A stretch of DNA of 64,000 nt from the NCBI GenBank assembly GCA_024697945.1, contig JAILRU010000099.1, positions 1 to 64,000 on the forward strand. Reading direction: 5' to 3'. Shown here piece after piece: positions 1-64,000 of the stretch (position 1 is the stretch's first letter; every line of letters begins with the position of its first letter). This DNA is from Bacteroidaceae bacterium (lineage in GTDB: Bacteria > Bacteroidota > Bacteroidia > Bacteroidales > Bacteroidaceae). Both the position numbers and the translations under genes were made by a program. The notes under the pieces were generated by a model. The model saw only the letters and a list, made by a program, of their open reading frames with translations, did no database searches and was not told the DNA's origin.

Positions 1-2415
1 GTCGTGCGTGGCGTTGATGAGGAACTTCATCTTCTCCTCGTTCAGCTGCCTGTTGGCGCGGCGGTTCATTCCTATCAGTACCCATGCTAATACGCCCAGC
101 GCCACCAACAGATAGATGATGTAGGCCAGCGTGGAGCGATACCATGGTGCGCGGATGGTGATCGTCACCTGCTTCACGGGCGAATACTCGCCGGCCTGCT
201 GCGCGCGGGCATCGATATGATAGGTTCCCGGCTGCAGGTGTCCCAGCGTTATCTCGTTCTTTCCCTCGGCATTGTGAATCCAGTCGCCATCGTTCACGCG
301 ATACTCAAGCATGATGCTCGAAGGGATGTCGAAGTTGAACTGCGAGAACGCCAGCGTGACGGTGTGGTCGAGATAGCTCAGCGTGAAGTGGTCGCTCTGC
401 GACACGTCGTCGCCGGTCACTTCCACGTCGTTGATGATGGTTCCGGCCTTCACGTATTGGTCGGCCACCCGGAATGCCGTCAGCTGCAGCGGCTCCAGCG
501 TAGGCCGGCTCTCGCGGATGTCCTTGGGCTGAAACACGGTGAGCCCGTCGTTGTGGCCAAAGAAGATCATGTCGTCGTCGGTATGCATGCCCACGCCATA
601 GATGTATTCCTTTTTGCTGAGGCCATAGCCGTGGGTGTGGGTGAGGAATGAATGGCTCTCCTGCGAATATTGCCAGATGCCCTGCGAGGTGGAGCACCAG
701 ATGTCGCCGTCGTTGGCCTGCACCACATAGTCCACAACCTTGTTTCTCAGCGCCTCGCTGCCGGGGAAGAGGAATGTCTGTCGCGAAGCACGGTCGTAGA
801 GGAAGAGCCCCTGGTCGGTGGCGATGGCAATATTGCCGTCGCGCAGCTCGCACACGTCGAAGCACACCGTGCCGTTGAGCTGCTGCTCCCAGCCCTGCGA
901 GCGGAAGCTGCCCGTGGCAGGGTCGAAGCACGCCACGCCAGACGAGGTGGCCAGCCACAGCAGCCCCTGGCGGTCGGTGCTCATGCCCATCACCCAGTTG
1001 TTGCAGAGCCTGCCATTCACGCTGTCCACATCGAAGGTGCTGTAGTTCTTCAGCGACCCCCTTTGCGGGTTATAGACGCAGAATCCGCGCGAGAAGGTGC
1101 TGATGTAGATGTTGCCCTCGTTGTCGCTGGTCATGTCGTTGAACTTGTCGCAGTTGAACGTCACCTTCTGTTGCGACTGTCCTGACAGGGGGTCGTAGCT
1201 GAACAGACCGTCGTCGGTGCCTATCCAATAGCGGCGCTGCTTGTCGCGGAAGATGAACTCCACGGCATCGGGTGCCTTCGGCCGAGCCACCACGCGTCCC
1301 TGCCTGTTGAATCCATAGACGCCCACGCCCTGCACGGTGGCCCAGAAGATGCCACCATCGCCTTCGCACACGCTGCTGATGGTGCTGCCCAAGCGGATGC
1401 CCTGCGCCTCGAAGCTCCAGTTGGCAAACTGCACGGGCAACTGCCGCAAGAGCAGCAGGCCCTTGCGCTCACAGCCCACCCACAGGTTGCCCTGGCGGTC
1501 GATGGTCATCGTGGTGATTTTCGCCGTGGAGGCATCGATACCCATGGCGGTGATGTCCATGGGCTGCAATCGGCATTCGGGGAATGCTTTCACACAGAAC
1601 AGACCTTGCCCGCGCGTACCTATATATAAATTACCGTGCAGGTCTTTCTGCGCATGGGTAAACACGATGTCCTTGCCCTCCACGGCACTCATGTCTATGT
1701 CGGCCTTTCGCAGTTCCCCCTCTTTCAAGGTCAGTATGCCATGCTGGCACACCACCAACAGCTGGCCGTCGAACTCCACGAAGCTGCGCGGCTCACCCAC
1801 GCTGTAGTGGAAAGTATGTATCTGCCCCATGTCGTGCATGATGATGCGGTCGTCGAAGCCGCTCATCCACAGTCGGTTTTGGCTGTCCTCGAAGACGCGC
1901 CCCACATAGTCATACGCCTCCTCGATGTTGTACTCTTCCAGCTGGTCGTTGTCCTGCAGCTTGAAGCAGCCATAACCAGCTGTGCCCACGAGCAATGTGC
2001 CGTCGCCACGCTCCAGCACTCTCGTCACGCGGGGTTGCACGCCGTTGGGGAAGGGATAGTGGATGAATTGGTCGTTAGCCGGGTTAAATCGGTCGAGGCC
2101 ACGGGTGGTTCCCACCCAGAGGCGTCCCTTGCTGTCGCACAACAGGCTCACCGCCGAATTACAGTTGAGCGACGTGGAGTCGGCCTCGTCGTGCAGGAAC
2201 GTCTGATAGTTGAATCCGTCGAAGCGGTTCAGTCCATAGTCGGTGGCTATCCACATCGACCCCTGGCGATCCTGGCAAAGGCTGGAGATGAGACTGGACG
2301 AGAACTGGTCGCCGGGCAGGAATTGTGCTATCTGCGCCAGCAAAGGGCAAACACTTGTGCAGCCCGCCAGCAGCACAACGACCAAACAACGAATGAAGTT
2401 TTGCGCTTGTTTCAT
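1..2415 (-). CDS. Hybrid two-component system sensor/regulator (HTCS), N-terminal part, truncated by window edge
   Basis: Open - strand frame from ATG at 2415 to base 1 (805 codons, no stop), so absent from the ORF track. Begins MKQAQNFIRCLVVVLLAGC; many Reg_prop-like propeller repeats (DRQGSMWIATDYGLNRFDG, DSKGRLWVGTTRGLDRFNP); Y_Y_Y-like region; TM segment; ends ...NEEKMKFLINATHD, a HisKA H-box start. Confidence 0.92.
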   Translation of the reverse strand, partial: MKQAQNFIRCLVVVLLAGCTSVCPLLAQIAQFLPGDQFSSSLISSLCQDRQGSMWIATDYGLNRFDGFNYQTFLHDEADSTSLNCNSAVSLLCDSKGRLWVGTTRGLDRFNPANDQFIHYPFPNGVQPRVTRVLERGDGTLLVGTAGYGCFKLQDNDQLEEYNIEEAYDYVGRVFEDSQNRLWMSGFDDRIIMHDMGQIHTFHYSVGEPRSFVEFDGQLLVVCQHGILTLKEGELRKADIDMSAVEGKDIVFTHAQKDLHGNLYIGTRGQGLFCVKAFPECRLQPMDITAMGIDASTAKITTMTIDRQGNLWVGCERKGLLLLRQLPVQFANWSFEAQGIRLGSTISSVCEGDGGIFWATVQGVGVYGFNRQGRVVARPKAPDAVEFIFRDKQRRYWIGTDDGLFSYDPLSGQSQQKVTFNCDKFNDMTSDNEGNIYISTFSRGFCVYNPQRGSLKNYSTFDVDSVNGRLCNNWVMGMSTDRQGLLWLATSSGVACFDPATGSFRSQGWEQQLNGTVCFDVCELRDGNIAIATDQGLFLYDRASRQTFLFPGSEALRNKVVDYVVQANDGDIWCSTSQGIWQYSQESHSFLTHTHGYGLSKKEYIYGVGMHTDDDMIFFGHNDGLTVFQPKDIRESRPTLEPLQLTAFRVADQYVKAGTIINDVEVTGDDVSQSDHFTLSYLDHTVTLAFSQFNFDIPSSIMLEYRVNDGDWIHNAEGKNEITLGHLQPGTYHIDARAQQAGEYSPVKQVTITIRAPWYRSTLAYIIYLLVALGVLAWVLIGMNRRANRQLNEEKMKFLINATHD

Positions 2416-2598
2416 GGTTATGGTAAAACTTAGGTTTGTGTTAGTTGTTAATGATGGTGCAAAGTTACGAATATAAGCCCTTATAGGGTTATCGTTATGT
2501 TTCAATCGTTTTTCTATATGTTCCAAAAGGAACAAAAACAAAAGAAAAAGCGGTCGCCGATATTCTCATACAGGCCGACCGCGACGATTAGTTTTACC

Positions 2599-2636
2599 AT
2601 AACTAACGATAACTAACTACTAACTAATAACCATGA
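2599..2636. repeat. Degenerate 7-nt tandem repeat (ataacta/actaata type)
   Basis: ataactaacgataactaactactaactaataacc shows 7-nt periodicity. Confidence 0.6.
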
Positions 2637-2974
2637 ATAATGCAGTTATATGAAGAAAATCACTACTGTCGTATTTCTTTAACTATGCATTCGGGCACCT
2701 TGCTGTCAGCAGCAACGTTTCGTGGCCCTCTTTCTTTTCACATTGCAAAGGTACGCATATTTTTGCATGTAAACTACCGCGTATGTTTCGCTTACTTTTA
2801 TTTTTGTATTCGGTATAATATTTGAAATAAAATGAATATTTTTCTGCAACAATTGTTAATGATAAAGCCCGAAAGGGGGCAAGGCATGCAAAATTTTAGG
2901 TGGCGATGGCATGACATGGTAGCCAGAAAGATGGCATAGAAGTGCCCCCAAAAATAACCCGCCGCGTGAGATTG

Positions 2975-3042
2975 TAAAAAAAGCGCCACCATTTTTCAAA
3001 AAGGCGCCACCAAATTTTCAAAAAGTGGCGCCAAATTTTCAG
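2975..3042. repeat. Palindromic intergenic repeat (ggcgccac...gtggcgcc with A/T arms)
   Basis: aaaaagcgccaccatttttcaaaaaggcgccaccaaattttcaaaaagtggcgccaaattttc; resembles elements at 20112 and 31781. Confidence 0.6.
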
Positions 3043-3118
3043 CCGCGCAGGCCGATTGTTTTTTTGCGTTGATTTTTGCATTTAGAACACTCCAAAATGC
3101 CGCATGCGAAGCCGTGGA

Positions 3119-3165
3119 TGCTCCGGAAATTCCAGAAAATCCAGAAAATCCGAAGCATCCGGGCT
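3119..3165. repeat. 9-nt tandem repeat (ccagaaaat / ccggaaatt)
   Basis: ccggaaatt ccagaaaat ccagaaaat ccgaagcat ccgggctat. Confidence 0.6.
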
Positions 3166-3215
3166 ATCCGGCATCGGACGAATTCCCTTCGGGCTCATCA
3201 TCCACGAAACAAAGA

Positions 3216-3252
3216 CAGGTGGCAAGGACAAAGAAAGCGTCCTTGCCACCTG
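3216..3252 (-). terminator. Intrinsic terminator-like hairpin downstream of first SusD
   Basis: Perfect 14-bp stem caggtggcaaggac/gtccttgccacctg; T-rich run on the - strand. Confidence 0.75.
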
Positions 3253-3283
3253 CTCAAGAGAGGGGAATCATCTCAGCCTGTCT

Positions 3284-5023
3284 TTATGGCAGCGGCAGAT
3301 ACCAGTTGTCCTGATTCATCAGCAGCTGCTGCAGCTGTGCATCGGTCTCGCCGCTGCGACGGCTCACTGGAATGGCCAGATACGACGGGTCGCCACGGCG
3401 CAGGGCCACTCGCATCAAGTCGTGGAAGCGGTAGCCCTCGAAGGCACCCTCCAGCGCCATCTCCTGGATGATGAGGTCCTCTACCAGAGGCACCTGATAG
3501 TCGATGGTGTCTTGGCGAGTGGGCAGTGGCGTGGGCGGCATAGGCAGGTCGTAGAGGGCGTTGCAGGCAGCGTCGCCAGAGCCGATGGAGTGAACACCGA
3601 TGCTGCCATCCTTGGTGAAAACGTTGGCATCGAAGGTGATGAGGCTACCGGCCTCCACACGCTCCAGGCTGTCGATGCGCTCAGCGTTGTTCTCAGGACA
3701 CAGGCCATACTTCAGCACGGCCATGGCCGACTGCGGCAGACGGGCGCGGCACAGGGCCTCGGCATAGCGCAGGTAGATCATGGTGAGACGATAGGTGGAC
3801 ACCGAGGTGTTGCGGGCGCACTTGCTGATGGTCTGGCGCAGCGTGGAATACTCGGAATAGGGATCCTGGCCACCCTCGGAGCGCAGCGTATAGTTGGCAA
3901 AGAAGCGCAGGTCGCCGATGAGGATGTCGTTGCTGAAGCCCGTGCGTGGCACGTAGACGGTATCGGTGGTGGTCTGCGTCTTGTACTCCATGCAGTAGAC
4001 CTGGCTTGCTGACAGGTTGCGCATGGCATTGGAGGGCGTGAGCTGGAAGAAGTAATTGTTGTCGCGCGTGGAGTTGAACACATTCTGCAGGTCGCTGACG
4101 TTGCCGTCGAAGACTCGGCTCTCCATGGGTATCACGCTGATGTTCTCCTCGCTGCTGGTGCTGTTGTAGGCGTTTTGCGGCTGCTGGAAGTCGGTGATGT
4201 TGGTCCATGCCACGCGTCGTTGTGAGTTCAGCTGGTGGGGCTCCTTCTGGTCGTTGAGGTAGCTGTTGTACCACGCGGCGGCTTCCTTGTAGCGTCCGGC
4301 CCAGAGGCAGAGGTCGCCCAGGAGCACCCGCGTGGGGATGAAGAAGGTGGCCGACTGGTGGTCGCCCACATTGCCATAGACGGGGGGCTCGACATAGGCC
4401 ATGGGCGTGAGGTCGGCGATGAAATAGTCGCACACCTCTTTGATGGTGGCGCGCTTGCCATCAAGATACGAGGCGGCCTCGCGCTCGGTCATCACTGGTT
4501 CGAGCACCAGGGGCACCTGCCCATAGTTCTTCACCAGCTCCAAGTAGGTCCATGCGCGGAAGGTCTTCACGGCGGCATACTCGTTGATGAAGAGCTGGCG
4601 ACCACGACGCTGCAGGGCGGTGTCGACATGTGCCAGGAAGAAGTTGCAGTTGTTGATGACGGCGTAGTAGTCGCTGGGCTGGTTGTATTTGTTGTCCTCG
4701 GCCATGTTGAAGGCAGCGAGGCGCTTAAGGTCGGCCGAAGCGGCATCGGTGGGCTGCACCAGGTCGGCACGCACCTCGCCCAGCAGCACGGTGCGGTCGG
4801 CGATGAGCTGCATGCGGTTGATGATGCCCATCAGACTGTAGACGCTGTCGGTGGGATGGTTCAGGGTGTTGTCTTCCTGAAACTCCACCAGCTCGCTTGA
4901 GGTGTCGAGCATGTCGGAGCAAGCGACCCCCACCCAACTTCCTCCCGCCAAGGGGAGGAGCGTATAGACCGTGAAGCGGAACAGTTTGGTTATCTTCTTG
5001 CCTAAAAACTGTGTCATATCCAT
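3284..5023 (-). CDS. RagB/SusD family nutrient-binding lipoprotein (cluster 1, distal pair)
   Basis: Lipobox VGVACSD; SusD-like TPR-rich sequence (SDYYAVINNCNFFLAHVD, AVKTFRAWTYLELVKNYGQVPLV); C-terminal DLMRVALRRGDPSYLA. Start set at MDMTQF within the longer ORF. Confidence 0.93.
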   Translation of the reverse strand: MDMTQFLGKKITKLFRFTVYTLLPLAGGSWVGVACSDMLDTSSELVEFQEDNTLNHPTDSVYSLMGIINRMQLIADRTVLLGEVRADLVQPTDAASADLKRLAAFNMAEDNKYNQPSDYYAVINNCNFFLAHVDTALQRRGRQLFINEYAAVKTFRAWTYLELVKNYGQVPLVLEPVMTEREAASYLDGKRATIKEVCDYFIADLTPMAYVEPPVYGNVGDHQSATFFIPTRVLLGDLCLWAGRYKEAAAWYNSYLNDQKEPHQLNSQRRVAWTNITDFQQPQNAYNSTSSEENISVIPMESRVFDGNVSDLQNVFNSTRDNNYFFQLTPSNAMRNLSASQVYCMEYKTQTTTDTVYVPRTGFSNDILIGDLRFFANYTLRSEGGQDPYSEYSTLRQTISKCARNTSVSTYRLTMIYLRYAEALCRARLPQSAMAVLKYGLCPENNAERIDSLERVEAGSLITFDANVFTKDGSIGVHSIGSGDAACNALYDLPMPPTPLPTRQDTIDYQVPLVEDLIIQEMALEGAFEGYRFHDLMRVALRRGDPSYLAIPVSRRSGETDAQLQQLLMNQDNWYLPLP

Positions 5024-5150
5024 ATTGTCTTTTTGGTGTTTTCGTTGTTTGCTATTCTTTCTATTCCCATCCCTTGGGGGGTAGGTGGCGGTAAATATAC
5101 CGCCCACCCAACCGGCAGCAGGGGGAAGGGCACGATGGGTGTGGGGCCTT

Positions 5151-8100
5151 TTACAGATGGATGTTTACGCCCAAGGAGAAACTGCGGCCTGCTCCCAGCA
5201 GCCCGATGTCGATGCCCTGCGAGAGGATGCCTCCGGTGGCCATGGCACAGTCGGGGTCGCTGCCCAGATAGTGTGTGAGGGTGAAGAGGTTGGAGGCGGC
5301 TCCCCAGAGGGTGATGCCCTGCAGATAGGTGCTCTGTATGGGGATGTTCCATGCCAGCGTGACATTGCTCAGGCGGAGGAAGGAGCCGTCCTCAATCCAT
5401 CGGCTGCTGAAGCGCGAGTTGCCCATGGGGTCGGTGTAGGTGACGCGGGGGATGCTGGTGTGCTGTCCCTCGGTATTCCAGCGGTTGGCCAAGGCCGTGG
5501 TTTGGTTGAGGAAGAGGCTTCCACCCTCGAGCAGCGAGCGCTCGTAATTGAAGATGTCGTTGCCTAACGAATAGTTCATCACTGCTTGCAGCGACAGGTT
5601 CTTGTAGGTGAGCGTGGTGGAGATGTTGCCGTAGATGTCGGGGTTGGGGTCGCCGATGGCCACGCGGTCGGCGGCATCGATGACCTTGTTGTTGTCGATG
5701 TCGGCAAAGCGCACGTCGCCAGCCTCGAAATACTGTCGATCGCCATTCTGCAGCAGTGTGTAGTGGCCGTCGGCAGCGGCTTCGGCAGTGGTGGCATAGA
5801 CGCCCAGGGCGCGATGTCCGTAGAAGAGTCCCACGGGCTGTCCCACCTGCGTGATGATGGTGGCGCCATAGACGCTGTTCTCGATGGGCTGGTTGCCGTT
5901 GGGCAGCGCCGTCACCTTGTTCTTATAGTGTCCGGCCGATGCGCCAGCCTCCCAGCTGAAGTCTTTCAGGGCGAGGAGCTTGGCATTGAGGCTGACGGTG
6001 AAGCCCATGTTCTGCAGCTTGCCGTCGTTGCTCCAGTTCTGCTGCAGTCCGCTGGTGTAGGCCAGCTGTCGCAGCGAGAGGAGGTTGGAGGTGAAGCTCT
6101 TGAACACGTCGAGGCGCAGGGCGAGGCGGTTGTCGATGAAGTTGCCGACGAGGGCGGCGGTGAAGCGGCGCGTGGTTTCCCACTGCAGGTCGGTGTTGCC
6201 GATGTTGCCAATGATTTTTCCGCTGACGCTCTCGCCCAGCATGCGCTTGGCGATGAAGTAGGAGCGCGAGGCGGTGTAGTCGATGGCATCGTTGCCAGTG
6301 ACGTCGAAGCCCACGCTCAGCCGCAGGTGGTTGATGCCCGGTGCGGCGGCCAGCCATCGCTCGTTGCTGAGCACCCACGAGGCCTGCACGCTGGGGAAGA
6401 GGCCCCACACCTTGTCGAAGAGGCGCAGGCCGGAGGCATCGTCGCCAAAGCGCGAAGAGGCCTGGGCCGACACTCCGCCGTCGATGTAGAAGCGGTCGGC
6501 AAAGCTGTAGTTGACCAAGCCATACCACGCCAGCTCGCGGGTGTTGTCGTCGGCGCCGCCGGTGGTCTTGAAGCTGAGCGAGCCCGACATCTGCGGGGTC
6601 TTGTCGTTGCCCGAGCCAAACTCGTTGTAGCCGCGCTGCGAGGTGAGTTTGTACTCGCTGCTGAGGAAGCGCACGCCAGCCATGACGTTGAACGACGAGC
6701 TGCCCAGGTTGAACTTCCAGTTCAGGCGGGTGTCGCTCTGTATGGCCGTCTGGCGCGAGGTCATGCTCTGCACCACGTTCTCAAGGGTGGTACCCTCGTC
6801 GAGGCCCTCGATATAGAAGTCGGGCACGCCGTTGATGGGCAGGTAGTAGTTCTCGTTGGTGTTCACCAGCCCCAGCGTGAAGTGCTCTTGCAGCGAGAGG
6901 TGGCGGTTGAACTCGTAGCGAGGCGTGATGTCGAAGGTGATGAGGCGGTTGCCGAAGGAATTGCGGTTGCGTCCATCGCCATATTCGAGGATGCTCACGG
7001 GGTTGGCTAAGCGGCCACGTCCCTGGAATTTTCCTTCGAGATAATCGTCGGCATCCGAGAGGTAATGGCTGATGTTGCCATAGTTGTCGTAGGCGTAGGG
7101 CGAGAGGAATGGCGACTTGGCCTTGGCGATGAATGCTGGCGAGGTGATGACAGCCTTCAGAGGCTCGGCGGGAGCGCCATCATCGCGCAGCGAGCGGTCG
7201 ACATCGCTGTAGCTGGCATCGAAGCGCACGCTGAGGCGGCGGCTGATGTTGATGTCGCTGTTGAGGCGCATGTTGAAGCGCGAGTAGTCGTTCTCCTTCA
7301 GCGTGCTGTTGCCCAGCACATAGCCCACGGAGAGGTTGTAGGAGGCGGCATCGTCGCCACCCTGCACGTTGATGCCGTAGTTCTGCGAGAAGGCATTGTC
7401 GCTCACAAGGCCGCTCCAGTCGGTCTCGTTGTGGTATTGCTTATAATAATAATAGGTGGGGTCGCTGTTGAGGAATTTCATCTTGCTCATCAGCGTGGGG
7501 TTGGTATTGCCAGTGAGCAGCTCGGTGGCATAGAGGCGGTAGTCGTCGGCCTGGAGCATCTTTGGCAGCCGTGGTGTCAGCTCGTAGCGTCCGTTGATGG
7601 TGACGTCAATCTTGGTGGCCATCGACTTGCTACGCTTGGTCTTGATGATGAGCACGCCGTTGGCACCTTTGGCACCATAGAGGGCGGTGCCGTTCTTCAG
7701 CACCTGCACGCTCTCGATGTCGTTCACGTTGAGGTTGGCCAGCAGGTTGTTGAAATAGCCGCTGTGGAGCATCTCGCGGCCATACTGCATATCCATGATG
7801 ACATCGTCGACGACGACGAGGGGCTGTGCGTTGGTGTGCAGCGAGTTGATGCCCTGTATGAGCATCATGTTGCCCATGCCGGGGATGGCTCCGTGGCTGA
7901 CGGAGCGCATGTCGGCACCCAGCTGCTGGGCCACCAAGGGGTCGATGCTCAGCTGGGCGTTGTTGTCGAAGTGGGTGGCCTCGCTGCTCAGCGTGGCGCT
8001 GATATGCTGGCGATAGTCGGCACTGAAGACGTCGCGGTAGAGGCGTGCGTCGGCCTTGCCTCCGGCGATGGCGTTCTGCTGCTCGTTGTAGCCGTCGACG

Positions 8101-8363
8101 CGCATCAGCAGCGAACGCGTCTGCTCGGGGACGTTCAGCTCATAGCGACCCTGCTCGTCGGTCATCGTGGTCTGACGCAGGTTGCCATAGGCCGACACGA
8201 TGACGCCCGCCAAAGGCTGCCCCGTGGCAGCATCGACCACAGTGCCCGTCACGGTCTGTGTGTTGTCTTGGGCCACAGAGGGCACCGTCACCATCATCCA
8301 ATAACCAATAACCGTTATCGTTCTGGCTAAGTTTCTTATCAACGATTTCTTTTCCATAATCAT
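5151..8363 (-). CDS. SusC/RagA family TonB-dependent outer membrane receptor (cluster 1, distal pair)
   Basis: N-terminal carboxypeptidase-like domain (VTGTVVDAATGQPLAGVIV), plug motif (NDIESVQVLKNGTALYGAKGANGVLIIKTK), beta-barrel C-terminus. Confidence 0.95.
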   Translation of the reverse strand: MIMEKKSLIRNLARTITVIGYWMMVTVPSVAQDNTQTVTGTVVDAATGQPLAGVIVSAYGNLRQTTMTDEQGRYELNVPEQTRSLLMRVDGYNEQQNAIAGGKADARLYRDVFSADYRQHISATLSSEATHFDNNAQLSIDPLVAQQLGADMRSVSHGAIPGMGNMMLIQGINSLHTNAQPLVVVDDVIMDMQYGREMLHSGYFNNLLANLNVNDIESVQVLKNGTALYGAKGANGVLIIKTKRSKSMATKIDVTINGRYELTPRLPKMLQADDYRLYATELLTGNTNPTLMSKMKFLNSDPTYYYYKQYHNETDWSGLVSDNAFSQNYGINVQGGDDAASYNLSVGYVLGNSTLKENDYSRFNMRLNSDINISRRLSVRFDASYSDVDRSLRDDGAPAEPLKAVITSPAFIAKAKSPFLSPYAYDNYGNISHYLSDADDYLEGKFQGRGRLANPVSILEYGDGRNRNSFGNRLITFDITPRYEFNRHLSLQEHFTLGLVNTNENYYLPINGVPDFYIEGLDEGTTLENVVQSMTSRQTAIQSDTRLNWKFNLGSSSFNVMAGVRFLSSEYKLTSQRGYNEFGSGNDKTPQMSGSLSFKTTGGADDNTRELAWYGLVNYSFADRFYIDGGVSAQASSRFGDDASGLRLFDKVWGLFPSVQASWVLSNERWLAAAPGINHLRLSVGFDVTGNDAIDYTASRSYFIAKRMLGESVSGKIIGNIGNTDLQWETTRRFTAALVGNFIDNRLALRLDVFKSFTSNLLSLRQLAYTSGLQQNWSNDGKLQNMGFTVSLNAKLLALKDFSWEAGASAGHYKNKVTALPNGNQPIENSVYGATIITQVGQPVGLFYGHRALGVYATTAEAAADGHYTLLQNGDRQYFEAGDVRFADIDNNKVIDAADRVAIGDPNPDIYGNISTTLTYKNLSLQAVMNYSLGNDIFNYERSLLEGGSLFLNQTTALANRWNTEGQHTSIPRVTYTDPMGNSRFSSRWIEDGSFLRLSNVTLAWNIPIQSTYLQGITLWGAASNLFTLTHYLGSDPDCAMATGGILSQGIDIGLLGAGRSFSLGVNIHL

Positions 8364-8368
8364 AAAGT

Positions 8369-10036
8369 CTATTGGTTGTTAGCAGATTTTCTGGGACGCA
8401 GGTAGATGCAGTCGAGATACATCTCGCGGGCGAAGCGCGACGTCTCGCGGGCCAGGATGGAGCATTGTATCTTCAGGCTGACCTTGAGCTCGTTCTGGTC
8501 GTAGTTGCAAGCGGGGAACTGGAATGCCTCGGCCAGCACAATGGTGTCGACGCGCTCCGGGTTGTTCTGGAACTGTGTGTTGCCGCAGTTGTCGGTCTGT
8601 GCAACACCACGCTCGTCGACATAATTGATGGTGGCCTTGAACTTGCAGGGGCGCACGTCGGGGTCCGACTGGTTGGACACGCTCTTGGGCAGCAGCACCA
8701 GGCAGATGTCGTAGCAGCCCGAGAGGGTGTTGTCGACGCGGAAGGTGAGCTCCCAGTTGGAGGTGTTGGTACGGGGCAGTATCTGCAGGTAGGCATTGTC
8801 GGAGATGCTGTCGGCCACCTGTCGGCGGCTGTTGTAGCTGCACTCCTTCTCGTTGGTGATGAGCCATGTGGTTTCGCCCTCGGCCCAAATCTCCTTGAAG
8901 AAGGTCTGCTCAGGCGTGAACGGCCATTGGTCGACCTTGTAGAGGATGCCGTTGCTGCAAGACACGGCATCGGCTCCATACAGGATGCCACCGGCGGCGA
9001 AGGGCTGGTGGAAGACGTGGTTGATGGGGCGGCCGGCCTTCCACGTCTTGCGCCAGTTGAGCCAAGGCACGGAGACGAGCGAGTCGCTCGTGGAGTGCTG
9101 GTCGCTCATGTTGAAGACGGCATCGTCGAGCAGGGCGCGGTTGGTCCAGTACTGCTGCAGCGAGTCGCGCTTGAGCGTCTTCTCGTCGTAGACGAAATAC
9201 TTCGACGCCTCGTCCCAAGCTTTCTGCCAGCCAGTGGTCGTGGGGGCCACCACCCAGTAGGTGGAGTCCTCGGCATTGAGCAGACCGATGTTCTGCAACA
9301 TGCGGTTGCGCTCGATCATCACCGAATCGATGTAGACGGGCACACCCTCTACAAGACCTATCGACACGGAGTGGTCGGCATCGAAGTAGTCCTCTTCGTA
9401 GAGGCGCAGGAAGGAGCCGATGGCGCTCATGTCGGGCAGGTCGCAGAGTGCCTCATAGAGGTTGTGGGTGAAGGGCAGCGGCTGGCTGACCACATGCAGC
9501 ACGCCGTTCTTGGCGTGGATGTTGGGCTGCGACACGCTGATGCCCTCGATCTTCCCATTCTGCACCACGGCATGCTTGGCATTGAGCATCAGCAGCGTCT
9601 GACTGCCGTCCTTGATGGAACTCGACGAGCGCGAGAGGTGGTTGAGGACAAAGAATTTCTCCACCACCGAGTCGCCCTGGTTGGTCTGCACCAGCCGCAG
9701 CAGCGAGTCGCGGTTGAAGGTGCCGTTGACGGGAGCCACCACGGTGAAGGCCTGTCCGCCATCGAGCAGCTGCGAATAGCTGACGCCGGTTTTGCGGTGC
9801 ATGCGAAACACTTTCGTCTGCTCCAGCACCTGACAGAAGTCGCTCAGCTGCTGGTTGCTCTTCATCAGCTGCCACAAGGTGGCGCTGGTGCCAGCCTGGT
9901 CGTTGCCCTCGTAATGGTCGTCCCAATCGGAGCAGGAGGAAACGAACCCTCCCCCTCCCAAAAGGAGGGCGACGAGCGCACCAAGGAGACACGCCTTTCC
10001 TGACTTCACATTCTTAATGATTGATTGTTTATCCAT
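8369..10036 (-). CDS. Fasciclin (FAS1)-domain lipoprotein
   Basis: CSDWDDHYEG lipobox; FAS1-like pattern (LLDGGQAFTVVAPVNGTFNRDSLL ... VVEKFFVLNHL ... KNGVLHVVSQPLPF). Confidence 0.82.
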   Translation of the reverse strand: MDKQSIIKNVKSGKACLLGALVALLLGGGGFVSSCSDWDDHYEGNDQAGTSATLWQLMKSNQQLSDFCQVLEQTKVFRMHRKTGVSYSQLLDGGQAFTVVAPVNGTFNRDSLLRLVQTNQGDSVVEKFFVLNHLSRSSSSIKDGSQTLLMLNAKHAVVQNGKIEGISVSQPNIHAKNGVLHVVSQPLPFTHNLYEALCDLPDMSAIGSFLRLYEEDYFDADHSVSIGLVEGVPVYIDSVMIERNRMLQNIGLLNAEDSTYWVVAPTTTGWQKAWDEASKYFVYDEKTLKRDSLQQYWTNRALLDDAVFNMSDQHSTSDSLVSVPWLNWRKTWKAGRPINHVFHQPFAAGGILYGADAVSCSNGILYKVDQWPFTPEQTFFKEIWAEGETTWLITNEKECSYNSRRQVADSISDNAYLQILPRTNTSNWELTFRVDNTLSGCYDICLVLLPKSVSNQSDPDVRPCKFKATINYVDERGVAQTDNCGNTQFQNNPERVDTIVLAEAFQFPACNYDQNELKVSLKIQCSILARETSRFAREMYLDCIYLRPRKSANNQ

Positions 10037-10071
10037 CGTTATGTTCTTTTATTTTTCTTTGTTTAGCAACT

Positions 10072-10094
10072 CTTGAACGTTCAACGTTCAACGT
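10072..10094. repeat. Heptameric repeat (gttcaac)
   Basis: ttgaacgttcaacgttcaacgta, between two FAS1 genes. Confidence 0.7.
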
Positions 10095-10095
10095 A

Positions 10096-12051
10096 TTAGT
10101 GTGTGTCCTCACCCTGCGGGCTGGCGTAGACGCTCTTGGGACAAAGCTCCAAATAGTTGAAGTTCCAGTATTTCATGGGGTCGTCGAGCACCTGCCGCAC
10201 ACGGAGGTAGTATTCTTTGCCCGGCTCCAAGTATTCGGTGGCAAGGATGCGGCGCAGGGGGCTGCCCAGCTCGCGCATGGCCGTCTCGCCGCCGCCGGGG
10301 AAGTAGCAGTCCATGGCCTTCATGTAGCCACGGTTGTGCATGGCCTTGTCGTTGAGTCGGTTTTGCTCCTCATCGTCGGTGTCGGCGATGGCACCAATCT
10401 CAGGAGCACCGCCACCCACGCGCAGGTCGATGGGAATGCCGCAGGGGTTGTTGTCGAGGTAGACCTGGATGACGCCACGCTCTTCGCCAGGGGTGTAGCC
10501 CATGCGAATCTCGTAGGTTCCCTTGTTGGGCACGGTGGGCAGCTTGAAGGTGATGTCGAAGCGGCCGCTGATGCAGAGCACATGGCCGAGGAACGACCAC
10601 CAGAAATCCTGGTCGGGGGTGACGGAGAGGAAGGTCTCCTTGGTGAAGTCGAAATTGGTGACGTAGCCACGCTTGAAGCCGCGCAGCTCGGAGGAGCCTT
10701 GGCGACCACGGCCGTCGCAGTTCATGAAGTCGGGGCTGAGGGTGGCGGGGTCGAAGCGCAGACGGCAGTTGAAGATGACGTCGCGCACGAAGGGCGAGAA
10801 GACGAGGATGTCGTCGATATAATGATAGACGCCGTTGAGGGCGTTCTGGTCGATGGTTCCCGACTCTGAGGGCGAGAGCACCTTCACACCACGGCACTGC
10901 GGGTCGTTGTTGTAGAGTCGGCCTTGGCTGCCTCGGCGGTTGATATAGAGTCCGCTGACGGCACCGGCGGCGGGACTGGCAAAGCGCACCAGCGTGCCGG
11001 GGCACATCGTCTCGTAGAACTCCTCAGGGTCGGCGATGCTCGAGCGCCAGCATTTCTCGCGGATGGGACCGGAGATAACAAACTGGTTGTACTGCGCCAC
11101 GCGGTCGAGCAGGTGGTAGCTCACAAAGCGGTTGAGCGGGTTCTTGCGGTGCTTGAAGTCATCGTCGTAGAGGCCGGCATCCTCGGGGTAGGTCTGGTCG
11201 TAGACCTGCTTGGCATAGGCCTTCAGGTCTTCAATGTCGTTGATGCCATGCTGATGGTAGACGGAGTCGGGTTCCACGAGCGCGGTGTACTTGAAATAGC
11301 GGGTGCCCACCCACTTGCAGTTCATGTAGAGGTCGCTGCCGTTGGTGCAGCGCTCGCGTGTGCCGTTATAGACGGAGTCGTCGCCGCAAGTGTAGGTCTC
11401 GTCCATGTAGCGGGTGAGCGAGTCGGCCATGCCAGTGAGGCGCAGGGCTTCGCAGAAGATGGTCAGCGAGGGGTCTTCCTCCATCTTGTCGGGCAGGAAG
11501 TCATTGCTGGCGGTGATGATGTTGTCAACCACGTGCACCACGCCGTTGGTCACCGAGTCGTTGTACTCCAGCATGCGCGAGTTCTTGTTCACGTAGTAGA
11601 TGATTTTGTTGTCGTTCACCACGTCGGAGTCGCTCGACCACACGATGAAGGCGTCGAGCATGTTCAGCTGTGGCAGGGTGCCCTCCACCACATCGGTGGT
11701 GAAGAAGGCTCCCTCCTTTATTATATGCGTACGCGCGATGGTGTCGCAGAGGTCTTGCGGCAGCTGGTCGATGCTGGCGAAGCCGCGCCGGCTGGCAAAG
11801 TTGGCCACGGCATCGTTGGTGGCTGCAAAGAGGGTGTAGCGGCCGTAGGTGGTGAGGAGCGAGAAGTAGGGTGTGCGCTTCAGCAGTGCGGTGAAGTCGC
11901 CAAACTGCTCGGGGTTGGCCTCGAGGAACTGTGCGGCGGTCATCTTCTGCGCGGTGTACATGTTCTCGGGCACGTCGTCGTTGTCAACGCAGGCCACAAA
12001 GCCACAGAAGGCGCAGATGGCACAAATGGATTTGAATATCTTGCTGTTCAT
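10096..12051 (-). CDS. Fasciclin (FAS1)-domain lipoprotein, no counterpart in cluster 2
   Basis: CVDNDDVPENMYT; FAS1 pattern (RYTLFAATNDAVANFASRRGF ... NGVVHVVDNIIT ... LNGVYHYIDDILVFSP). Confidence 0.85.
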   Translation of the reverse strand: MNSKIFKSICAICAFCGFVACVDNDDVPENMYTAQKMTAAQFLEANPEQFGDFTALLKRTPYFSLLTTYGRYTLFAATNDAVANFASRRGFASIDQLPQDLCDTIARTHIIKEGAFFTTDVVEGTLPQLNMLDAFIVWSSDSDVVNDNKIIYYVNKNSRMLEYNDSVTNGVVHVVDNIITASNDFLPDKMEEDPSLTIFCEALRLTGMADSLTRYMDETYTCGDDSVYNGTRERCTNGSDLYMNCKWVGTRYFKYTALVEPDSVYHQHGINDIEDLKAYAKQVYDQTYPEDAGLYDDDFKHRKNPLNRFVSYHLLDRVAQYNQFVISGPIREKCWRSSIADPEEFYETMCPGTLVRFASPAAGAVSGLYINRRGSQGRLYNNDPQCRGVKVLSPSESGTIDQNALNGVYHYIDDILVFSPFVRDVIFNCRLRFDPATLSPDFMNCDGRGRQGSSELRGFKRGYVTNFDFTKETFLSVTPDQDFWWSFLGHVLCISGRFDITFKLPTVPNKGTYEIRMGYTPGEERGVIQVYLDNNPCGIPIDLRVGGGAPEIGAIADTDDEEQNRLNDKAMHNRGYMKAMDCYFPGGGETAMRELGSPLRRILATEYLEPGKEYYLRVRQVLDDPMKYWNFNYLELCPKSVYASPQGEDTH

Positions 12052-12063
12052 AATCTTGTTCTT

Positions 12064-12113
12064 TAATGTTCAATGTTCATCGTTCAACGTTCAACGTCCA
12101 ACGTTCAACGTGA
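12064..12113. repeat. Heptameric repeat (tgttcaa/cgttcaa)
   Basis: tgttcaa tgttcat cgttcaa cgttcaa cgtccaa cgttcaa cgtgaat between SusD and FAS1 genes; runs into the SusD 3' end. Confidence 0.8.
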
Positions 12114-13805
12114 ATACTGCGAGTCCTCGCCGTTGGCGAAGGCGGGGTTCTGCGAGAGCAGTGGGTTCACCTTGAGTTCGCTCTTGGCGTAGGGGAAGTA
12201 GATGATGTTGGGGTCGGAGAGGCGTATGCGTATGGCATTGCTGTTCTCCTCGAACTTGTTCTGCACGGCGGCCACCAGGCTGATGGTGTTGCCGTCGCGG
12301 CGCGAGCGTCGCACCAGGTCGTACCAGCGCTTGCCCTCGAAAATGAACTCGCGCTGCCGCTCCTCCATCACAAGGTCCTCCATCTGCTTCTTCGAGCTGA
12401 TGTAGTCTTCCTTCTTCAGTGTCTGCGTCAGGTTGTTGGCACGCTTGTTCACAATGTTGATGAGGTCGAAGGCAGCGTCGAAGTCGCCATCCTGTGCCCG
12501 CTCTATGAGCGCCTCGGCCTTGATGAGGAGCATGTCGCTGAGGCGGTAGATAATCCAATGTGCGTCCTTGTCGGAATTGCTGCGCATGTTGTCGGTGAGG
12601 TGCAGGTCGTTCTCGGTGGTGACGTTCTTCGTGGTGAAGCTGACCGACGTGCGCACATACTTGGCGATGGAAAGCGCCGACGAGCCTGCCGACTTGGTGG
12701 CGGCGTAGAAGCGGCCGTCGGAGCGCTTGAACAGCGAGTTGGTGTTCTTCACCACATCCATCAGCATGAGCGCGTTGGCACTGAGGCGTCCCCTGGTGTT
12801 TTCGTTGCCGTAGTAGGAGTCCACCCACGTGTTCTTCTGGCTTTGCGTCTTGCTGAAGTAGAGTTCAAAGATGCTCTCGAAGCTGTTGCCCGTGCCGAAG
12901 ATTTCGTTGTAGGAATTGCCGCAGTTGGTGGTTCCCAGCGGAGCCTCAAGAATCATGGGAATGCTGTCGATGAGGTCCATGTTGGGCTGGCTTCCCTCGC
13001 GCTGCAGCAGCTCTTCATACTGCTTGCGCTTTTGGTCGATGACGAGGTCGCAATAGCGGATGCTGTTGTTCCAGTCGCCCTTCCAGAGATAGAGGTCGGC
13101 CAGCAGGGCGTAGACGGCCCAGCGCGTAATCTTGCTGGAGTTCTGCCAGGCGTTGGGGCTGTCGTCGGTGTAGTAGCGGCGCACAGCGTCGTCCTTCACC
13201 TTCTCCAGGCTGGTGATGAGCGAGTCGAGCACGACGTCGAACTTCGATGCTGGCAACACGTAGGTCTGCGTGTCGTCGATGCTGGGCTGCGTGGAATAGG
13301 GCACGTCGCGGAAGGTGCGTATCAGATAGAAATAGGCCAGTGCGCGCAGCGTGGCGGCCTCGGCCACATTGGCGCGCATCTCCTCCTCGCGGTAGTTGGG
13401 GTCGATGCTCTGCACCTTGGGGGCATAGTAGCACACGGTGTTGCAGCGGTTGATGCACTCGTAAATCTTGTCCCATTGGCAGTAGGGGTTCGTGGGCTGC
13501 AGGTTCTCCTTCAGTATCTCCCTCACCCCAGTGGGTGCGTTGTCGCCAGCCATCAGGTTGTCGCTGCGCAGCTCGCCCCAGATGCCCATGCGTGTGAGGG
13601 CGTCGCTGTGCTCGAGCGACTCGTAGCAGCTGTTCACCACGCTGCTGACGTCGGCTTTCTCCGTCCAGTAGTTCTCCAGCACCACCTCGTTGAGTGGCAG
13701 GATGTCGAGGAAGTCGGAGCAGGACGAAAACACAATAGCCAACAAGCAATAACCAGCAACCGTTATTGCATTGGTCATTTTCTTTATAATTGTTAGTTTT
13801 TTCAT
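12105..13805 (-). CDS. RagB/SusD family lipoprotein (cluster 1, proximal pair)
   Basis: FSSCSDFLDILPLNEVVLENYWTEKADVSSVVNSCYE; WIIYRLSDMLLIKAEALIERAQ; FEGKRWYDLVRR. Confidence 0.96.
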   Translation of the reverse strand: MKKLTIIKKMTNAITVAGYCLLAIVFSSCSDFLDILPLNEVVLENYWTEKADVSSVVNSCYESLEHSDALTRMGIWGELRSDNLMAGDNAPTGVREILKENLQPTNPYCQWDKIYECINRCNTVCYYAPKVQSIDPNYREEEMRANVAEAATLRALAYFYLIRTFRDVPYSTQPSIDDTQTYVLPASKFDVVLDSLITSLEKVKDDAVRRYYTDDSPNAWQNSSKITRWAVYALLADLYLWKGDWNNSIRYCDLVIDQKRKQYEELLQREGSQPNMDLIDSIPMILEAPLGTTNCGNSYNEIFGTGNSFESIFELYFSKTQSQKNTWVDSYYGNENTRGRLSANALMLMDVVKNTNSLFKRSDGRFYAATKSAGSSALSIAKYVRTSVSFTTKNVTTENDLHLTDNMRSNSDKDAHWIIYRLSDMLLIKAEALIERAQDGDFDAAFDLINIVNKRANNLTQTLKKEDYISSKKQMEDLVMEERQREFIFEGKRWYDLVRRSRRDGNTISLVAAVQNKFEENSNAIRIRLSDPNIIYFPYAKSELKVNPLLSQNPAFANGEDSQYSR

Positions 13806-13841
13806 TCTCTATCAATGTTTATCGTTCAACGTATATGGTCC

Positions 13842-16800
13842 TTAGAAGCTGATGGTGATGCCTCCAGTGAACGACTTGGCTCGTGGAGTCTTGGCGCCGT
13901 CGGTGACGATGCCCATCGAGCCATAGCCCACCTCGGGGTCGGCACCGGAGTATTTGGTGATGACAAAGAGGTTGTTGGCCGAGAAATGCAGCGAGAGCTG
14001 TGTGAGGCCCCACTTCTTGATGAGCTTGGGGTCGAAGTTGTAGCTGAGCTGCGAGTAGTTGAGTCGGATGAACGAACCGTCCTCGACGAAGCGGTCGGAG
14101 GGCAGTGCGTTGTAGCCGGCATCGTAGAGTGCGCGTGGGATTTCAGTGATGTCGCCCTCCACACGCCAGCGCCAGTTCACGGCACGGCTCTGGTTGTTGT
14201 TGTCAATCATCTTCTCCACGTCGCGGCGTGCCTGGTTGATGATTTTGTTGCCGTAGCGGAAGTTGAACTGGTTGTTCCACTGCAGACGTCCATAGCGCAC
14301 CTTGAAGCCGAAGCCGCCAGTGAACTTGGGCAGCGATGAGCCGAGGTAGACGATGTCGAGCTCGTTGATTTGTCCGTCGCTGTTGATGTCCTCGTAGATG
14401 GCATCGCCCCCACGGAAGATGCGGTTCTCGTCTTTCGTGCCGTCGTAGCAGTAGACCATGGGCTTCGTCATGTTGTTCTCGTCGAGCACCACCTTGCCGT
14501 CGGCATCGCGCACCACGGGAGCGTTGGGGCCGCTCACTCCGGGCACCTCCACCTCGCTGTAGTCGCTATACTGATAGACACCCTTGTAGCGGAAGCCATA
14601 GATGCTGCCGAGGGCGGTCTTCAGCTCCACACGGGTGAGGTATGACGGAGTGTGTCCGCTGCGGTCGTACTCTTGGTTGAGTTTGGCCAGGCAGGTCTCG
14701 TCCATGGCGGTGATTTCGTTCTTGTTGTTGGCGAAGGTGATGTTGAAGTCGGCCGAGAACTTGCCCGCCTTGATGATTTGGTTACCATTCAGGTTGAACT
14801 CCCAACCCACATTCTTCATGTCGCCGGCGTTCTGCACCGACAGGTTGGGATAGCCCGACGAGGTGGGAATGCCATAGCTGGTCATGAGCAGGTCGCTGGT
14901 GTACTGCCAATAGAGGTCGACGTTACCAGTGATGAGTTCGTTGAAGAATCCGAAGTCGGTACCCAAGTTGTAGGTTTTCTTCTGCTCCCACTTCAGGTTC
15001 TTCAGCTGGATGTTCGAGGGATAGTTCGACGAGGCGTTGAGATAGCCGGGGCCGTCGCCATACTTGCTGTAGAAGAGTCCCTCGGAGCTGGGCTGGCGGC
15101 CGCCGATACCCCATCCGGGACGCAGCGAGAGCATCGACACGAAGGGCAATGTCTCTTTGAACCACGGCTCGCGGCTGACGTTCCATCGCAACGAGAAGGA
15201 GGGGAAGTTACCCCATCGCTGGTCGTCGCCAAACTTGGTGCTACCGTCGCGGCGCACGGTGAAGTCGGCCATGTAGCGTCCCTTGTAGGCATAGTGGGCT
15301 GAGTAGGTGAAGTAGATGCTGCGCCAGCGCCCGCTGCCAGTCGACATGCTCTTGATGATGCCCTCGGCGGCGGTGCTCTCGATGGTGCCCGAGGGCAACC
15401 CCCATGTGCTGGTGCCCTGCGACGACGAGGTGCCGCTGGTGAGCTGTCCGCGCAGCATCATCGACAGCGAGTGGTCCTTGTTTCTGAAGGCGGGGGTGTA
15501 GGTGAGCGTATGGGTGGTGGTGACACCGAGGCTCTTCGACGAGTTCGACGTCGAGGAGTTGCTGCCGTTGTCCTTCCATCCGCTGGTACTCAGCGAGAGG
15601 GGCATGAACTGGTCGTCGTAGCGGTTGAAGATGTTGAACACCACCTTGCCCTCGTAGTCCAGTCGATGATGGTCTTGGTCGATGCCCAGCAGACGGTAGT
15701 TCAGCTTAAACTCCGGCGTGATGTTGTAGCTGGTGTCGTAGCTCTTGGCCAGGTGCGCCAGCGCCACGGGGTTCTTGTGGTTCAGCTGGTCGCGCAGCTT
15801 GTCGTTCACGGTGGGCAGCATCGAGTAGTATTCGTCAGTGATGTCGTTGCTGTTGGCATCCTCCTCATAAATGGAGAGGTTGGGCATGCGCACGTAGGCG
15901 ATGGAGAGCAGGTCGCCAGCGTTCTTCTTGTTCTTGGTGTAGGTGAGCGCGATGTTGGTCTCGATTTTGATGCGGTCGCTGACGAAGTAGTCGAGGTTGA
16001 CACGCGATGTGAATCGGTCGAGTCGCTGCTCGATGATGGAGCCGGTCTCATGGTCGTAGCCAGCACCGATGCGGAAATGTGCCTTCTCGCCGCCGCCGGT
16101 CAGCGCCAGGTAGTGGTTCTGTCGCCAGCCGGTCTTCTTCACCAGCGAGAGCCAGTCGGTGTTGTCGTCGTACATGCGCCACTCGGGGAATCCGCTGGTC
16201 TTGTATTGTATCTCGTTGATGTCGCTGGCATCGTCGCTCATGCGCGGGTTGAAATACTCTTCCTTGAGCAGCATGGTGTACTCGTCGCCATTGAGCAGCT
16301 TGTAGCCGTTGGGCTGATAGGTGCCAGTGAGTCGGAAGCTGTAGTTCACGCGTGTCTTGCCGCGTGCACCGCGCTTGGTCTTGATTTCGATGACACCATT
16401 ACTGCCCTGCGAGCCATAGACGGCTGTGGAGGCGGCGTCTTTCAGCACGGTGATGCTCTCGATGTCCTCGGGGTTCACGTTGAGCAGCTCGGCGAATTTC
16501 TCCTCGTTGGCCGACTGGAAGTCGAAGTCGTTGGTGTTGGTCTCCCAGATGTTGCCGTCGACCACGATGAGCGGCTCGCTACTGCCGTTGATGCTCGACA
16601 CGCCACGCAGACGCATGCTGGTGCCGCTGCCCAGGTTACCACTGTTGGCCACGATGTCGAGTCCGGCGATACGGCCCTGCAGGGCCTCGTCGACGGTGGT
16701 CATCGACAGACCCTCGAACTCCGACATCGAGATGCTCTGCTGGGCTGTTGAGATTTCGTCGACAGGGATGCTCAGTCCGTTGCCCTGCGTGCGCTTCTTC

Positions 16801-17153
16801 GAGGTGATGGTCACCTCCTGTATTTGCGTAGCGTCTTGCAGGGTGATGTTGAACTTGGTCTTGTTGAAGGGCAGGACGACGGTCTTCGCGCCCACATAGG
16901 TGACGCGGAGCTTGTCCTTGGGGTTCTTCAGCTTGAACGAGAAGTTGCCGCTCATGTCGGTCACTGCCGATGCCACGATACGGTTGGCGGCGTCGATTTC
17001 CACCACGTTGGCCATCATCACGGGCCCATAGGCGTCGCTCACGGTGCCGCTGATGATGTCGCCAGCCTGCTGTGCGGCTGCGCGGCCAATGAACAATGAA
17101 GAAAGAATAAATAATAAACCTATCTTCTTTCTGATGCGAATATATTTTTTCAT
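13842..17153 (-). CDS. SusC/RagA family TonB-dependent receptor (cluster 1, proximal pair)
   Basis: ISGTVSDAYGPVMMANVVEID; plug NSGNLGSGTSMRLRGVSSING, NPEDIESITVLKDAASTAVYGSQGSNGVIEIKTKRG. Confidence 0.97.
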   Translation of the reverse strand: MKKYIRIRKKIGLLFILSSLFIGRAAAQQAGDIISGTVSDAYGPVMMANVVEIDAANRIVASAVTDMSGNFSFKLKNPKDKLRVTYVGAKTVVLPFNKTKFNITLQDATQIQEVTITSKKRTQGNGLSIPVDEISTAQQSISMSEFEGLSMTTVDEALQGRIAGLDIVANSGNLGSGTSMRLRGVSSINGSSEPLIVVDGNIWETNTNDFDFQSANEEKFAELLNVNPEDIESITVLKDAASTAVYGSQGSNGVIEIKTKRGARGKTRVNYSFRLTGTYQPNGYKLLNGDEYTMLLKEEYFNPRMSDDASDINEIQYKTSGFPEWRMYDDNTDWLSLVKKTGWRQNHYLALTGGGEKAHFRIGAGYDHETGSIIEQRLDRFTSRVNLDYFVSDRIKIETNIALTYTKNKKNAGDLLSIAYVRMPNLSIYEEDANSNDITDEYYSMLPTVNDKLRDQLNHKNPVALAHLAKSYDTSYNITPEFKLNYRLLGIDQDHHRLDYEGKVVFNIFNRYDDQFMPLSLSTSGWKDNGSNSSTSNSSKSLGVTTTHTLTYTPAFRNKDHSLSMMLRGQLTSGTSSSQGTSTWGLPSGTIESTAAEGIIKSMSTGSGRWRSIYFTYSAHYAYKGRYMADFTVRRDGSTKFGDDQRWGNFPSFSLRWNVSREPWFKETLPFVSMLSLRPGWGIGGRQPSSEGLFYSKYGDGPGYLNASSNYPSNIQLKNLKWEQKKTYNLGTDFGFFNELITGNVDLYWQYTSDLLMTSYGIPTSSGYPNLSVQNAGDMKNVGWEFNLNGNQIIKAGKFSADFNITFANNKNEITAMDETCLAKLNQEYDRSGHTPSYLTRVELKTALGSIYGFRYKGVYQYSDYSEVEVPGVSGPNAPVVRDADGKVVLDENNMTKPMVYCYDGTKDENRIFRGGDAIYEDINSDGQINELDIVYLGSSLPKFTGGFGFKVRYGRLQWNNQFNFRYGNKIINQARRDVEKMIDNNNQSRAVNWRWRVEGDITEIPRALYDAGYNALPSDRFVEDGSFIRLNYSQLSYNFDPKLIKKWGLTQLSLHFSANNLFVITKYSGADPEVGYGSMGIVTDGAKTPRAKSFTGGITISF

Positions 17154-17184
17154 ATACGATCTTCCTTTCTTTATTATTTATCCA

Positions 17185-19797
17185 TTATTCATTAGCGTAG
17201 CGCAAAGGTCGGTCGATGAGGTGGATGACGGCCGACGAGCTGGTCTCGATGTTTGCGGCCTCCATGGCATCGCCCTCGTGATACAGATATTCGCGTGCCT
17301 GCAGGTTGTAGAGCGCGGGATTGCTGGTGAGCACATGTGCCGGCTCATACTGCTGCGGGTGGTCCTGGCAGCGCTGGTCGCTCACCTCGATGGTCTCACG
17401 CCCGTCGCTGCCGTCGACATAGCGCGCCGTGAGCAGGTAGAAGCGCTCGGTGAGGGGGTTCATCAATGCCGTCTCCACGGTGAGTTCGGGGTGTGTGGGG
17501 TCGATGACCTCCACGGGTGCGCCGATGAAGAGGGCGTTGTCCTGTATGTGGTATTTCACAAAGTTCACGATGGCCAACGAGTCGCGCGTCTTCGCCGTCA
17601 GGTTGCCCTCGTCCTCATACTTGTCCACCTGCTCCCATGTGGGCAGCAGCCCGTCGTTGTGCAACTGCTGTATGCTGGCGTTGGTGGGCACGTAGATGGT
17701 GTAGTGGTAGGTGTTGAAGGTGCTGATGTTCCTTCTCGGCGAGGCAAAGCTCTTGTTGTGCAGGGTCTCCAAGAGTCCGCTGCGCTCGAAGAGTCCGTAG
17801 AACATGCTGAATTCGGGGGTGGCCGAGAGGATGTCGTCGACCGATTTGCGGGTGGTCATCAGCGGCTCGTCGTCCAGGATGTATGCCTTGCCGTTGCCGT
17901 CGGCGGTCTGGTCGTAGATGTCGCTCACCGCCACGGGGCGCTGCTCGTCGACCTGCAAGCTGGCGGCCACGGTCATGCCGTTGACGCCCTGCTGCACGTT
18001 GGCCACGCGCAGCATGGTGCCGCCCTTGGTGCGATAGTATTCGTGGCCATCCTCCACGTCGCCGATGACCACGTGCGTCTCCAGGATGTCCTTCAGGCGG
18101 TTCTCCACCTGCGCCGTGGTGGCGCGGCCAATGCTGTCGCCCACTTCGCCCGTCTCCACATTATAATTGTAGATGCTGGCCCACACACGCTGGTCGTCGG
18201 CCTTCGTAGGGTCCCAGTGGAAGCGGAAGAGCTGCGTCTCGGCCTTGCCATAGCTGCAGGGGTCGATGTATTGCAGCATGGCCTTGTTGTTGGGGATGAA
18301 GAAGCTGTAGCGGGCGTTGAGCGAGTTGAGGTAGATGTTGTACTTCAGCCTGTTCACGGCCCAATAGATGATTTTCATCGACTCGTTGGTGAGCGCGGGG
18401 AAGAGCACGCTGACGAAGGAGTTGGGCGAGTAGACCTTGTTGGTGAGGTAGACGGCACCATTGCACGAGAGCCACACCGAGTCGATGTCGGCGACCTCAA
18501 CGCCCATGGGGTCGTTGTCTTTGTTGAGGATGCTCTGGAACTTCGAGGGCACGCTGTTGACAAACGAGCTGAGCATGTTGTTGTTCAGCAGTTCGGCCAC
18601 CACGTCGTCGGGCACGTTCTCCCATGTGCCATACTGGTCTCTGAGGATGCGGCCGGCGCCGTTCTTCCAGTAGGCCTCCATGGCATCGTCGGATGGCACG
18701 AGCATCACGCCCATGTCGCGCTGCATCGACACGTTGCCCGTGCCTTCGATGAGTCCCGACACGAAGGCGTTCCACTCCGGGTCGTACTTCAGCAGCGCCG
18801 TGGGGTTGCCGCCATTGGGCAGACGGTCCAGCTTCTCGTTGTTCTGCGACTTCTCGGAGAAGAACCGCTTCTGATAGACGGTGTCCACCCTGGTACCATA
18901 CATGTCGTTATACATCATCGTCACCGAACCGGCGCGGTCGGGGTTGCGGTCGGGATAGGGTGCGCAGAAGCGCTCCATCAGCCGGTTGTAGAGGCTCACG
19001 TTGCTCTTCGTGCGGATGCGCTCGGCCATGTTGGGCAGCGGTGTCACCACATCGGCCATGAGGTGGATGAATCCGTTGCTGCACTTCACGTTGGGTTCCG
19101 ACACCTGCACACCGTTGATGCTGGCCTCGCCGGGCTGGCGCTGCGTGGTGTGGTTGAACAGGAAGTCATAGTCGCTGTTGGTGATGCGCTTGTTGGTGAG
19201 CATCTTCTCGATGAAGAGCACCAGGGGCACGGTGCTGTTGTCGGTCATGCACACAATGCTCTGGCCACCGTCGCGGAAGCGCTGCCAGTAGGGTGTCAGC
19301 GGCATCTCCTCGGGGCGGAACACGGTCACCGAGTCGTAGGGGGTGGTGGAGGCGAAGCGGCGCAGGCTCTCGCCCTCGGTGGGTGGTGTGCCCTCAACGC
19401 TGGGCAGCGCCGAGAGCTGCATCGAGTTGTCGAGCATGCTGCCAAAGAGCAGCAACCGCTTCTGCGAGTTGGAGAGCGCGGCATAGCTGCCCACTCCCCA
19501 CTGGCGTTGGCTGAAGAAACGCTCGTAGGCGGCATCGTCGGCCACGAAGAGCGTCTTCGAACCCGTCTTGGCCAGCACATCGCGATAGCCAAGATCGTCA
19601 ATCAAGCGCACGGTGTTGGTGTAGTTGCCTTGGCTCTCGAGCCAGTTGTAGATGCTCGAGCCCCAGCCTTCGGGCGTTCGCTCGTCAAGGTCGTACTGCG
19701 AGCACGATGTCGTGCTCAGAGCACCGGCCAACAGCACACCCGTAGCAGCCAGCAACAAGAGCCGACCGTGCTTCTGTGTTCGTTTTTCGGTTTTCAT
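17185..19797 (-). CDS. Large multi-domain fasciclin-like lipoprotein (first gene of cluster 1)
   Basis: Lipobox TTSCSQYDLD; FAS1-like segments (VLAKTGSKTLFVADDAAYERFF; NISTFNTYHYTIYVPTNASIQQLHNDGLLPTWEQ; SSSAVIHLIDRPLRY). Confidence 0.85.
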   Translation of the reverse strand: MKTEKRTQKHGRLLLLAATGVLLAGALSTTSCSQYDLDERTPEGWGSSIYNWLESQGNYTNTVRLIDDLGYRDVLAKTGSKTLFVADDAAYERFFSQRQWGVGSYAALSNSQKRLLLFGSMLDNSMQLSALPSVEGTPPTEGESLRRFASTTPYDSVTVFRPEEMPLTPYWQRFRDGGQSIVCMTDNSTVPLVLFIEKMLTNKRITNSDYDFLFNHTTQRQPGEASINGVQVSEPNVKCSNGFIHLMADVVTPLPNMAERIRTKSNVSLYNRLMERFCAPYPDRNPDRAGSVTMMYNDMYGTRVDTVYQKRFFSEKSQNNEKLDRLPNGGNPTALLKYDPEWNAFVSGLIEGTGNVSMQRDMGVMLVPSDDAMEAYWKNGAGRILRDQYGTWENVPDDVVAELLNNNMLSSFVNSVPSKFQSILNKDNDPMGVEVADIDSVWLSCNGAVYLTNKVYSPNSFVSVLFPALTNESMKIIYWAVNRLKYNIYLNSLNARYSFFIPNNKAMLQYIDPCSYGKAETQLFRFHWDPTKADDQRVWASIYNYNVETGEVGDSIGRATTAQVENRLKDILETHVVIGDVEDGHEYYRTKGGTMLRVANVQQGVNGMTVAASLQVDEQRPVAVSDIYDQTADGNGKAYILDDEPLMTTRKSVDDILSATPEFSMFYGLFERSGLLETLHNKSFASPRRNISTFNTYHYTIYVPTNASIQQLHNDGLLPTWEQVDKYEDEGNLTAKTRDSLAIVNFVKYHIQDNALFIGAPVEVIDPTHPELTVETALMNPLTERFYLLTARYVDGSDGRETIEVSDQRCQDHPQQYEPAHVLTSNPALYNLQAREYLYHEGDAMEAANIETSSSAVIHLIDRPLRYANE

Positions 19798-19813
19798 TTA
19801 CGCTGTTGATTTT

Positions 19814-19840
19814 ATAATTGCAATTATGGTGCAAAATTAC
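19814..19840 (-). promoter_or_regulatory. Putative cluster-1 promoter (-7 box TAATTTTG) with adjacent perfect palindrome ATAATTGCAATTAT
   Basis: - strand TAATTTTG (19840-19833), then 14-bp palindrome 19814-19827, then the ATG at 19797. Confidence 0.45.
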
Positions 19841-20002
19841 AAATAATTAACGCGCGAAGCTTTCCAGTTGGTGCTTTCGTGTTTTCTTTACGTGAAGGTT
19901 GCTTTTCTGCATGTTCCAACGTCTTTCGTTCTCGTTCCAAAAGTGCGCCGTCATGCTTCGCTTTCGTGCCATCTCGCCGTCAGCGGGGGCTTCGCCAGAA
20001 TT

Positions 20003-20080
20003 TTTCGGATTATTCGGATTCTTCAGATTATTCGGACTATTCAGATTATTCAGATTATTCAGATTATTCAGATTATTCGG
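20003..20080. repeat. 9-nt tandem repeat (cagattatt), about 8 copies
   Basis: ttcggattattcggattcttcagattattcggactattcagattattcagattattcagattattcagattattcgg. Confidence 0.85.
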
Positions 20081-20111
20081 AGCACCCGGATTTTCAGGCC
20101 TATCGCCCACG

Positions 20112-20157
20112 AAAATTTGGAGCGCGACTTTTTTCAAAAAGTCAACGCCAAATTTTT
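20112..20157. repeat. Palindromic intergenic repeat (aaaatttggagcgcgactttttt...)
   Basis: aaaatttggagcgcgacttttttcaaaaagtcaacgccaaattttt, imperfect inverted repeat; same left arm as the element at 31781. Confidence 0.8.
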
Positions 20158-20311
20158 GTCCCAGGCCGTGGGATTTTTATGCCGCATGCGAAAGCAACAA
20201 AAAGTCCGATTTGGTTATCCGTAAAGTAACTGTCAAAGAATAAGTTGCTATGGCTTTAGGGCGTAAATGCCCCTTAATTCCATACTTGGAAAAGAAAAAA
20301 CGTCGAAAACG

Positions 20312-20343
20312 TTTGGTTATTCGCATGCTTATTCGTAACTTTG
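20312..20343 (+). promoter_or_regulatory. Bacteroidetes-type promoter (TTTG - 20 nt - TAACTTTG) upstream of tdk
   Basis: tttg gttattcgcatgcttattcg taactttg. Confidence 0.75.
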
Positions 20344-20441
20344 CAGCCAATTATGGAAGCGCGGGTGCCCTCATTAGCCACCGAAGCAGCCGATGATGTG
20401 TGCGCGCCCAAGCAGACAACGGCAAAACCGTATATAGCGCA

Positions 20442-21023
20442 ATGGCAGAAAACGTTTCAGGCGAGGCACATCGCCCCGGCAGAATTGAGGTGGTGTGCGG
20501 CTCGATGTTTTCGGGCAAGACCGAAGAGCTGATCAGGCGGATGCGCAGGGCGCAGTTCGCACGGCAGCGCGTGGAAATCTTCAAACCATCCATCGACGTG
20601 CGCTATTCCGACGAGGACGTGGTGAGCCACGACCAAAAGCACATACAGTCGACACCCATCGACTCGTCGGCGAGCATCCTGCTGCTCTCGAGCGACATCG
20701 ACGTGGTGGGCATCGACGAGGCGCAGTTCTTCGACATGGGCCTGGTCGATGTGTGCAACGAGCTGGCCAACCGTGGCGTGCGCGTCATCATCGCCGGCCT
20801 CGACATGGACTTCCGAGGTGTGCCCTTCGGCCCCATGCCCGCCCTCTGCGCCATCGCCGACGATGTGACGAAAGTGCATGCCATCTGCGTGCGCTGTGGC
20901 AACCTGGCCTATGTGAGCCACCGCAAGGTGACATCGGACAAGCGCGTGCTGCTGGGCGAGACGCAGGAGTATGAACCGCTGTGCCGCGAGTGCTACCAGA
21001 AGGAGATGAGACAAGGGAAGTGA
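20442..21023 (+). CDS. tdk: Thymidine kinase
   Basis: [73 protein letters not shown], zinc-binding Cys pairs. Start at [10 protein letters not shown]. Confidence 0.97.
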
Positions 21024-21051
21024 GAAAGCATTTTTCCCTATATATATAATA

Positions 21052-22173
21052 ATGAGGCAGACGATCACATTCGACACCTTCGCCCGCTGGCTGGGGTATG
21101 GCCTGCTCATCGTGGCCATCTTCATGCTGTTGAGCTATCTGAGCAGTGTGCTGCTGCCCTTCGCCGTGGGCTGGCTGCTGGCATATCTGCTCTTCCCACT
21201 GGTGAAGTTTGTACAGCACCGACTGCACGTGGGCAACCGCGTGCTCAGCATCATCATCACGCTGGTGGGCGCCGCCGTGGTGGTGGGCTTCGTGCTGTGG
21301 CTCATCATCCCGCCCATGGTGGAGCAGTTCTCAAAACTGGGGCAACTGGCCACCAACTACATACAGCAGTCGGCACGCATCGACAGCATACCCGAGGCCA
21401 TACGCCAGTGGACGGAGAACAACCGCGAGCAGATAAAGCAATTCCTGAGCAGCCACGAGTTTACCAACGGGCTGAAGGAGGCCATCCCCAGCATGTTTCG
21501 CGTGCTGGGCAAGACGGCCAACATCATCATCAGCATCGCCGGCTCGCTCATCGCTCTGCTCTATATGTTCTTCATCCTCATGGACTATGAGTATCTGACC
21601 AAGGCGTGGATCAAGATATTCCCCAAGAAGAACCGCCCCTTCTGGAGCGAGCTGGCCACCGACGCCGAGCGCGAGCTGAGCAACTACATACGAGGGCAGG
21701 GCATGGTGGCGCTCATCATGGGCGTGCTGTTCTGCATCGGGTTCACCATCATCGACTTCCCCATGGCCATCGGCCTGGGCATCCTCATCGGCATCATGGA
21801 CCTGGTGCCCTATCTGCACACCCTGGCACTGCTGCCCACGGCGCTGCTGGCACTGCTGAAGGCCGCCGACACGGGGCAGAACTTCTGGGTCATCCTGCTG
21901 TCGGCACTGGCCGTCTTCGCCATTGTGCAGGTCATCATCGACATGGTGGTGACACCCAAGGTGATGGGAAAGGCCATGGGCCTCAACCCCGCCATCCTGC
22001 TGCTGTCGCTCAGCATCTGGGGCGCACTGCTCGGATTCATCGGACTCATCATCGCACTGCCGCTCACCACCCTGCTCATGGCCTACTACCAGCGATACAT
22101 CACACGCGAAGACGACGACAGCGGAACGCTGAATGTCAACTTGGAAGAACAGAGGAAAACAAGTGAATCGTAA
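21052..22173 (+). CDS. AI-2E family transporter (UPF0118-type permease)
   Basis: Multi-TM protein with GQGMVALIMGVLFCIGFTIIDFPMAIGLGILIGIMDLVPY and LVVTPKVMGKAMGLNPA-like motif. Confidence 0.9.
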   Translation: MRQTITFDTFARWLGYGLLIVAIFMLLSYLSSVLLPFAVGWLLAYLLFPLVKFVQHRLHVGNRVLSIIITLVGAAVVVGFVLWLIIPPMVEQFSKLGQLATNYIQQSARIDSIPEAIRQWTENNREQIKQFLSSHEFTNGLKEAIPSMFRVLGKTANIIISIAGSLIALLYMFFILMDYEYLTKAWIKIFPKKNRPFWSELATDAERELSNYIRGQGMVALIMGVLFCIGFTIIDFPMAIGLGILIGIMDLVPYLHTLALLPTALLALLKAADTGQNFWVILLSALAVFAIVQVIIDMVVTPKVMGKAMGLNPAILLLSLSIWGALLGFIGLIIALPLTTLLMAYYQRYITREDDDSGTLNVNLEEQRKTSES

Positions 22174-22295
22174 ACAGAAAAGGGGGTTTATGTGTTTTAT
22201 TGGTTTTAATCTGTTTTACTACATCGAAAGAAAGAGAAAGCATATACAATAAAAGCTATTATTCACTTAACAATTAAACAAAAACAAACAAAAGT

Positions 22296-23846
22296 ATGAA
22301 AAGATTTTCATTCGTAGTCTTATCATTCGCTGCCCTGATGATGCTCATGCTGGCATCGTGCAGCAAGCAGCAGGGAGCTGCCACACTGATTCCCGACGAC
22401 GCCTTCATCGTGATGCGCTTAGACGTGTTGCAAGGCATGGAGAAGAGCGGACTGAAGGGCGACAACTCGGACATGAAGAAATGGATTGAGGAGCAAATCA
22501 AAGAAGCCGGACTCGACAAGGAGCTGAGCGACAAGATGCTGCAAATCCTCGACGACCCCACCAAGTCGGGCATCGACTTCACCGAGCCTGCATTCATCTA
22601 TGTCTCGACCGACTTCGGCAAGAAGGTGGAAGGCGGATTCGTGGCCAACATGGCCAGCGAGAGCGACCTCACCAACCTGCTGAAGACGCTGGAAGACATG
22701 GACTTCCCAGGAGTGGAGAAGAAGGACGGCGTGAACTATGTGGAACTGGGCGACGAAGCTGCCATCATCTATTGCGACGACTGGTTCTTTGGCGGAGCCA
22801 CCAACGACGTCACAGAGATGATTGCCACACTGAAGGAGCGCGCCAGCGGCAAGGGCTCGCTCAGCGGAAACAAGGCACTCGAAGTGATGTGCAACAAGAC
22901 GGGCGTGGCTCAAATACTGTTCCAGCTCGCAGCATTTAACAACATCAAGGACCGCGATACGAAAATGGCCTTGATGATGGCAGAAAAAGCACTGCCCGAA
23001 GGAGTGAAACTGGAGGACATGGCCAGCGTCACCGACTTCCAGCTGAACAAGGGCGAGACGCTGATAACTTCCGAGGGCGTGATGCTCAGCAGCAAGGCAC
23101 AGGAATACTTCGAAGAGAACTTGAAGATGCTGAAGCCCATCGTGAAAGAGCAGGCCAAGTTCATCAGCGACAAGGCACTGAGCCTGTTTGTCAACTTGGA
23201 CATGAAGCAGTTTGAGGAATACATAGAGAAGATGAAGGATATTTATGAAATCGACGACGAAGACATGGAAGATGTGAAGAAAGTCTTCGGCACACTCGAT
23301 GGAACACTGGCTCTCGACCTCTATGGCATCAGCGACAATGGCCCCATGCTCTCGGCTTACTTGGGAACAAAGGACAACTCGCTGCTCAGCGAAGCCAAGG
23401 AGGAGATGTTCAATGGCGAGGCGAAGGAAGTGGCCGCCGACGAGTATCTGGTGCCCACCGACTATGATTACGACTGGGATGCCGACGACAACTTTGTCAT
23501 GACACCGAAGGCTTGGGGCGTGATGGGCTTCAAGGACGGCCTGACCTATTTCTCGGGCGAAGCCGAGAACGCATTCAAGGCACCCGCCACGGAGTATCCC
23601 TTTGGCAATGTGAAGGGTTGTGGATTCTTTGCACGCTTCAACTTCAGCATCTTCAAGGACTATCTGAAGAATGTGGAGGACGACGACGAGGCACGCATGG
23701 TGATGCAAGCCGTAGGCGACATCTTCGACTATGCCGAGCTCTACGCCGACAAGGACGGAAAGGGCATCTTCCGCATCGCCAACAAAGACAACAGCAAGAC
23801 CCTCATAGAGGCCATCAGCGACTACGCCAAGAAGTTCCTCAACTAA
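22296..23846 (+). CDS. DUF4836-like lipoprotein
   Basis: MLASCSKQ lipobox; LIPDDAFIVMRLDVLQGMEKSGLKG; C-terminal FARFNFSIFKDYLKN. Confidence 0.75.
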   Translation: MKRFSFVVLSFAALMMLMLASCSKQQGAATLIPDDAFIVMRLDVLQGMEKSGLKGDNSDMKKWIEEQIKEAGLDKELSDKMLQILDDPTKSGIDFTEPAFIYVSTDFGKKVEGGFVANMASESDLTNLLKTLEDMDFPGVEKKDGVNYVELGDEAAIIYCDDWFFGGATNDVTEMIATLKERASGKGSLSGNKALEVMCNKTGVAQILFQLAAFNNIKDRDTKMALMMAEKALPEGVKLEDMASVTDFQLNKGETLITSEGVMLSSKAQEYFEENLKMLKPIVKEQAKFISDKALSLFVNLDMKQFEEYIEKMKDIYEIDDEDMEDVKKVFGTLDGTLALDLYGISDNGPMLSAYLGTKDNSLLSEAKEEMFNGEAKEVAADEYLVPTDYDYDWDADDNFVMTPKAWGVMGFKDGLTYFSGEAENAFKAPATEYPFGNVKGCGFFARFNFSIFKDYLKNVEDDDEARMVMQAVGDIFDYAELYADKDGKGIFRIANKDNSKTLIEAISDYAKKFLN

Positions 23847-23856
23847 TCATCACATC

Positions 23857-25065
23857 ATGAAACGAGCACTGCTGGGCAAGCTGCTCCGGCACCATATCAA
23901 CGCATGGCAATTGGCGGGCTTCGTGCTCGCCAATCTGTGCGGTATGGCCATCGTGCTCGCCGCCGTGCAACTCTATTGCGATGCCAAGCCGATGTTCGAG
24001 GGCAGCGACAGCTTCATGCGGCCAGGACACATCGTGCTCACCAAGCGCGTGAACACCGTGGGAACCATCACCGGCGAGGCACCAGCGTTCAGCCAGAAGG
24101 AAATCAACAGGCTACGTCAGCAACCTTTCGTCAACGACATGGCGGCCTACACACCCGCCATGTTCGCCGTCTTTGCCACAGTGGGCAGCCAGCGGCTGGG
24201 CGTGGAGTTCTCTACAGAGATGTTCTTCGAAGCTGTGCCCGACAAATTCCTCGACGTGCAGAGCGAGGACTGGCACTACGACCCAGAGTCGGACGACGTG
24301 CCCATCATCATGCCACGCACCTACCTTAACCTGTATAACTTCGGATTCGCCAGCAGCCAAGGGCTGCCAGCGGTGTCGGAGAAGCTGGTGGGCAAAGTGG
24401 GGGTGAAGCTGCGACTGACGGGCACACACGGGGTGAAGCTGAAGACGGGGCGCGTGGTGGCCTTCTCGCGACGGCTGAACACCATCCTGGTGCCGCAGGA
24501 TTTCATCGACGACATGAACCAGAAGCTCTCGCCCAACCGCGAGCCGCAGGTGTCGCGCATCATCGTGGAGGTGGAAAACCCCGCCGATGAGCGTATCACA
24601 CGCTTCGTCAACGACTATCACTACGACACCGAGGCCGCCGACACCGACGTGGCCAAGGCCGCCAGCCTGCTGCGCGTGGTGGCCACCGTGGTCATTGCCG
24701 TGGGCGTGCTCATCGCTGCATTGGCATTCTACGTGCTGCTGCTCAGCATCTTCCTGCTCCTGCAGAAGCAAACCACCAAAATCGACAACCTGCTGCTCAT
24801 CGGCTACACACCCGCCACCGTAGCCCGCCCGTTCCACCGGCTGGCCACGATGCTCAATCTGGCGGTGCTCATCGGGGCGCTGGTGGTGGTGGCCCTGCTG
24901 CGCCATTGGTATCTGCCGCTCTTCGAACAGCTCACCGACCGCTACGAGCCAGCATCCGTTGTGCCAGCCATCCTGGTGGCCGTCGCCATCTTCGCGCTCA
25001 CCACGGTGCTCAACTACGTGGCCATCAACCGCAAGGTGCAGGCCATCTGGCATCTGCACGAGTGA
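23857..25065 (+). CDS. FtsX/MacB-like ABC transporter permease
   Basis: One N-terminal TM, large periplasmic region, three C-terminal TMs (LLRVVATVVIAVGVLIAALAFYVLLLSIFLLLQKQTTKIDNLLLIGYTP). Confidence 0.75.
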   Translation: MKRALLGKLLRHHINAWQLAGFVLANLCGMAIVLAAVQLYCDAKPMFEGSDSFMRPGHIVLTKRVNTVGTITGEAPAFSQKEINRLRQQPFVNDMAAYTPAMFAVFATVGSQRLGVEFSTEMFFEAVPDKFLDVQSEDWHYDPESDDVPIIMPRTYLNLYNFGFASSQGLPAVSEKLVGKVGVKLRLTGTHGVKLKTGRVVAFSRRLNTILVPQDFIDDMNQKLSPNREPQVSRIIVEVENPADERITRFVNDYHYDTEAADTDVAKAASLLRVVATVVIAVGVLIAALAFYVLLLSIFLLLQKQTTKIDNLLLIGYTPATVARPFHRLATMLNLAVLIGALVVVALLRHWYLPLFEQLTDRYEPASVVPAILVAVAIFALTTVLNYVAINRKVQAIWHLHE

Positions 25066-25089
25066 AAAAGCAAAAAAATCGGCAAAACA

Positions 25090-25121
25090 TTTGGCCAATC
25101 AAAAAAAACATTGTAACTTTG
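25090..25121 (+). promoter_or_regulatory. Bacteroidetes-type promoter upstream of tRNA-Lys
   Basis: tttg gccaatcaaaaaaaacattg taactttg. Confidence 0.75.
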
Positions 25122-25144
25122 CACCCGCTTTTTAGCAAAAGGGA

Positions 25145-25217
25145 GATCCGCTAGCTCAGTCGGTAGAGCACAACACTTTTAATGTTGGGGTCTTGGGTTC
25201 GAACCCCAAGCGGATCA
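25145..25217 (+). tRNA. tRNA-Lys (anticodon UUU)
   Basis: Acceptor GATCCGC/GCGGATC, D-arm GCTCAGTCGGTAGAGC, anticodon stem CAACA-CTTTTAA-TGTTG, T-arm CTTGGGTTCGAACCCCAAG; discriminator A. Confidence 0.97.
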
Positions 25218-25218
25218 C

Positions 25219-25269
25219 GCGCAAAAAAGGCTTGAAGTGAATGATTCCACTTCAAGCCTTTTTTTGCGC
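25219..25269 (+). terminator. Long intrinsic terminator hairpin after tRNA-Lys
   Basis: gcgcaaaaaaggcttgaagtg-aatgattc-cacttcaagcctttttttgcgc; embedded T7 tract; usable on both strands. Confidence 0.85.
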
Positions 25270-25290
25270 CCGCCGATTCCTCCCGCAGGG

Positions 25291-25376
25291 CATAGCCGCT
25301 ATAGATGCTATAGTCTCTATAGTTTCTATAGCTTCTATAGCATCTATTTCGTCTATAGCATCTATAGCCCCTATGG
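25291..25376. repeat. 9-nt tandem repeat (ctatagNNN), overlapping the stop codon of the adjacent gene
   Basis: ctatagatg ctatagtct ctatagttt ctatagctt ctatagcat ctatttcgt ctatagcat ctatagccc ctatgg. Confidence 0.85.
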
Positions 25377-26135
25377 CTGCCTCCTCTCCTCCAGCTGCTG
25401 CTTCAGCGCTTTTATCTCGTCCTGCTGGCGGTAGTAGGCGGCGAGGGCGCGCTGCTTCAGGTCGTCGTAGGCGGCCTTCCACCGGGCTGCGTCGGCCTGG
25501 GCTGCCGACAGCTGCTGCTGAAGCTGCGGCAGCGTGCACTCCAGCTCTGCCAAGCGCTCGTCCTGCTGACGGCGATAGTCGGTGCGAGCCTTGTGCATAC
25601 GCTCCTTCACCCCACCCTCCTTGACGAAGATCTCCTCCACGCCTTGCAGGTACTTGTTCATCATCGCATCCACCTGATAGCACAGCGTCAGGCCCACGTT
25701 GGCCATCTCCTCGGCCGTCCATTGCTGGAAGAAGCACTCGTAGTCGCCGAGGGTGTTGTGCGCCTTGGTGAAGTCTTGCATAGGCTGGAAGCGCTCATCG
25801 TCAGGAGTCCATATCTTCAGATGGCGGGCCTTCAGGAAATCATTGTAGTCTTGACGCAGCTCGCCGATGCTGGAGCGAGCGACATTCAGCAGATTGACCT
25901 CCATCGCTGTTGAGGTCTTGCCGTCCTCCGAGCCTTCCACGATGTTCTGCTTGCCAGAGCGCGCCGCCTGAATCATCTGGTCAACGGTGCAGTCGCCATG
26001 CTTGGGCAAGAAGCGCTCGCAGAACACGTAGGTCATCTGGTAGAGCACTTCTGCCTTTTGGTAGAACCGCAAGTCCTGCCACTTGGGCACGCTACGGAAG
26101 ATGCTGGGGACGTCTTTCTTCGATTCTTCTGCCAT
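25371..26135 (-). CDS. Four-helix-bundle protein (23S rRNA-IVS/bAvd-like) with coiled-coil C-terminus
   Basis: YQKAEVLYQMTYVFCERFLPKHGDCTVDQMIQAARSGKQNIVEGSEDGKTSTAMEVNLLNVARSSIGELRQDYNDFLK; Gln/Ala-rich coiled-coil tail. Confidence 0.85.
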   Translation of the reverse strand: MAEESKKDVPSIFRSVPKWQDLRFYQKAEVLYQMTYVFCERFLPKHGDCTVDQMIQAARSGKQNIVEGSEDGKTSTAMEVNLLNVARSSIGELRQDYNDFLKARHLKIWTPDDERFQPMQDFTKAHNTLGDYECFFQQWTAEEMANVGLTLCYQVDAMMNKYLQGVEEIFVKEGGVKERMHKARTDYRRQQDERLAELECTLPQLQQQLSAAQADAARWKAAYDDLKQRALAAYYRQQDEIKALKQQLEERRQP

Positions 26136-26157
26136 TACACCCTATAGGACAAGGTGC

Positions 26158-26316
26158 TTATTCATCGTCATAGTCGAAGTCTACGCTGCGCGACCCCAAT
26201 TCGCCGCCACTGTCTTCTGGCCGGGCAGTTCCTGCTTGTTCTGAAATGCCGAGAAAACAGCTCTTGGCCCGCAAAGCGACCACCAAACAGTCGGGGATGA
26301 TATATTCCTTTTTCAT
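26158..26316 (-). CDS. Small (52 aa) hypothetical peptide of MK-x-Y-x-x-P type
   Basis: MKKEYIIPDCLVVALRAKSCFLGISEQAGTARPEDSGGELGSRSVDFDYDDE*; below the ORF-track size cutoff; resembles 40052..40207. Confidence 0.65.
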   Translation of the reverse strand: MKKEYIIPDCLVVALRAKSCFLGISEQAGTARPEDSGGELGSRSVDFDYDDE

Positions 26317-26331
26317 ATTTGTTACGATTGA

Positions 26332-29300
26332 TTATTTCACCAAGTATTTCTTTCCACCAATGATGTAGAGTCCCTTCTTGTGGGGAGTGAGCACGCGCTG
26401 TCCGCCCATGTTGTAGATGGGCTGGCGCATCAGCGGCTCAACGGCGGGAGCAACATCCTGAACGCCCAGGATGTCATCATCGTCGAACGACACTGACATA
26501 CGCGCTGCCAACGGCGTGCTGGTCTGCAGATAGGCGCGGAACGGGTTGATGTTGGCGCCTTTGGTTGTGCCCACCTTGACGAAAACGCCATCGTTCTGAC
26601 TATAGCCGTAGTAGGTAGTACTGCTCTCAATAGACTTCAGGTTGATTCGCTCGTTGACACCCTTGAAGCTGATGCCATCCGCGGTCACTGTCTGCAAAGA
26701 GGAAGCGGGAACCGTCTTGCCCGACAGCGAGAGGAAGGGCTGGGCAGAGGCGGCCTCAAAGATATAGGGTGTGTTGGCCGCAGGAGCCTCCACCTTCTCG
26801 AAGCGGATGATCTGTGTCTCCGTGTTGTAGCTGTTCAGCTGCCAGAACGAACCTGCGGTGGTGGCCTCATCGGCAGTGAGCGCGAAGGGCAGGCAGATAG
26901 TGGAGCGCTGACCAGGCACGAAGGTGCGGTCGTAGCTGACGGCGGTTGCCCCAAACTCCTCATTATTCTTGAAGCTGTAGTTGCCGTCGGTGAGCTTCAG
27001 ATGGGCACAAGCATCACTAACTATCACGTTGTAGGGCAGCAGAGCAGGCAACGTGCCGGCCGTGGCCTTGATGAGGGCATTGCGGTTCTGGCCACGCTCA
27101 TAGAAGCTGAAGTCGGTCTCACCCGTCACGTCAATATACGTGCTCTGAGCGAGGTCGACACCCATGGTGGCCGTGGTCTTGGTAGTACCAGGCAGCAACT
27201 TCAGCGCGCCCAACTGCCAAGTGGAGGCATCGGAGGTCAGCGTCACCGTCACCTTCTCGGCACTGACCAGCGTGAAGGCGAATTCCACCTTCTGCCAACC
27301 GTTATTGGCTCCCGTGGCGTATTTCTCCACGATGCCGTTGGTCTGCACCGTGGAAGTGGCGCCATCAAGTCCCGTCAGGTTGGTCTGGACCGTGGAAGTG
27401 GCGCCATCGAGTCCCGTCAGGTTGGTCAAAGCCTCGTTCTTGTTCTTGGCAGAGAGTTTCACGCTACCGCCATTCGTACCGCGCACGATAGCCTGAACGA
27501 TGTAGTCGCCGGCAGCCAGCGAGAAGTCCTTCGACATAGTTTCATCGGCATTCTTCTGAGCCACCTTCTCGTTCTTGCCGTTCCAATTGGTAGCTGTTGT
27601 GGGAGTACCCAAAGCAGCGAGAGAGATTTCTGAGCTGGGAGCAACGGCAGTGCTGATGGGCTCTGTCTTTTTTGAACCTTTATAACTTTCAGCGGAATAC
27701 CAAGCGCCATTGACGAAGGTCAAATCTTCGGTTTTGTTATAATCATTATATTCGCTATTCCTTCCTTCACTATTAAATAAAATAAAGGATGGTTGGCCTA
27801 CGACACTCTTTGTACAAGTCCACTTCCATATTTGAGCACCCCCTGCATTATATCCCAAGAGAGCACAAGCGTCGCCTCGCCAAGCTTCTGTATATTTAAT
27901 CTCACCATTGTTATTATAAGCATAGGCATCAATATTATACCAGTTATTAGTCCAGCCATTAGGAATCTCAAAGAATGCACATACTTCGCCTTGCTCATAC
28001 CAAGCAGGCGTATAGCCCAAATAGCTTTCTGTATTGTTCGTCAAATCATTCTGATAGCCATTATATGTCACGAACACGTCTGAAGTAACATTCTTATAGT
28101 CATTAGACTTATATAAGTCAATCCCATCGTGATAGACAAGGAAGCTGATCATATTCTGGTTGCTAAATGTCTTCCTATACCAAGCGCAATCTTTAACCAA
28201 TATGACATCAGTGAGTTTCTCGTCACCACTTGTCAAGTCTCCCTTAGCGTTCCAAGCATGCATTTTCAATCCACCTTGGGTTGCTTTGACATATACAGTA
28301 ATATCATTATAAACTGCGGGATTAATAGGCTTATTTGCATAAGTATCATGTAAATCTATCACAGCATTGTCGCCAAGTGCCGTAAACACATCTGAACCGA
28401 TGCCTTTTTGATCAGGAGTCTTGGTGTCGTCGTCGCCCTGATTCAGAATGTAGTTCAGCGTATAGTCTGCCGAAGACTTGGGGAACGTCATATAATAGAA
28501 GTTCACACCATCAATGCTCTTCATATCCGAAAGCTTTGCGCCGGGCCATCCCGATGTCAGATTGCCATTGCCATCCCAGGCATAGAGGTAGATAGGCTCC
28601 TTGTCGGCACGCACATAGATAGTGATGTAGGTTGTTTCCACATCGGTAATGACATATTGGTAGGTCTGAATATCCGTAACGCTATCATCGCCCTTGACGC
28701 CCACCTTCAATGTATGGGTGCCAACAGTATTGTAAGTAAACGCAGAGGTGATAGTGGGGCTTTCCATTGTAGGGTCGCTGCCGTCTTCAGTATATACCAG
28801 CGTTGACGAGCCATCAGCAGGCGTCACATTGATGGTCACTGTCTGATAGTAGGTGCCGCTGGCCATATCGACGCGTACTTTATTATTAAGAACATCAGCT
28901 ACTGAATTCGATACGAACATCTGGAAATCCCAGTTGTTGACGTCGCCATTCCATACGGAACAATAGTCCTCCTCAGAAGGTGTATAGCCACAGTCGCCCA
29001 GCAGCAACAGGATATCAGCATTGTTGCCATGAACGAGGAAAGAACGACCACTTCCATTGTTGCATACATAGCTTTCGAAAGAGCTCTGGTTGGTAATGCC
29101 AGCAGCCTTGCGAGCTTTTATCATACGTTTCAAAGCAGCCTTATGCGTCTTCCAATGGGGCAGGAAGATGCAGGGTGTGCCAGGCATGGAAAGGATAAAG
29201 GCATTGGCAGCCAACACATGCTTCTCATTGCTCATGCAAGAGCCGTCGCGATAGGTGTCGTGGTTGTCGACAAAAGTAACCGAGTAGCGTTGGTATTCAC

Positions 29301-30204
29301 TACTACCAGCCATGCCCTGCGTGTTCAGGGCACTTTGATTAAAGCCTCCCGTAAAGGCGTTATTGATGAGGAATTTCAGGGGGAAGTCGAAGGCTGCCGA
29401 CTGAATAACGCCATCACGTTTGGTGCCGTTGATCCACCATGTAACCCCATCCCAGTTGTCCCAGAACTCACCGACGGAATAGGTGGGTTGGGCGTATTCA
29501 TTATAGATGCCTACGAACTGGGGGCCGTAGCCCTTCACCATGTCGTAGCGGAAGCCGGCATAGCCCAGTTCTTTCTGTAGATAATCCAGATAGGTCTTCA
29601 CGTTCTTCTGCACGTTGGCACTGGTATGGTCCAAGTCCCGACAGCCGTCGAAATCGTCGCCTGTGTCATTCGCACCTGTAACGTTAAACATGGTACTAAC
29701 ATATCCCCCATTATCATTCCTACAGATGTCGGCCAGCGTCCAGTTCAGGGTATAGGTACCACTTGTGCCCTGCACAGATTCATTAGGGAAGTCGCACCAA
29801 TCATTCTGCCCGTTCTTATGGTTGATCACCACGTCCTCGATAATGCCGATGCCTTTCGATTTGTAGGTGGCAATCATCGACTTCAAGTCAGTTGTATTGC
29901 CAAAGATGGTGTTGTCATGGTTCAGCCACCAGCAAGGCATGTAGCCCATGTCCTTCAGCTGGTTATTCTCCACGCACCATTCGTTCTTCGTGCGGGCAGA
30001 ATTGGGCACCCAAATCAGGTCGATGTAGCCTTCGAGATCGTTGGCCTGACCTTTCAGTGCATTCCATGTGCCCCAGTCAGCATCATCATAATAGTCCCAA
30101 TAGAACCCTTGCAGCATCACGCCGCCATAGTTTTCAGGCCAGCCCTGAGCCATCGTGCAGACAGCAGACAGGCAGACCAACATAGTAGCAAACAGTTTCT
30201 TCAT
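26332..30204 (-). CDS. Secreted GH13 alpha-amylase, multi-domain with starch-binding-like modules and C-terminal motif
   Basis: GVMLQGFYWDYY, GIGIIEDVVINHK, GFRYDMVKGY, VGEFWDN, VTFVDNHDT; then DGSDPTMESP and repeated YLYAWDGNGNLTSGWPGAKL-type CBM-like segments. Start at MKKLFATMLVCLSAVCTMAQ. Confidence 0.92.
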   Translation of the reverse strand: MKKLFATMLVCLSAVCTMAQGWPENYGGVMLQGFYWDYYDDADWGTWNALKGQANDLEGYIDLIWVPNSARTKNEWCVENNQLKDMGYMPCWWLNHDNTIFGNTTDLKSMIATYKSKGIGIIEDVVINHKNGQNDWCDFPNESVQGTSGTYTLNWTLADICRNDNGGYVSTMFNVTGANDTGDDFDGCRDLDHTSANVQKNVKTYLDYLQKELGYAGFRYDMVKGYGPQFVGIYNEYAQPTYSVGEFWDNWDGVTWWINGTKRDGVIQSAAFDFPLKFLINNAFTGGFNQSALNTQGMAGSSEYQRYSVTFVDNHDTYRDGSCMSNEKHVLAANAFILSMPGTPCIFLPHWKTHKAALKRMIKARKAAGITNQSSFESYVCNNGSGRSFLVHGNNADILLLLGDCGYTPSEEDYCSVWNGDVNNWDFQMFVSNSVADVLNNKVRVDMASGTYYQTVTINVTPADGSSTLVYTEDGSDPTMESPTITSAFTYNTVGTHTLKVGVKGDDSVTDIQTYQYVITDVETTYITIYVRADKEPIYLYAWDGNGNLTSGWPGAKLSDMKSIDGVNFYYMTFPKSSADYTLNYILNQGDDDTKTPDQKGIGSDVFTALGDNAVIDLHDTYANKPINPAVYNDITVYVKATQGGLKMHAWNAKGDLTSGDEKLTDVILVKDCAWYRKTFSNQNMISFLVYHDGIDLYKSNDYKNVTSDVFVTYNGYQNDLTNNTESYLGYTPAWYEQGEVCAFFEIPNGWTNNWYNIDAYAYNNNGEIKYTEAWRGDACALLGYNAGGAQIWKWTCTKSVVGQPSFILFNSEGRNSEYNDYNKTEDLTFVNGAWYSAESYKGSKKTEPISTAVAPSSEISLAALGTPTTATNWNGKNEKVAQKNADETMSKDFSLAAGDYIVQAIVRGTNGGSVKLSAKNKNEALTNLTGLDGATSTVQTNLTGLDGATSTVQTNGIVEKYATGANNGWQKVEFAFTLVSAEKVTVTLTSDASTWQLGALKLLPGTTKTTATMGVDLAQSTYIDVTGETDFSFYERGQNRNALIKATAGTLPALLPYNVIVSDACAHLKLTDGNYSFKNNEEFGATAVSYDRTFVPGQRSTICLPFALTADEATTAGSFWQLNSYNTETQIIRFEKVEAPAANTPYIFEAASAQPFLSLSGKTVPASSLQTVTADGISFKGVNERINLKSIESSTTYYGYSQNDGVFVKVGTTKGANINPFRAYLQTSTPLAARMSVSFDDDDILGVQDVAPAVEPLMRQPIYNMGGQRVLTPHKKGLYIIGGKKYLVK
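27340..27423 (-). repeat. 42-bp tandem duplication inside the amylase gene (14 aa, NLTGLDGATSTVQT x2)
   Basis: Two copies differing at 2 positions: ggtctgcaccgtggaagtggcgccatcaagtcccgtcaggtt / ggtctggaccgtggaagtggcgccatcgagtcccgtcaggtt. Confidence 0.95.
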
Positions 30205-30429
30205 GTTGAAAATTAAAAAAAGGTTTTTATACGTTATTCCATGTGCAAAAGTAATCATATATTTTTATATAGTTGTCTAACTGAAAAGCCTTTTCGCGTG
30301 AATAATATATGCAATCCTTTGTCCAACGAGAATAAAAATGAGGTGACGGCAGAAAATAATTCTGTTTTTTCGCTCCACTTTTATCTTTATTTCGTAACTT
30401 TGCAACCGAATTTGGGCAATCGGGGGGCA

Positions 30430-30590
30430 GTAGCCGCCTGATGAAAGGGAATCCGGTGAGAGTCCGGGACTGTACCTGCAGCTGTAATCCTCGTTGAAGA
30501 GGTCTGCTTGTATAACGCCACTGACATCGAAAATAGGAGTCGGGAAGGTAAAGCAGACTGAGGAAAGTCAGAAGACCTGCCAAACTACAG
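30430..30590 (+). ncRNA. Cobalamin riboswitch
   Basis: Conserved core tgaaagggaatccggtgagagtccgggactgtacctgcagctgtaa, then gccactgacatcgaaaataggagtcgggaaggtaaagcagactgaggaaagtcagaagacctgcc. TAACTTTG -7 box at 30395-30402. Ends approximate. Confidence 0.88.
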
Positions 30591-30787
30591 AAGTACGGCC
30601 GTACAGGATGATGCGGTGCGGAAAACATGGTTGACGAACGAACAGATGCTATCGTGGGTTGGCATTATTGTGCATGGCCCAGATGTCATGGGCATAGACC
30701 ATCCTGAGGGCTGGCGAAGGCAAGGCCTATATATGCTCCATGTATTCTAAAGAGTTGTACGTGTATTATTATATATCATTGTTTGGT

Positions 30788-30826
30788 GGAGATGTTGTCG
30801 TGAGACAGCATCTCCATTTGCGTTTT
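30788..30826 (+). terminator. Intrinsic terminator about 200 nt after the riboswitch
   Basis: ggagatgttgtc-gtga-gacagcatctcc followed by atttgcgtttt. Confidence 0.8.
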
Positions 30827-30969
30827 AGCACTGGCGCAAGAAACGGGTCCTACAGATTTTCGTGTACGTAGCAACTTAGAATAGCCCTACGGCATCAAAC
30901 AGATAGCGCAACAGGCATAACAAAAGAAAGCTACACCCAAAGTTTGAAAAAGCCGTGGCAAAAGTTCAT

Positions 30970-30984
30970 TCCACGACGTGGAAC
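30970..30984. repeat. Short perfect palindrome ttccacgacgtggaa
   Basis: TTCCACG-A-CGTGGAA; related half-site ccacgacgag follows. Confidence 0.5.
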
Positions 30985-31263
30985 GATAAAACCACGACGA
31001 GAAACAAACTTTATTTTTTACCCACACAAAATCTTGTGGAACCCAAAAACGAACTCGAACTGTTGCGGTTGAAAAGACGCTTCAGCGCCATTTACATTGC
31101 TTTACGGATAATCAATCCCTGAAAAAAACCTGCCCTCCCCGAAAACGCAGGAAAAAACGGCAGAGGCTTCACCTACGCAGGGAAAAGGCCTACCTTTGCA
31201 CCAGCCAAAAGGGGAGAAGGCGCCCTCCGCCTGGCGGCATCAACCACAAAAAGACTTACAACT

Positions 31264-31860
31264 ATGAGAAAGTATCAAAAGCATGCCCAAACGGGCAGCA
31301 ACAACAATGCAACGACTCCCTTCGCACAGGCCTGCCAGCAAATGCACCTTGCTGCCAACGCTTGCCTCAACTGGCTCATCATGGCCCAGCGCGGCAGTCT
31401 GCAGATGGTGCACGCCGAGATGGGATGTGCCCGCAGCACCCGACTGGCCCGACTGCATCCCGGCAGCCACGAGCTATCGCCACAGAGCGCCCTGCAACTG
31501 GTGGTGATGCCGGCGCAGTTCGACGACGTGCGAGAGCATGGCTACGACCACCAGCGGTGGCAGACACTCATCTACAGCTGGCTGGGACGTGAACTCACCG
31601 AGCAGCTGCGGCAGCACTTGGCATCGAAGATGAACATGAAGAACTGCAAGTTCTTCCTCGTCAGAAGTGGTGAGTGCGAAAAGGTGGCCGACTATTCCGA
31701 CCGAAGCATCATTTTACTTGAAGATGACGCCCCCGAACATGGCGAGAGCGGCTCCACACAGAAAAAGGAGCACGCCTCGCCAAAATTTGGAGCGCGACTT
31801 TTTCCAAAAAGTCAACGCCTTTTTCCAAAAAGTCGCGCTCCAAATTTTGAAGGGGAGTAA
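31264..31860 (+). CDS. Hypothetical protein; C-terminus encoded by palindromic repeat
   Basis: Intact ORF after promoter-like tacctttg; coding supported mainly by ORF length and its position before an amidase gene. Confidence 0.55.
   Translation: MRKYQKHAQTGSNNNATTPFAQACQQMHLAANACLNWLIMAQRGSLQMVHAEMGCARSTRLARLHPGSHELSPQSALQLVVMPAQFDDVREHGYDHQRWQTLIYSWLGRELTEQLRQHLASKMNMKNCKFFLVRSGECEKVADYSDRSIILLEDDAPEHGESGSTQKKEHASPKFGARLFPKSQRLFPKSRAPNFEGE
31781..31849. repeat. Long palindromic repeat overlapping the ORF 3' end
   Basis: caaaatttggagcgcgacttttt ... aaaaagtcgcgctccaaattttg, 23-bp perfect arms. Confidence 0.93.
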
Positions 31861-31933
31861 CCCGCTGGATATAACGACTTTATAAAACATCGAAAAAACA
31901 GGCTTAAACAACAGCCAAAACGTTCTGAAAATC

Positions 31934-32344
31934 ATGCGAAAGATAACCGAAATCATCGTGCACTGCACAGCCACGCCCGAGGGGCGCTGGCACACCGTGG
32001 CCGACGTAGACCACTGGCATCGCCAACGTGGATTCTTCGGCATTGGCTACCACTTCCTCGTGCTACTCGACGGCACCATCGCCACTGGTCGCCCGCTGTG
32101 GCGCGTGGGTGCCCACTGCACCGGCCACAACACCCACAGCGTGGGCATCTGCTACGTGGGAGGGCTCGACGCTCAAGGCAAGCCAAAGGACACGCGCACA
32201 CCCGAACAGCGCAAAGCCATGCTGCAGCTGATACAGCTACTGAAGAGTGTCTTCGTAGGAGCCACCGTCTACGGACATCGCGACTTCGCAGCAAAGGCAT
32301 GCCCCTGCTTCGACGCAAGAAAAGAGTATGAGGGAATGGAATAA
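31934..32344 (+). CDS. N-acetylmuramoyl-L-alanine amidase (Amidase_2/PGRP-like)
   Basis: ITEIIVHCTATPEGR, GYHFLVLLDGTIATGRPLWRVGAHCTGHNTHSVGICYVGG, YGHRDFAAKACPCFDA. Confidence 0.93.
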   Translation: MRKITEIIVHCTATPEGRWHTVADVDHWHRQRGFFGIGYHFLVLLDGTIATGRPLWRVGAHCTGHNTHSVGICYVGGLDAQGKPKDTRTPEQRKAMLQLIQLLKSVFVGATVYGHRDFAAKACPCFDARKEYEGME

Positions 32345-32470
32345 ACTTAGTGCAAAGAAAAAAGTTGGACGACTCGTCCAACATTTTACGAAATCTCAAG
32401 TAATGTTATTTTACATAATATTTGTAACAAACTGATATACACCACAAAATAAGAGCAGACAAAAAACATT

Positions 32471-32546
32471 GATTTTCGGGAAATTTCATAATATTTCGGG
32501 AATTTCGGGAATTTTTCGGGAAAAATGTTTGGGGATTTCGGGAATT
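32471..32546. repeat. Tandem (g)atttcgggaa repeat overlapping a promoter
   Basis: gattttcgggaaatttcataatatttcgggaatttcgggaatttttcgggaaaaatgtttggggatttcgggaa. Confidence 0.7.
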
Positions 32547-32559
32547 GTTTGTACCTTTG
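32528..32559 (+). promoter_or_regulatory. Bacteroidetes-type promoter upstream of truncated integrase
   Basis: tttg gggatttcgggaattgtttg tacctttg. Confidence 0.7.
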
Positions 32560-32585
32560 CGACACGTTTAACAAATCACGAAATT

Positions 32586-32843
32586 ATGGCGCAAATTGAA
32601 TTGAGACTATCGAACAGAGTTCAGAAGGAGACAAGCATGAGTGAGGTCATGATCTGCCTACGTTACTCACGGCATGACCTAAGTGCAAAGAGCGGCATCT
32701 TTGTCAACCCCGATTATTTCGAGTACTACATCAACCGTAAGGCTACCAAAAATCCACGTCTGCCATTGCCTGAGAACAAGCTCACGGCAACAATTGCAAG
32801 AGCATCTAAGAGCGGATGGGAATTGCGCAAGAGCGGTATTATT
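32586..32843 (+). pseudogene. Tyrosine recombinase/integrase, N-terminal arm-binding fragment truncated by IS
   Basis: MAQIELRLSNRVQKETSMSEVMICLRYSRHDLSAKSGIFVNPDYFEYYINRKATKNPRLPLPENKLTATIARASKSGWELRKSGII, then IS sequence; no catalytic domain. Confidence 0.75.
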
Positions 32844-32882
32844 GGGCGCAGGGGGAAATGTCCGTGGATGCCCCCATGCTGC

Positions 32883-33965
32883 CTAACCAAATATCGTAGC
32901 GCAACGGTACATGAAGAATGGCAAGTCAGTGACCCCATGTACCTGCGCTCTCAATGCCTTTATCTTCGAGTTGAAAGACTCTGCGGATGCATTGGTAGCC
33001 CTGTTGTTGAAGTAGTTCAGCACATACTCTTCCTTGCTCATGATAGTGTCGCGCACCGAGATGATTTCCCTGATTCTCGTCCTTCCCACGTTCTTTCCCC
33101 ACTTGCGCAAAGCCTTCTTGGCTTTCTTCCTGTCCGTTATTTTGCTGAAGATGTTGCGCAGGGCGCACAGCAGGCCGTATGCCGCCTTCATCTTCGGCTC
33201 AATCTCAAACAGCAGGTTCATTTCCCCTCTCTGGAAGTCAGTCCAGTCGCCGGGGCTTTTCATCAGCGGGTATCTCACATGCGTGAGCAGGTCGGCCTTC
33301 GTCTCTCCGTTGCTCAGCTTGGGAGGCTCGAACTTCTCGTTCTTGCGCTTGGGCGGTCGGCCTATGCGCTTGCCGTTCTTGCTCTTCCTGGGAGGATGCT
33401 TCTCCCTGTACCTCTTCCTGTTCTTGGCATTGCGTTCCTGTTTCTTCTTGAACTGGCGTTCCTCCCGCTTGACCTCCGTGGTGTTGGCGCGCTTGAGCTT
33501 CATGCGCATTGCGTCAAGCCCCTTCGTGCCGTAGAGCTGCATGACGTGGAACAGGTCGATGACTATCTCCGCCTGCGGGAACTCCTTCCTCACGATGCCC
33601 ATCATGCTGTCCGAGAAGTCCATCGTCACCTCCTTGACCTTCTGGCGGCTCCACAGGGGTATCTTGTCCAAATGCCCCGCCACTTCGGCGACCGTCGTGC
33701 CCTTGACGGCGGCGATGAGCGTGCCCTTCTTGCAATGGCCGTCCTTGTTGGAAAGGAAAGTGAACAGGTCGTGGTGCAGCATCGTCTCGTCGATGCCCAG
33801 GCGCTCGCCCATGTTCTGCCCCAGCAGCACCCACTCACCTGCATGCTCCTTCTGGTCCCAGTCACCATACCCGCTCAGGTGCTCCTTGTAGGCGCGGCTG
33901 AGGTACTTACCGTCAGTCCGGAAGAAGCGCCCCACGCATTGGGCCGTCACCGGGTAGGTGTCCAA
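32883..33965 (-). CDS. ISAon1-family transposase (DDE, ISL3-like)
   Basis: TAQCVGRFFRTDGKYLSRAYKEHLSGYGDWDQKEHAGEWVLLGQNMGERLGIDETMLHH ... NASAESFNSKIKALRAQ; probable TTG or frameshift-derived start. Confidence 0.92.
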   Translation of the reverse strand: MDTYPVTAQCVGRFFRTDGKYLSRAYKEHLSGYGDWDQKEHAGEWVLLGQNMGERLGIDETMLHHDLFTFLSNKDGHCKKGTLIAAVKGTTVAEVAGHLDKIPLWSRQKVKEVTMDFSDSMMGIVRKEFPQAEIVIDLFHVMQLYGTKGLDAMRMKLKRANTTEVKREERQFKKKQERNAKNRKRYREKHPPRKSKNGKRIGRPPKRKNEKFEPPKLSNGETKADLLTHVRYPLMKSPGDWTDFQRGEMNLLFEIEPKMKAAYGLLCALRNIFSKITDRKKAKKALRKWGKNVGRTRIREIISVRDTIMSKEEYVLNYFNNRATNASAESFNSKIKALRAQVHGVTDLPFFMYRCATIFG

Positions 33966-34353
33966 CCATTTTTTTTAAGAAATCCGCAAACTCCACTGAG
34001 TAGCAGGTCCCTTCTGCCACTAAAGGCAGGCTTTCCAGAACAACATTGCCTCCGTCTCCGTCGAGCCAGCGGCGGCGGCGTACATGCAGCAGCACCTTGT
34101 GCTCTCGTTGGGGAAAGTCGTTGAACAGGCGGGCTTCAGTAAAGCCGTTGGGATGCAGGTCGTGCCATTTCACATCACGAAGGTCACGCTCGTCAAGGTA
34201 GATATGGAGGATACGGATGACCGTGCCCGTCTCGTCCATCTCGTTTGTCACTTCTTCGTCGATCTTGGTAATCTCGAAGTAATCAAGAATGCCGTTGGGA
34301 AGCATGAAGCGCACCAACGTCTCGTAGTCGAATGATGAATGTTTCTTTGCCAT
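33913..34353 (-). CDS. ISAon1-family transposase N-terminal region protein
   Basis: YETLVRFMLPNGILDYFEITKIDEE ... VLLHVRRRRWLDGDGGNVVLESLPLVAEGTCYSVEFADFLKKM; overlaps the transposase ORF at an A8 run. Confidence 0.9.
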   Translation of the reverse strand: MAKKHSSFDYETLVRFMLPNGILDYFEITKIDEEVTNEMDETGTVIRILHIYLDERDLRDVKWHDLHPNGFTEARLFNDFPQREHKVLLHVRRRRWLDGDGGNVVLESLPLVAEGTCYSVEFADFLKKMVGHLPGDGPMRGALLPD

Positions 34354-34511
34354 GCTGCAAAGGTAACACTTTTTTCGGACATGAGTTCCGTTGCGCTAAG
34401 ATATTTTGGTTAGGTGGCATGGGGGGCTTATCCACGGACTTCCCCCCCTGCGCCCTGAAAACTTATTTTTTATATCGACTGTATAAGCTAATACTGATCC
34501 CCAAAGTTCTA

Positions 34512-34853
34512 TCAAAAGATAGAATCAATTATTTTGTCAACAATCTCGTTGAAATACTGCTCCTTAATACTTCCGAGACGACGAACGACATCGCGCTCTA
34601 TATATCCTGCAATAATCTGGCACTTCACTAAGCTTGGCTTTGCAAAAGTGTATCCAACTACCATCTCATCAGTAAGCGGATATGAGTATTGTGGGTTGAG
34701 CCAATCGTTGGAAGTGATGAGCACAAGGTAAAACATGCCGTCTTCAGCCTCTTGCAGTTCATCATTTGACACAATAATAGCCGGATGTGGCTTGAATGTC
34801 CCATCAGGAAAGAGGAAGCTGACCTCTACAATGTCTCTTTGATGATATTTCAT
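34512..34853 (-). CDS. Type II TA toxin, PemK/MazF family
   Basis: MKYHQRDIVEVSFLFPDGTFKPHPAIIVSNDELQEAEDGMFYLVLITSND; 4-nt overlap with the upstream small ORF. Confidence 0.85.
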   Translation of the reverse strand: MKYHQRDIVEVSFLFPDGTFKPHPAIIVSNDELQEAEDGMFYLVLITSNDWLNPQYSYPLTDEMVVGYTFAKPSLVKCQIIAGYIERDVVRRLGSIKEQYFNEIVDKIIDSIF

Positions 34854-35059
34854 AGGTAGCGAGCTATGACTTTCGACATTGAGCGTTTTGAGTGAGCAAG
34901 AAATGCGTCCCTTTCTACTTGATGAGCTTCAACTGCTTCCTCTGGAGATATGTCTGGCTGAACATCTCTCTTAAGGAAAAGTCCAGTTGCCAGCAATGCT
35001 GCAAGCTTGCGCCGTGCAAGGGCATTGTGCTGATTATATTCTAATGTTACGGTGCACAT
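34850..35059 (-). CDS. Putative cognate antitoxin (69 aa)
   Basis: MCTVTLEYNQHNALARRKLAALLATGLFLKRDVQPDISPEEAVEAHQ; directly upstream of and overlapping the toxin; caaagatacg (-7 box) upstream at ~35089. Confidence 0.75.
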   Translation of the reverse strand: MCTVTLEYNQHNALARRKLAALLATGLFLKRDVQPDISPEEAVEAHQVERDAFLAHSKRSMSKVIARYL

Positions 35060-35338
35060 TTTCTTTGGTTTTTAACACTTACGCTTTGCAAAGATACGAA
35101 AGTTAATTCAAAATTCAAAATAAATTAATTCAAAAAAAAGGAAAAATGAATACCGCAGAAGAAAAGGAGTAAAAAACAGCAACAATAGGTAACTGAGGCG
35201 AAAAATCCATGTCAGGCATCAGGTTCCTTGTTTGTTTCACCAGCCGCCTATATATATAGCGACCAGTGAAACGAACGAGAAACAAGCCAGACAGCGACCT
35301 TTCCTTTTATCAATAGCGGGCTGTTGCTTCTGTCGGAG

Positions 35339-35430
35339 CGATAGTAATCCTATGACGGAAGGAATAGTAATCCTATGACGGAAGGAATACTAATCCTATG
35401 CAGGAAGGAATAGTAATCCTCCGGCGGTAG
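35339..35430. repeat. 23-nt tandem repeat, 4 copies
   Basis: (gaatagtaatcctatgacggaag)n with diverged last copy. Confidence 0.92.
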
Positions 35431-35486
35431 GGATAGGACGCTCATTCGTGAACATCTGCCCGCTCCACCATAATTTTTTTTACGAT

Positions 35487-35551
35487 TTTAATGTCACAAT
35501 GTCACACTTATTGATTTACAGGGCATTGCGACGTGACATTGTGACATTAAA
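35487..35551. repeat. Perfect inverted repeat, 19-bp arms (tttaatgtcacaatgtcac ... gtgacattgtgacattaaa)
   Basis: Arms 35487-35505 and 35533-35551. Confidence 0.93.
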
Positions 35552-35630
35552 TTGCGAATTCTGCACAAAAAGAGCACAAAAAAACCATCCTTTTTCGCAA
35601 AAACACCATTGGAAAGCAGTTTTTTCTCCT

Positions 35631-35680
35631 GTGCGTAGGAAAACTTTTTCCTCCGAAGAGAAAAAATATTTTCTACGCAC
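35631..35680. repeat. Imperfect palindrome gtgcgtaggaaaactttt...atattttctacgcac
   Basis: Outer arms gtgcgtag/ctacgcac plus A/T-rich inner arms. Confidence 0.7.
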
Positions 35681-35806
35681 TCGAAAAAAAGTTGGTGCGA
35701 AAGGAGTTTTTGTTAGCAGAGCGTTGCGGTGTGACATTTCTAAAAGACATTTTGAATTTAGAAAGTACTTTCGCTCGACAATAAAAAGAAAAACATAGGT
35801 TCTTCT

Positions 35807-35837
35807 TTTGTATTGTACTCGCTTATTCGTACCTTTG
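35807..35837 (+). promoter_or_regulatory. Bacteroidetes-type promoter upstream of guaA
   Basis: tttg tattgtactcgcttattcg tacctttg. Confidence 0.75.
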
Positions 35838-35867
35838 CACACGAATTGAAAATACATTATCCCAATT

Positions 35868-37421
35868 ATGCAGCAACAGAAGATTATCATCCTGGACTTC
35901 GGTTCACAGACAACCCAGCTCATTGCACGTCGATTGCGCGAGCTCGACACTTTCTGCGAGATACTGCCATACAACAAGTTTCCTGCCGACGACCCTGACG
36001 TTATAGGTGTCATCCTGTCCGGCTCGCCCTACTCCGTTCACGACCCGGAAGCCTTCAAGGTTGACCTCAGCCAGTTTGTGGGCCGCCTGCCCGTGCTGGG
36101 CATCTGCTATGGTGCGCAGTTCATCTCGCATTCCCTCGGTGGACGAGTGGAGAAGGCGGACTCCCGTGAATACGGACGTGCCCATCTGGAAACCATTGAC
36201 ACCAGCAACCCACTCTTCCGTGGATTCGACCAGAACTCGCAGGTGTGGATGTCGCATGGCGATACCATCACCGCCATCCCCGAAGGTTTCGAAGTCATCG
36301 GTAGCACAAAAGACGTCACCAACGCTGCCTTCTGGAGCGGAGAAGGGGGACGTATCTGGGGTGTTCAGTTCCATCCGGAGGTGTTCCACACGCTGCAAGG
36401 CACGTTGCTGCTGAAGAACTTCGTGGTGGACATCTGCGGCAGCCGTCAGGACTGGTCGCCGGCTAACTTCGTGGAAACAACGGTGGCAGAGCTAAAGCAG
36501 CAGATAGGAGACGATCGCGTCATCCTCGGCCTCTCCGGAGGTGTGGACAGCAGCGTCTGTGCCGTATTGCTGAACAGGGCCATCGGAGACCAACTGACCT
36601 GCATCTTCGTGGATCACGGCATGTTGCGCAAGAATGAGTTCCAGAACGTGATGAAGGACTACGAGTGTCTGGGCTTGAACGTCATCGGTGTGGATGCCTC
36701 GAAGAAATTCTTTGCCGACCTCGACGGCGTGACAGAGCCCGAGAGGAAGCGCAAAATCATTGGCCGCGACTTCATCGAGGTGTTCAATGCCGAAGCCAAG
36801 AAAATCGTAAATAATAAATCGTCAAATAGTAAATGTAGATGGTTGGCCCAGGGCACTATCTATCCCGACCGTATTGAGAGCATGAACATCACAGGCAAGG
36901 TCATCAAGAGCCATCACAACGTGGGCGGCCTGCCCGAGGAGATGCACCTCTCACTGTGCGAACCGCTGAAGTGGCTCTTCAAGGACGAAGTGCGTCGCGT
37001 AGGCCGTCAGTTGGGCATTCCTGAGCACCTCATCGGCCGTCATCCCTTCCCTGGTCCAGGTCTGGCTGTCCGCATACTGGGTGCCATCACACCGGAAAAG
37101 GTGCGCATCCTGCAAGATGCCGACGACATCTTCATCCAGGGCCTGCGCGACTGGGGACTCTATGACCAAATCTGGCAGGCTGGCGCCATCCTGCTCTCCG
37201 ACGTCCGCAGCGTGGGCGTGATGGGTGACGAACGTACCTATGAGAATCCCGTTGCACTGCGAGCTGTGACCAGCACGGATGCCATGACTGCCGACTGGGC
37301 ACACCTGCCCTATGAGTTCCTGGCGAAGGTCAGCAACGACATCATCAACAAAGTTAAGGGCGTCAACCGCGTATGCTACGACATCTCCTCGAAACCACCT
37401 TCCACTATCGAGTGGGAGTAA
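35868..37421 (+). CDS. guaA: GMP synthase (glutamine-hydrolyzing)
   Basis: [82 protein letters not shown]. Confidence 0.98.
36802..36838 (+). repeat. Heptameric repeat inside guaA coding sequence
   Basis: aaatcgt aaataat aaatcgt caaatag taaatgt, encoding [13 protein letters not shown]. Confidence 0.75.
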
Positions 37422-37451
37422 GCCCCCAATAAGTTAAAAATACTAAAAGTA

Positions 37452-37483
37452 TTTGGTAATCACGGGAAATTGTCGTACCTTTG
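37452..37483 (+). promoter_or_regulatory. Bacteroidetes-type promoter upstream of ndk
   Basis: tttg gtaatcacgggaaattgtcg tacctttg. Confidence 0.75.
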
Positions 37484-37564
37484 CAGCCGGAAACCCAGAA
37501 AAGGGCCTCTCCCACCTCAAAAAAACGAGGTAGGGACAGGCGTTTTTCGCAAGCCCAAAAAGAA

Positions 37565-38026
37565 ATGGAAAGAACCCTGGTGCTGCTCAAACCGAGCACT
37601 GTAATGAGAGGTCTGATAGGCGAAGTCACAAGTCGCTTCGAAAAGAAGGGATTACGCATAGTCGGCATGAAAATGCTACAGCTTGACGACGAGATACTCA
37701 ACGAACACTACGCCCACCTGGTGGGAAAGCCTTTCTTCCCTGCACTCAAGGCTTCCATGATGCGCACGCCGGTCATAGCCATGTGCCTTGAAGGTACGGA
37801 TGCCATCGAGGTCGTACGCTTCATCACGGGCTACACCAATGGCCGCAAGGCTGAGCCGGGAACTATCCGTGGCGACTACTGTATGAGTAACCAGCAGAAC
37901 ATCGTACACGCATCCGACTCACCCACATCGGCAGCCATCGAGCTCAAAAGGTTCTTCAAGCCTGAAGAGATCTTCGACATGGGCGACCTGAACATGGACC
38001 GACTCTATGCACTGGACCTTTCTTAA
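37565..38026 (+). CDS. ndk: Nucleoside diphosphate kinase
   Basis: ERTLVLLKPSTVMRGLIGEVTSRFEKKGLRIVGMKM, PGTIRGDYCMSNQQNIVHASDSPTSAAIELKRFF. Start at MERTLVLLKP. Confidence 0.96.
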   Translation: MERTLVLLKPSTVMRGLIGEVTSRFEKKGLRIVGMKMLQLDDEILNEHYAHLVGKPFFPALKASMMRTPVIAMCLEGTDAIEVVRFITGYTNGRKAEPGTIRGDYCMSNQQNIVHASDSPTSAAIELKRFFKPEEIFDMGDLNMDRLYALDLS

Positions 38027-38031
38027 AAGGT

Positions 38032-38133
38032 GAAAAGGTGAAAGGCTGAAAAATTAAAAAGGCGAAGGGTTAAAAAAGAATTGAAAAGTTAAAAAAGGTT
38101 AAGACAATATAATAGTAAAAATAGTAAAATAGT
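38032..38133. repeat. Degenerate 8-9 nt A-rich tandem repeats
   Basis: gaaaaggt gaaaaggt gaaaggct gaaaaatt aaaaaggc gaagggtt ... atagtaaaaatagtaaaatagt. Confidence 0.6.
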
Positions 38134-38136
38134 ATA

Positions 38137-39111
38137 ATGAAGACATTCACCACCCTATTCCTGCTCCTTGCTCAATGTTCAATGGTCTTCGCACAAGACC
38201 GTTTGGCTGATATTGCACCTATAGACCGCAAGATGCGTGCCATCGACAGCATCTCTTTGGTACGAATCAGCGAACATGAAGCAGTGGCTGCAGACCTGCA
38301 AGCTCCCGCTGCATCACTCTATCCCACTTGGAACAACGATTATACACGCTCGTACGACGTGACTCTTCCCTCGGAATACAGAATCGACCTGCGTGACTTC
38401 CACATGCCTTGCGACAGCCGCATGGTCACAAGCCACTACGGATACCGTCGCTCTTTCCGCCGTCAGCACTACGGAACCGACATCAAGGTCTTCGTGGGCG
38501 ACACCATTCGCGCTGCCTTCTCCGGAAAGGTACGTGTAGTCGAAGACCAGGGTTACCGCAAGGGTTACGGCAAGTACGTGGTTATCCGCCACCCCAACGG
38601 TCTGGAGACCGTCTATGGACACCTGAGCAGGCATTTGGTTAAACCCAATCAGATTGTGAAGGCTGGCGAGGTCATTGGTCTGGGTGGTAACACAGGACGC
38701 TCCACGGGTTCGCACCTCCACTTCGAGACGCGTTTCCTGGGACAGTTCATCAATCCGGAGAAACTTTTCGACTTCGAGGCACAGGACGTGAAGGGTGACT
38801 TCTACCTCTTCTGCTCGAATGGTCGCGGCACTTTGTTAGCAGGCAATAACATCGATGGCGGCGAAGAAGAGATGGACGAGGAAACAGCCAAAGCACTCAT
38901 GGCCAAGGAAGCCGAGAGCGAGGCATTCCAGCAAAAGAAGATGCAAGAGATGCGGGCAAAGTCTCGCACCCATGTTCATAGAGTTAAGTCCGGTGAGACT
39001 CTGTCTTCCATCGCACGCAAATGCGGCACAACCATCGACAAGCTCTGCCGCATGAACAACATCAAGCGTACGTCTATCCTGCGTCCCGGACAGATACTCA
39101 AATACAGCTAA
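38137..39111 (+). CDS. M23-family metallopeptidase with C-terminal LysM domain
   Basis: SHYGYRRSFRRQHYGTDIKVFVGDTIRAAFSGKVR, HPNGLETVYGHLSRH, GGNTGRSTGSHLHFE; LysM HRVKSGETLSSIARKCGTTIDKLCRMNNI. Confidence 0.95.
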   Translation: MKTFTTLFLLLAQCSMVFAQDRLADIAPIDRKMRAIDSISLVRISEHEAVAADLQAPAASLYPTWNNDYTRSYDVTLPSEYRIDLRDFHMPCDSRMVTSHYGYRRSFRRQHYGTDIKVFVGDTIRAAFSGKVRVVEDQGYRKGYGKYVVIRHPNGLETVYGHLSRHLVKPNQIVKAGEVIGLGGNTGRSTGSHLHFETRFLGQFINPEKLFDFEAQDVKGDFYLFCSNGRGTLLAGNNIDGGEEEMDEETAKALMAKEAESEAFQQKKMQEMRAKSRTHVHRVKSGETLSSIARKCGTTIDKLCRMNNIKRTSILRPGQILKYS

Positions 39112-40031
39112 AATAGGGCTTTTTTTGCGGCTTTTTCAACCACAAATTGGACTTGATCTTCAAGGGGTAGCGTTCCGTCTATCCAATGTATTGTGAAGCC
39201 GCGGCGTTCCATACCGCGGAACCAAGTCATTTGTCGCTTGGCAAACTGATGGATGGCAATCTCTAACTGCCGCACCATCTCATCATAAGAAAGCTGACCC
39301 AAACAATAAAGGGTCAGATATTTGTACTCTAAGCCGTAATATAGCAGGTCCTCGGCAGGGATGCGCTCCAAGAGGCGTTGCACCTCGCCCACCATATCCT
39401 CCTGCTCTAAACGGTGACGCAGCCGCTCGCTGATGCGCTGACGGCGCAGTTCGCGGTCTATGCTGACACCCACAATGAAGCTGTCTATGGCAGGGAAGTC
39501 ACGTTCCAGTGTTCCATGCTCGCGATAGTAGGTCTGTATCTCTATGGCGCGAATGGCACGTTTCGTGGTGTCGAGATCTGTGACATTGTGCAACGTCTTA
39601 TAACCTTCGAGAATCTTTTTCAGTTCGTGTAGTGAGCAGTCCTTGAGCTGTTCGCGAAGCACAGGGTTCTCAGGAACGGCCTCCATCTTGTAGCCTTTAA
39701 GGACAGACTCGATGTAGAGTCCCGTTCCGCCACAGAGGATAGGCTGACGGTGGCGCGATAGGATATCGTCATAGACAGCATGGAAGTCCTGCTGAAAGCG
39801 GAAGAGGTTGTACTTCTCGCCCGCCTCGCAGATATCAATAAGGTGGAAAGGAATGTCCTTTCCACCTATATTATAATCTGCCAAGTCCTTGCCCGTACCG
39901 ATATCCATGCCCCGATACACCTGCCGGCTGTCTGCGCTGATGATTTCGGCATCACCGAGACGTGAGGCAAGGTGTGCGGCAAGCTTTGTCTTGCCGGATG
40001 CGGTAGGACCAAGGATGGTAATAAGGGGCAT
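39108..40031 (-). CDS. miaA: tRNA dimethylallyltransferase
   Basis: MPLITILGPTASGKTKLAAHLASRLGDAEIISADSRQVYRGMDIGTGK, ILCGGTGLYIESVLKGY, AIHQFAKRQMTWFR. Confidence 0.97.
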   Translation of the reverse strand: MPLITILGPTASGKTKLAAHLASRLGDAEIISADSRQVYRGMDIGTGKDLADYNIGGKDIPFHLIDICEAGEKYNLFRFQQDFHAVYDDILSRHRQPILCGGTGLYIESVLKGYKMEAVPENPVLREQLKDCSLHELKKILEGYKTLHNVTDLDTTKRAIRAIEIQTYYREHGTLERDFPAIDSFIVGVSIDRELRRQRISERLRHRLEQEDMVGEVQRLLERIPAEDLLYYGLEYKYLTLYCLGQLSYDEMVRQLEIAIHQFAKRQMTWFRGMERRGFTIHWIDGTLPLEDQVQFVVEKAAKKALF

Positions 40032-40051
40032 CTTCAGAGATCAGGGGTTTG

Positions 40052-40207
40052 TCACTCCTCGCTGTCGCTCCAGAGGTCCCAATCGTCATTCTCCTTTGTG
40101 AGAACATCTGCATTGGGATCGGCATTGCCATTCTGCAGGCTAATGGCCATCATGTTCACTGCTACTGCTTCTTCGACCTGCACAGCAGGCATTATATATG
40201 TCTTCAT
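40052..40207 (-). CDS. Small (51 aa) hypothetical peptide of MK-x-Y-x-x-P type
   Basis: MKTYIMPAVQVEEAVAVNMMAISLQNGNADPNADVLTKENDDWDLWSDSEE*; below the ORF-track cutoff. Confidence 0.65.
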   Translation of the reverse strand: MKTYIMPAVQVEEAVAVNMMAISLQNGNADPNADVLTKENDDWDLWSDSEE

Positions 40208-40243
40208 AATATACGATTTAACGATTTACTAATTACGATTTTC
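40207..40243. repeat. Heptamer-like repeat (tacgattta/acgattt)
   Basis: ataatatacgatttaacgatttactaattacgattttc; its reverse complement resembles the guaA-internal repeat. Confidence 0.6.
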
Positions 40244-40244
40244 T

Positions 40245-42149
40245 TTAGTAGAGCACTTTCTTACCATTCACGATGTTGATACCTTTCTGAGCCTTCATAA
40301 GACGCTGGCCAGCGAGGTTGAAGACAGGAGCTTCAGATTCTTCATTCTTAATTCTTAATTCTTCATTTATAGAAGTTGCATCGTCCGTGTTGAAGAAGAA
40401 TGCCTTGACCTCGGAACCGGGAACGGTAAGGTAAGCACGGTTGGCCTTTAAGGTGGGCTGCTGACCTGCTGCAACCTTATACATACCAACCACCTGATTG
40501 ATGTTCTGCAGCACATAGCTTCCTACAGGAGCAGGAGTATCCTCATAAACACCAGTAAGCAGGCCAGACTCAGGAGTCGCAGAAATGGCTACGCCGTATG
40601 CTGTGAGGGTCTTTGCGCCTTCACCAGACAGGATAACAGGCGTATTGGCTGGGATGGTACCACTAACCTCTGTCATGCCGAGGGTATTGCCTTGGCTGAT
40701 AGCAGGTACGGTATAAGCCTTCATGCCGAAAGGTACGTTCACGTCGAAGGGTGCACAGAAGGTAGCATAGTTGGCATCCGTCATTTCTATAGAAGCCTCA
40801 CTGTACTCTGTCTCGTAAACCAGCTCTACGTCATCGATGTAAAGATGGTCGCCCTCCTGTCCCTGACCCGGGTCGGCATTGGTGGCGAGGTTTACAATAA
40901 CATACAACTGACCGTTTGCTGCATTGCAAGTTCTCTCGAAGGGAACGGTAAATTCCTGCCACTCGCCATTGGTGGTGGGGAAGTCCTTCCTTGCCTTTGC
41001 AATGGCATGAGACTTTTCTTCTTCTGATGCAAATGATGGGTCACTGTATGTGATGTAGTTGAAGTTGTCATGAACTACAGCTTCCATGTGAGCATTGGGG
41101 TGGTCAGCATTTACTGCAGCGGGAACGAACTTTGCCCAGAAGCGGATAGCTGTGGGAACCTTGGAGAGAGTCTCACTCTTCAAGGGGTCTTCGGTCTTGC
41201 TATAGTTGTAGTTACCCTTGTCACTTGCCGACATTGCACCTGCATTGATACAACCTGTCGTCAAGTTACCCTGAGCAACCACACCCACAACAGAGCGCGA
41301 CCAGATTTCTGCACAATAGAAACCGTTACTGCCAGGACGATGATCCTCAGTCATCTGAACTTGCTGTGCACGGGCAAAGCTTCCATAGGTTCCCTCGTTT
41401 GTCTCGAATGAGTTCCAGTTGTCGGGAGCATGGTTGCTGTCTGACACACCACGCCAGTCCTCGAAGTCACCATTGGCAATCTGAGTGACACCTGCAGCAA
41501 CGTCGTCGATAACAGTGAGAATGTAAGCACCCTCTGACCCACCTGCCTTCGCTTTGATAAAGCAGGAACCGTCCTTAACAAACGTCACAGTTCCGTCTGC
41601 AGCGACTGTGGCCACATTCTCATTGCTGGATTCGTATGTTACACTTCCTTCTGTCACGTTCTTTGTCGTCAAAGTCGTGTTCTTATATGTTCCTGAGCTG
41701 AGATTTGCATAAACGTGTGCCTCAGTGTATGAAAGGATGGGAGCATTTTCATCCACGAACTTAGCATATAATGCCACAGTTGTGGGATTCTCACTATCCG
41801 TTGAATTTGCAGTAATAGAAACTGTGTAGTTTGCTTCGGTAGAAACGGCGCTACCGGTACATGCCTCATCTCCATACCAACCAGCGAAGACATTTCCCTC
41901 ATCAGCCTGAGCATACAGATAATAAGTGTGAGTGGGTGCGTTTTGCTGCTTATCTGCACCGGATTCGGCTGCAGATTCGGCTGCATAATTAGGTGCATCA
42001 GCCTGATTCTTGTAACTAACATACACCTTGCCTGCACCAACGGCCTTGGCGGTTGCCTTGGAATAATAATTGCTGGCAAATGCCGACATACTAAACATGG
42101 TGAACATCACCACAAATAGGCTCAAAAGCCTTAAGAATTTAAATTTCAT
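40245..42149 (-). CDS. Secreted protein with Ig-like region and PCMD-like carbohydrate-associated domain; C-terminal GQR..KG.NI.NGKK motif
   Basis: Signal peptide; SSNENVATVAADGTVTFVKDGSCFIKAKAGG (Big_2-like); IANGDFEDWRGVSDSNHAPDNWNS; FNLAGQRLMKAQKGINIVNGKKVLY. Confidence 0.65.
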   Translation of the reverse strand: MKFKFLRLLSLFVVMFTMFSMSAFASNYYSKATAKAVGAGKVYVSYKNQADAPNYAAESAAESGADKQQNAPTHTYYLYAQADEGNVFAGWYGDEACTGSAVSTEANYTVSITANSTDSENPTTVALYAKFVDENAPILSYTEAHVYANLSSGTYKNTTLTTKNVTEGSVTYESSNENVATVAADGTVTFVKDGSCFIKAKAGGSEGAYILTVIDDVAAGVTQIANGDFEDWRGVSDSNHAPDNWNSFETNEGTYGSFARAQQVQMTEDHRPGSNGFYCAEIWSRSVVGVVAQGNLTTGCINAGAMSASDKGNYNYSKTEDPLKSETLSKVPTAIRFWAKFVPAAVNADHPNAHMEAVVHDNFNYITYSDPSFASEEEKSHAIAKARKDFPTTNGEWQEFTVPFERTCNAANGQLYVIVNLATNADPGQGQEGDHLYIDDVELVYETEYSEASIEMTDANYATFCAPFDVNVPFGMKAYTVPAISQGNTLGMTEVSGTIPANTPVILSGEGAKTLTAYGVAISATPESGLLTGVYEDTPAPVGSYVLQNINQVVGMYKVAAGQQPTLKANRAYLTVPGSEVKAFFFNTDDATSINEELRIKNEESEAPVFNLAGQRLMKAQKGINIVNGKKVLY

Positions 42150-42158
42150 AGTTTTTTG

Positions 42159-43310
42159 TTATTTATTTTTAAGTTTCAAATATATCTCAATATTACATAA
42201 AGCCATTGCTATCGAAAGGACGAGATGAGCGCTATCTACAATCTGGTGCGGGTAAGCAATCATCCCGCACACCCAGATGAGACATACTGCGGCAAAAGGC
42301 AACGTCCACCATCGCCTCCACTTCCAAAAGACAAATGGCAGTGGGCAGAATGGTATGATGAGCCAGTTCCATGTGGTGCATGGCAGAGCGGAAAACACCA
42401 CTAAGTACAGCACGAATGTACCCAACAGGAGACAGGGGAGGAGTACGGCACACCTCAACCAGACATTCCGCAAACGCAAATTGACTACTGCGAGCAACAA
42501 CACGAGGAGCGACACGAGGAGAGGAGGGAACTTGGATTTGCTGACAGACTTCGTTGGCCCAAGCAGGACATTACATTCGCCCGTCAACAAAGGCGCTCCA
42601 AATGCGGTTGCACCCTGCAACACCTCTATCAGCTCCGTAGGCACAATCACCTTCCGGGTATTATCGATATCTAAGGCATTCGACTCACCTGTTACGAACG
42701 AACAGACACCGATGTGGTTCCATTCGTTCACGATGCTGTCTCCACCAATCTCTTTGCGAGAGCGTTTGTACTTCTCAGGCCAGGGCGCATACACGAGGCT
42801 ATCACTCCCGATAGCTTCTTCTAACCAACTGAGCACAGAAACGGCACAGCCGTGATTCATATAGTCGTATGGGATTGGACTATACTGCAAACGCCCGTCC
42901 ATCTGTTCCCAAAGACGCTGCTTCACACGGATGGGAAGATTCAGCACATACTCTTTCACTCCCCTACCCTCTGGCACATACTGAGCCACATATTCTTCAG
43001 TAGGAACCGTCTTGACAGTCATCTTCAGCTTGCCGGCAAAGAATCGCAATACATTATGGCGGACATCCTCAGCCTCGTAGCTGTATATGTAGTCGAGGTC
43101 ATGAGTGGGACATTGCAAACGCAAGCAAGCATGTCCGAGCGCTGAGTATATCTTCTCCCCCGGACTTGCCACACATACGGAAGCCGTCACGAAATCCTCT
43201 GCCAATGCCTCCTGTCCCCTGCACACAATTGGTGCAAGGAAGGACAGTAAAAGCAGAAAGACCCCTAAGCCCCCCTTTGGACGAAAAAAGAACGATGAGT
43301 CAGCTTTCAA
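42159..43310 (-). CDS. DUF4105 (Lnb N-terminal periplasmic-like) membrane protein
   Basis: ASVCVASPGEKIYSALGHACLRLQCPTHDLDYIYSYE, PIPYDYMNHGCAVSVLSWLEEAIG; C-terminal TMs. Confidence 0.82.
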   Translation of the reverse strand: MKADSSFFFRPKGGLGVFLLLLSFLAPIVCRGQEALAEDFVTASVCVASPGEKIYSALGHACLRLQCPTHDLDYIYSYEAEDVRHNVLRFFAGKLKMTVKTVPTEEYVAQYVPEGRGVKEYVLNLPIRVKQRLWEQMDGRLQYSPIPYDYMNHGCAVSVLSWLEEAIGSDSLVYAPWPEKYKRSRKEIGGDSIVNEWNHIGVCSFVTGESNALDIDNTRKVIVPTELIEVLQGATAFGAPLLTGECNVLLGPTKSVSKSKFPPLLVSLLVLLLAVVNLRLRNVWLRCAVLLPCLLLGTFVLYLVVFSALPCTTWNWLIIPFCPLPFVFWKWRRWWTLPFAAVCLIWVCGMIAYPHQIVDSAHLVLSIAMALCNIEIYLKLKNK

Positions 43311-43342
43311 TTATCAATTATCAATTGTCAATTGTCAATTCT
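43307..43342. repeat. Heptameric repeat (caattat/caattgt)
   Basis: tcaattatcaattatcaattgtcaattgtcaattct. Confidence 0.85.
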
Positions 43343-43343
43343 T

Positions 43344-44420
43344 TTACTGCGCCGCCATGATATTCAGGATGGTTACGAAGTCTGCAATATCAACCGTCTG
43401 GTCGTGGTTGACATCTGCATCAGCATTGTATTCACCTGCAGCCATGATGTTCAGGACTGTTACTGCATCGGCAATATCTACCATTCCGTCACCATTCAGG
43501 TCACCGAGTTTGCTTGCTGCAGAGAAATCGTCTGTGCCAAGCTGAACATAGCAGATCTGATGGATAGTCTCTTGCATGTCGATGTCGATGGTGACATAGA
43601 GTTTCTCCTGGTTCATCTTGCCTTTCAGCTTCATGGGAATATCGCCAAGTGCTGGTCCCATCCACATGTCCACACCCTCCATATCACCGGGCTGGATGGT
43701 GATGCTACCATCGAAAGTAATGTAGTCCAAACCATCCTCACCCTTCGTCACGGGGAGGTTCTCGATTCGGATGGTGCCAACAGGCATATCATTTCCACCA
43801 AGTGAAAGGAAGAAGTTCTGAAGTTCAAAGTTGATGGTACCATTGCCATTGTCTATAACCACGACGCTGGCATCCTGAGGTTCTGTGCTCACGCCGTTGA
43901 CGGTCACGATGAGCGGTTCAGTATAGACACTCCTTACTACATTAGGAAAGTCGTCTGTGCCAAGCTGAACATAGCAGATCTGATGGATAGTCTCTTGCAT
44001 GTCGATGTCGATGGTGACATAGAGTTTCTCCTGGTTCATCTTGCCTTTCAGCTTCATGGGAATATCGCCAAATGCTGGTCCCATCCACATGTCCACACCC
44101 TCCATATCACCGGGCTGGATGGTGATGCTACCATCGAAAGTAATGTAGTCCAAGCCATCCTCACCCTTCGTCACAGGAAGATTCTCAATGCTGATGTTAC
44201 CAACAGGCATACTTTCTCCGCCAGTGGCAAGGAAAAAGTTCTGAAGTTCGAAGTTGATGGTACCATTGCCATTGTCAACAACAACGACGCTGGCATCCTG
44301 AGGATCTGAATCCAAGCCGTTGATGGTAACGATAAGCGGTTCAGTGTAGGTCTTCTTGCTCTGTGCCATAGCACAGAAAGCTGTCAATACGCAAAAAGTT
44401 GTAAGTAAAATCTTTTTCAT
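43344..44420 (-). CDS. Secreted calycin-like beta-barrel protein, two near-identical domains plus C-terminal dockerin type I
   Basis: Two ~141-aa repeats (YTEPLIVT.NG ... TDDF) and GDLNGDGMVDIADAVTVLNIMAAGEYNADADVNHDQTVDIADFVTILNIMAAQ. Confidence 0.85.
   Translation of the reverse strand: MKKILLTTFCVLTAFCAMAQSKKTYTEPLIVTINGLDSDPQDASVVVVDNGNGTINFELQNFFLATGGESMPVGNISIENLPVTKGEDGLDYITFDGSITIQPGDMEGVDMWMGPAFGDIPMKLKGKMNQEKLYVTIDIDMQETIHQICYVQLGTDDFPNVVRSVYTEPLIVTVNGVSTEPQDASVVVIDNGNGTINFELQNFFLSLGGNDMPVGTIRIENLPVTKGEDGLDYITFDGSITIQPGDMEGVDMWMGPALGDIPMKLKGKMNQEKLYVTIDIDMQETIHQICYVQLGTDDFSAASKLGDLNGDGMVDIADAVTVLNIMAAGEYNADADVNHDQTVDIADFVTILNIMAAQ
43529..44349 (-). repeat. Direct intragenic duplication, 423-bp offset (141 codons)
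   Basis: cgtctgtgccaagctgaacatagcagatctgatggatag... at 43529 and again at 43952; long identical blocks. Confidence 0.95.
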
Positions 44421-44617
44421 ATAATTATTATTTATTTTAAATTCGCGTGCAAAGGTACGATATTTTTTCATTACAAAACGCGAAAAATGGTATAATGTGT
44501 CTATTATACCAATATTTCTGCAATTATTTCCTTTTATTTGTTGAATCGATTCATTTCATGTGTTGAACTGAATCAAATGATGCATTGAATCGATTCAAGT
44601 TTTTGGGGGCAAAAAAA

Positions 44618-44653
44618 GAGCCGCCAAAGAGAAACGGAATCCTTTGGCAGCTC
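44618..44653 (-). terminator. Intrinsic terminator of cluster 2
   Basis: gagccgccaaag/ctttggcagctc stem; T7 on the - strand immediately after. Confidence 0.85.
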
Positions 44654-44686
44654 TTTTACTAATTCTTTACATTATTGGCTTCTTAC

Positions 44687-47110
44687 TTATTCCACTGGAA
44701 GTGGCAGGAACCAATGGTTCATATTATCCAGCCATGCACGAAGTTTCGGATCAACCTCGCCGGTGTGACGCTTCGACACACGCTCAGCCAGATAGTCAGG
44801 ATTACCACGACGCATTGACACACGATAGAGGTCGCTGAAACGTGAACCCTCGAATGCCAGTTCCAGACCACACTCGTCTATAATGAGATCCTCAACGGCA
44901 TCCTGAACCTCTGCATCGTACTTACCACTGTAGATGTCTTCTTCAGTGAGTTCCTTACCGGTTGTAGCCTTAATCTTCTTCTGCACCTGATTTACATAAT
45001 TGTAAGTAGAGCGGAACTCTTCAGGATCATCCCAACGAATGAAACCGCAACCACGCTGGTGCACACCGATGGTGAAGAGGATGTTTGAATAGGTATCACT
45101 GGGAATACGTTCGCTGTTGTTACTTCTTGTAAACATCTTACCCTGTTCCTTATAATAGATAGTCTGGTATTGACTCTGACCAGTTATCTCCTTGATGTTC
45201 AGGAATGGGAATTCGTCCGCACGCTCCAGTTCACGACGGTCGAGGAAATAGCATGCATAGCTGCGTCCTGTACCGGTGCGTGGATTATTCTTGAAGGCAT
45301 CGGGACCTGCAGGCAACCAATATACGTTGCTTGGATAGAACTGACGGGGTTCCTCCATCGGTTCTTCTGTCTGCAAAGAAGCTTCATACTCAGCCTGATA
45401 GTAAGCCGTCATCCAAGCCTCGAGTTCTGCGAGTGTATGTATCTGCTCTTCTGCATACCACTTTTCGGGCAACTCCTTCATAATGACTGAATCTCCAACA
45501 TTCTTATAGTCAACATAGAGGAGTATAGAGTCACTGGCAGGATAGTAGTATGGACAATTGCTCAGACTATGCAGTGTCGAATAATTAACATAAGATTCAA
45601 ACACCTCACTGGGCTTTGTGGGGAACCAGTAGGGATTGTCGCAAAGACCAGTCTTAAGAATTGCAAACGCATAGCTGGGGAAGCCAGCACGGTTTAAAGC
45701 CTCTGCATAGCGAAGCCATACAGAACTCTTACGATAGACAACAGGATAAGCGGTTGAGAAAGATCCGCTTGGATTCTGCTTGGTTACCATCTTGCCATAG
45801 AGGATGTCATCGCCTACATAGAAGTTCCACTGATCACCACCATCATCATATATCCATGAACGGCGGGCATCACCTACGCCTGGCATTTCTTGAAGTGATT
45901 CGTAAGTAAAGACATTACCAGACTTCGTACCAACATAAATCTCATACGTCTGGCTGTCACAGAGTGCTTCATAGCCCTTACTGGGGATAAGCTCACGCTC
46001 ATAGTTACGGCTCAATAAAATTGTGTTAACATCTACGATTGACTCTGTCGTTTCACCATTAACCGTTATACTATATGAAGCTTTACCGCTTGTCATCTCA
46101 GCCTGGAAGCCAAACAGACGGTTGATGTCGGTCAGGACCTTACCATTAAGTTTACCCATGTTACTGGGAATTACAGTAATCGCCTCCGTTCCTCTGCTGA
46201 CGGCACCAGTCTCGCGATATGGGTTACCATACCAGTTATAGTAAGGATAATCCAAACGGTCATCCAGGTCGCCTCTGCTATAGTAACTACCTACGACAAG
46301 AGGACCGCCATTCTTGGATTTAAGGAAGTTGAAGTAATGTAAAGCTGCTTCTGCATATTGATTGTTCAGCAAATAGAGATCGCCCAATACGAGAGAAACG
46401 GGGAACATGCACTTGCTGCTGTGACAAATGGTGGTGGGATAACCATATCTGTCATACTGGGGCAGACCATACTGCTTCTCTACCTCTTCCATCCTCTCAA
46501 GTATATTACCAAATTCTTCTACCAATATCTGAGAATTCACCAATCTCTTGTTTTTGTCGGCCATGAAATTGGTAATGTCATCGGTAGCAAGCATCGGCTC
46601 CGTAAAGAAGGGAACCCGATTGGGACCATAAGCGTATAACAACTGCATATAAACCCATGCACGAATGGCCTGAACCTGGGAATACTCCTTGAGCATGTAC
46701 GGCTGGTTGGTACCAGTGACACGGTTCGTATCACACTTAGCGATGTAGGCGTTACAACTGTTGATGACGTGGTAGTAGTCACTGATTCGCAAATATGCGC
46801 AGGCACCATCTTTCCATTTCTCGGGGTCTGTCACATCACCAAAGTCAACAATGGCTGCAATGGTGTCGCTGACAAAGCTGGACGCATCGACAAAATCACC
46901 ACGACATTCATTCAGGATGACGTAACGCTCTGCGATGTTCTGCAGAGATCTGAGAATGCCCCAATAGGAATAAAGGGTATCCTTTGCCACGGTGTATGCG
47001 TGACGTTCGCTGTCGGGAGAAAGCATATCCTCGCAGGAAGTGGAGAACATACCTAACATCATGCTCAACGACAACATGCATATAATTGATTTCCTTTTCA
47101 TCTTATTCAA
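44687..47110 (-). CDS. RagB/SusD family lipoprotein (cluster 2, distal pair)
   Basis: STSCEDMLSPDSERHAY; SDYYHVINSCNAYIAKCDTNR; AIRAWVYMQLLYAYGPNRVPFF; GSRFSDLYRVSMRRGNPDYLAERVSKRHTG. Confidence 0.93.
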   Translation of the reverse strand: MNKMKRKSIICMLSLSMMLGMFSTSCEDMLSPDSERHAYTVAKDTLYSYWGILRSLQNIAERYVILNECRGDFVDASSFVSDTIAAIVDFGDVTDPEKWKDGACAYLRISDYYHVINSCNAYIAKCDTNRVTGTNQPYMLKEYSQVQAIRAWVYMQLLYAYGPNRVPFFTEPMLATDDITNFMADKNKRLVNSQILVEEFGNILERMEEVEKQYGLPQYDRYGYPTTICHSSKCMFPVSLVLGDLYLLNNQYAEAALHYFNFLKSKNGGPLVVGSYYSRGDLDDRLDYPYYNWYGNPYRETGAVSRGTEAITVIPSNMGKLNGKVLTDINRLFGFQAEMTSGKASYSITVNGETTESIVDVNTILLSRNYERELIPSKGYEALCDSQTYEIYVGTKSGNVFTYESLQEMPGVGDARRSWIYDDGGDQWNFYVGDDILYGKMVTKQNPSGSFSTAYPVVYRKSSVWLRYAEALNRAGFPSYAFAILKTGLCDNPYWFPTKPSEVFESYVNYSTLHSLSNCPYYYPASDSILLYVDYKNVGDSVIMKELPEKWYAEEQIHTLAELEAWMTAYYQAEYEASLQTEEPMEEPRQFYPSNVYWLPAGPDAFKNNPRTGTGRSYACYFLDRRELERADEFPFLNIKEITGQSQYQTIYYKEQGKMFTRSNNSERIPSDTYSNILFTIGVHQRGCGFIRWDDPEEFRSTYNYVNQVQKKIKATTGKELTEEDIYSGKYDAEVQDAVEDLIIDECGLELAFEGSRFSDLYRVSMRRGNPDYLAERVSKRHTGEVDPKLRAWLDNMNHWFLPLPVE

Positions 47111-47140
47111 TTTTGAATGTTGAATTTTGAATTTTGAATT
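47106..47140. repeat. Heptameric repeat (ttgaatt)
   Basis: ttcaattttgaatgttgaattttgaattttgaatt between SusD and SusC. Confidence 0.8.
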
Positions 47141-47143
47141 ACA

Positions 47144-50100
47144 TTAGAGGTTAATCGAAACACCGAAATTGAAGCTGCGGCCACTCGGGATGAGACCAGT
47201 ATCGATTCCCTGATAGAGAGCCCTGTTGCTGCAACTCATTTCAGGATCGGTGCCCAAGTACTTGGTGATGGTGAAGAGGTTGTTTGCCTCGCCCCATACT
47301 TTCAGACCAAGCAGCCAGCTGTTGCTATAAGGAATCTTATAGGTAAGGCGTACGGTCTTGAGCTTGAGGTAGCTGCCATCTTCAATCCAACGGTCGCTCA
47401 TGCGCTCGTTGTTGCGCCAGTCCTCACTGTCAGTGTAGCAAGCCTTAGGCATATCTGTCTGCTGGCCCTCATAAGTCCAGCGACGCAAAGCAGCTGTGGT
47501 CTGGTTGTATGTGGTGTTCAGACCTTCAAGCTCACTGCGCTGATAGTTGTAGATATCGTTGCCGACACTGTACTTGAAGTTAACGTCAAGACGCAGGTCC
47601 TTCCATGTCAGGCTGGTGTAGATATTACCATAAATGTCGGGATTGGGATTGCCAATGACAACTTTGTCGGCTACATCAATAACGCCATCACCATTCTGGT
47701 CAATGAAACGGACATCACCAGCCTTGAAGTCGTAGTACTTCTTGTTTTCCTCCTTAAGACCGGTAGGATACTTGAGGTAGCCAAGTGCACCTGCTGTACT
47801 TGCCTCAGCGTCGTTGGCAAAGACACCATCGGTCTGCCAACCATAGAAACTGCCTACGGCATAGCCAACAGCTGTCAGGACATTGTCTTCGCCATAGATA
47901 CTTGAAGTATAGCCATGGATGTTCTGAACATTCTTACCATAGACATCTGTCAGCTTAATCGTGTTGCTTACGCCAGAAGGAAGCTCAGTAATCTTATTGT
48001 TGTAATGACCCAAGGTAGCACCCAATTCCCACTTCCAGTTCTTTTTGTTGATGATTGCCGCATTGGCATTGAACTCAAAGCCGCGGTTGGTAAGGGCACC
48101 TTCGTTGGTCCAGTACTTCCTCATACCGGAGATATACGGAAGTTCTCTGAGGGTCAGCAGATTGGTGGTCTTATTCCAGAAGAGGTCAACTCCGGCAGAG
48201 AGACGGTTCTTGAGGAAGACGCCCTGAAGAGCCACGTTCCACTTCGTTGTGGTCTCCCACTGGATGGTACTGTTCTCAATATTATTGAGGTAAAGGCCCA
48301 CCATGTTGCTGGTAACCTTCGTGCTCTCCCAGTAAGTACGGGCTGCCCAGTAGTCGAGGTCGTCGTTACCACTCTGGTCAAAGCCAGCCGTCAACTTGAG
48401 GTAGTTGATAGCGCCACGTGTATTGGGGAACCATTTTTCATTCGTCATAATCCAGCCGAGCTGAACAGAGGGGAAGATACCCCAGCTAACACCGCCCAAC
48501 TTAATGCCATCCTTCGTGTTCTTGCCGAAGCGGCTGCTGGTTTGCATGCTCACGGTTGCATCTGCAAAGTAGCGGTTGGAATAATTGTAGTTGGCATCGA
48601 GGTAGTAAGCCATATCAATCCAGTTGTCATTGGTACCGTCATAGTTGAGATACTCCATGTTCTTGTTCATGATAGGCAGCTTATCGTTCTCGTTGTTGTA
48701 ACCACGCATGTAGTTGTAGCTGTAGGAATAGTTGTTATAGCGCCATCCGCCAAAGACATTGACGGTGTGAGCACCATAATTGTTACGCCAGTCCAGACGC
48801 AAGTCGTTCTGCAAAGTGGTCTCCTTGGAGAAAAGCGTCTTCTGCACAGCATTGATATCACCGAGGTCCTGCAGGAAGTAGTTTGTCGTACCGTTGACAG
48901 GCAGGAAATACTTCTCGCTGTTACGGGTCATCAGGAAATTGAAACGGTCGCTGATACTGAACGTTCTTGTCACCTGGTACTTGGGACTGACATTCAGGTC
49001 AATCTGTGTGGTCTGTGCGTAGTTCTTACTTTCACCAGGAGCATTCTCCAAAATCCAATAGGGGTTACGGAGTGCCTCGTTGATACCCTTGTCACCCAAT
49101 ACGAGGGGGAATCTGAAAGGATTGGTCACCCAGTTGCCACCTTTGCTGGCATACTTGCCTGCATATTCCGATGACAATGCCAAACGGTCGCTGGCATACT
49201 GGGCTGTGGAGAACTCGTCATAATAATAGGAGTAAGGGCTGATGAAAGGAGCCTGAATAAGGCCGAGCACATTGGTCGAACCGATGTTCTGCATGGAATA
49301 GTCCTCACTCCATCCATTGTCAAGGATGTTATAGCTCACCTGATTGTAGGCAATATCCAGTCCGGTACGAACCTTGTCAAAGACCTGAATGTCGGTGTTG
49401 AAGCGGAGATTCAGACGGTTGAAATCCGTGCCCTTACCTGTAGATTTGCCGCTGGAGTAACCCAGGGAGAGTGCATACATGCCGACATCATCACCACCCT
49501 CGACGTTAATCTTGTAGTTCTGTGTCATTGCAGTGCGGTACATGTCGGGCTGCCAGTCTGTATTGTTGCTGAACACCTTACGGTAGTAGTTTGAAGGACT
49601 CTTGTCCAAGAATGGATAAGTGCTCAGACTACTTGCCGTCATGTTCTTGATGGTGCTTGCCATATCGCTCAGATAAGTGCTGTATTGGTCTCCATTGAGA
49701 ACACTGAGTGTCTTGGGAGCGAGTTCAACGCCGCCATAGATGCGCACACCAATCTTCGTGGCCATGCTCTTACCACGCTTGGTGTTGATAATGATGACAC
49801 CGTTACCACCCTTGGCACCATAGAGTGCTGTTGCGTTCTTGATGACCTGCACGCTCTCGATGTTCTCGGGGTCAATGCCGGCAAGGAGGTTGTTGTAGAA
49901 ACCTTCATGCATGGTCACGCGGTCATACTGCGGGTCAATCATGTTACCGTCCAGAATGATGAGAGGCTGTGCACTGGCATTGATGGAGTTCACACCACGA
50001 ATGGTCATATACGAACCTATACCAGGAATGCCATTACGCAATACGGTGCGAACATCACCTGCCAACTTGCGCTCAATGTCCGGATCGACGGAAACACCGC

Positions 50101-50572
50101 TGCTCTCATCAATGTACGCTGTCTTCTCCGAGATAATGGATGTGCCATCGGTGAAAATGCTGTTGAAACCGGTAGAAAACAGATTGGCATCTGCCCGTCC
50201 GTCCTTGACTGCCACCTGCAGGGGATTATACCCTTCAGCATAAACATATACTGCATCTGAGAATACAGGGATGGAGAGCTTATAGAAGCCTATCGAGTCG
50301 GTAAGGGTTGAATACCTCTCCAGACCCAAGGCCTGAATACGGACACCGCCCATAGGCTCGCCTGTCGCATCGTCGATGACAGTACCTGTCACCTCCTTCA
50401 TCTCGTAGTTCTTTTCTTTCTTAGGTTTGGCTGTCTTCTTGACAACAACCTCCTCCTCTTCCATATCGTCCTGAGCATAAACATCTGTCATGCAGAGGCA
50501 GGAAAGAGCCATGAAGCATAGACTTATACCCAAAGTCCTATGCAAGAATGTATTGTTGAATATCTTTTTCAT
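47144..50572 (-). CDS. SusC/RagA family TonB-dependent receptor (cluster 2, distal pair)
   Basis: EVTGTVIDDATGEPMGGVRIQAL; NIESVQVIKNATALYGAKGGNGVIIINTKRG; paralogue of 5151..8363. Confidence 0.96.
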   Translation of the reverse strand: MKKIFNNTFLHRTLGISLCFMALSCLCMTDVYAQDDMEEEEVVVKKTAKPKKEKNYEMKEVTGTVIDDATGEPMGGVRIQALGLERYSTLTDSIGFYKLSIPVFSDAVYVYAEGYNPLQVAVKDGRADANLFSTGFNSIFTDGTSIISEKTAYIDESSGVSVDPDIERKLAGDVRTVLRNGIPGIGSYMTIRGVNSINASAQPLIILDGNMIDPQYDRVTMHEGFYNNLLAGIDPENIESVQVIKNATALYGAKGGNGVIIINTKRGKSMATKIGVRIYGGVELAPKTLSVLNGDQYSTYLSDMASTIKNMTASSLSTYPFLDKSPSNYYRKVFSNNTDWQPDMYRTAMTQNYKINVEGGDDVGMYALSLGYSSGKSTGKGTDFNRLNLRFNTDIQVFDKVRTGLDIAYNQVSYNILDNGWSEDYSMQNIGSTNVLGLIQAPFISPYSYYYDEFSTAQYASDRLALSSEYAGKYASKGGNWVTNPFRFPLVLGDKGINEALRNPYWILENAPGESKNYAQTTQIDLNVSPKYQVTRTFSISDRFNFLMTRNSEKYFLPVNGTTNYFLQDLGDINAVQKTLFSKETTLQNDLRLDWRNNYGAHTVNVFGGWRYNNYSYSYNYMRGYNNENDKLPIMNKNMEYLNYDGTNDNWIDMAYYLDANYNYSNRYFADATVSMQTSSRFGKNTKDGIKLGGVSWGIFPSVQLGWIMTNEKWFPNTRGAINYLKLTAGFDQSGNDDLDYWAARTYWESTKVTSNMVGLYLNNIENSTIQWETTTKWNVALQGVFLKNRLSAGVDLFWNKTTNLLTLRELPYISGMRKYWTNEGALTNRGFEFNANAAIINKKNWKWELGATLGHYNNKITELPSGVSNTIKLTDVYGKNVQNIHGYTSSIYGEDNVLTAVGYAVGSFYGWQTDGVFANDAEASTAGALGYLKYPTGLKEENKKYYDFKAGDVRFIDQNGDGVIDVADKVVIGNPNPDIYGNIYTSLTWKDLRLDVNFKYSVGNDIYNYQRSELEGLNTTYNQTTAALRRWTYEGQQTDMPKACYTDSEDWRNNERMSDRWIEDGSYLKLKTVRLTYKIPYSNSWLLGLKVWGEANNLFTITKYLGTDPEMSCSNRALYQGIDTGLIPSGRSFNFGVSINL

Positions 50573-50602
50573 AATTCTGCTATCGTATTACTATGGGACA
50601 AG

Positions 50603-52615
50603 CTAATCTTTTCTCTTCAGAATGATTTTGTCAATCACGAAGTCATACACGAATCCGTTCTTGGCATCATTCTTGCTGGTCTGACCCTCGAAAACAAGTG
50701 TCGGGTAAGAGAAGCGCAAATTCTTATAGGAATAGGGGAACTCGAAATCCTCGGCTACGGTTATCGTGTCAACCTTCAAGCCATCGTATGTGCTGGTCAC
50801 CCAAGATGAAGTCTTATCCTTGGCTGCGTTATTATTGAACGAGATACAAGTTCTGAATTTGTACTTGTTGATAGCTGCCAGGCTGTCAATAACATGCTCG
50901 TCCAGCTCTACCCCAGAAATAGTCTCAGTGAGGTTCCCGTCTTCGTCGTACCACAGTTCGGTTGTACGCTTAATGATTTTGTCCTCAATTCCGGAACCAT
51001 TAGCAATATCCAGATACCAATGAGGTACTACCACGACCTGAACATCGTACTTGCCGCTCATGACCTCAGCATCGGGAACGTATGCGCTGGGATCGTTGCC
51101 CTTAATCTTGAATTCAGCCTTTGGGGGAGCGGTCGGACCTGAAGCATCCAAATGGTAGAAGTTGCTGTTGCTGACTTCTCCGTACTTTTCAGTAATCTCC
51201 TTGTAGGCTTCATTGGAGAACGTGTATTTCTTGGAATTATTACCAACCTTGTACTTGTTACTTTCCTTATTATAGAAGATACCTGTTCCCTCAACCTCTA
51301 CATGTACATCGGGTGTATAGAATTCCTTGGGGAAGTTCCATGATGTCACCTCGTATGCAATACCATTACTCATATCTGTTGCTTCCACGTTAAAGAGGTC
51401 GGATGGTTTCCAGTCGCCAACAGCACGAAGGGTGTCGCCAAAGGTGTTGAGCAGATAATTGTTCGGGTTTGTGGGATCGCCACCGTCACCTTTGAAGGTC
51501 TTGAACAAATCCAAGGTCCACACCTCGGAACCGCCTCTCTTGGGCTGCTTGTGAAGATTGAAGACGAGGGGCGAAACCATGTCCATTTCTATGCTCATCT
51601 TCTGCAAAGAGTCTGGATCAAGTCCCTTGAAGACTGCATTATTCACGTTCAAGTCACCTTTACTCTTGTCTTCATAGGTGGTTGCGTAGGTATGAGAGGC
51701 CTTCATTTTTTCGTATGTAGCATCCCAAGCCGCATCAGTGGGCTGAAGCATAATGAATACTGAGTCCTCTTCGTTGATGTTCTCACCGAAACCTTCCTCG
51801 TACATCACCCAATTTTCAGCGCCTATGCTTGGCAGATATCTTTTACTTGCAAACAAACGATTGGAAGTAAAATATACACTGTCAACGTAGGTTGGGTTAC
51901 CATTCTCGTCTGGCAGGCCCTCGATACTTCTTTCGGCAGAGAAATAGGTGGTGTCCTTACTTACAACATATTGACCCAACTTCGTCTGCGGTTCACTGTA
52001 CTTGAGATACTCATAGAAATTGTAATGGAACGGCGTAATACCCTTGAGAACGTGCATCGTTCCATTGACCGCAGGTATGTTGTATGCCACTCCACTCGCA
52101 CCCTGTGCAAGAGGTACTCCCTGAAGCGTACGGACATACTTGTCAAAACTCAAGTTCTTGCCGTTAATCATCTTCACGGTGTCAATGCCCGGTTCGGAGA
52201 TATTGTGGCGCCACAAGGCAATATGGTTGCCCAGGAACTGCTGCTGTACAGTGAAACCGTCCGCGGCGGAGCCACTCTCTAATTTTTGCATCCACTTCTC
52301 GTATTCCGCCTGCGTCAATGCGCTGTTATCGGGAACCCAGACTGTATTCACCTGTCCTGTGCTGAGTATGTCGGCATAGGTATAATCGGGTACCGCATGT
52401 GTATTGTCCTTATAGAACTTTGCACGCTGTGCGATGTCTGCGAAGCGACTGTAATCGGGATTACTCTTTATCCGTTCCCACAACGTAATCGTTGTTTCCG
52501 GAGACGACTCACTGTCGTAATGGTCGTCCCATGTGTCGGTACAGCCTGGCACAGCTATCAGGACTGTACCCAGGGCAATTGCACCGATGTATCTGTTTAT
52601 TCTGTTATTAGCCAT
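50603..52615 (-). CDS. Fasciclin (FAS1)-like lipoprotein, paralogue of 8369..10036
   Basis: PGCTDTWDDHYDSESSPETTITLWERIKSNPDYSRFADIAQRAKF (compare [43 protein letters not shown]). Confidence 0.82.
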   Translation of the reverse strand: MANNRINRYIGAIALGTVLIAVPGCTDTWDDHYDSESSPETTITLWERIKSNPDYSRFADIAQRAKFYKDNTHAVPDYTYADILSTGQVNTVWVPDNSALTQAEYEKWMQKLESGSAADGFTVQQQFLGNHIALWRHNISEPGIDTVKMINGKNLSFDKYVRTLQGVPLAQGASGVAYNIPAVNGTMHVLKGITPFHYNFYEYLKYSEPQTKLGQYVVSKDTTYFSAERSIEGLPDENGNPTYVDSVYFTSNRLFASKRYLPSIGAENWVMYEEGFGENINEEDSVFIMLQPTDAAWDATYEKMKASHTYATTYEDKSKGDLNVNNAVFKGLDPDSLQKMSIEMDMVSPLVFNLHKQPKRGGSEVWTLDLFKTFKGDGGDPTNPNNYLLNTFGDTLRAVGDWKPSDLFNVEATDMSNGIAYEVTSWNFPKEFYTPDVHVEVEGTGIFYNKESNKYKVGNNSKKYTFSNEAYKEITEKYGEVSNSNFYHLDASGPTAPPKAEFKIKGNDPSAYVPDAEVMSGKYDVQVVVVPHWYLDIANGSGIEDKIIKRTTELWYDEDGNLTETISGVELDEHVIDSLAAINKYKFRTCISFNNNAAKDKTSSWVTSTYDGLKVDTITVAEDFEFPYSYKNLRFSYPTLVFEGQTSKNDAKNGFVYDFVIDKIILKRKD

Positions 52616-52657
52616 ATTATGTATGTCTTTTATAACTGACTTCTGTTATCTTTTCTC

Positions 52658-54631
52658 TTACTGCTCGTACTTCGACTTGTTCCATACGGGATTCTGCTCG
52701 ATGGCACCATCGCTGGCCTTTACTTCCATGTAGTAGATGGGGCAGTACAGACCATAGCGGTTCTTGAAGCGGTTGGTCAACGTGGTTGCAAAGCTGGAAT
52801 TCGATCCAACTGCAAGGAACTGTTCAACCATAGCGGTCATACCATATTGTCCATTGGTAATACCTGGTTCCCGAGGATCTTCTGGGTCAGACTTGTTGTA
52901 AGAACTGCGCTCTGCCAGACGGACCAAATCAAACCAACGCTTGCCTTCACCAAGAAGCTCAATCTGACGCTCGTTCATGACATACACGACGCTTTCACTG
53001 AAAGCGCATCCGTTCTTTGCCTTCTTGCTGGCGCCATAGGCATTGCCAATTGTTCCTTCACTTTCAGCATCGGTGTTGGGTTGCTTGGAAGGATTCTTGT
53101 AGTTACAGTATGAACGGCGATGGATGGCATTGCAAATCGCCTTAACCTTCTTCAGGTTCGAGTTACCCAGACAAGCCAAAGCTTCTGCCTTCATCAGCAT
53201 CACATCAGTCATACGATAGATAATCCAGCTATTATAAGACCTGCCTGAATACATAATGTTCTTAATTTCACGGTTTGTTCCAGACCCATCCATGTTGATA
53301 ACGTCCTTATTCTCGACAGATGGATTGGGCAACTGATACTTCATCATGTAATAACTGCCACCGCTACTCTGTTCTGAATTATTATTATTAGAGGACGACG
53401 TACTATACTCCGTAAGTTTGTCCTGACAGCATACCCAAAGGCGGGAATCCCATCTGCCACCGTTATCGCCTTCACCAGTGATGCCACCATTGTAAAGAGC
53501 ATCCATCGCATCCTTATTGACCTTCAGATGCGTACTATTGCTATAGCCATAAAGACTGTTGACAACGTCGTTCTTCAGATTATCACTCACACTATACTGC
53601 AACTCAAAGATGCTTTCGCGGCTGTTCTTAGTATAGAAAATGGCTGTCTGAGCCTCCATCTTCGGAGATACAGAGTTGGCATCCTCAAACTTGTTCTTAA
53701 TCATGTCACAGTTAGCAAGGCCATAATTGAAGGTCTCTTCACCAGAGCCGAAGATATTAGAACCGCTGGTCCTCTCTTGCGCATTCTGATTGGCAAGATA
53801 CTGCAGGCTTAAATCCGCATAATCAGCAGCCTTCTGGTAGTCAACTGTGACATCGTGGCTAACTTCCTCTCCATTGACAATGTCCATGCCGGTCTTGCCG
53901 TGACGGCCCTCATGGAGAGAACCACGCCACAAATACATATCGGCCAACATAGCATAAATGGCAGTATTGGTAATCAAGCCCTTGGTATCGGATTTGCTGG
54001 TGAAACGGTTGCGAGCCTTACCTGCAACACTTTCGCAATCGGCAATAATGGAGTCCAACACGGCAAGCTGATTTGTAAGGGGAAAAGCTTCAACCTCCGA
54101 GTCCTTGTTTATCACCTTTTTGGTGAAAGGCACATCCTTGAAGGCGCGAATCAGGTAGAAATAGTTCAGTGCGCGAAGCGCTGTCATCTCAGCCTTCATC
54201 TGAATCCACTCGCCTGTGGTAAACTGCTTGTCCTTTGCAAGGACCTCCTCGCCGTGGGCCAAGACCTTGTTACAGAAGTTAATTGTGGTATAAACACCAC
54301 TCCACTCAAACTCTGTCATACTGGAATCAGGCATACCACTCAAGATATTCAGATATCTGTCGTGAGTATCCAAATCTTCTTGTATAGCACTATTCTCTTC
54401 GTATGAATCAGAACGGAGGTCGCCCCATATCGCAAATTTTGATACGGTTTTTGCCATCTGACGGTATGCACCATAACGCACACCTTCCAGGTCATTCTTG
54501 TCTTCCCAGAAATTCTCTTCTACAACACGGTCCTGAGGGTAGATGGTCAACCAATCCGTGCAAGAAGATATACTGAGACCCAAAAGTCCGACGAGGCAGA
54601 CTGTTTGATATATGTTCTTATATTTTTTCAT
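52658..54631 (-). CDS. RagB/SusD family lipoprotein (cluster 2, proximal pair)
   Basis: SISSCTDWLTIYPQDRVVEENFWEDKNDLEGVRYGAYRQM; SWIIYRMTDVMLMKAEALACLG; GEGKRWFDLVRLAERSS. Start at MKKYKN. Confidence 0.96.
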   Translation of the reverse strand: MKKYKNIYQTVCLVGLLGLSISSCTDWLTIYPQDRVVEENFWEDKNDLEGVRYGAYRQMAKTVSKFAIWGDLRSDSYEENSAIQEDLDTHDRYLNILSGMPDSSMTEFEWSGVYTTINFCNKVLAHGEEVLAKDKQFTTGEWIQMKAEMTALRALNYFYLIRAFKDVPFTKKVINKDSEVEAFPLTNQLAVLDSIIADCESVAGKARNRFTSKSDTKGLITNTAIYAMLADMYLWRGSLHEGRHGKTGMDIVNGEEVSHDVTVDYQKAADYADLSLQYLANQNAQERTSGSNIFGSGEETFNYGLANCDMIKNKFEDANSVSPKMEAQTAIFYTKNSRESIFELQYSVSDNLKNDVVNSLYGYSNSTHLKVNKDAMDALYNGGITGEGDNGGRWDSRLWVCCQDKLTEYSTSSSNNNNSEQSSGGSYYMMKYQLPNPSVENKDVINMDGSGTNREIKNIMYSGRSYNSWIIYRMTDVMLMKAEALACLGNSNLKKVKAICNAIHRRSYCNYKNPSKQPNTDAESEGTIGNAYGASKKAKNGCAFSESVVYVMNERQIELLGEGKRWFDLVRLAERSSYNKSDPEDPREPGITNGQYGMTAMVEQFLAVGSNSSFATTLTNRFKNRYGLYCPIYYMEVKASDGAIEQNPVWNKSKYEQ

Positions 54632-54644
54632 AGTCGTCACATTT

Positions 54645-57600
54645 TTAGAAGCCAAGGGTTAAACTACATGTGAATGACCTCGTACGAGGTGTACGGTTGT
54701 TATCTCTTGCCACGGCGAATCCCAGGGGAGATACGTCTGGATCGACACCCGTGTATTTGGTCCAAACCCAAAGGTTGTTCAGGGAGGCGAACAACTTCAA
54801 CTGATTGATGCCATACTTCTTGAGTTTCTTGGCATCGAAGTCATAGCTCAGCTGAACGTACTGCAAGCGCAGATAATCACCATTCTCAACATAGCGGTCG
54901 CTGGGCAGGGAGTTGTAGCTCTTGAAGCCCTGAACGTTGCTCAAAGCACGTGGAATAACGGTCTCGTCGCCATTCTTACGCCAACGCCATGTGGTGGCAT
55001 AGCTCTGGTTCTGGTTGTTCAACATGCTCTCCAGATTCATACGGGCCATATTGACAATCTGGTTGCCGATACGGAAGTTGAAACCGGCATTCAAAGACAA
55101 TCTGCCGTAGTAAAGCTGGATACCGAAACCACCATTGCACTTGGGGTTGGAGTTGCCGAGATAGACCATGTCATAGCGGTCAATCTGTCCGTCGTGGTTG
55201 ATGTCTTCGTAGATGGCATCACCACCCTGGAACTGGTAGCGATAGCTTTCGTTGTAACAGTAGTACATGGGCAGGGGAATACCCTTGGCGTCGGTCAGCA
55301 TATTGCCATCAGCATCGTAGGCGATAGGACAGGTATGCACTTCACCGCGACGCTCTGCAGCAGCAGCGGTATTGATGGGCTCGTTGTAGTTGATGCTTCC
55401 ATCTGCATAGCCGGCATAGCCGCTGTTGCCCACCTCTGCATAACCATAGCTGGCAATTGACGCGTTGGTAATACCATTGTGGTCATAATCGTATTTATAG
55501 ACACCCAGATAATGGAGACCATAGATAGAACCGAGGGCATTGCCAACCTGTACACGCTGATTGTAAGACAGGTTACCGGGCTGATAGGTATCAGAACCGT
55601 TCAGGCTCTCCAGAATGAGGGGGTTCATCTCCTCAACCTCGTTGAAGTTCTGAGCGATGTTGGCACGCAACTTCATAGAGAACTTATCAACCTTACAAAT
55701 CTTGGAGGTGGAGAAATTGAGCTCCCAACCCTTGTTGCGAAGGATACCGGCATTCACATTGCTCAAGTTGGAGAAACCGTTGGCACTGGGGATGCGGAGA
55801 TTATTCATAATCAAATCCGTCGTCTTGTGGTCGTAAAGTTCGCCCTCGACGTTAATCAAATCCTTGAAGAAACCTAAATTGAAACCAAGGTTCAGCTTAC
55901 GTGTCTTCTCCCAACGCAATTCCGTCAGTGAGAGGTTCTCAGGCCTGATAACCTGGTGGCGATTGTAGTAAGAGTCAGTAGAATACTTATTATACTGATT
56001 GCTGCCGGCATCGCCGTTACCACCGGTAATACCCCAAGAGCCACGGACAGCAAGCATACTCAACCAGCTGTTGATCCAATCCTTGTTCATGAAGCCTTCG
56101 TCGATAATGTTCCAACGAGCACCAATTGAGGGGAAGAATCCGTACTTATGGCCACGACCGAAGGTTGTGCGACCATCCCAACGGACAGAACCGTCGATAG
56201 AGTATTTACTCTTATAAGAATAGTGGACCTGTCCGAAGAAGCTCTGACGCCTCCACTCATAGTTGCTGGAGCTTGCATCACGAAGCAATGCCACAACGGT
56301 GGGGTCTGTGATTTCGTTAGGCACATTCCACAGGTTAAGCAACTGAGAACTGCTGTTGCCTATTGCCAATTCGAAGCGAGCCAGACCGCTCAGGCTGTGG
56401 TCGCGGTTCTTGAATGCAGAATAGTAACGCAGGTCATGACGGGTGGTGAACTCGAGAGACTTGCTCTCGTCGTTGCCGACATAGTTACGTTCGTTGCCAG
56501 TAAGCTTGGCAGCATTATCGCCACCCCAAACCCATGCCATGGTCTTGAGTTCGCTGGGACAATACTGGTCGTTGCTGGTATTGAAGATATTGAGCTGTAC
56601 GTCGCCCACATAGTTCAAACGATGCTCATCATCTGTCTTGCCAAGCAGTTTGTATTCTATACTGAACTGCGGCGTCAGGTTATACTGCTTCTGATTCCAC
56701 CAAGCATTCATGGCACGGGCAACGGGGTTACCGTTCACGAACATGTCCCTAAGGTCATAAGATGTCATTCTGCCATCATTCTCCAACCTACCAGTAGTGG
56801 TAGTGGAATAAGTAGCGGCCAGAGGCAGCATATTGAAATAGTTGCCGGTCGGGTTACCCTGTGCATCGTACTCATCTACGCTCATGTTAGGCATAGCATT
56901 GTATGCACGAGACAGAATGTCGTTACCATAGTTCTTGTGGTTGGTCGTAAAGGCCAGGTTGATGTTACTCTGGAACTTGATGCGGTCACTGACCCAATAA
57001 TCCAATGCCGTAGAACTGGTGAAACGGTCAAGTTTCTGTCCGATGATAGAACCGGTACTCTTATCGTAGTTGGCACTGATACGGAAAGTAGCATTGTCAC
57101 CACCACCAGAGAGAGCAATTGTGAACTTATGTTCCTGACCAAATTGCTGTACCTTCTTCACCCAGTCGGTATTATGACTGTAATGATTATATATATAAGG
57201 TAATTCCTGGTTGTAGTCTAGTTCGGGCAATGAAGTGTTCCTTTGGTTTGGATTGTAGTATGCCTCCTTGAGCATCATGGTGTATCCATCACCAGTAAGC
57301 ATCTCATAACCCTCGGGCTGCCATGTGCCGCTGAACTTGTAAGTAAAGTTGACGCGGGTCTTACCACGATGACCACGACGTGTCTTAATCTCAATGACAC
57401 CATTCGCGCCATCAGCACCCCACTTGGCAGTACTTGCAGCATCCTTCAGGACGGTGATACTCTCGATATCCTCCGGATTGACCTGGAGCAATGTAGAGAA
57501 CTGTTCCTCATTATCCATCGTTGCGAAGTCGTATCTGTCCTTCTCGTCTTCGGGGATTTGGAAGATGTGGTCATTGAGGACAATCAAAGGCTGCGCATTA

Positions 57601-58157
57601 CCATTGATGGTGGTCGTACCACGCAGACGCATGGTCGTACCAGAACCGAGGTTACCAGAATTTGGCACGATGTCAAGACCGGCAATCTGACCTTGCAGAG
57701 CCTGGTCAACAGACTCGAAGGCAAGACCCTCCATGTCCTCCATCTTGAAGTTCTGGACTGCACCGGCATATTCGCGGGCAGGGATCTCAAGACCAGTCGT
57801 GGGCGCGTTCTTCTTACCAGTAATGGTCACCTCAGTCATAGTCTTGGTATTGTCCTGCAGGGTAACCTTGAACACACTCTTGCCTGTTCCTATCTTCTGA
57901 CTGAACTTTTTATAGCCGATATAGGAAATTTCCAGCACGTTGTTAGGATCCTTGATATTCATGGTAAAGTTACCATTCATATCAGTAATGGCCTGGCTGA
58001 CAATACGATTGTTCTTATCTTTCTCGACGACGTTGGCACCGATGATGACATCAATATCATCAGAAACGGTACCTGAGATACGCCGTTGCTGTGCACTTGC
58101 GGGCAGCGCCATGAGTGCAACTACCCAAAGTAGTAAAAGCTTTGTTATTTTATTCAT
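54645..58157 (-). CDS. SusC/RagA family TonB-dependent receptor (cluster 2, proximal pair)
   Basis: RISGTVSDDIDVIIGANVVEKD; NSGNLGSGTTMRLRGTTTING; NPEDIESITVLKDAASTAKWGADGANGVIEIKTRRG; paralogue of 13842..17153. Confidence 0.97.
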   Translation of the reverse strand: MNKITKLLLLWVVALMALPASAQQRRISGTVSDDIDVIIGANVVEKDKNNRIVSQAITDMNGNFTMNIKDPNNVLEISYIGYKKFSQKIGTGKSVFKVTLQDNTKTMTEVTITGKKNAPTTGLEIPAREYAGAVQNFKMEDMEGLAFESVDQALQGQIAGLDIVPNSGNLGSGTTMRLRGTTTINGNAQPLIVLNDHIFQIPEDEKDRYDFATMDNEEQFSTLLQVNPEDIESITVLKDAASTAKWGADGANGVIEIKTRRGHRGKTRVNFTYKFSGTWQPEGYEMLTGDGYTMMLKEAYYNPNQRNTSLPELDYNQELPYIYNHYSHNTDWVKKVQQFGQEHKFTIALSGGGDNATFRISANYDKSTGSIIGQKLDRFTSSTALDYWVSDRIKFQSNINLAFTTNHKNYGNDILSRAYNAMPNMSVDEYDAQGNPTGNYFNMLPLAATYSTTTTGRLENDGRMTSYDLRDMFVNGNPVARAMNAWWNQKQYNLTPQFSIEYKLLGKTDDEHRLNYVGDVQLNIFNTSNDQYCPSELKTMAWVWGGDNAAKLTGNERNYVGNDESKSLEFTTRHDLRYYSAFKNRDHSLSGLARFELAIGNSSSQLLNLWNVPNEITDPTVVALLRDASSSNYEWRRQSFFGQVHYSYKSKYSIDGSVRWDGRTTFGRGHKYGFFPSIGARWNIIDEGFMNKDWINSWLSMLAVRGSWGITGGNGDAGSNQYNKYSTDSYYNRHQVIRPENLSLTELRWEKTRKLNLGFNLGFFKDLINVEGELYDHKTTDLIMNNLRIPSANGFSNLSNVNAGILRNKGWELNFSTSKICKVDKFSMKLRANIAQNFNEVEEMNPLILESLNGSDTYQPGNLSYNQRVQVGNALGSIYGLHYLGVYKYDYDHNGITNASIASYGYAEVGNSGYAGYADGSINYNEPINTAAAAERRGEVHTCPIAYDADGNMLTDAKGIPLPMYYCYNESYRYQFQGGDAIYEDINHDGQIDRYDMVYLGNSNPKCNGGFGIQLYYGRLSLNAGFNFRIGNQIVNMARMNLESMLNNQNQSYATTWRWRKNGDETVIPRALSNVQGFKSYNSLPSDRYVENGDYLRLQYVQLSYDFDAKKLKKYGINQLKLFASLNNLWVWTKYTGVDPDVSPLGFAVARDNNRTPRTRSFTCSLTLGF

Positions 58158-58169
58158 AGTAGGATGATT

Positions 58170-61100
58170 TTAACGGATAGCGTATCTCTTTAAGTACTCC
58201 TTAGCTTTTATGGTTGACTCCCATGTCTTGTCATGTCTGCCATCGATGACCTCAGTGTGATTCAGATAACCATCGATAGAGTGAATTACGGCAGCACTGG
58301 AAGAGTTAATAGTAATACCCTTCATGGCAACATTGACTGGCGAGGCACTGCATGAAATGTCACGTGTCAGGACGTTCTTCTCACCGACAGTCACAAAGGG
58401 CTGCTTTGTGCCAACCATGCTGTTGCCGTTCTGCTTCCATGTCACATCATCACAGACACGGAGATCAGTTCCATCACCGTTTGCGACACGATCAACATGT
58501 ATTTTGCAGAAGAGCTCAAGTTCCTTATCATAGCTGGATGTTACCATTTCGTTGGCTGCAAGCTCGGTCTTGTCGGCAAACACTGAATTATCAGCGAAAT
58601 GATAACGTACGAAATTGGTCAGGTAAGTAATCTTGGCAGCGATACGCACGCTGTCTTCATAAGTCTGGAGTTCATCGGTGTACTCGATGTCACCATTAGG
58701 ATCAAGCCTCGGCTCACCTGTCTCATCATCGATGAGGGGCTTGCAGTGGCTGTGATAGTCCTCATAAATTTCTTCCCAAGTGGGCAGTCCGTCGGCAATG
58801 GCCTTCTGCACTGCATCATTTGTGGGAACAAAGATGGTGTAACGGTAGTTGTTGAAGAATTGTACGTTGTAGTCCAGTCCGTTGTCACCGATGAAAATTC
58901 TGAATTTCTTGAGAGCAGACTCACGCTGGGTCTTTCCGAGACTACCATCTACAAGTCCGCAACCGATGATTTCTGTGTCATAACCGTCGGCAGTACAGAG
59001 GTCGTAGAACTGGCTGTAAGGAGTCTCGCCTGCAGCTTCCTTGTACAAATCATAGTCGTTGGTAAAGATGCTATATACACTGCGGTATGTAGGAACCAAC
59101 GGAGCATCAATGACGAAGGTATAACCATTATCGGTTTCATTCGGCTCTGTAATATTACAAGCTAAAACACCAGGTGTTTCACTTTCAATACCCTCGCGTT
59201 CGTTCTCAAGTTGGAAGCCACCCTTCACTGCAATGATCTTATCGTTTTCATCACGGATGACCTTCACAGCATTACCATTCTTGGAAAGGTAATACTCAGG
59301 AAGAGGGTCACTCGGGTTGATGCCATAATACTCCTGAGTCGGAAGTTTGTTGTTTCCTTCTCCTGTGTGCGCCATAGGATTCGTGCCGTCGTGCACAATG
59401 GTATGGCTCTCAAGAATGTCCTTCAGACGGTTCGTTACCTCATTGTTGGTGTAAAGGCTCGTACCAGGAATCAGATTACCAATAGTTCCGATTTGACCTT
59501 TATCCTTGTTATAAGAGCAGAAATAGTTGTAGAACTGGAGCTTCACGGGGAAATTACCACCCTGGAAGGAGAATTTAATACAACGCGGTGTACGGCTCTT
59601 CATGCTGGCAGGGTCGTAATAGTATTCAAGTGCCTTATCACTGGGCAACAGGAATGTAAAGCGGCTCTGCATGGCCTTCAGGTAAGCATAGTAGTTCAGA
59701 TTCATGTAGTCGTCATAGATGGCAGACTTGATGATTCTATTTACTTTACTAATAAATGCGGGCGCGGTAACTGAACGATAGTCGGCAGGCACACAAGTTC
59801 TGTTCATGATATAGATGACACCATTGCTGGCGAGCAAACAGGTGTCAAGATCCTCATCGCGAGCAACATCAACATCCTCGAATAAAGGCTCCATGGCATC
59901 ATCAGTAAGTTTGCCCCACTTACTAGGCACAGAACCTACGAACGAACGCTGCATGAAGTTATTGATGAGCTTGTCAATAGTACCAACAGGGATGCAGTCT
60001 ATCTGGCGGAAGAGCGATTCATTGTCACCCTTTGTAGGTGGAATCCACTCAATCTCTCCCTTGTCTGCACCCATACCTTCCTTGGCATAATAGACGGTCA
60101 GGAGCTTCTTGCCAGGACCCTCGGTGAAATATTGCCACATCTGATCATCGCTGGGCACGAAGATGGCAGCCATATCCTTGCGGACATCCATTTCATCGTA
60201 GTAGCCGTTCCATCCCGGATCGAACTTGAGGGCAGGAATACGGTCGGGAGTATCGCTGCTCTTGTTCACGTATGGGTCGTAAGTACGGAAAGTGCCATAG
60301 GGGCCCGGCTCATATTTGGAAATTTCACCAGATGAGTTGGCTCTAATATATCCAGCCTTTACATCGAAGTTATTATCAGAGAAATACTTCTTAGTAAAGA
60401 TAGAGTCCGTGAACTCAGGGTGAAGATCCTGATAGGCTCTGGTGATACGGCTGCAATAGAACGGTGCACTGAAACGATCAAGAATGTGGCTAAAGACATC
60501 TGTCTTGCCGTTGGTGCGGATAACCTCTGCCATGTTCGTAAGGGGGCAAAGCGGCATCTCCGTCCTGTTAACATAACCATTCTCGCAGACTCCGTCCTTT
60601 TCCTTCAAGATAGAATTATAAATATGTACATCACTCGGATTACGAGGACGTCCCATAAATTTCTCGAAGTCACTATCGATGATGGTGTTCCTTGCCATGT
60701 GCTCTGCCGTGAAGTGGAGCATCATAGGAAGGGTGGAGTCTATAGCCAAATAAATACCCTTACCGCCTTTGTCTTCACGGAAACGCTCCCAATAGTCCTT
60801 GTCAGTTCCTCCATCATAGTAGTAATTGTAGCTATAAGGAAGATCTTTGGAATCGAGATGGGTAATGGAGTCGGTAGCCTCTACATCAGTGTACCGACGC
60901 ATGTACTCACCACGGACAGGAGAATCGGTGCCTGAAGACTGGCTGCTAGCCAAATTCTCCATCACAATAGCATTGTTAAGCATACTGGTATGAATCAGTA
61001 GCTTCTTCTGAGCCTGGCTCAGGTTTTCATAGCTTGTAGCATAGTGCCAGGGGTTACCTTCAGGCAGCTTCGCATTGGCTGCAAAGAAAGCATCCCAAGC

Positions 61101-61388
61101 AGAGTCATTTGCCACAAAAACTGTCTTAGAACCAGTACGGCTCAAGACATCAGTCAGCGGACGCATGTTCTCAGGATTAACATCCTTGTCAGCCAGTAAC
61201 TTCAGATATGTTCTGAAATTACCTTTCTGCTCCAGGCTTTCGTAAATACTTGAGTTGAGCCAGCTGGGCTTTTCATCGTCCAAGATGAACTCATCCTTAC
61301 AAGCATACATCAGCCCGCAAGCCGCCAGCAGACATACCACCCGTGAGGAATGTCTGCTCCATTTGCTTAAACGGTTTGTCATACGCAT
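58170..61388 (-). CDS. Large multi-domain fasciclin-like lipoprotein (first gene of cluster 2), paralogue of 17185..19797
   Basis: MYACKDEFILDDEKPSWLNSSIYESLEQKGNFRTYLKLL...LSRTGSKTVFVANDSAWDAFF; YRYTIFVPTNDAVQKAIADGLPTWEE; SSAAVIHSIDGYLNH. Confidence 0.85.
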   Translation of the reverse strand: MRMTNRLSKWSRHSSRVVCLLAACGLMYACKDEFILDDEKPSWLNSSIYESLEQKGNFRTYLKLLADKDVNPENMRPLTDVLSRTGSKTVFVANDSAWDAFFAANAKLPEGNPWHYATSYENLSQAQKKLLIHTSMLNNAIVMENLASSQSSGTDSPVRGEYMRRYTDVEATDSITHLDSKDLPYSYNYYYDGGTDKDYWERFREDKGGKGIYLAIDSTLPMMLHFTAEHMARNTIIDSDFEKFMGRPRNPSDVHIYNSILKEKDGVCENGYVNRTEMPLCPLTNMAEVIRTNGKTDVFSHILDRFSAPFYCSRITRAYQDLHPEFTDSIFTKKYFSDNNFDVKAGYIRANSSGEISKYEPGPYGTFRTYDPYVNKSSDTPDRIPALKFDPGWNGYYDEMDVRKDMAAIFVPSDDQMWQYFTEGPGKKLLTVYYAKEGMGADKGEIEWIPPTKGDNESLFRQIDCIPVGTIDKLINNFMQRSFVGSVPSKWGKLTDDAMEPLFEDVDVARDEDLDTCLLASNGVIYIMNRTCVPADYRSVTAPAFISKVNRIIKSAIYDDYMNLNYYAYLKAMQSRFTFLLPSDKALEYYYDPASMKSRTPRCIKFSFQGGNFPVKLQFYNYFCSYNKDKGQIGTIGNLIPGTSLYTNNEVTNRLKDILESHTIVHDGTNPMAHTGEGNNKLPTQEYYGINPSDPLPEYYLSKNGNAVKVIRDENDKIIAVKGGFQLENEREGIESETPGVLACNITEPNETDNGYTFVIDAPLVPTYRSVYSIFTNDYDLYKEAAGETPYSQFYDLCTADGYDTEIIGCGLVDGSLGKTQRESALKKFRIFIGDNGLDYNVQFFNNYRYTIFVPTNDAVQKAIADGLPTWEEIYEDYHSHCKPLIDDETGEPRLDPNGDIEYTDELQTYEDSVRIAAKITYLTNFVRYHFADNSVFADKTELAANEMVTSSYDKELELFCKIHVDRVANGDGTDLRVCDDVTWKQNGNSMVGTKQPFVTVGEKNVLTRDISCSASPVNVAMKGITINSSSAAVIHSIDGYLNHTEVIDGRHDKTWESTIKAKEYLKRYAIR

Positions 61389-61624
61389 GTTTATTTTAGT
61401 TTTTTTAATGTTTTTTGCGTTTTTTCGTCTCGTTTTGCGCTATTACACGCACTAAACAGAGCAAATTTATGGTTTTTTTAACGAATACAACACAATATTA
61501 AGCTAAAAACGCCCTATTTTAAGGTTATTTAACAAAATTAGGTTAAAATTAATCAATGAGATGGGAGAATTTTAGAGAAAAGTGCATAGTGATTAGTGGT
61601 TAAAGGTTAGAGATTAGCCCCCGC

Positions 61625-63472
61625 TCAATAAGTCACATGGATTTTCCCTTTTTGGATATAAACTCCTCGTTGTGGAATGCTTTGTAAGCGACGGCCGGAT
61701 AAGTCAAAAACATTACCCATTCCCTCTCCAAAGGAAAGGGAAATAGGCATATCGTTGATGGAAGCTGCAATGTCAACTGTCATCCACTCAGACCAATCAG
61801 AGGTGTCTTCAAAGCGAACCGCCTGCACACGGTAATAGCACACATCCGTCTCTGTCACTTTAATGGTATGGCTGGTAGTGGTCAAGCCCGTAAAGATCAT
61901 AACATTACCTGCAGGACTATCTTCGTTCGTAATCACCTTGACCTCAAGTGTATAGCTAGCGGCTCCTTCTACTGGTAGCCAGTTGGCAGTAAAGGATGTT
62001 TCTGTGATGTCTGTCGGCATAGCGAGTTCCGGTGCTGGCAGGGTAACATAGTTGCCATAAATGAAGCTGATTTTCCCATCGGAGGACTCGTCAACATGAT
62101 GGATAAAGTTCCCATGTTTTTTTGACCCGCCCTTCTCGGCTGTAAACCACGTCAGTTGCTCCACATTTGTCACACCTCTGCTACCTGGGTAGGGATCACC
62201 CGCCTCGTCTTCTATAGATATCTCATAATAGGATATGTCCTTCTCCTCATCATATATAAGTACGCCCACGCTTCCATCGGCTGGCAGAAAAGTCATACGC
62301 TGGTGGTCCTTGTCGGCATTGACTTTATTGCTTAGCCATACGGACTGGTTATAGTCGATGTGCCAAACCATAAGACCGTGACCATAATTGCCTGTGCCGA
62401 AAGTAATCTGCTGACGATTCTCCAAGATGTAGTACTCGTTTTTATTACCTGTATTGTTGATGACATATGCCACTCCCTCTTCGTTGATGGCAGGCATCCC
62501 CACCACCTTACAGGGTTCGGTCAAAGGGATCAGGTCAATCCATCCTGCCGACCAGCGCTCAAAGGCGGTATAGGGACATGGCACTTCGCCAATTCCCTGA
62601 GGCCCATTATAGCTGCCACCGTCCATCAAATCCCAAAACTGAGCAGCCGTCCCGCCCATATATTCAATATCATAGTAATCAGGGAAACCGAGACAGTGAC
62701 TGAACTCGTGGCATGCAGTACCTATGCCCTCGAGCGTGGAAAAATCTGACATTTCATTAGAGACTGCATAAGTATCAATTGACACATTGTCCAACCATTG
62801 GCGACCGGTTCCGCTACCATAGTATTTTGCATTGGATAGGGCCCATTCATGTGGCCAGATATAACCTGCCTCCGTATCGCTGGTCCTTCCGGCAAAGATG
62901 ACATAAACCTGATCAACTTCGCCATCGCCATCCCAATCGTAGTCAGCATAGTTGACTTGTGAATTAGCAAGTTTCAACGCTTCTATAACCATTTCTGCTG
63001 CACGGTCGCTCAAACGGGAGTTGGGTGCCGTGCCATAGTAGTCATGTGTCTTGGAAACCGTGAGAGGGCCAATGATATCGAAATCGATGGTAAGCAGACC
63101 ATAGCTCTGCTCGACGAAGTAGTCACGCACAGATCCAACGTGACTATCGAGCAAATAGCCCTGCTGGTTGAAACGGTTATTCCACTGAGTGGCAGCATCA
63201 TCGCTCATTTTCACGTCGGAAAACTCCACGAGGAGCACAAGACCGCGCTGTGTCTCCGGCTGTGTCTTGGCACGCAACGGACCGGTCTGATGCCTACGGG
63301 AAATATTGGCTTCGCGCATCTTCTCCAAACGAGCCAATCGGCGTTCGTTAACCCCCGACAGACGATGAGTATGATGATCGCGCCGAGGTAGATTTGTCCT
63401 CACCAAAGGCTGCGCTCCCATGAAGAGACAACACAGGAATAAGACAAGAAATATTGTTAATTTTTGTTTCAT
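61625..63472 (-). CDS. M6 family (immune inhibitor A-like) secreted metalloprotease with fibronectin-type region and C-terminal motif
   Basis: RGLVLLVEFSDVKM, VGSVRDYFVEQSYGLLTIDFDIIGP, GIGTACHEFSHCLGFPDYYD (HExxH); FDLSGRRLQSIPQRGVYIQKGK. Confidence 0.93.
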   Translation of the reverse strand: MKQKLTIFLVLFLCCLFMGAQPLVRTNLPRRDHHTHRLSGVNERRLARLEKMREANISRRHQTGPLRAKTQPETQRGLVLLVEFSDVKMSDDAATQWNNRFNQQGYLLDSHVGSVRDYFVEQSYGLLTIDFDIIGPLTVSKTHDYYGTAPNSRLSDRAAEMVIEALKLANSQVNYADYDWDGDGEVDQVYVIFAGRTSDTEAGYIWPHEWALSNAKYYGSGTGRQWLDNVSIDTYAVSNEMSDFSTLEGIGTACHEFSHCLGFPDYYDIEYMGGTAAQFWDLMDGGSYNGPQGIGEVPCPYTAFERWSAGWIDLIPLTEPCKVVGMPAINEEGVAYVINNTGNKNEYYILENRQQITFGTGNYGHGLMVWHIDYNQSVWLSNKVNADKDHQRMTFLPADGSVGVLIYDEEKDISYYEISIEDEAGDPYPGSRGVTNVEQLTWFTAEKGGSKKHGNFIHHVDESSDGKISFIYGNYVTLPAPELAMPTDITETSFTANWLPVEGAASYTLEVKVITNEDSPAGNVMIFTGLTTTSHTIKVTETDVCYYRVQAVRFEDTSDWSEWMTVDIAASINDMPISLSFGEGMGNVFDLSGRRLQSIPQRGVYIQKGKIHVTY

Positions 63473-63502
63473 ATTTAATATGTTTCTACCCCGTCCTCAC
63501 TT

Positions 63503-63537
63503 TGGAGCCCCTCTGGAGTCCCTCTGGAGTCCCTCTG
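63503..63537. repeat. 11-nt tandem repeat (tggagtccctc), 3 copies
   Basis: tggagcccctc tggagtccctc tggagtccctc tg. Confidence 0.85.
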
Positions 63538-63662
63538 TACCCTAGGCAACAAAATAGACTCAAAGAAGACCGCAATATAGGTCAGATTTGTTACTTATCT
63601 CAAAGATTTTTCACAAAAGTCGCAGCAAAGATACAAAAAAAATCGTACCTTTGCCCCCTGTT

Positions 63663-64000
63663 ATGGAGAAAAAGTTAAAAACTGGTAAAGTTTTCCTCAT
63701 TGCAGGCAGCGAACCATTGGGAAGTGCAGGTGTCCAAGCCGACATCAAAGCCATTACACGCTGTGGCGGCTGGGCAGCGGCTGCACTGACCTGCATCGTG
63801 GATGAAGACGTGAACCGCATCAAGGGCATTCACCATCTGCCATCCGACCTGATTGTCTCGCAGGCAGAATCATTCCTGAGTACCGTCGGAGCCGACTGCA
63901 TCAAGACGGGAATCCTTCCGACCGACGAAATCATTCGGGCTGTGGCAAGCGTGTTGCAACGATTTAACAAACAGCCCATCCTCATCGACCCAGTCATCGT
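63663..64000 (+). CDS. thiD: Hydroxymethylpyrimidine kinase/phosphomethylpyrimidine kinase, truncated by window edge
   Basis: MEKKLKTGKVFLIAGSEPLGSAGVQADIKAITRCGGWAAAALTCIVDED...VGADCIKTGILPTDEIIRAVASVL...PILIDPVIV; promoter tacctttg just upstream. Confidence 0.85.
   Translation, partial: MEKKLKTGKVFLIAGSEPLGSAGVQADIKAITRCGGWAAAALTCIVDEDVNRIKGIHHLPSDLIVSQAESFLSTVGADCIKTGILPTDEIIRAVASVLQRFNKQPILIDPVI

Follow-up and report, generated by a model that had tools for sequence, protein, structure and literature searches.

A cobalamin riboswitch followed by a conserved seed motif and terminator in Prevotella: a candidate trans-acting small RNA with predicted targets in the mutA and oadG leaders

The DNA analyzed here, hereafter called the window, is a 64,000-nt stretch of a Bacteroidaceae draft genome (assembly GCA_024697945.1, contig JAILRU010000099.1; genome G000) that is placed in genus g1. 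An Rfam scan of the window returned a cobalamin riboswitch (RF00174) and a tRNA, and nothing else. The riboswitch match covers positions 30397–30598 on the + strand, is full length and scored 80.1 bits (E = 4e-18; gathering score, 31.5); by this covariance model the segment is a cobalamin riboswitch, and corrinoid binding is predicted for it. A Bacteroidota -7 promoter element, TAACTTTG, is located at 30395–30402 (+), with an identical sequence in the closest relative carrying the same locus, RUG13587 (L077), and the form TACCTTTG in a second species (L055). Directly after the aptamer lies a hairpin, GCCGTA-CAGGATGA-TGCGGT (30598–30617, +), which is likely to serve as the expression-platform (kissing-loop) hairpin; in coding relatives, GCGTC-CAGGAATA-GGCGC is found immediately 5′ of the receptor start codon. 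About 140 nt containing no conserved gene then lead to the motif TACGTGTATTATTATATA (30758–30775, +), termed the seed here, which is antisense to the mutA leader. The seed is followed by an intrinsic terminator, GGTGGAGATGTTGTC-GTGA-GACAGCATCTCCATT plus a T-rich tail (30785–30828, +), the stem of which (30785–30818) has 15 pairs and a GTGA loop. Folding of this tail gave -27.6 kcal/mol versus -15.4 kcal/mol for shuffled sequences (z = -4.2), and no intrinsic terminator was seen between the aptamer and the seed. In the region 30560–30860, no Rfam family was found beyond the aptamer, the small RNAs (sRNAs) FopS (RF04319) and Bacteroides-1 (RF01694) being unmatched up to an E-value of 5; neither had a match at the gathering score anywhere in the window.

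This arrangement agrees with the initial annotation, which had described an orphan riboswitch with its own promoter, ending in a terminator with no gene and separated from a distant and unrelated + strand ORF; no + strand ORF reaches 80 codons until 31264–31860, and the one there had no Pfam match. The conserved single-stranded motif just 5′ of the terminator had been overlooked. The initial annotation had also looked to close relatives for an intact btuB-like gene at this position, and RUG13587 is likewise gene-less, with a sequence almost identical from riboswitch to terminator apart from the differences given here. One of these concerns a 26-codon ORF (30627–30707, +), previously offered as a tiny peptide under riboswitch control. 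It begins about where coding relatives have the receptor start codon, yet a 2-nt indel after codon 3 shifts its frame in RUG13587 and no equivalent ORF is shared by the other orphan loci; the ORF is probably not a gene, and regulation of a peptide is a very improbable account of the locus. It was also noticed that about 220 nt right after the terminator (30827–31046) are missing from the otherwise near-identical RUG13587 locus.

Comparison of the whole window bears on whose DNA this is. Positions 1–32376 were colinear with a contig of RUG13587 (G369; genus g6, Prevotella), with a 27.7-kb block (97.4%), a less conserved part at about 28–31 kb and a last 1.3-kb block (97.4%), and the match ended inside the tRNA-Gln gene of that genome. 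The segment at 21–25 kb was nearest to g6 genomes, and its transporter gene had a separate copy elsewhere in G000 that was only 70% identical, while the part at 37.5–40 kb was g1-like. The contig therefore looks chimeric, or recently recombined or transferred. In G031, the other g1 case, the locus is on a 4-kb contig that was 86–97% identical to Prevotellaceae RUG431. Since the first half of the window is Prevotella-like and the G031 contig is Prevotellaceae-like, the RNA described below most likely belongs to Prevotella and not to the nominal genus of the bin. Shortly after the end of the RUG13587 match, an IS-like segment with inverted ends was noted by inspection (approximately 32846–34455). 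In addition, a short sequence present at 20112–20149 and 31782–31819 matched several places in the RUG13587 contig (38 nt, 97%), and an inverted copy was found too.

A covariance model of the tail only (motif and hairpin), designated R1, was built from two sequences, those of the window and of L055 in G031, and searched against 400 genomes of the family. Nine motif-bearing loci including that of the window were obtained, and all nine had RF00174 upstream on the same strand; L055, also a source of R1, was a tenth motif locus with an upstream riboswitch. The remaining R1 matches lacked the motif, some of the weaker ones lying on or beside the unrelated FopS and Bacteroides-1 sRNAs. An exact scan for the motif across named genomes yielded 119 or more stretches; nearly all were in Prevotella, and 5 were in unrelated phyla, the number expected by chance. 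With up to 3 mismatches allowed, the 21-nt motif or its antisense target site was present in 138 of 300 genomes of the genus Prevotella. Among 124 distinct Prevotella motif loci, 88 had an aptamer directly upstream, 26 were placed behind a long same-strand ORF, past its stop codon, and 10 fell in neither class, one of which (L137) is an antisense oadG site. No same-strand ORF of 100 codons was present within 450 nt in 40 of the 88 direct loci; the remaining 48 had such ORFs, not all of them genuine. A riboswitch was confirmed by Rfam at all 18 direct loci sampled. As the 18-mer was used for the search, its perfect conservation is partly a product of selection; AAGTT, which follows it and was not selected, carried 0.4–1.6 bits per position versus about 0.1 in the upstream flank. 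Sequences following the motif were nearly all distinct (86 of the 88 direct loci), with a strong hairpin after the motif in every case. The motif was not predicted to be especially unpaired (0.42), and accessibility gave no clear signal.

An aptamer followed by a terminated non-coding part that is conserved beyond the aptamer is what would be expected of a riboswitch-controlled, trans-acting sRNA. The search for conservation downstream of B12 riboswitches that the initial annotation had proposed found the tail motif behind RF00174 at many loci, and the recurrence of riboswitch-motif-terminator units in many Prevotella species favors the small-RNA alternative that it had raised. Its other suggestion, loss of the regulated gene, would make the locus an orphan riboswitch left by a B12 receptor gene, with the tail and terminator as remnants. 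The g1 aptamers most similar to that of the window do precede TonB-dependent receptors; against this, the gene-less unit occurs in many species, with diverged aptamers, an invariant seed beside varied terminators, and unrelated neighborhoods, and such a remnant is hardly credible. When a gene-loss scar was sought in 139 genomes of the nominal genus, only the G031 tail convincingly matched the DNA 3′ of the aptamer. A repeated or mobile terminator was also considered and rejected, the 26-nt hairpin being exact in only two g1 genomes and behind a B12 riboswitch in both, as was a promoter reading of TATATAAGTTTG, which is not conserved between loci. A link with the neighboring amylase gene, another earlier suggestion, found no backing: neighbors vary between loci, and the targets predicted below are mutA and oadG.

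At the 26 loci following a long ORF, the genes tested were mostly CbiK, TonB-dependent receptors and a transporter, others having no Pfam match, and Rfam confirmed a riboswitch at 13 of 18 sampled loci, about 3.4 kb upstream in most. At L126, L172, L138, L136, L214 and others, seed and terminator close the 3′ regions of CbiK, TonB receptor and transporter genes. Seed and terminator at such B12-related 3′ ends suggest 3′UTR-derived copies of the same sRNA. A further group, the leader-type loci (L081, L121, L150, L170, L178, L219 and L223), has riboswitch, seed and terminator followed by a TonB receptor gene; here the terminator contains GACTTAT, with which ATAAGTC is able to pair, an organization resembling an attenuator.

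Targets were sought by pattern searches for the antisense motif, with 473 leaders of other Prevotella genes as controls. Inspection of 20 inexact matches showed that 13 lay in antisense on the leader of a single gene, near its start codon; this gene is mutA, encoding the small subunit of the B12-dependent methylmalonyl-CoA mutase (TIGR00642). In a sample of 62 mutA leaders from Prevotella genomes carrying the motif, 53 had at least 10 contiguous bases complementary to the seed, compared with 2 of the 473 control leaders. The longest match to mutA leaders averaged 12.2 for the seed and 6.1 for scrambled seeds; 10 contiguous bases were reached by 22 of 1750 shuffled leaders, and reversed or complemented seeds had no preference for mutA leaders. 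In RUG13587, the mutA leader can form 15 contiguous pairs with the seed, ending a few bases 5′ of the ATG. The predicted pairing is mostly A-U and moderate, about -14 to -21 kcal/mol. The site was absent from mutA leaders of g1 and Bacteroides, both of which lack the sRNA. The mutA gene of G000 itself was tried as a target and had no site in its leader, which led us to recognize the contig half as Prevotella; this absence is explained only if that assignment is correct. Correspondence between sRNA and site was imperfect in both directions, G668 being one of a few genomes with the sRNA and a weak mutA site, and G576, G662 and G512 having a good site with no sRNA detected.

One of the two control exceptions was oadG (OAD_gamma and LTD domains), the first of the methylmalonyl-CoA decarboxylase genes, with mmdC and mmdB following it. 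In all 13 sRNA-bearing genomes in which oadG was found, its leader had 10 or more complementary bases, and the site was absent from the oadG leaders of G332 and G552. Antisense sites 5′ of oadG were located at L137:342–357, L268:2061–2076 and L276:2053–2068, with up to 22 contiguous bases in L137, and both the mutA and oadG sites were present in Xylanibacter ruminicola SIG140. Complementarity to translation start regions thus exceeded that in controls for both genes (53/62 for mutA, 13/13 for oadG), as would be expected of a base-pairing sRNA. The gene mutA was present in 36 of 36 sRNA-bearing Prevotella genomes tested (one as a partial match) versus 9 of 28 near-complete genomes without the sRNA (Fisher p = 8e-10, or 3e-8 with six target-only genomes added to the second group), a comparison somewhat biased by choosing the second group for having no motif match on either strand and made between phylogenetically non-independent genomes. 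This linkage of the motif to mutA is a further point against the remnant of a lost receptor gene.

The same data can be read as a shared binding site, in which the motif would be recognized by a DNA- or RNA-binding protein (a transcription factor, an RbpB-like protein or a nuclease) at the sRNA loci and at mutA and oadG alike. AU-rich single-stranded motifs are typical of protein-binding sites. Yet the orientation is fixed and opposite, sense just 5′ of the sRNA terminator and antisense just 5′ of the target start codon, and the 21 nt are used in registers that vary among species, such as AACTTATATAATAAT and TATATAATAATACAC. Moreover, in two related genomes, G143 and G551, an A-to-G change in the seed and a U-to-C change in the leader restore a base pair, in what is to be counted as a single event; their own pairings were -20.1 and -15.3 kcal/mol versus -11.5 and -9.6 kcal/mol with the consensus seed. 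The seed variant there (L091) is ACGTGTATTGTTATATAAGTT, and it is matched by AACTTATATAACAA in the mutA leaders of the same genomes. Although Bacteroides does have a global RNA-binding protein, RbpB, with sRNA families among its ligands (PMC11697453), we regard a protein site as improbable.

From the recurrence of the unit, its riboswitch linkage, the conservation of the seed and its complementarity to two leaders of one pathway, all read directly in the sequences, we infer expression, pairing in vivo and the sign of regulation of what is probably a riboswitch-gated, base-pairing, B12-sparing sRNA. The locus would produce a non-coding RNA of about 430 nt consisting of the B12 riboswitch, a variable spacer, a conserved 17–21 nt seed and an intrinsic terminator. 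Under B12 shortage, the riboswitch would permit the downstream part to be made or to be active, as in B12-uptake genes; the seed (consensus 5′-ACGUGUAUUAUUAUAUAAGUU-3′) would then pair in trans with the AU-rich leader directly 5′ of the mutA start codon and, in many species, also 5′ of oadG-mmdC-mmdB, and this pairing would block translation and lower the mRNA level. With B12 present, the RNA would not be made or not be active, mutAB and the mmd genes would be expressed and propionate formation would be possible. It is likewise probable, if with somewhat less assurance, that this represents a widespread Prevotella family comprising a riboswitch-gated, trans-acting, B12-sparing sRNA and further copies that B12-uptake transcripts release at their 3′ ends. 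One way for the aptamer to act as the gate would be Rho-dependent termination, the mechanism seen at E. coli btuB (PMC11162775).

The physiology of X. ruminicola KHP1 is in line with these targets. In a 2024 study of transcriptome and proteome, B12 raised mutA and mutB in both transcript and protein (log2 1.3–1.7) and raised mmdB, mmdC and oadG slightly, methylmalonyl-CoA mutase being the sole enzyme of the pathway consistently raised; the PduO adenosyltransferase rose with B12 as well. Four B12 riboswitches were reported, two immediately 5′ of B12 genes and none near the mutase, and the authors stated that the mechanism was not known and that riboswitches were apparently not directly involved (PMC11575231). 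The targets predicted by sequence alone, mutA and oadG, coincide with the mutAB and mmdBC-oadG loci raised in KHP1, the sites having been read in SIG140 and the expression in KHP1.

Most B12 riboswitches turn their transcript off with B12. Because of this, and because seeds are found in the 3′UTRs of B12-uptake genes, the simplest reading is that at low B12 the seed is present and mutA and oadG are repressed. The same sRNA could instead act on the same targets with the opposite sign, a terminated seed RNA accumulating at high B12 and activating or stabilizing the mutA and oadG mRNAs, for example by opening or protecting the leader. The rise of mutAB with B12 fits this as well, and so does the leader-type subclass, in which, by inspection, TATATAAGTC...GACTTAT forms a hairpin competing with the terminator before the B12 receptor gene; in such an attenuator-like design B12 would favor the short RNA, and termination before the receptor gene could yield a short seed RNA at high B12. 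However, the 3′UTR copies end B12-uptake genes, the B12-uptake operon of KHP1 is among its most strongly B12-responsive transcripts, and the site is at most about 40 nt from the start codon, a region in which pairing usually prevents initiation. Activation at high B12 is therefore unlikely, and repression at low B12 is preferred.

Several known systems resemble the proposed sRNA in part. In Enterococcus and Listeria, EutX and Rli55 are also non-coding RNAs with a 5′ B12 riboswitch that act in trans, such that a B12-dependent catabolism is expressed only with B12 (PMC5821096); they sequester the protein EutV via paired hairpins, whereas the RNA proposed here belongs to Bacteroidota and has an invariant seed with complementarity to mRNA leaders. 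As far as the description in PMC11575231 goes, a Listeria propanediol antisense RNA is likewise controlled by a B12 riboswitch, with catabolism highest with B12, but it is a single antisense RNA, unlike the trans-encoded copies found here at many loci, far from at least two targets. In E. coli btuB, a B12 riboswitch and the sRNA OmrA also belong to one circuit (PMC11162775), but there the sRNA acts on the riboswitch mRNA, whereas here the riboswitch would make the sRNA. FopS/GibS and Bacteroides-1 (RF04319, RF01694) are Bacteroidota sRNAs that also have an intrinsic terminator, with an exposed seed in FopS, but they have no riboswitch and no seed in common with the Prevotella sRNA. In RyhB-type cofactor-sparing regulation, shortage of a cofactor switches on an sRNA that represses enzymes needing that cofactor. 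The proposed logic is the same, with a riboswitch in place of the repressor protein as the gate and B12 as the cofactor. The candidate would thus combine an EutX/Rli55-like outcome with RyhB-like logic and, as far as tested, is a member of neither group, the window scan having returned only RF00174 and the tRNA.

Propionate formation by rumen Prevotella/Xylanibacter is B12-dependent, and propionate is important both to the glucose supply of the host and to greenhouse-gas output (PMC11575231). If the proposal is correct, cells would stop making a B12-dependent enzyme at B12 shortage, trans action of a riboswitch by way of an sRNA would explain how B12 raises the mutase, and a B12-sparing counterpart to the iron-sparing sRNAs would be at hand; so far as the literature searched shows, it is the first riboswitch-gated sRNA proposed in Bacteroidota.

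Two other features of the motif loci were noticed. At L086 (P. communis E15-14), two B12 riboswitches on opposite strands lie back to back with 67 nt between them. At L109, L110, L118, L142 and L147, a recurrent gene starting like MKHESIVVVYDSCQAIAEEIADKLGAE, and flavodoxin-like by eye, is located closely 3′ of the seed and terminator.
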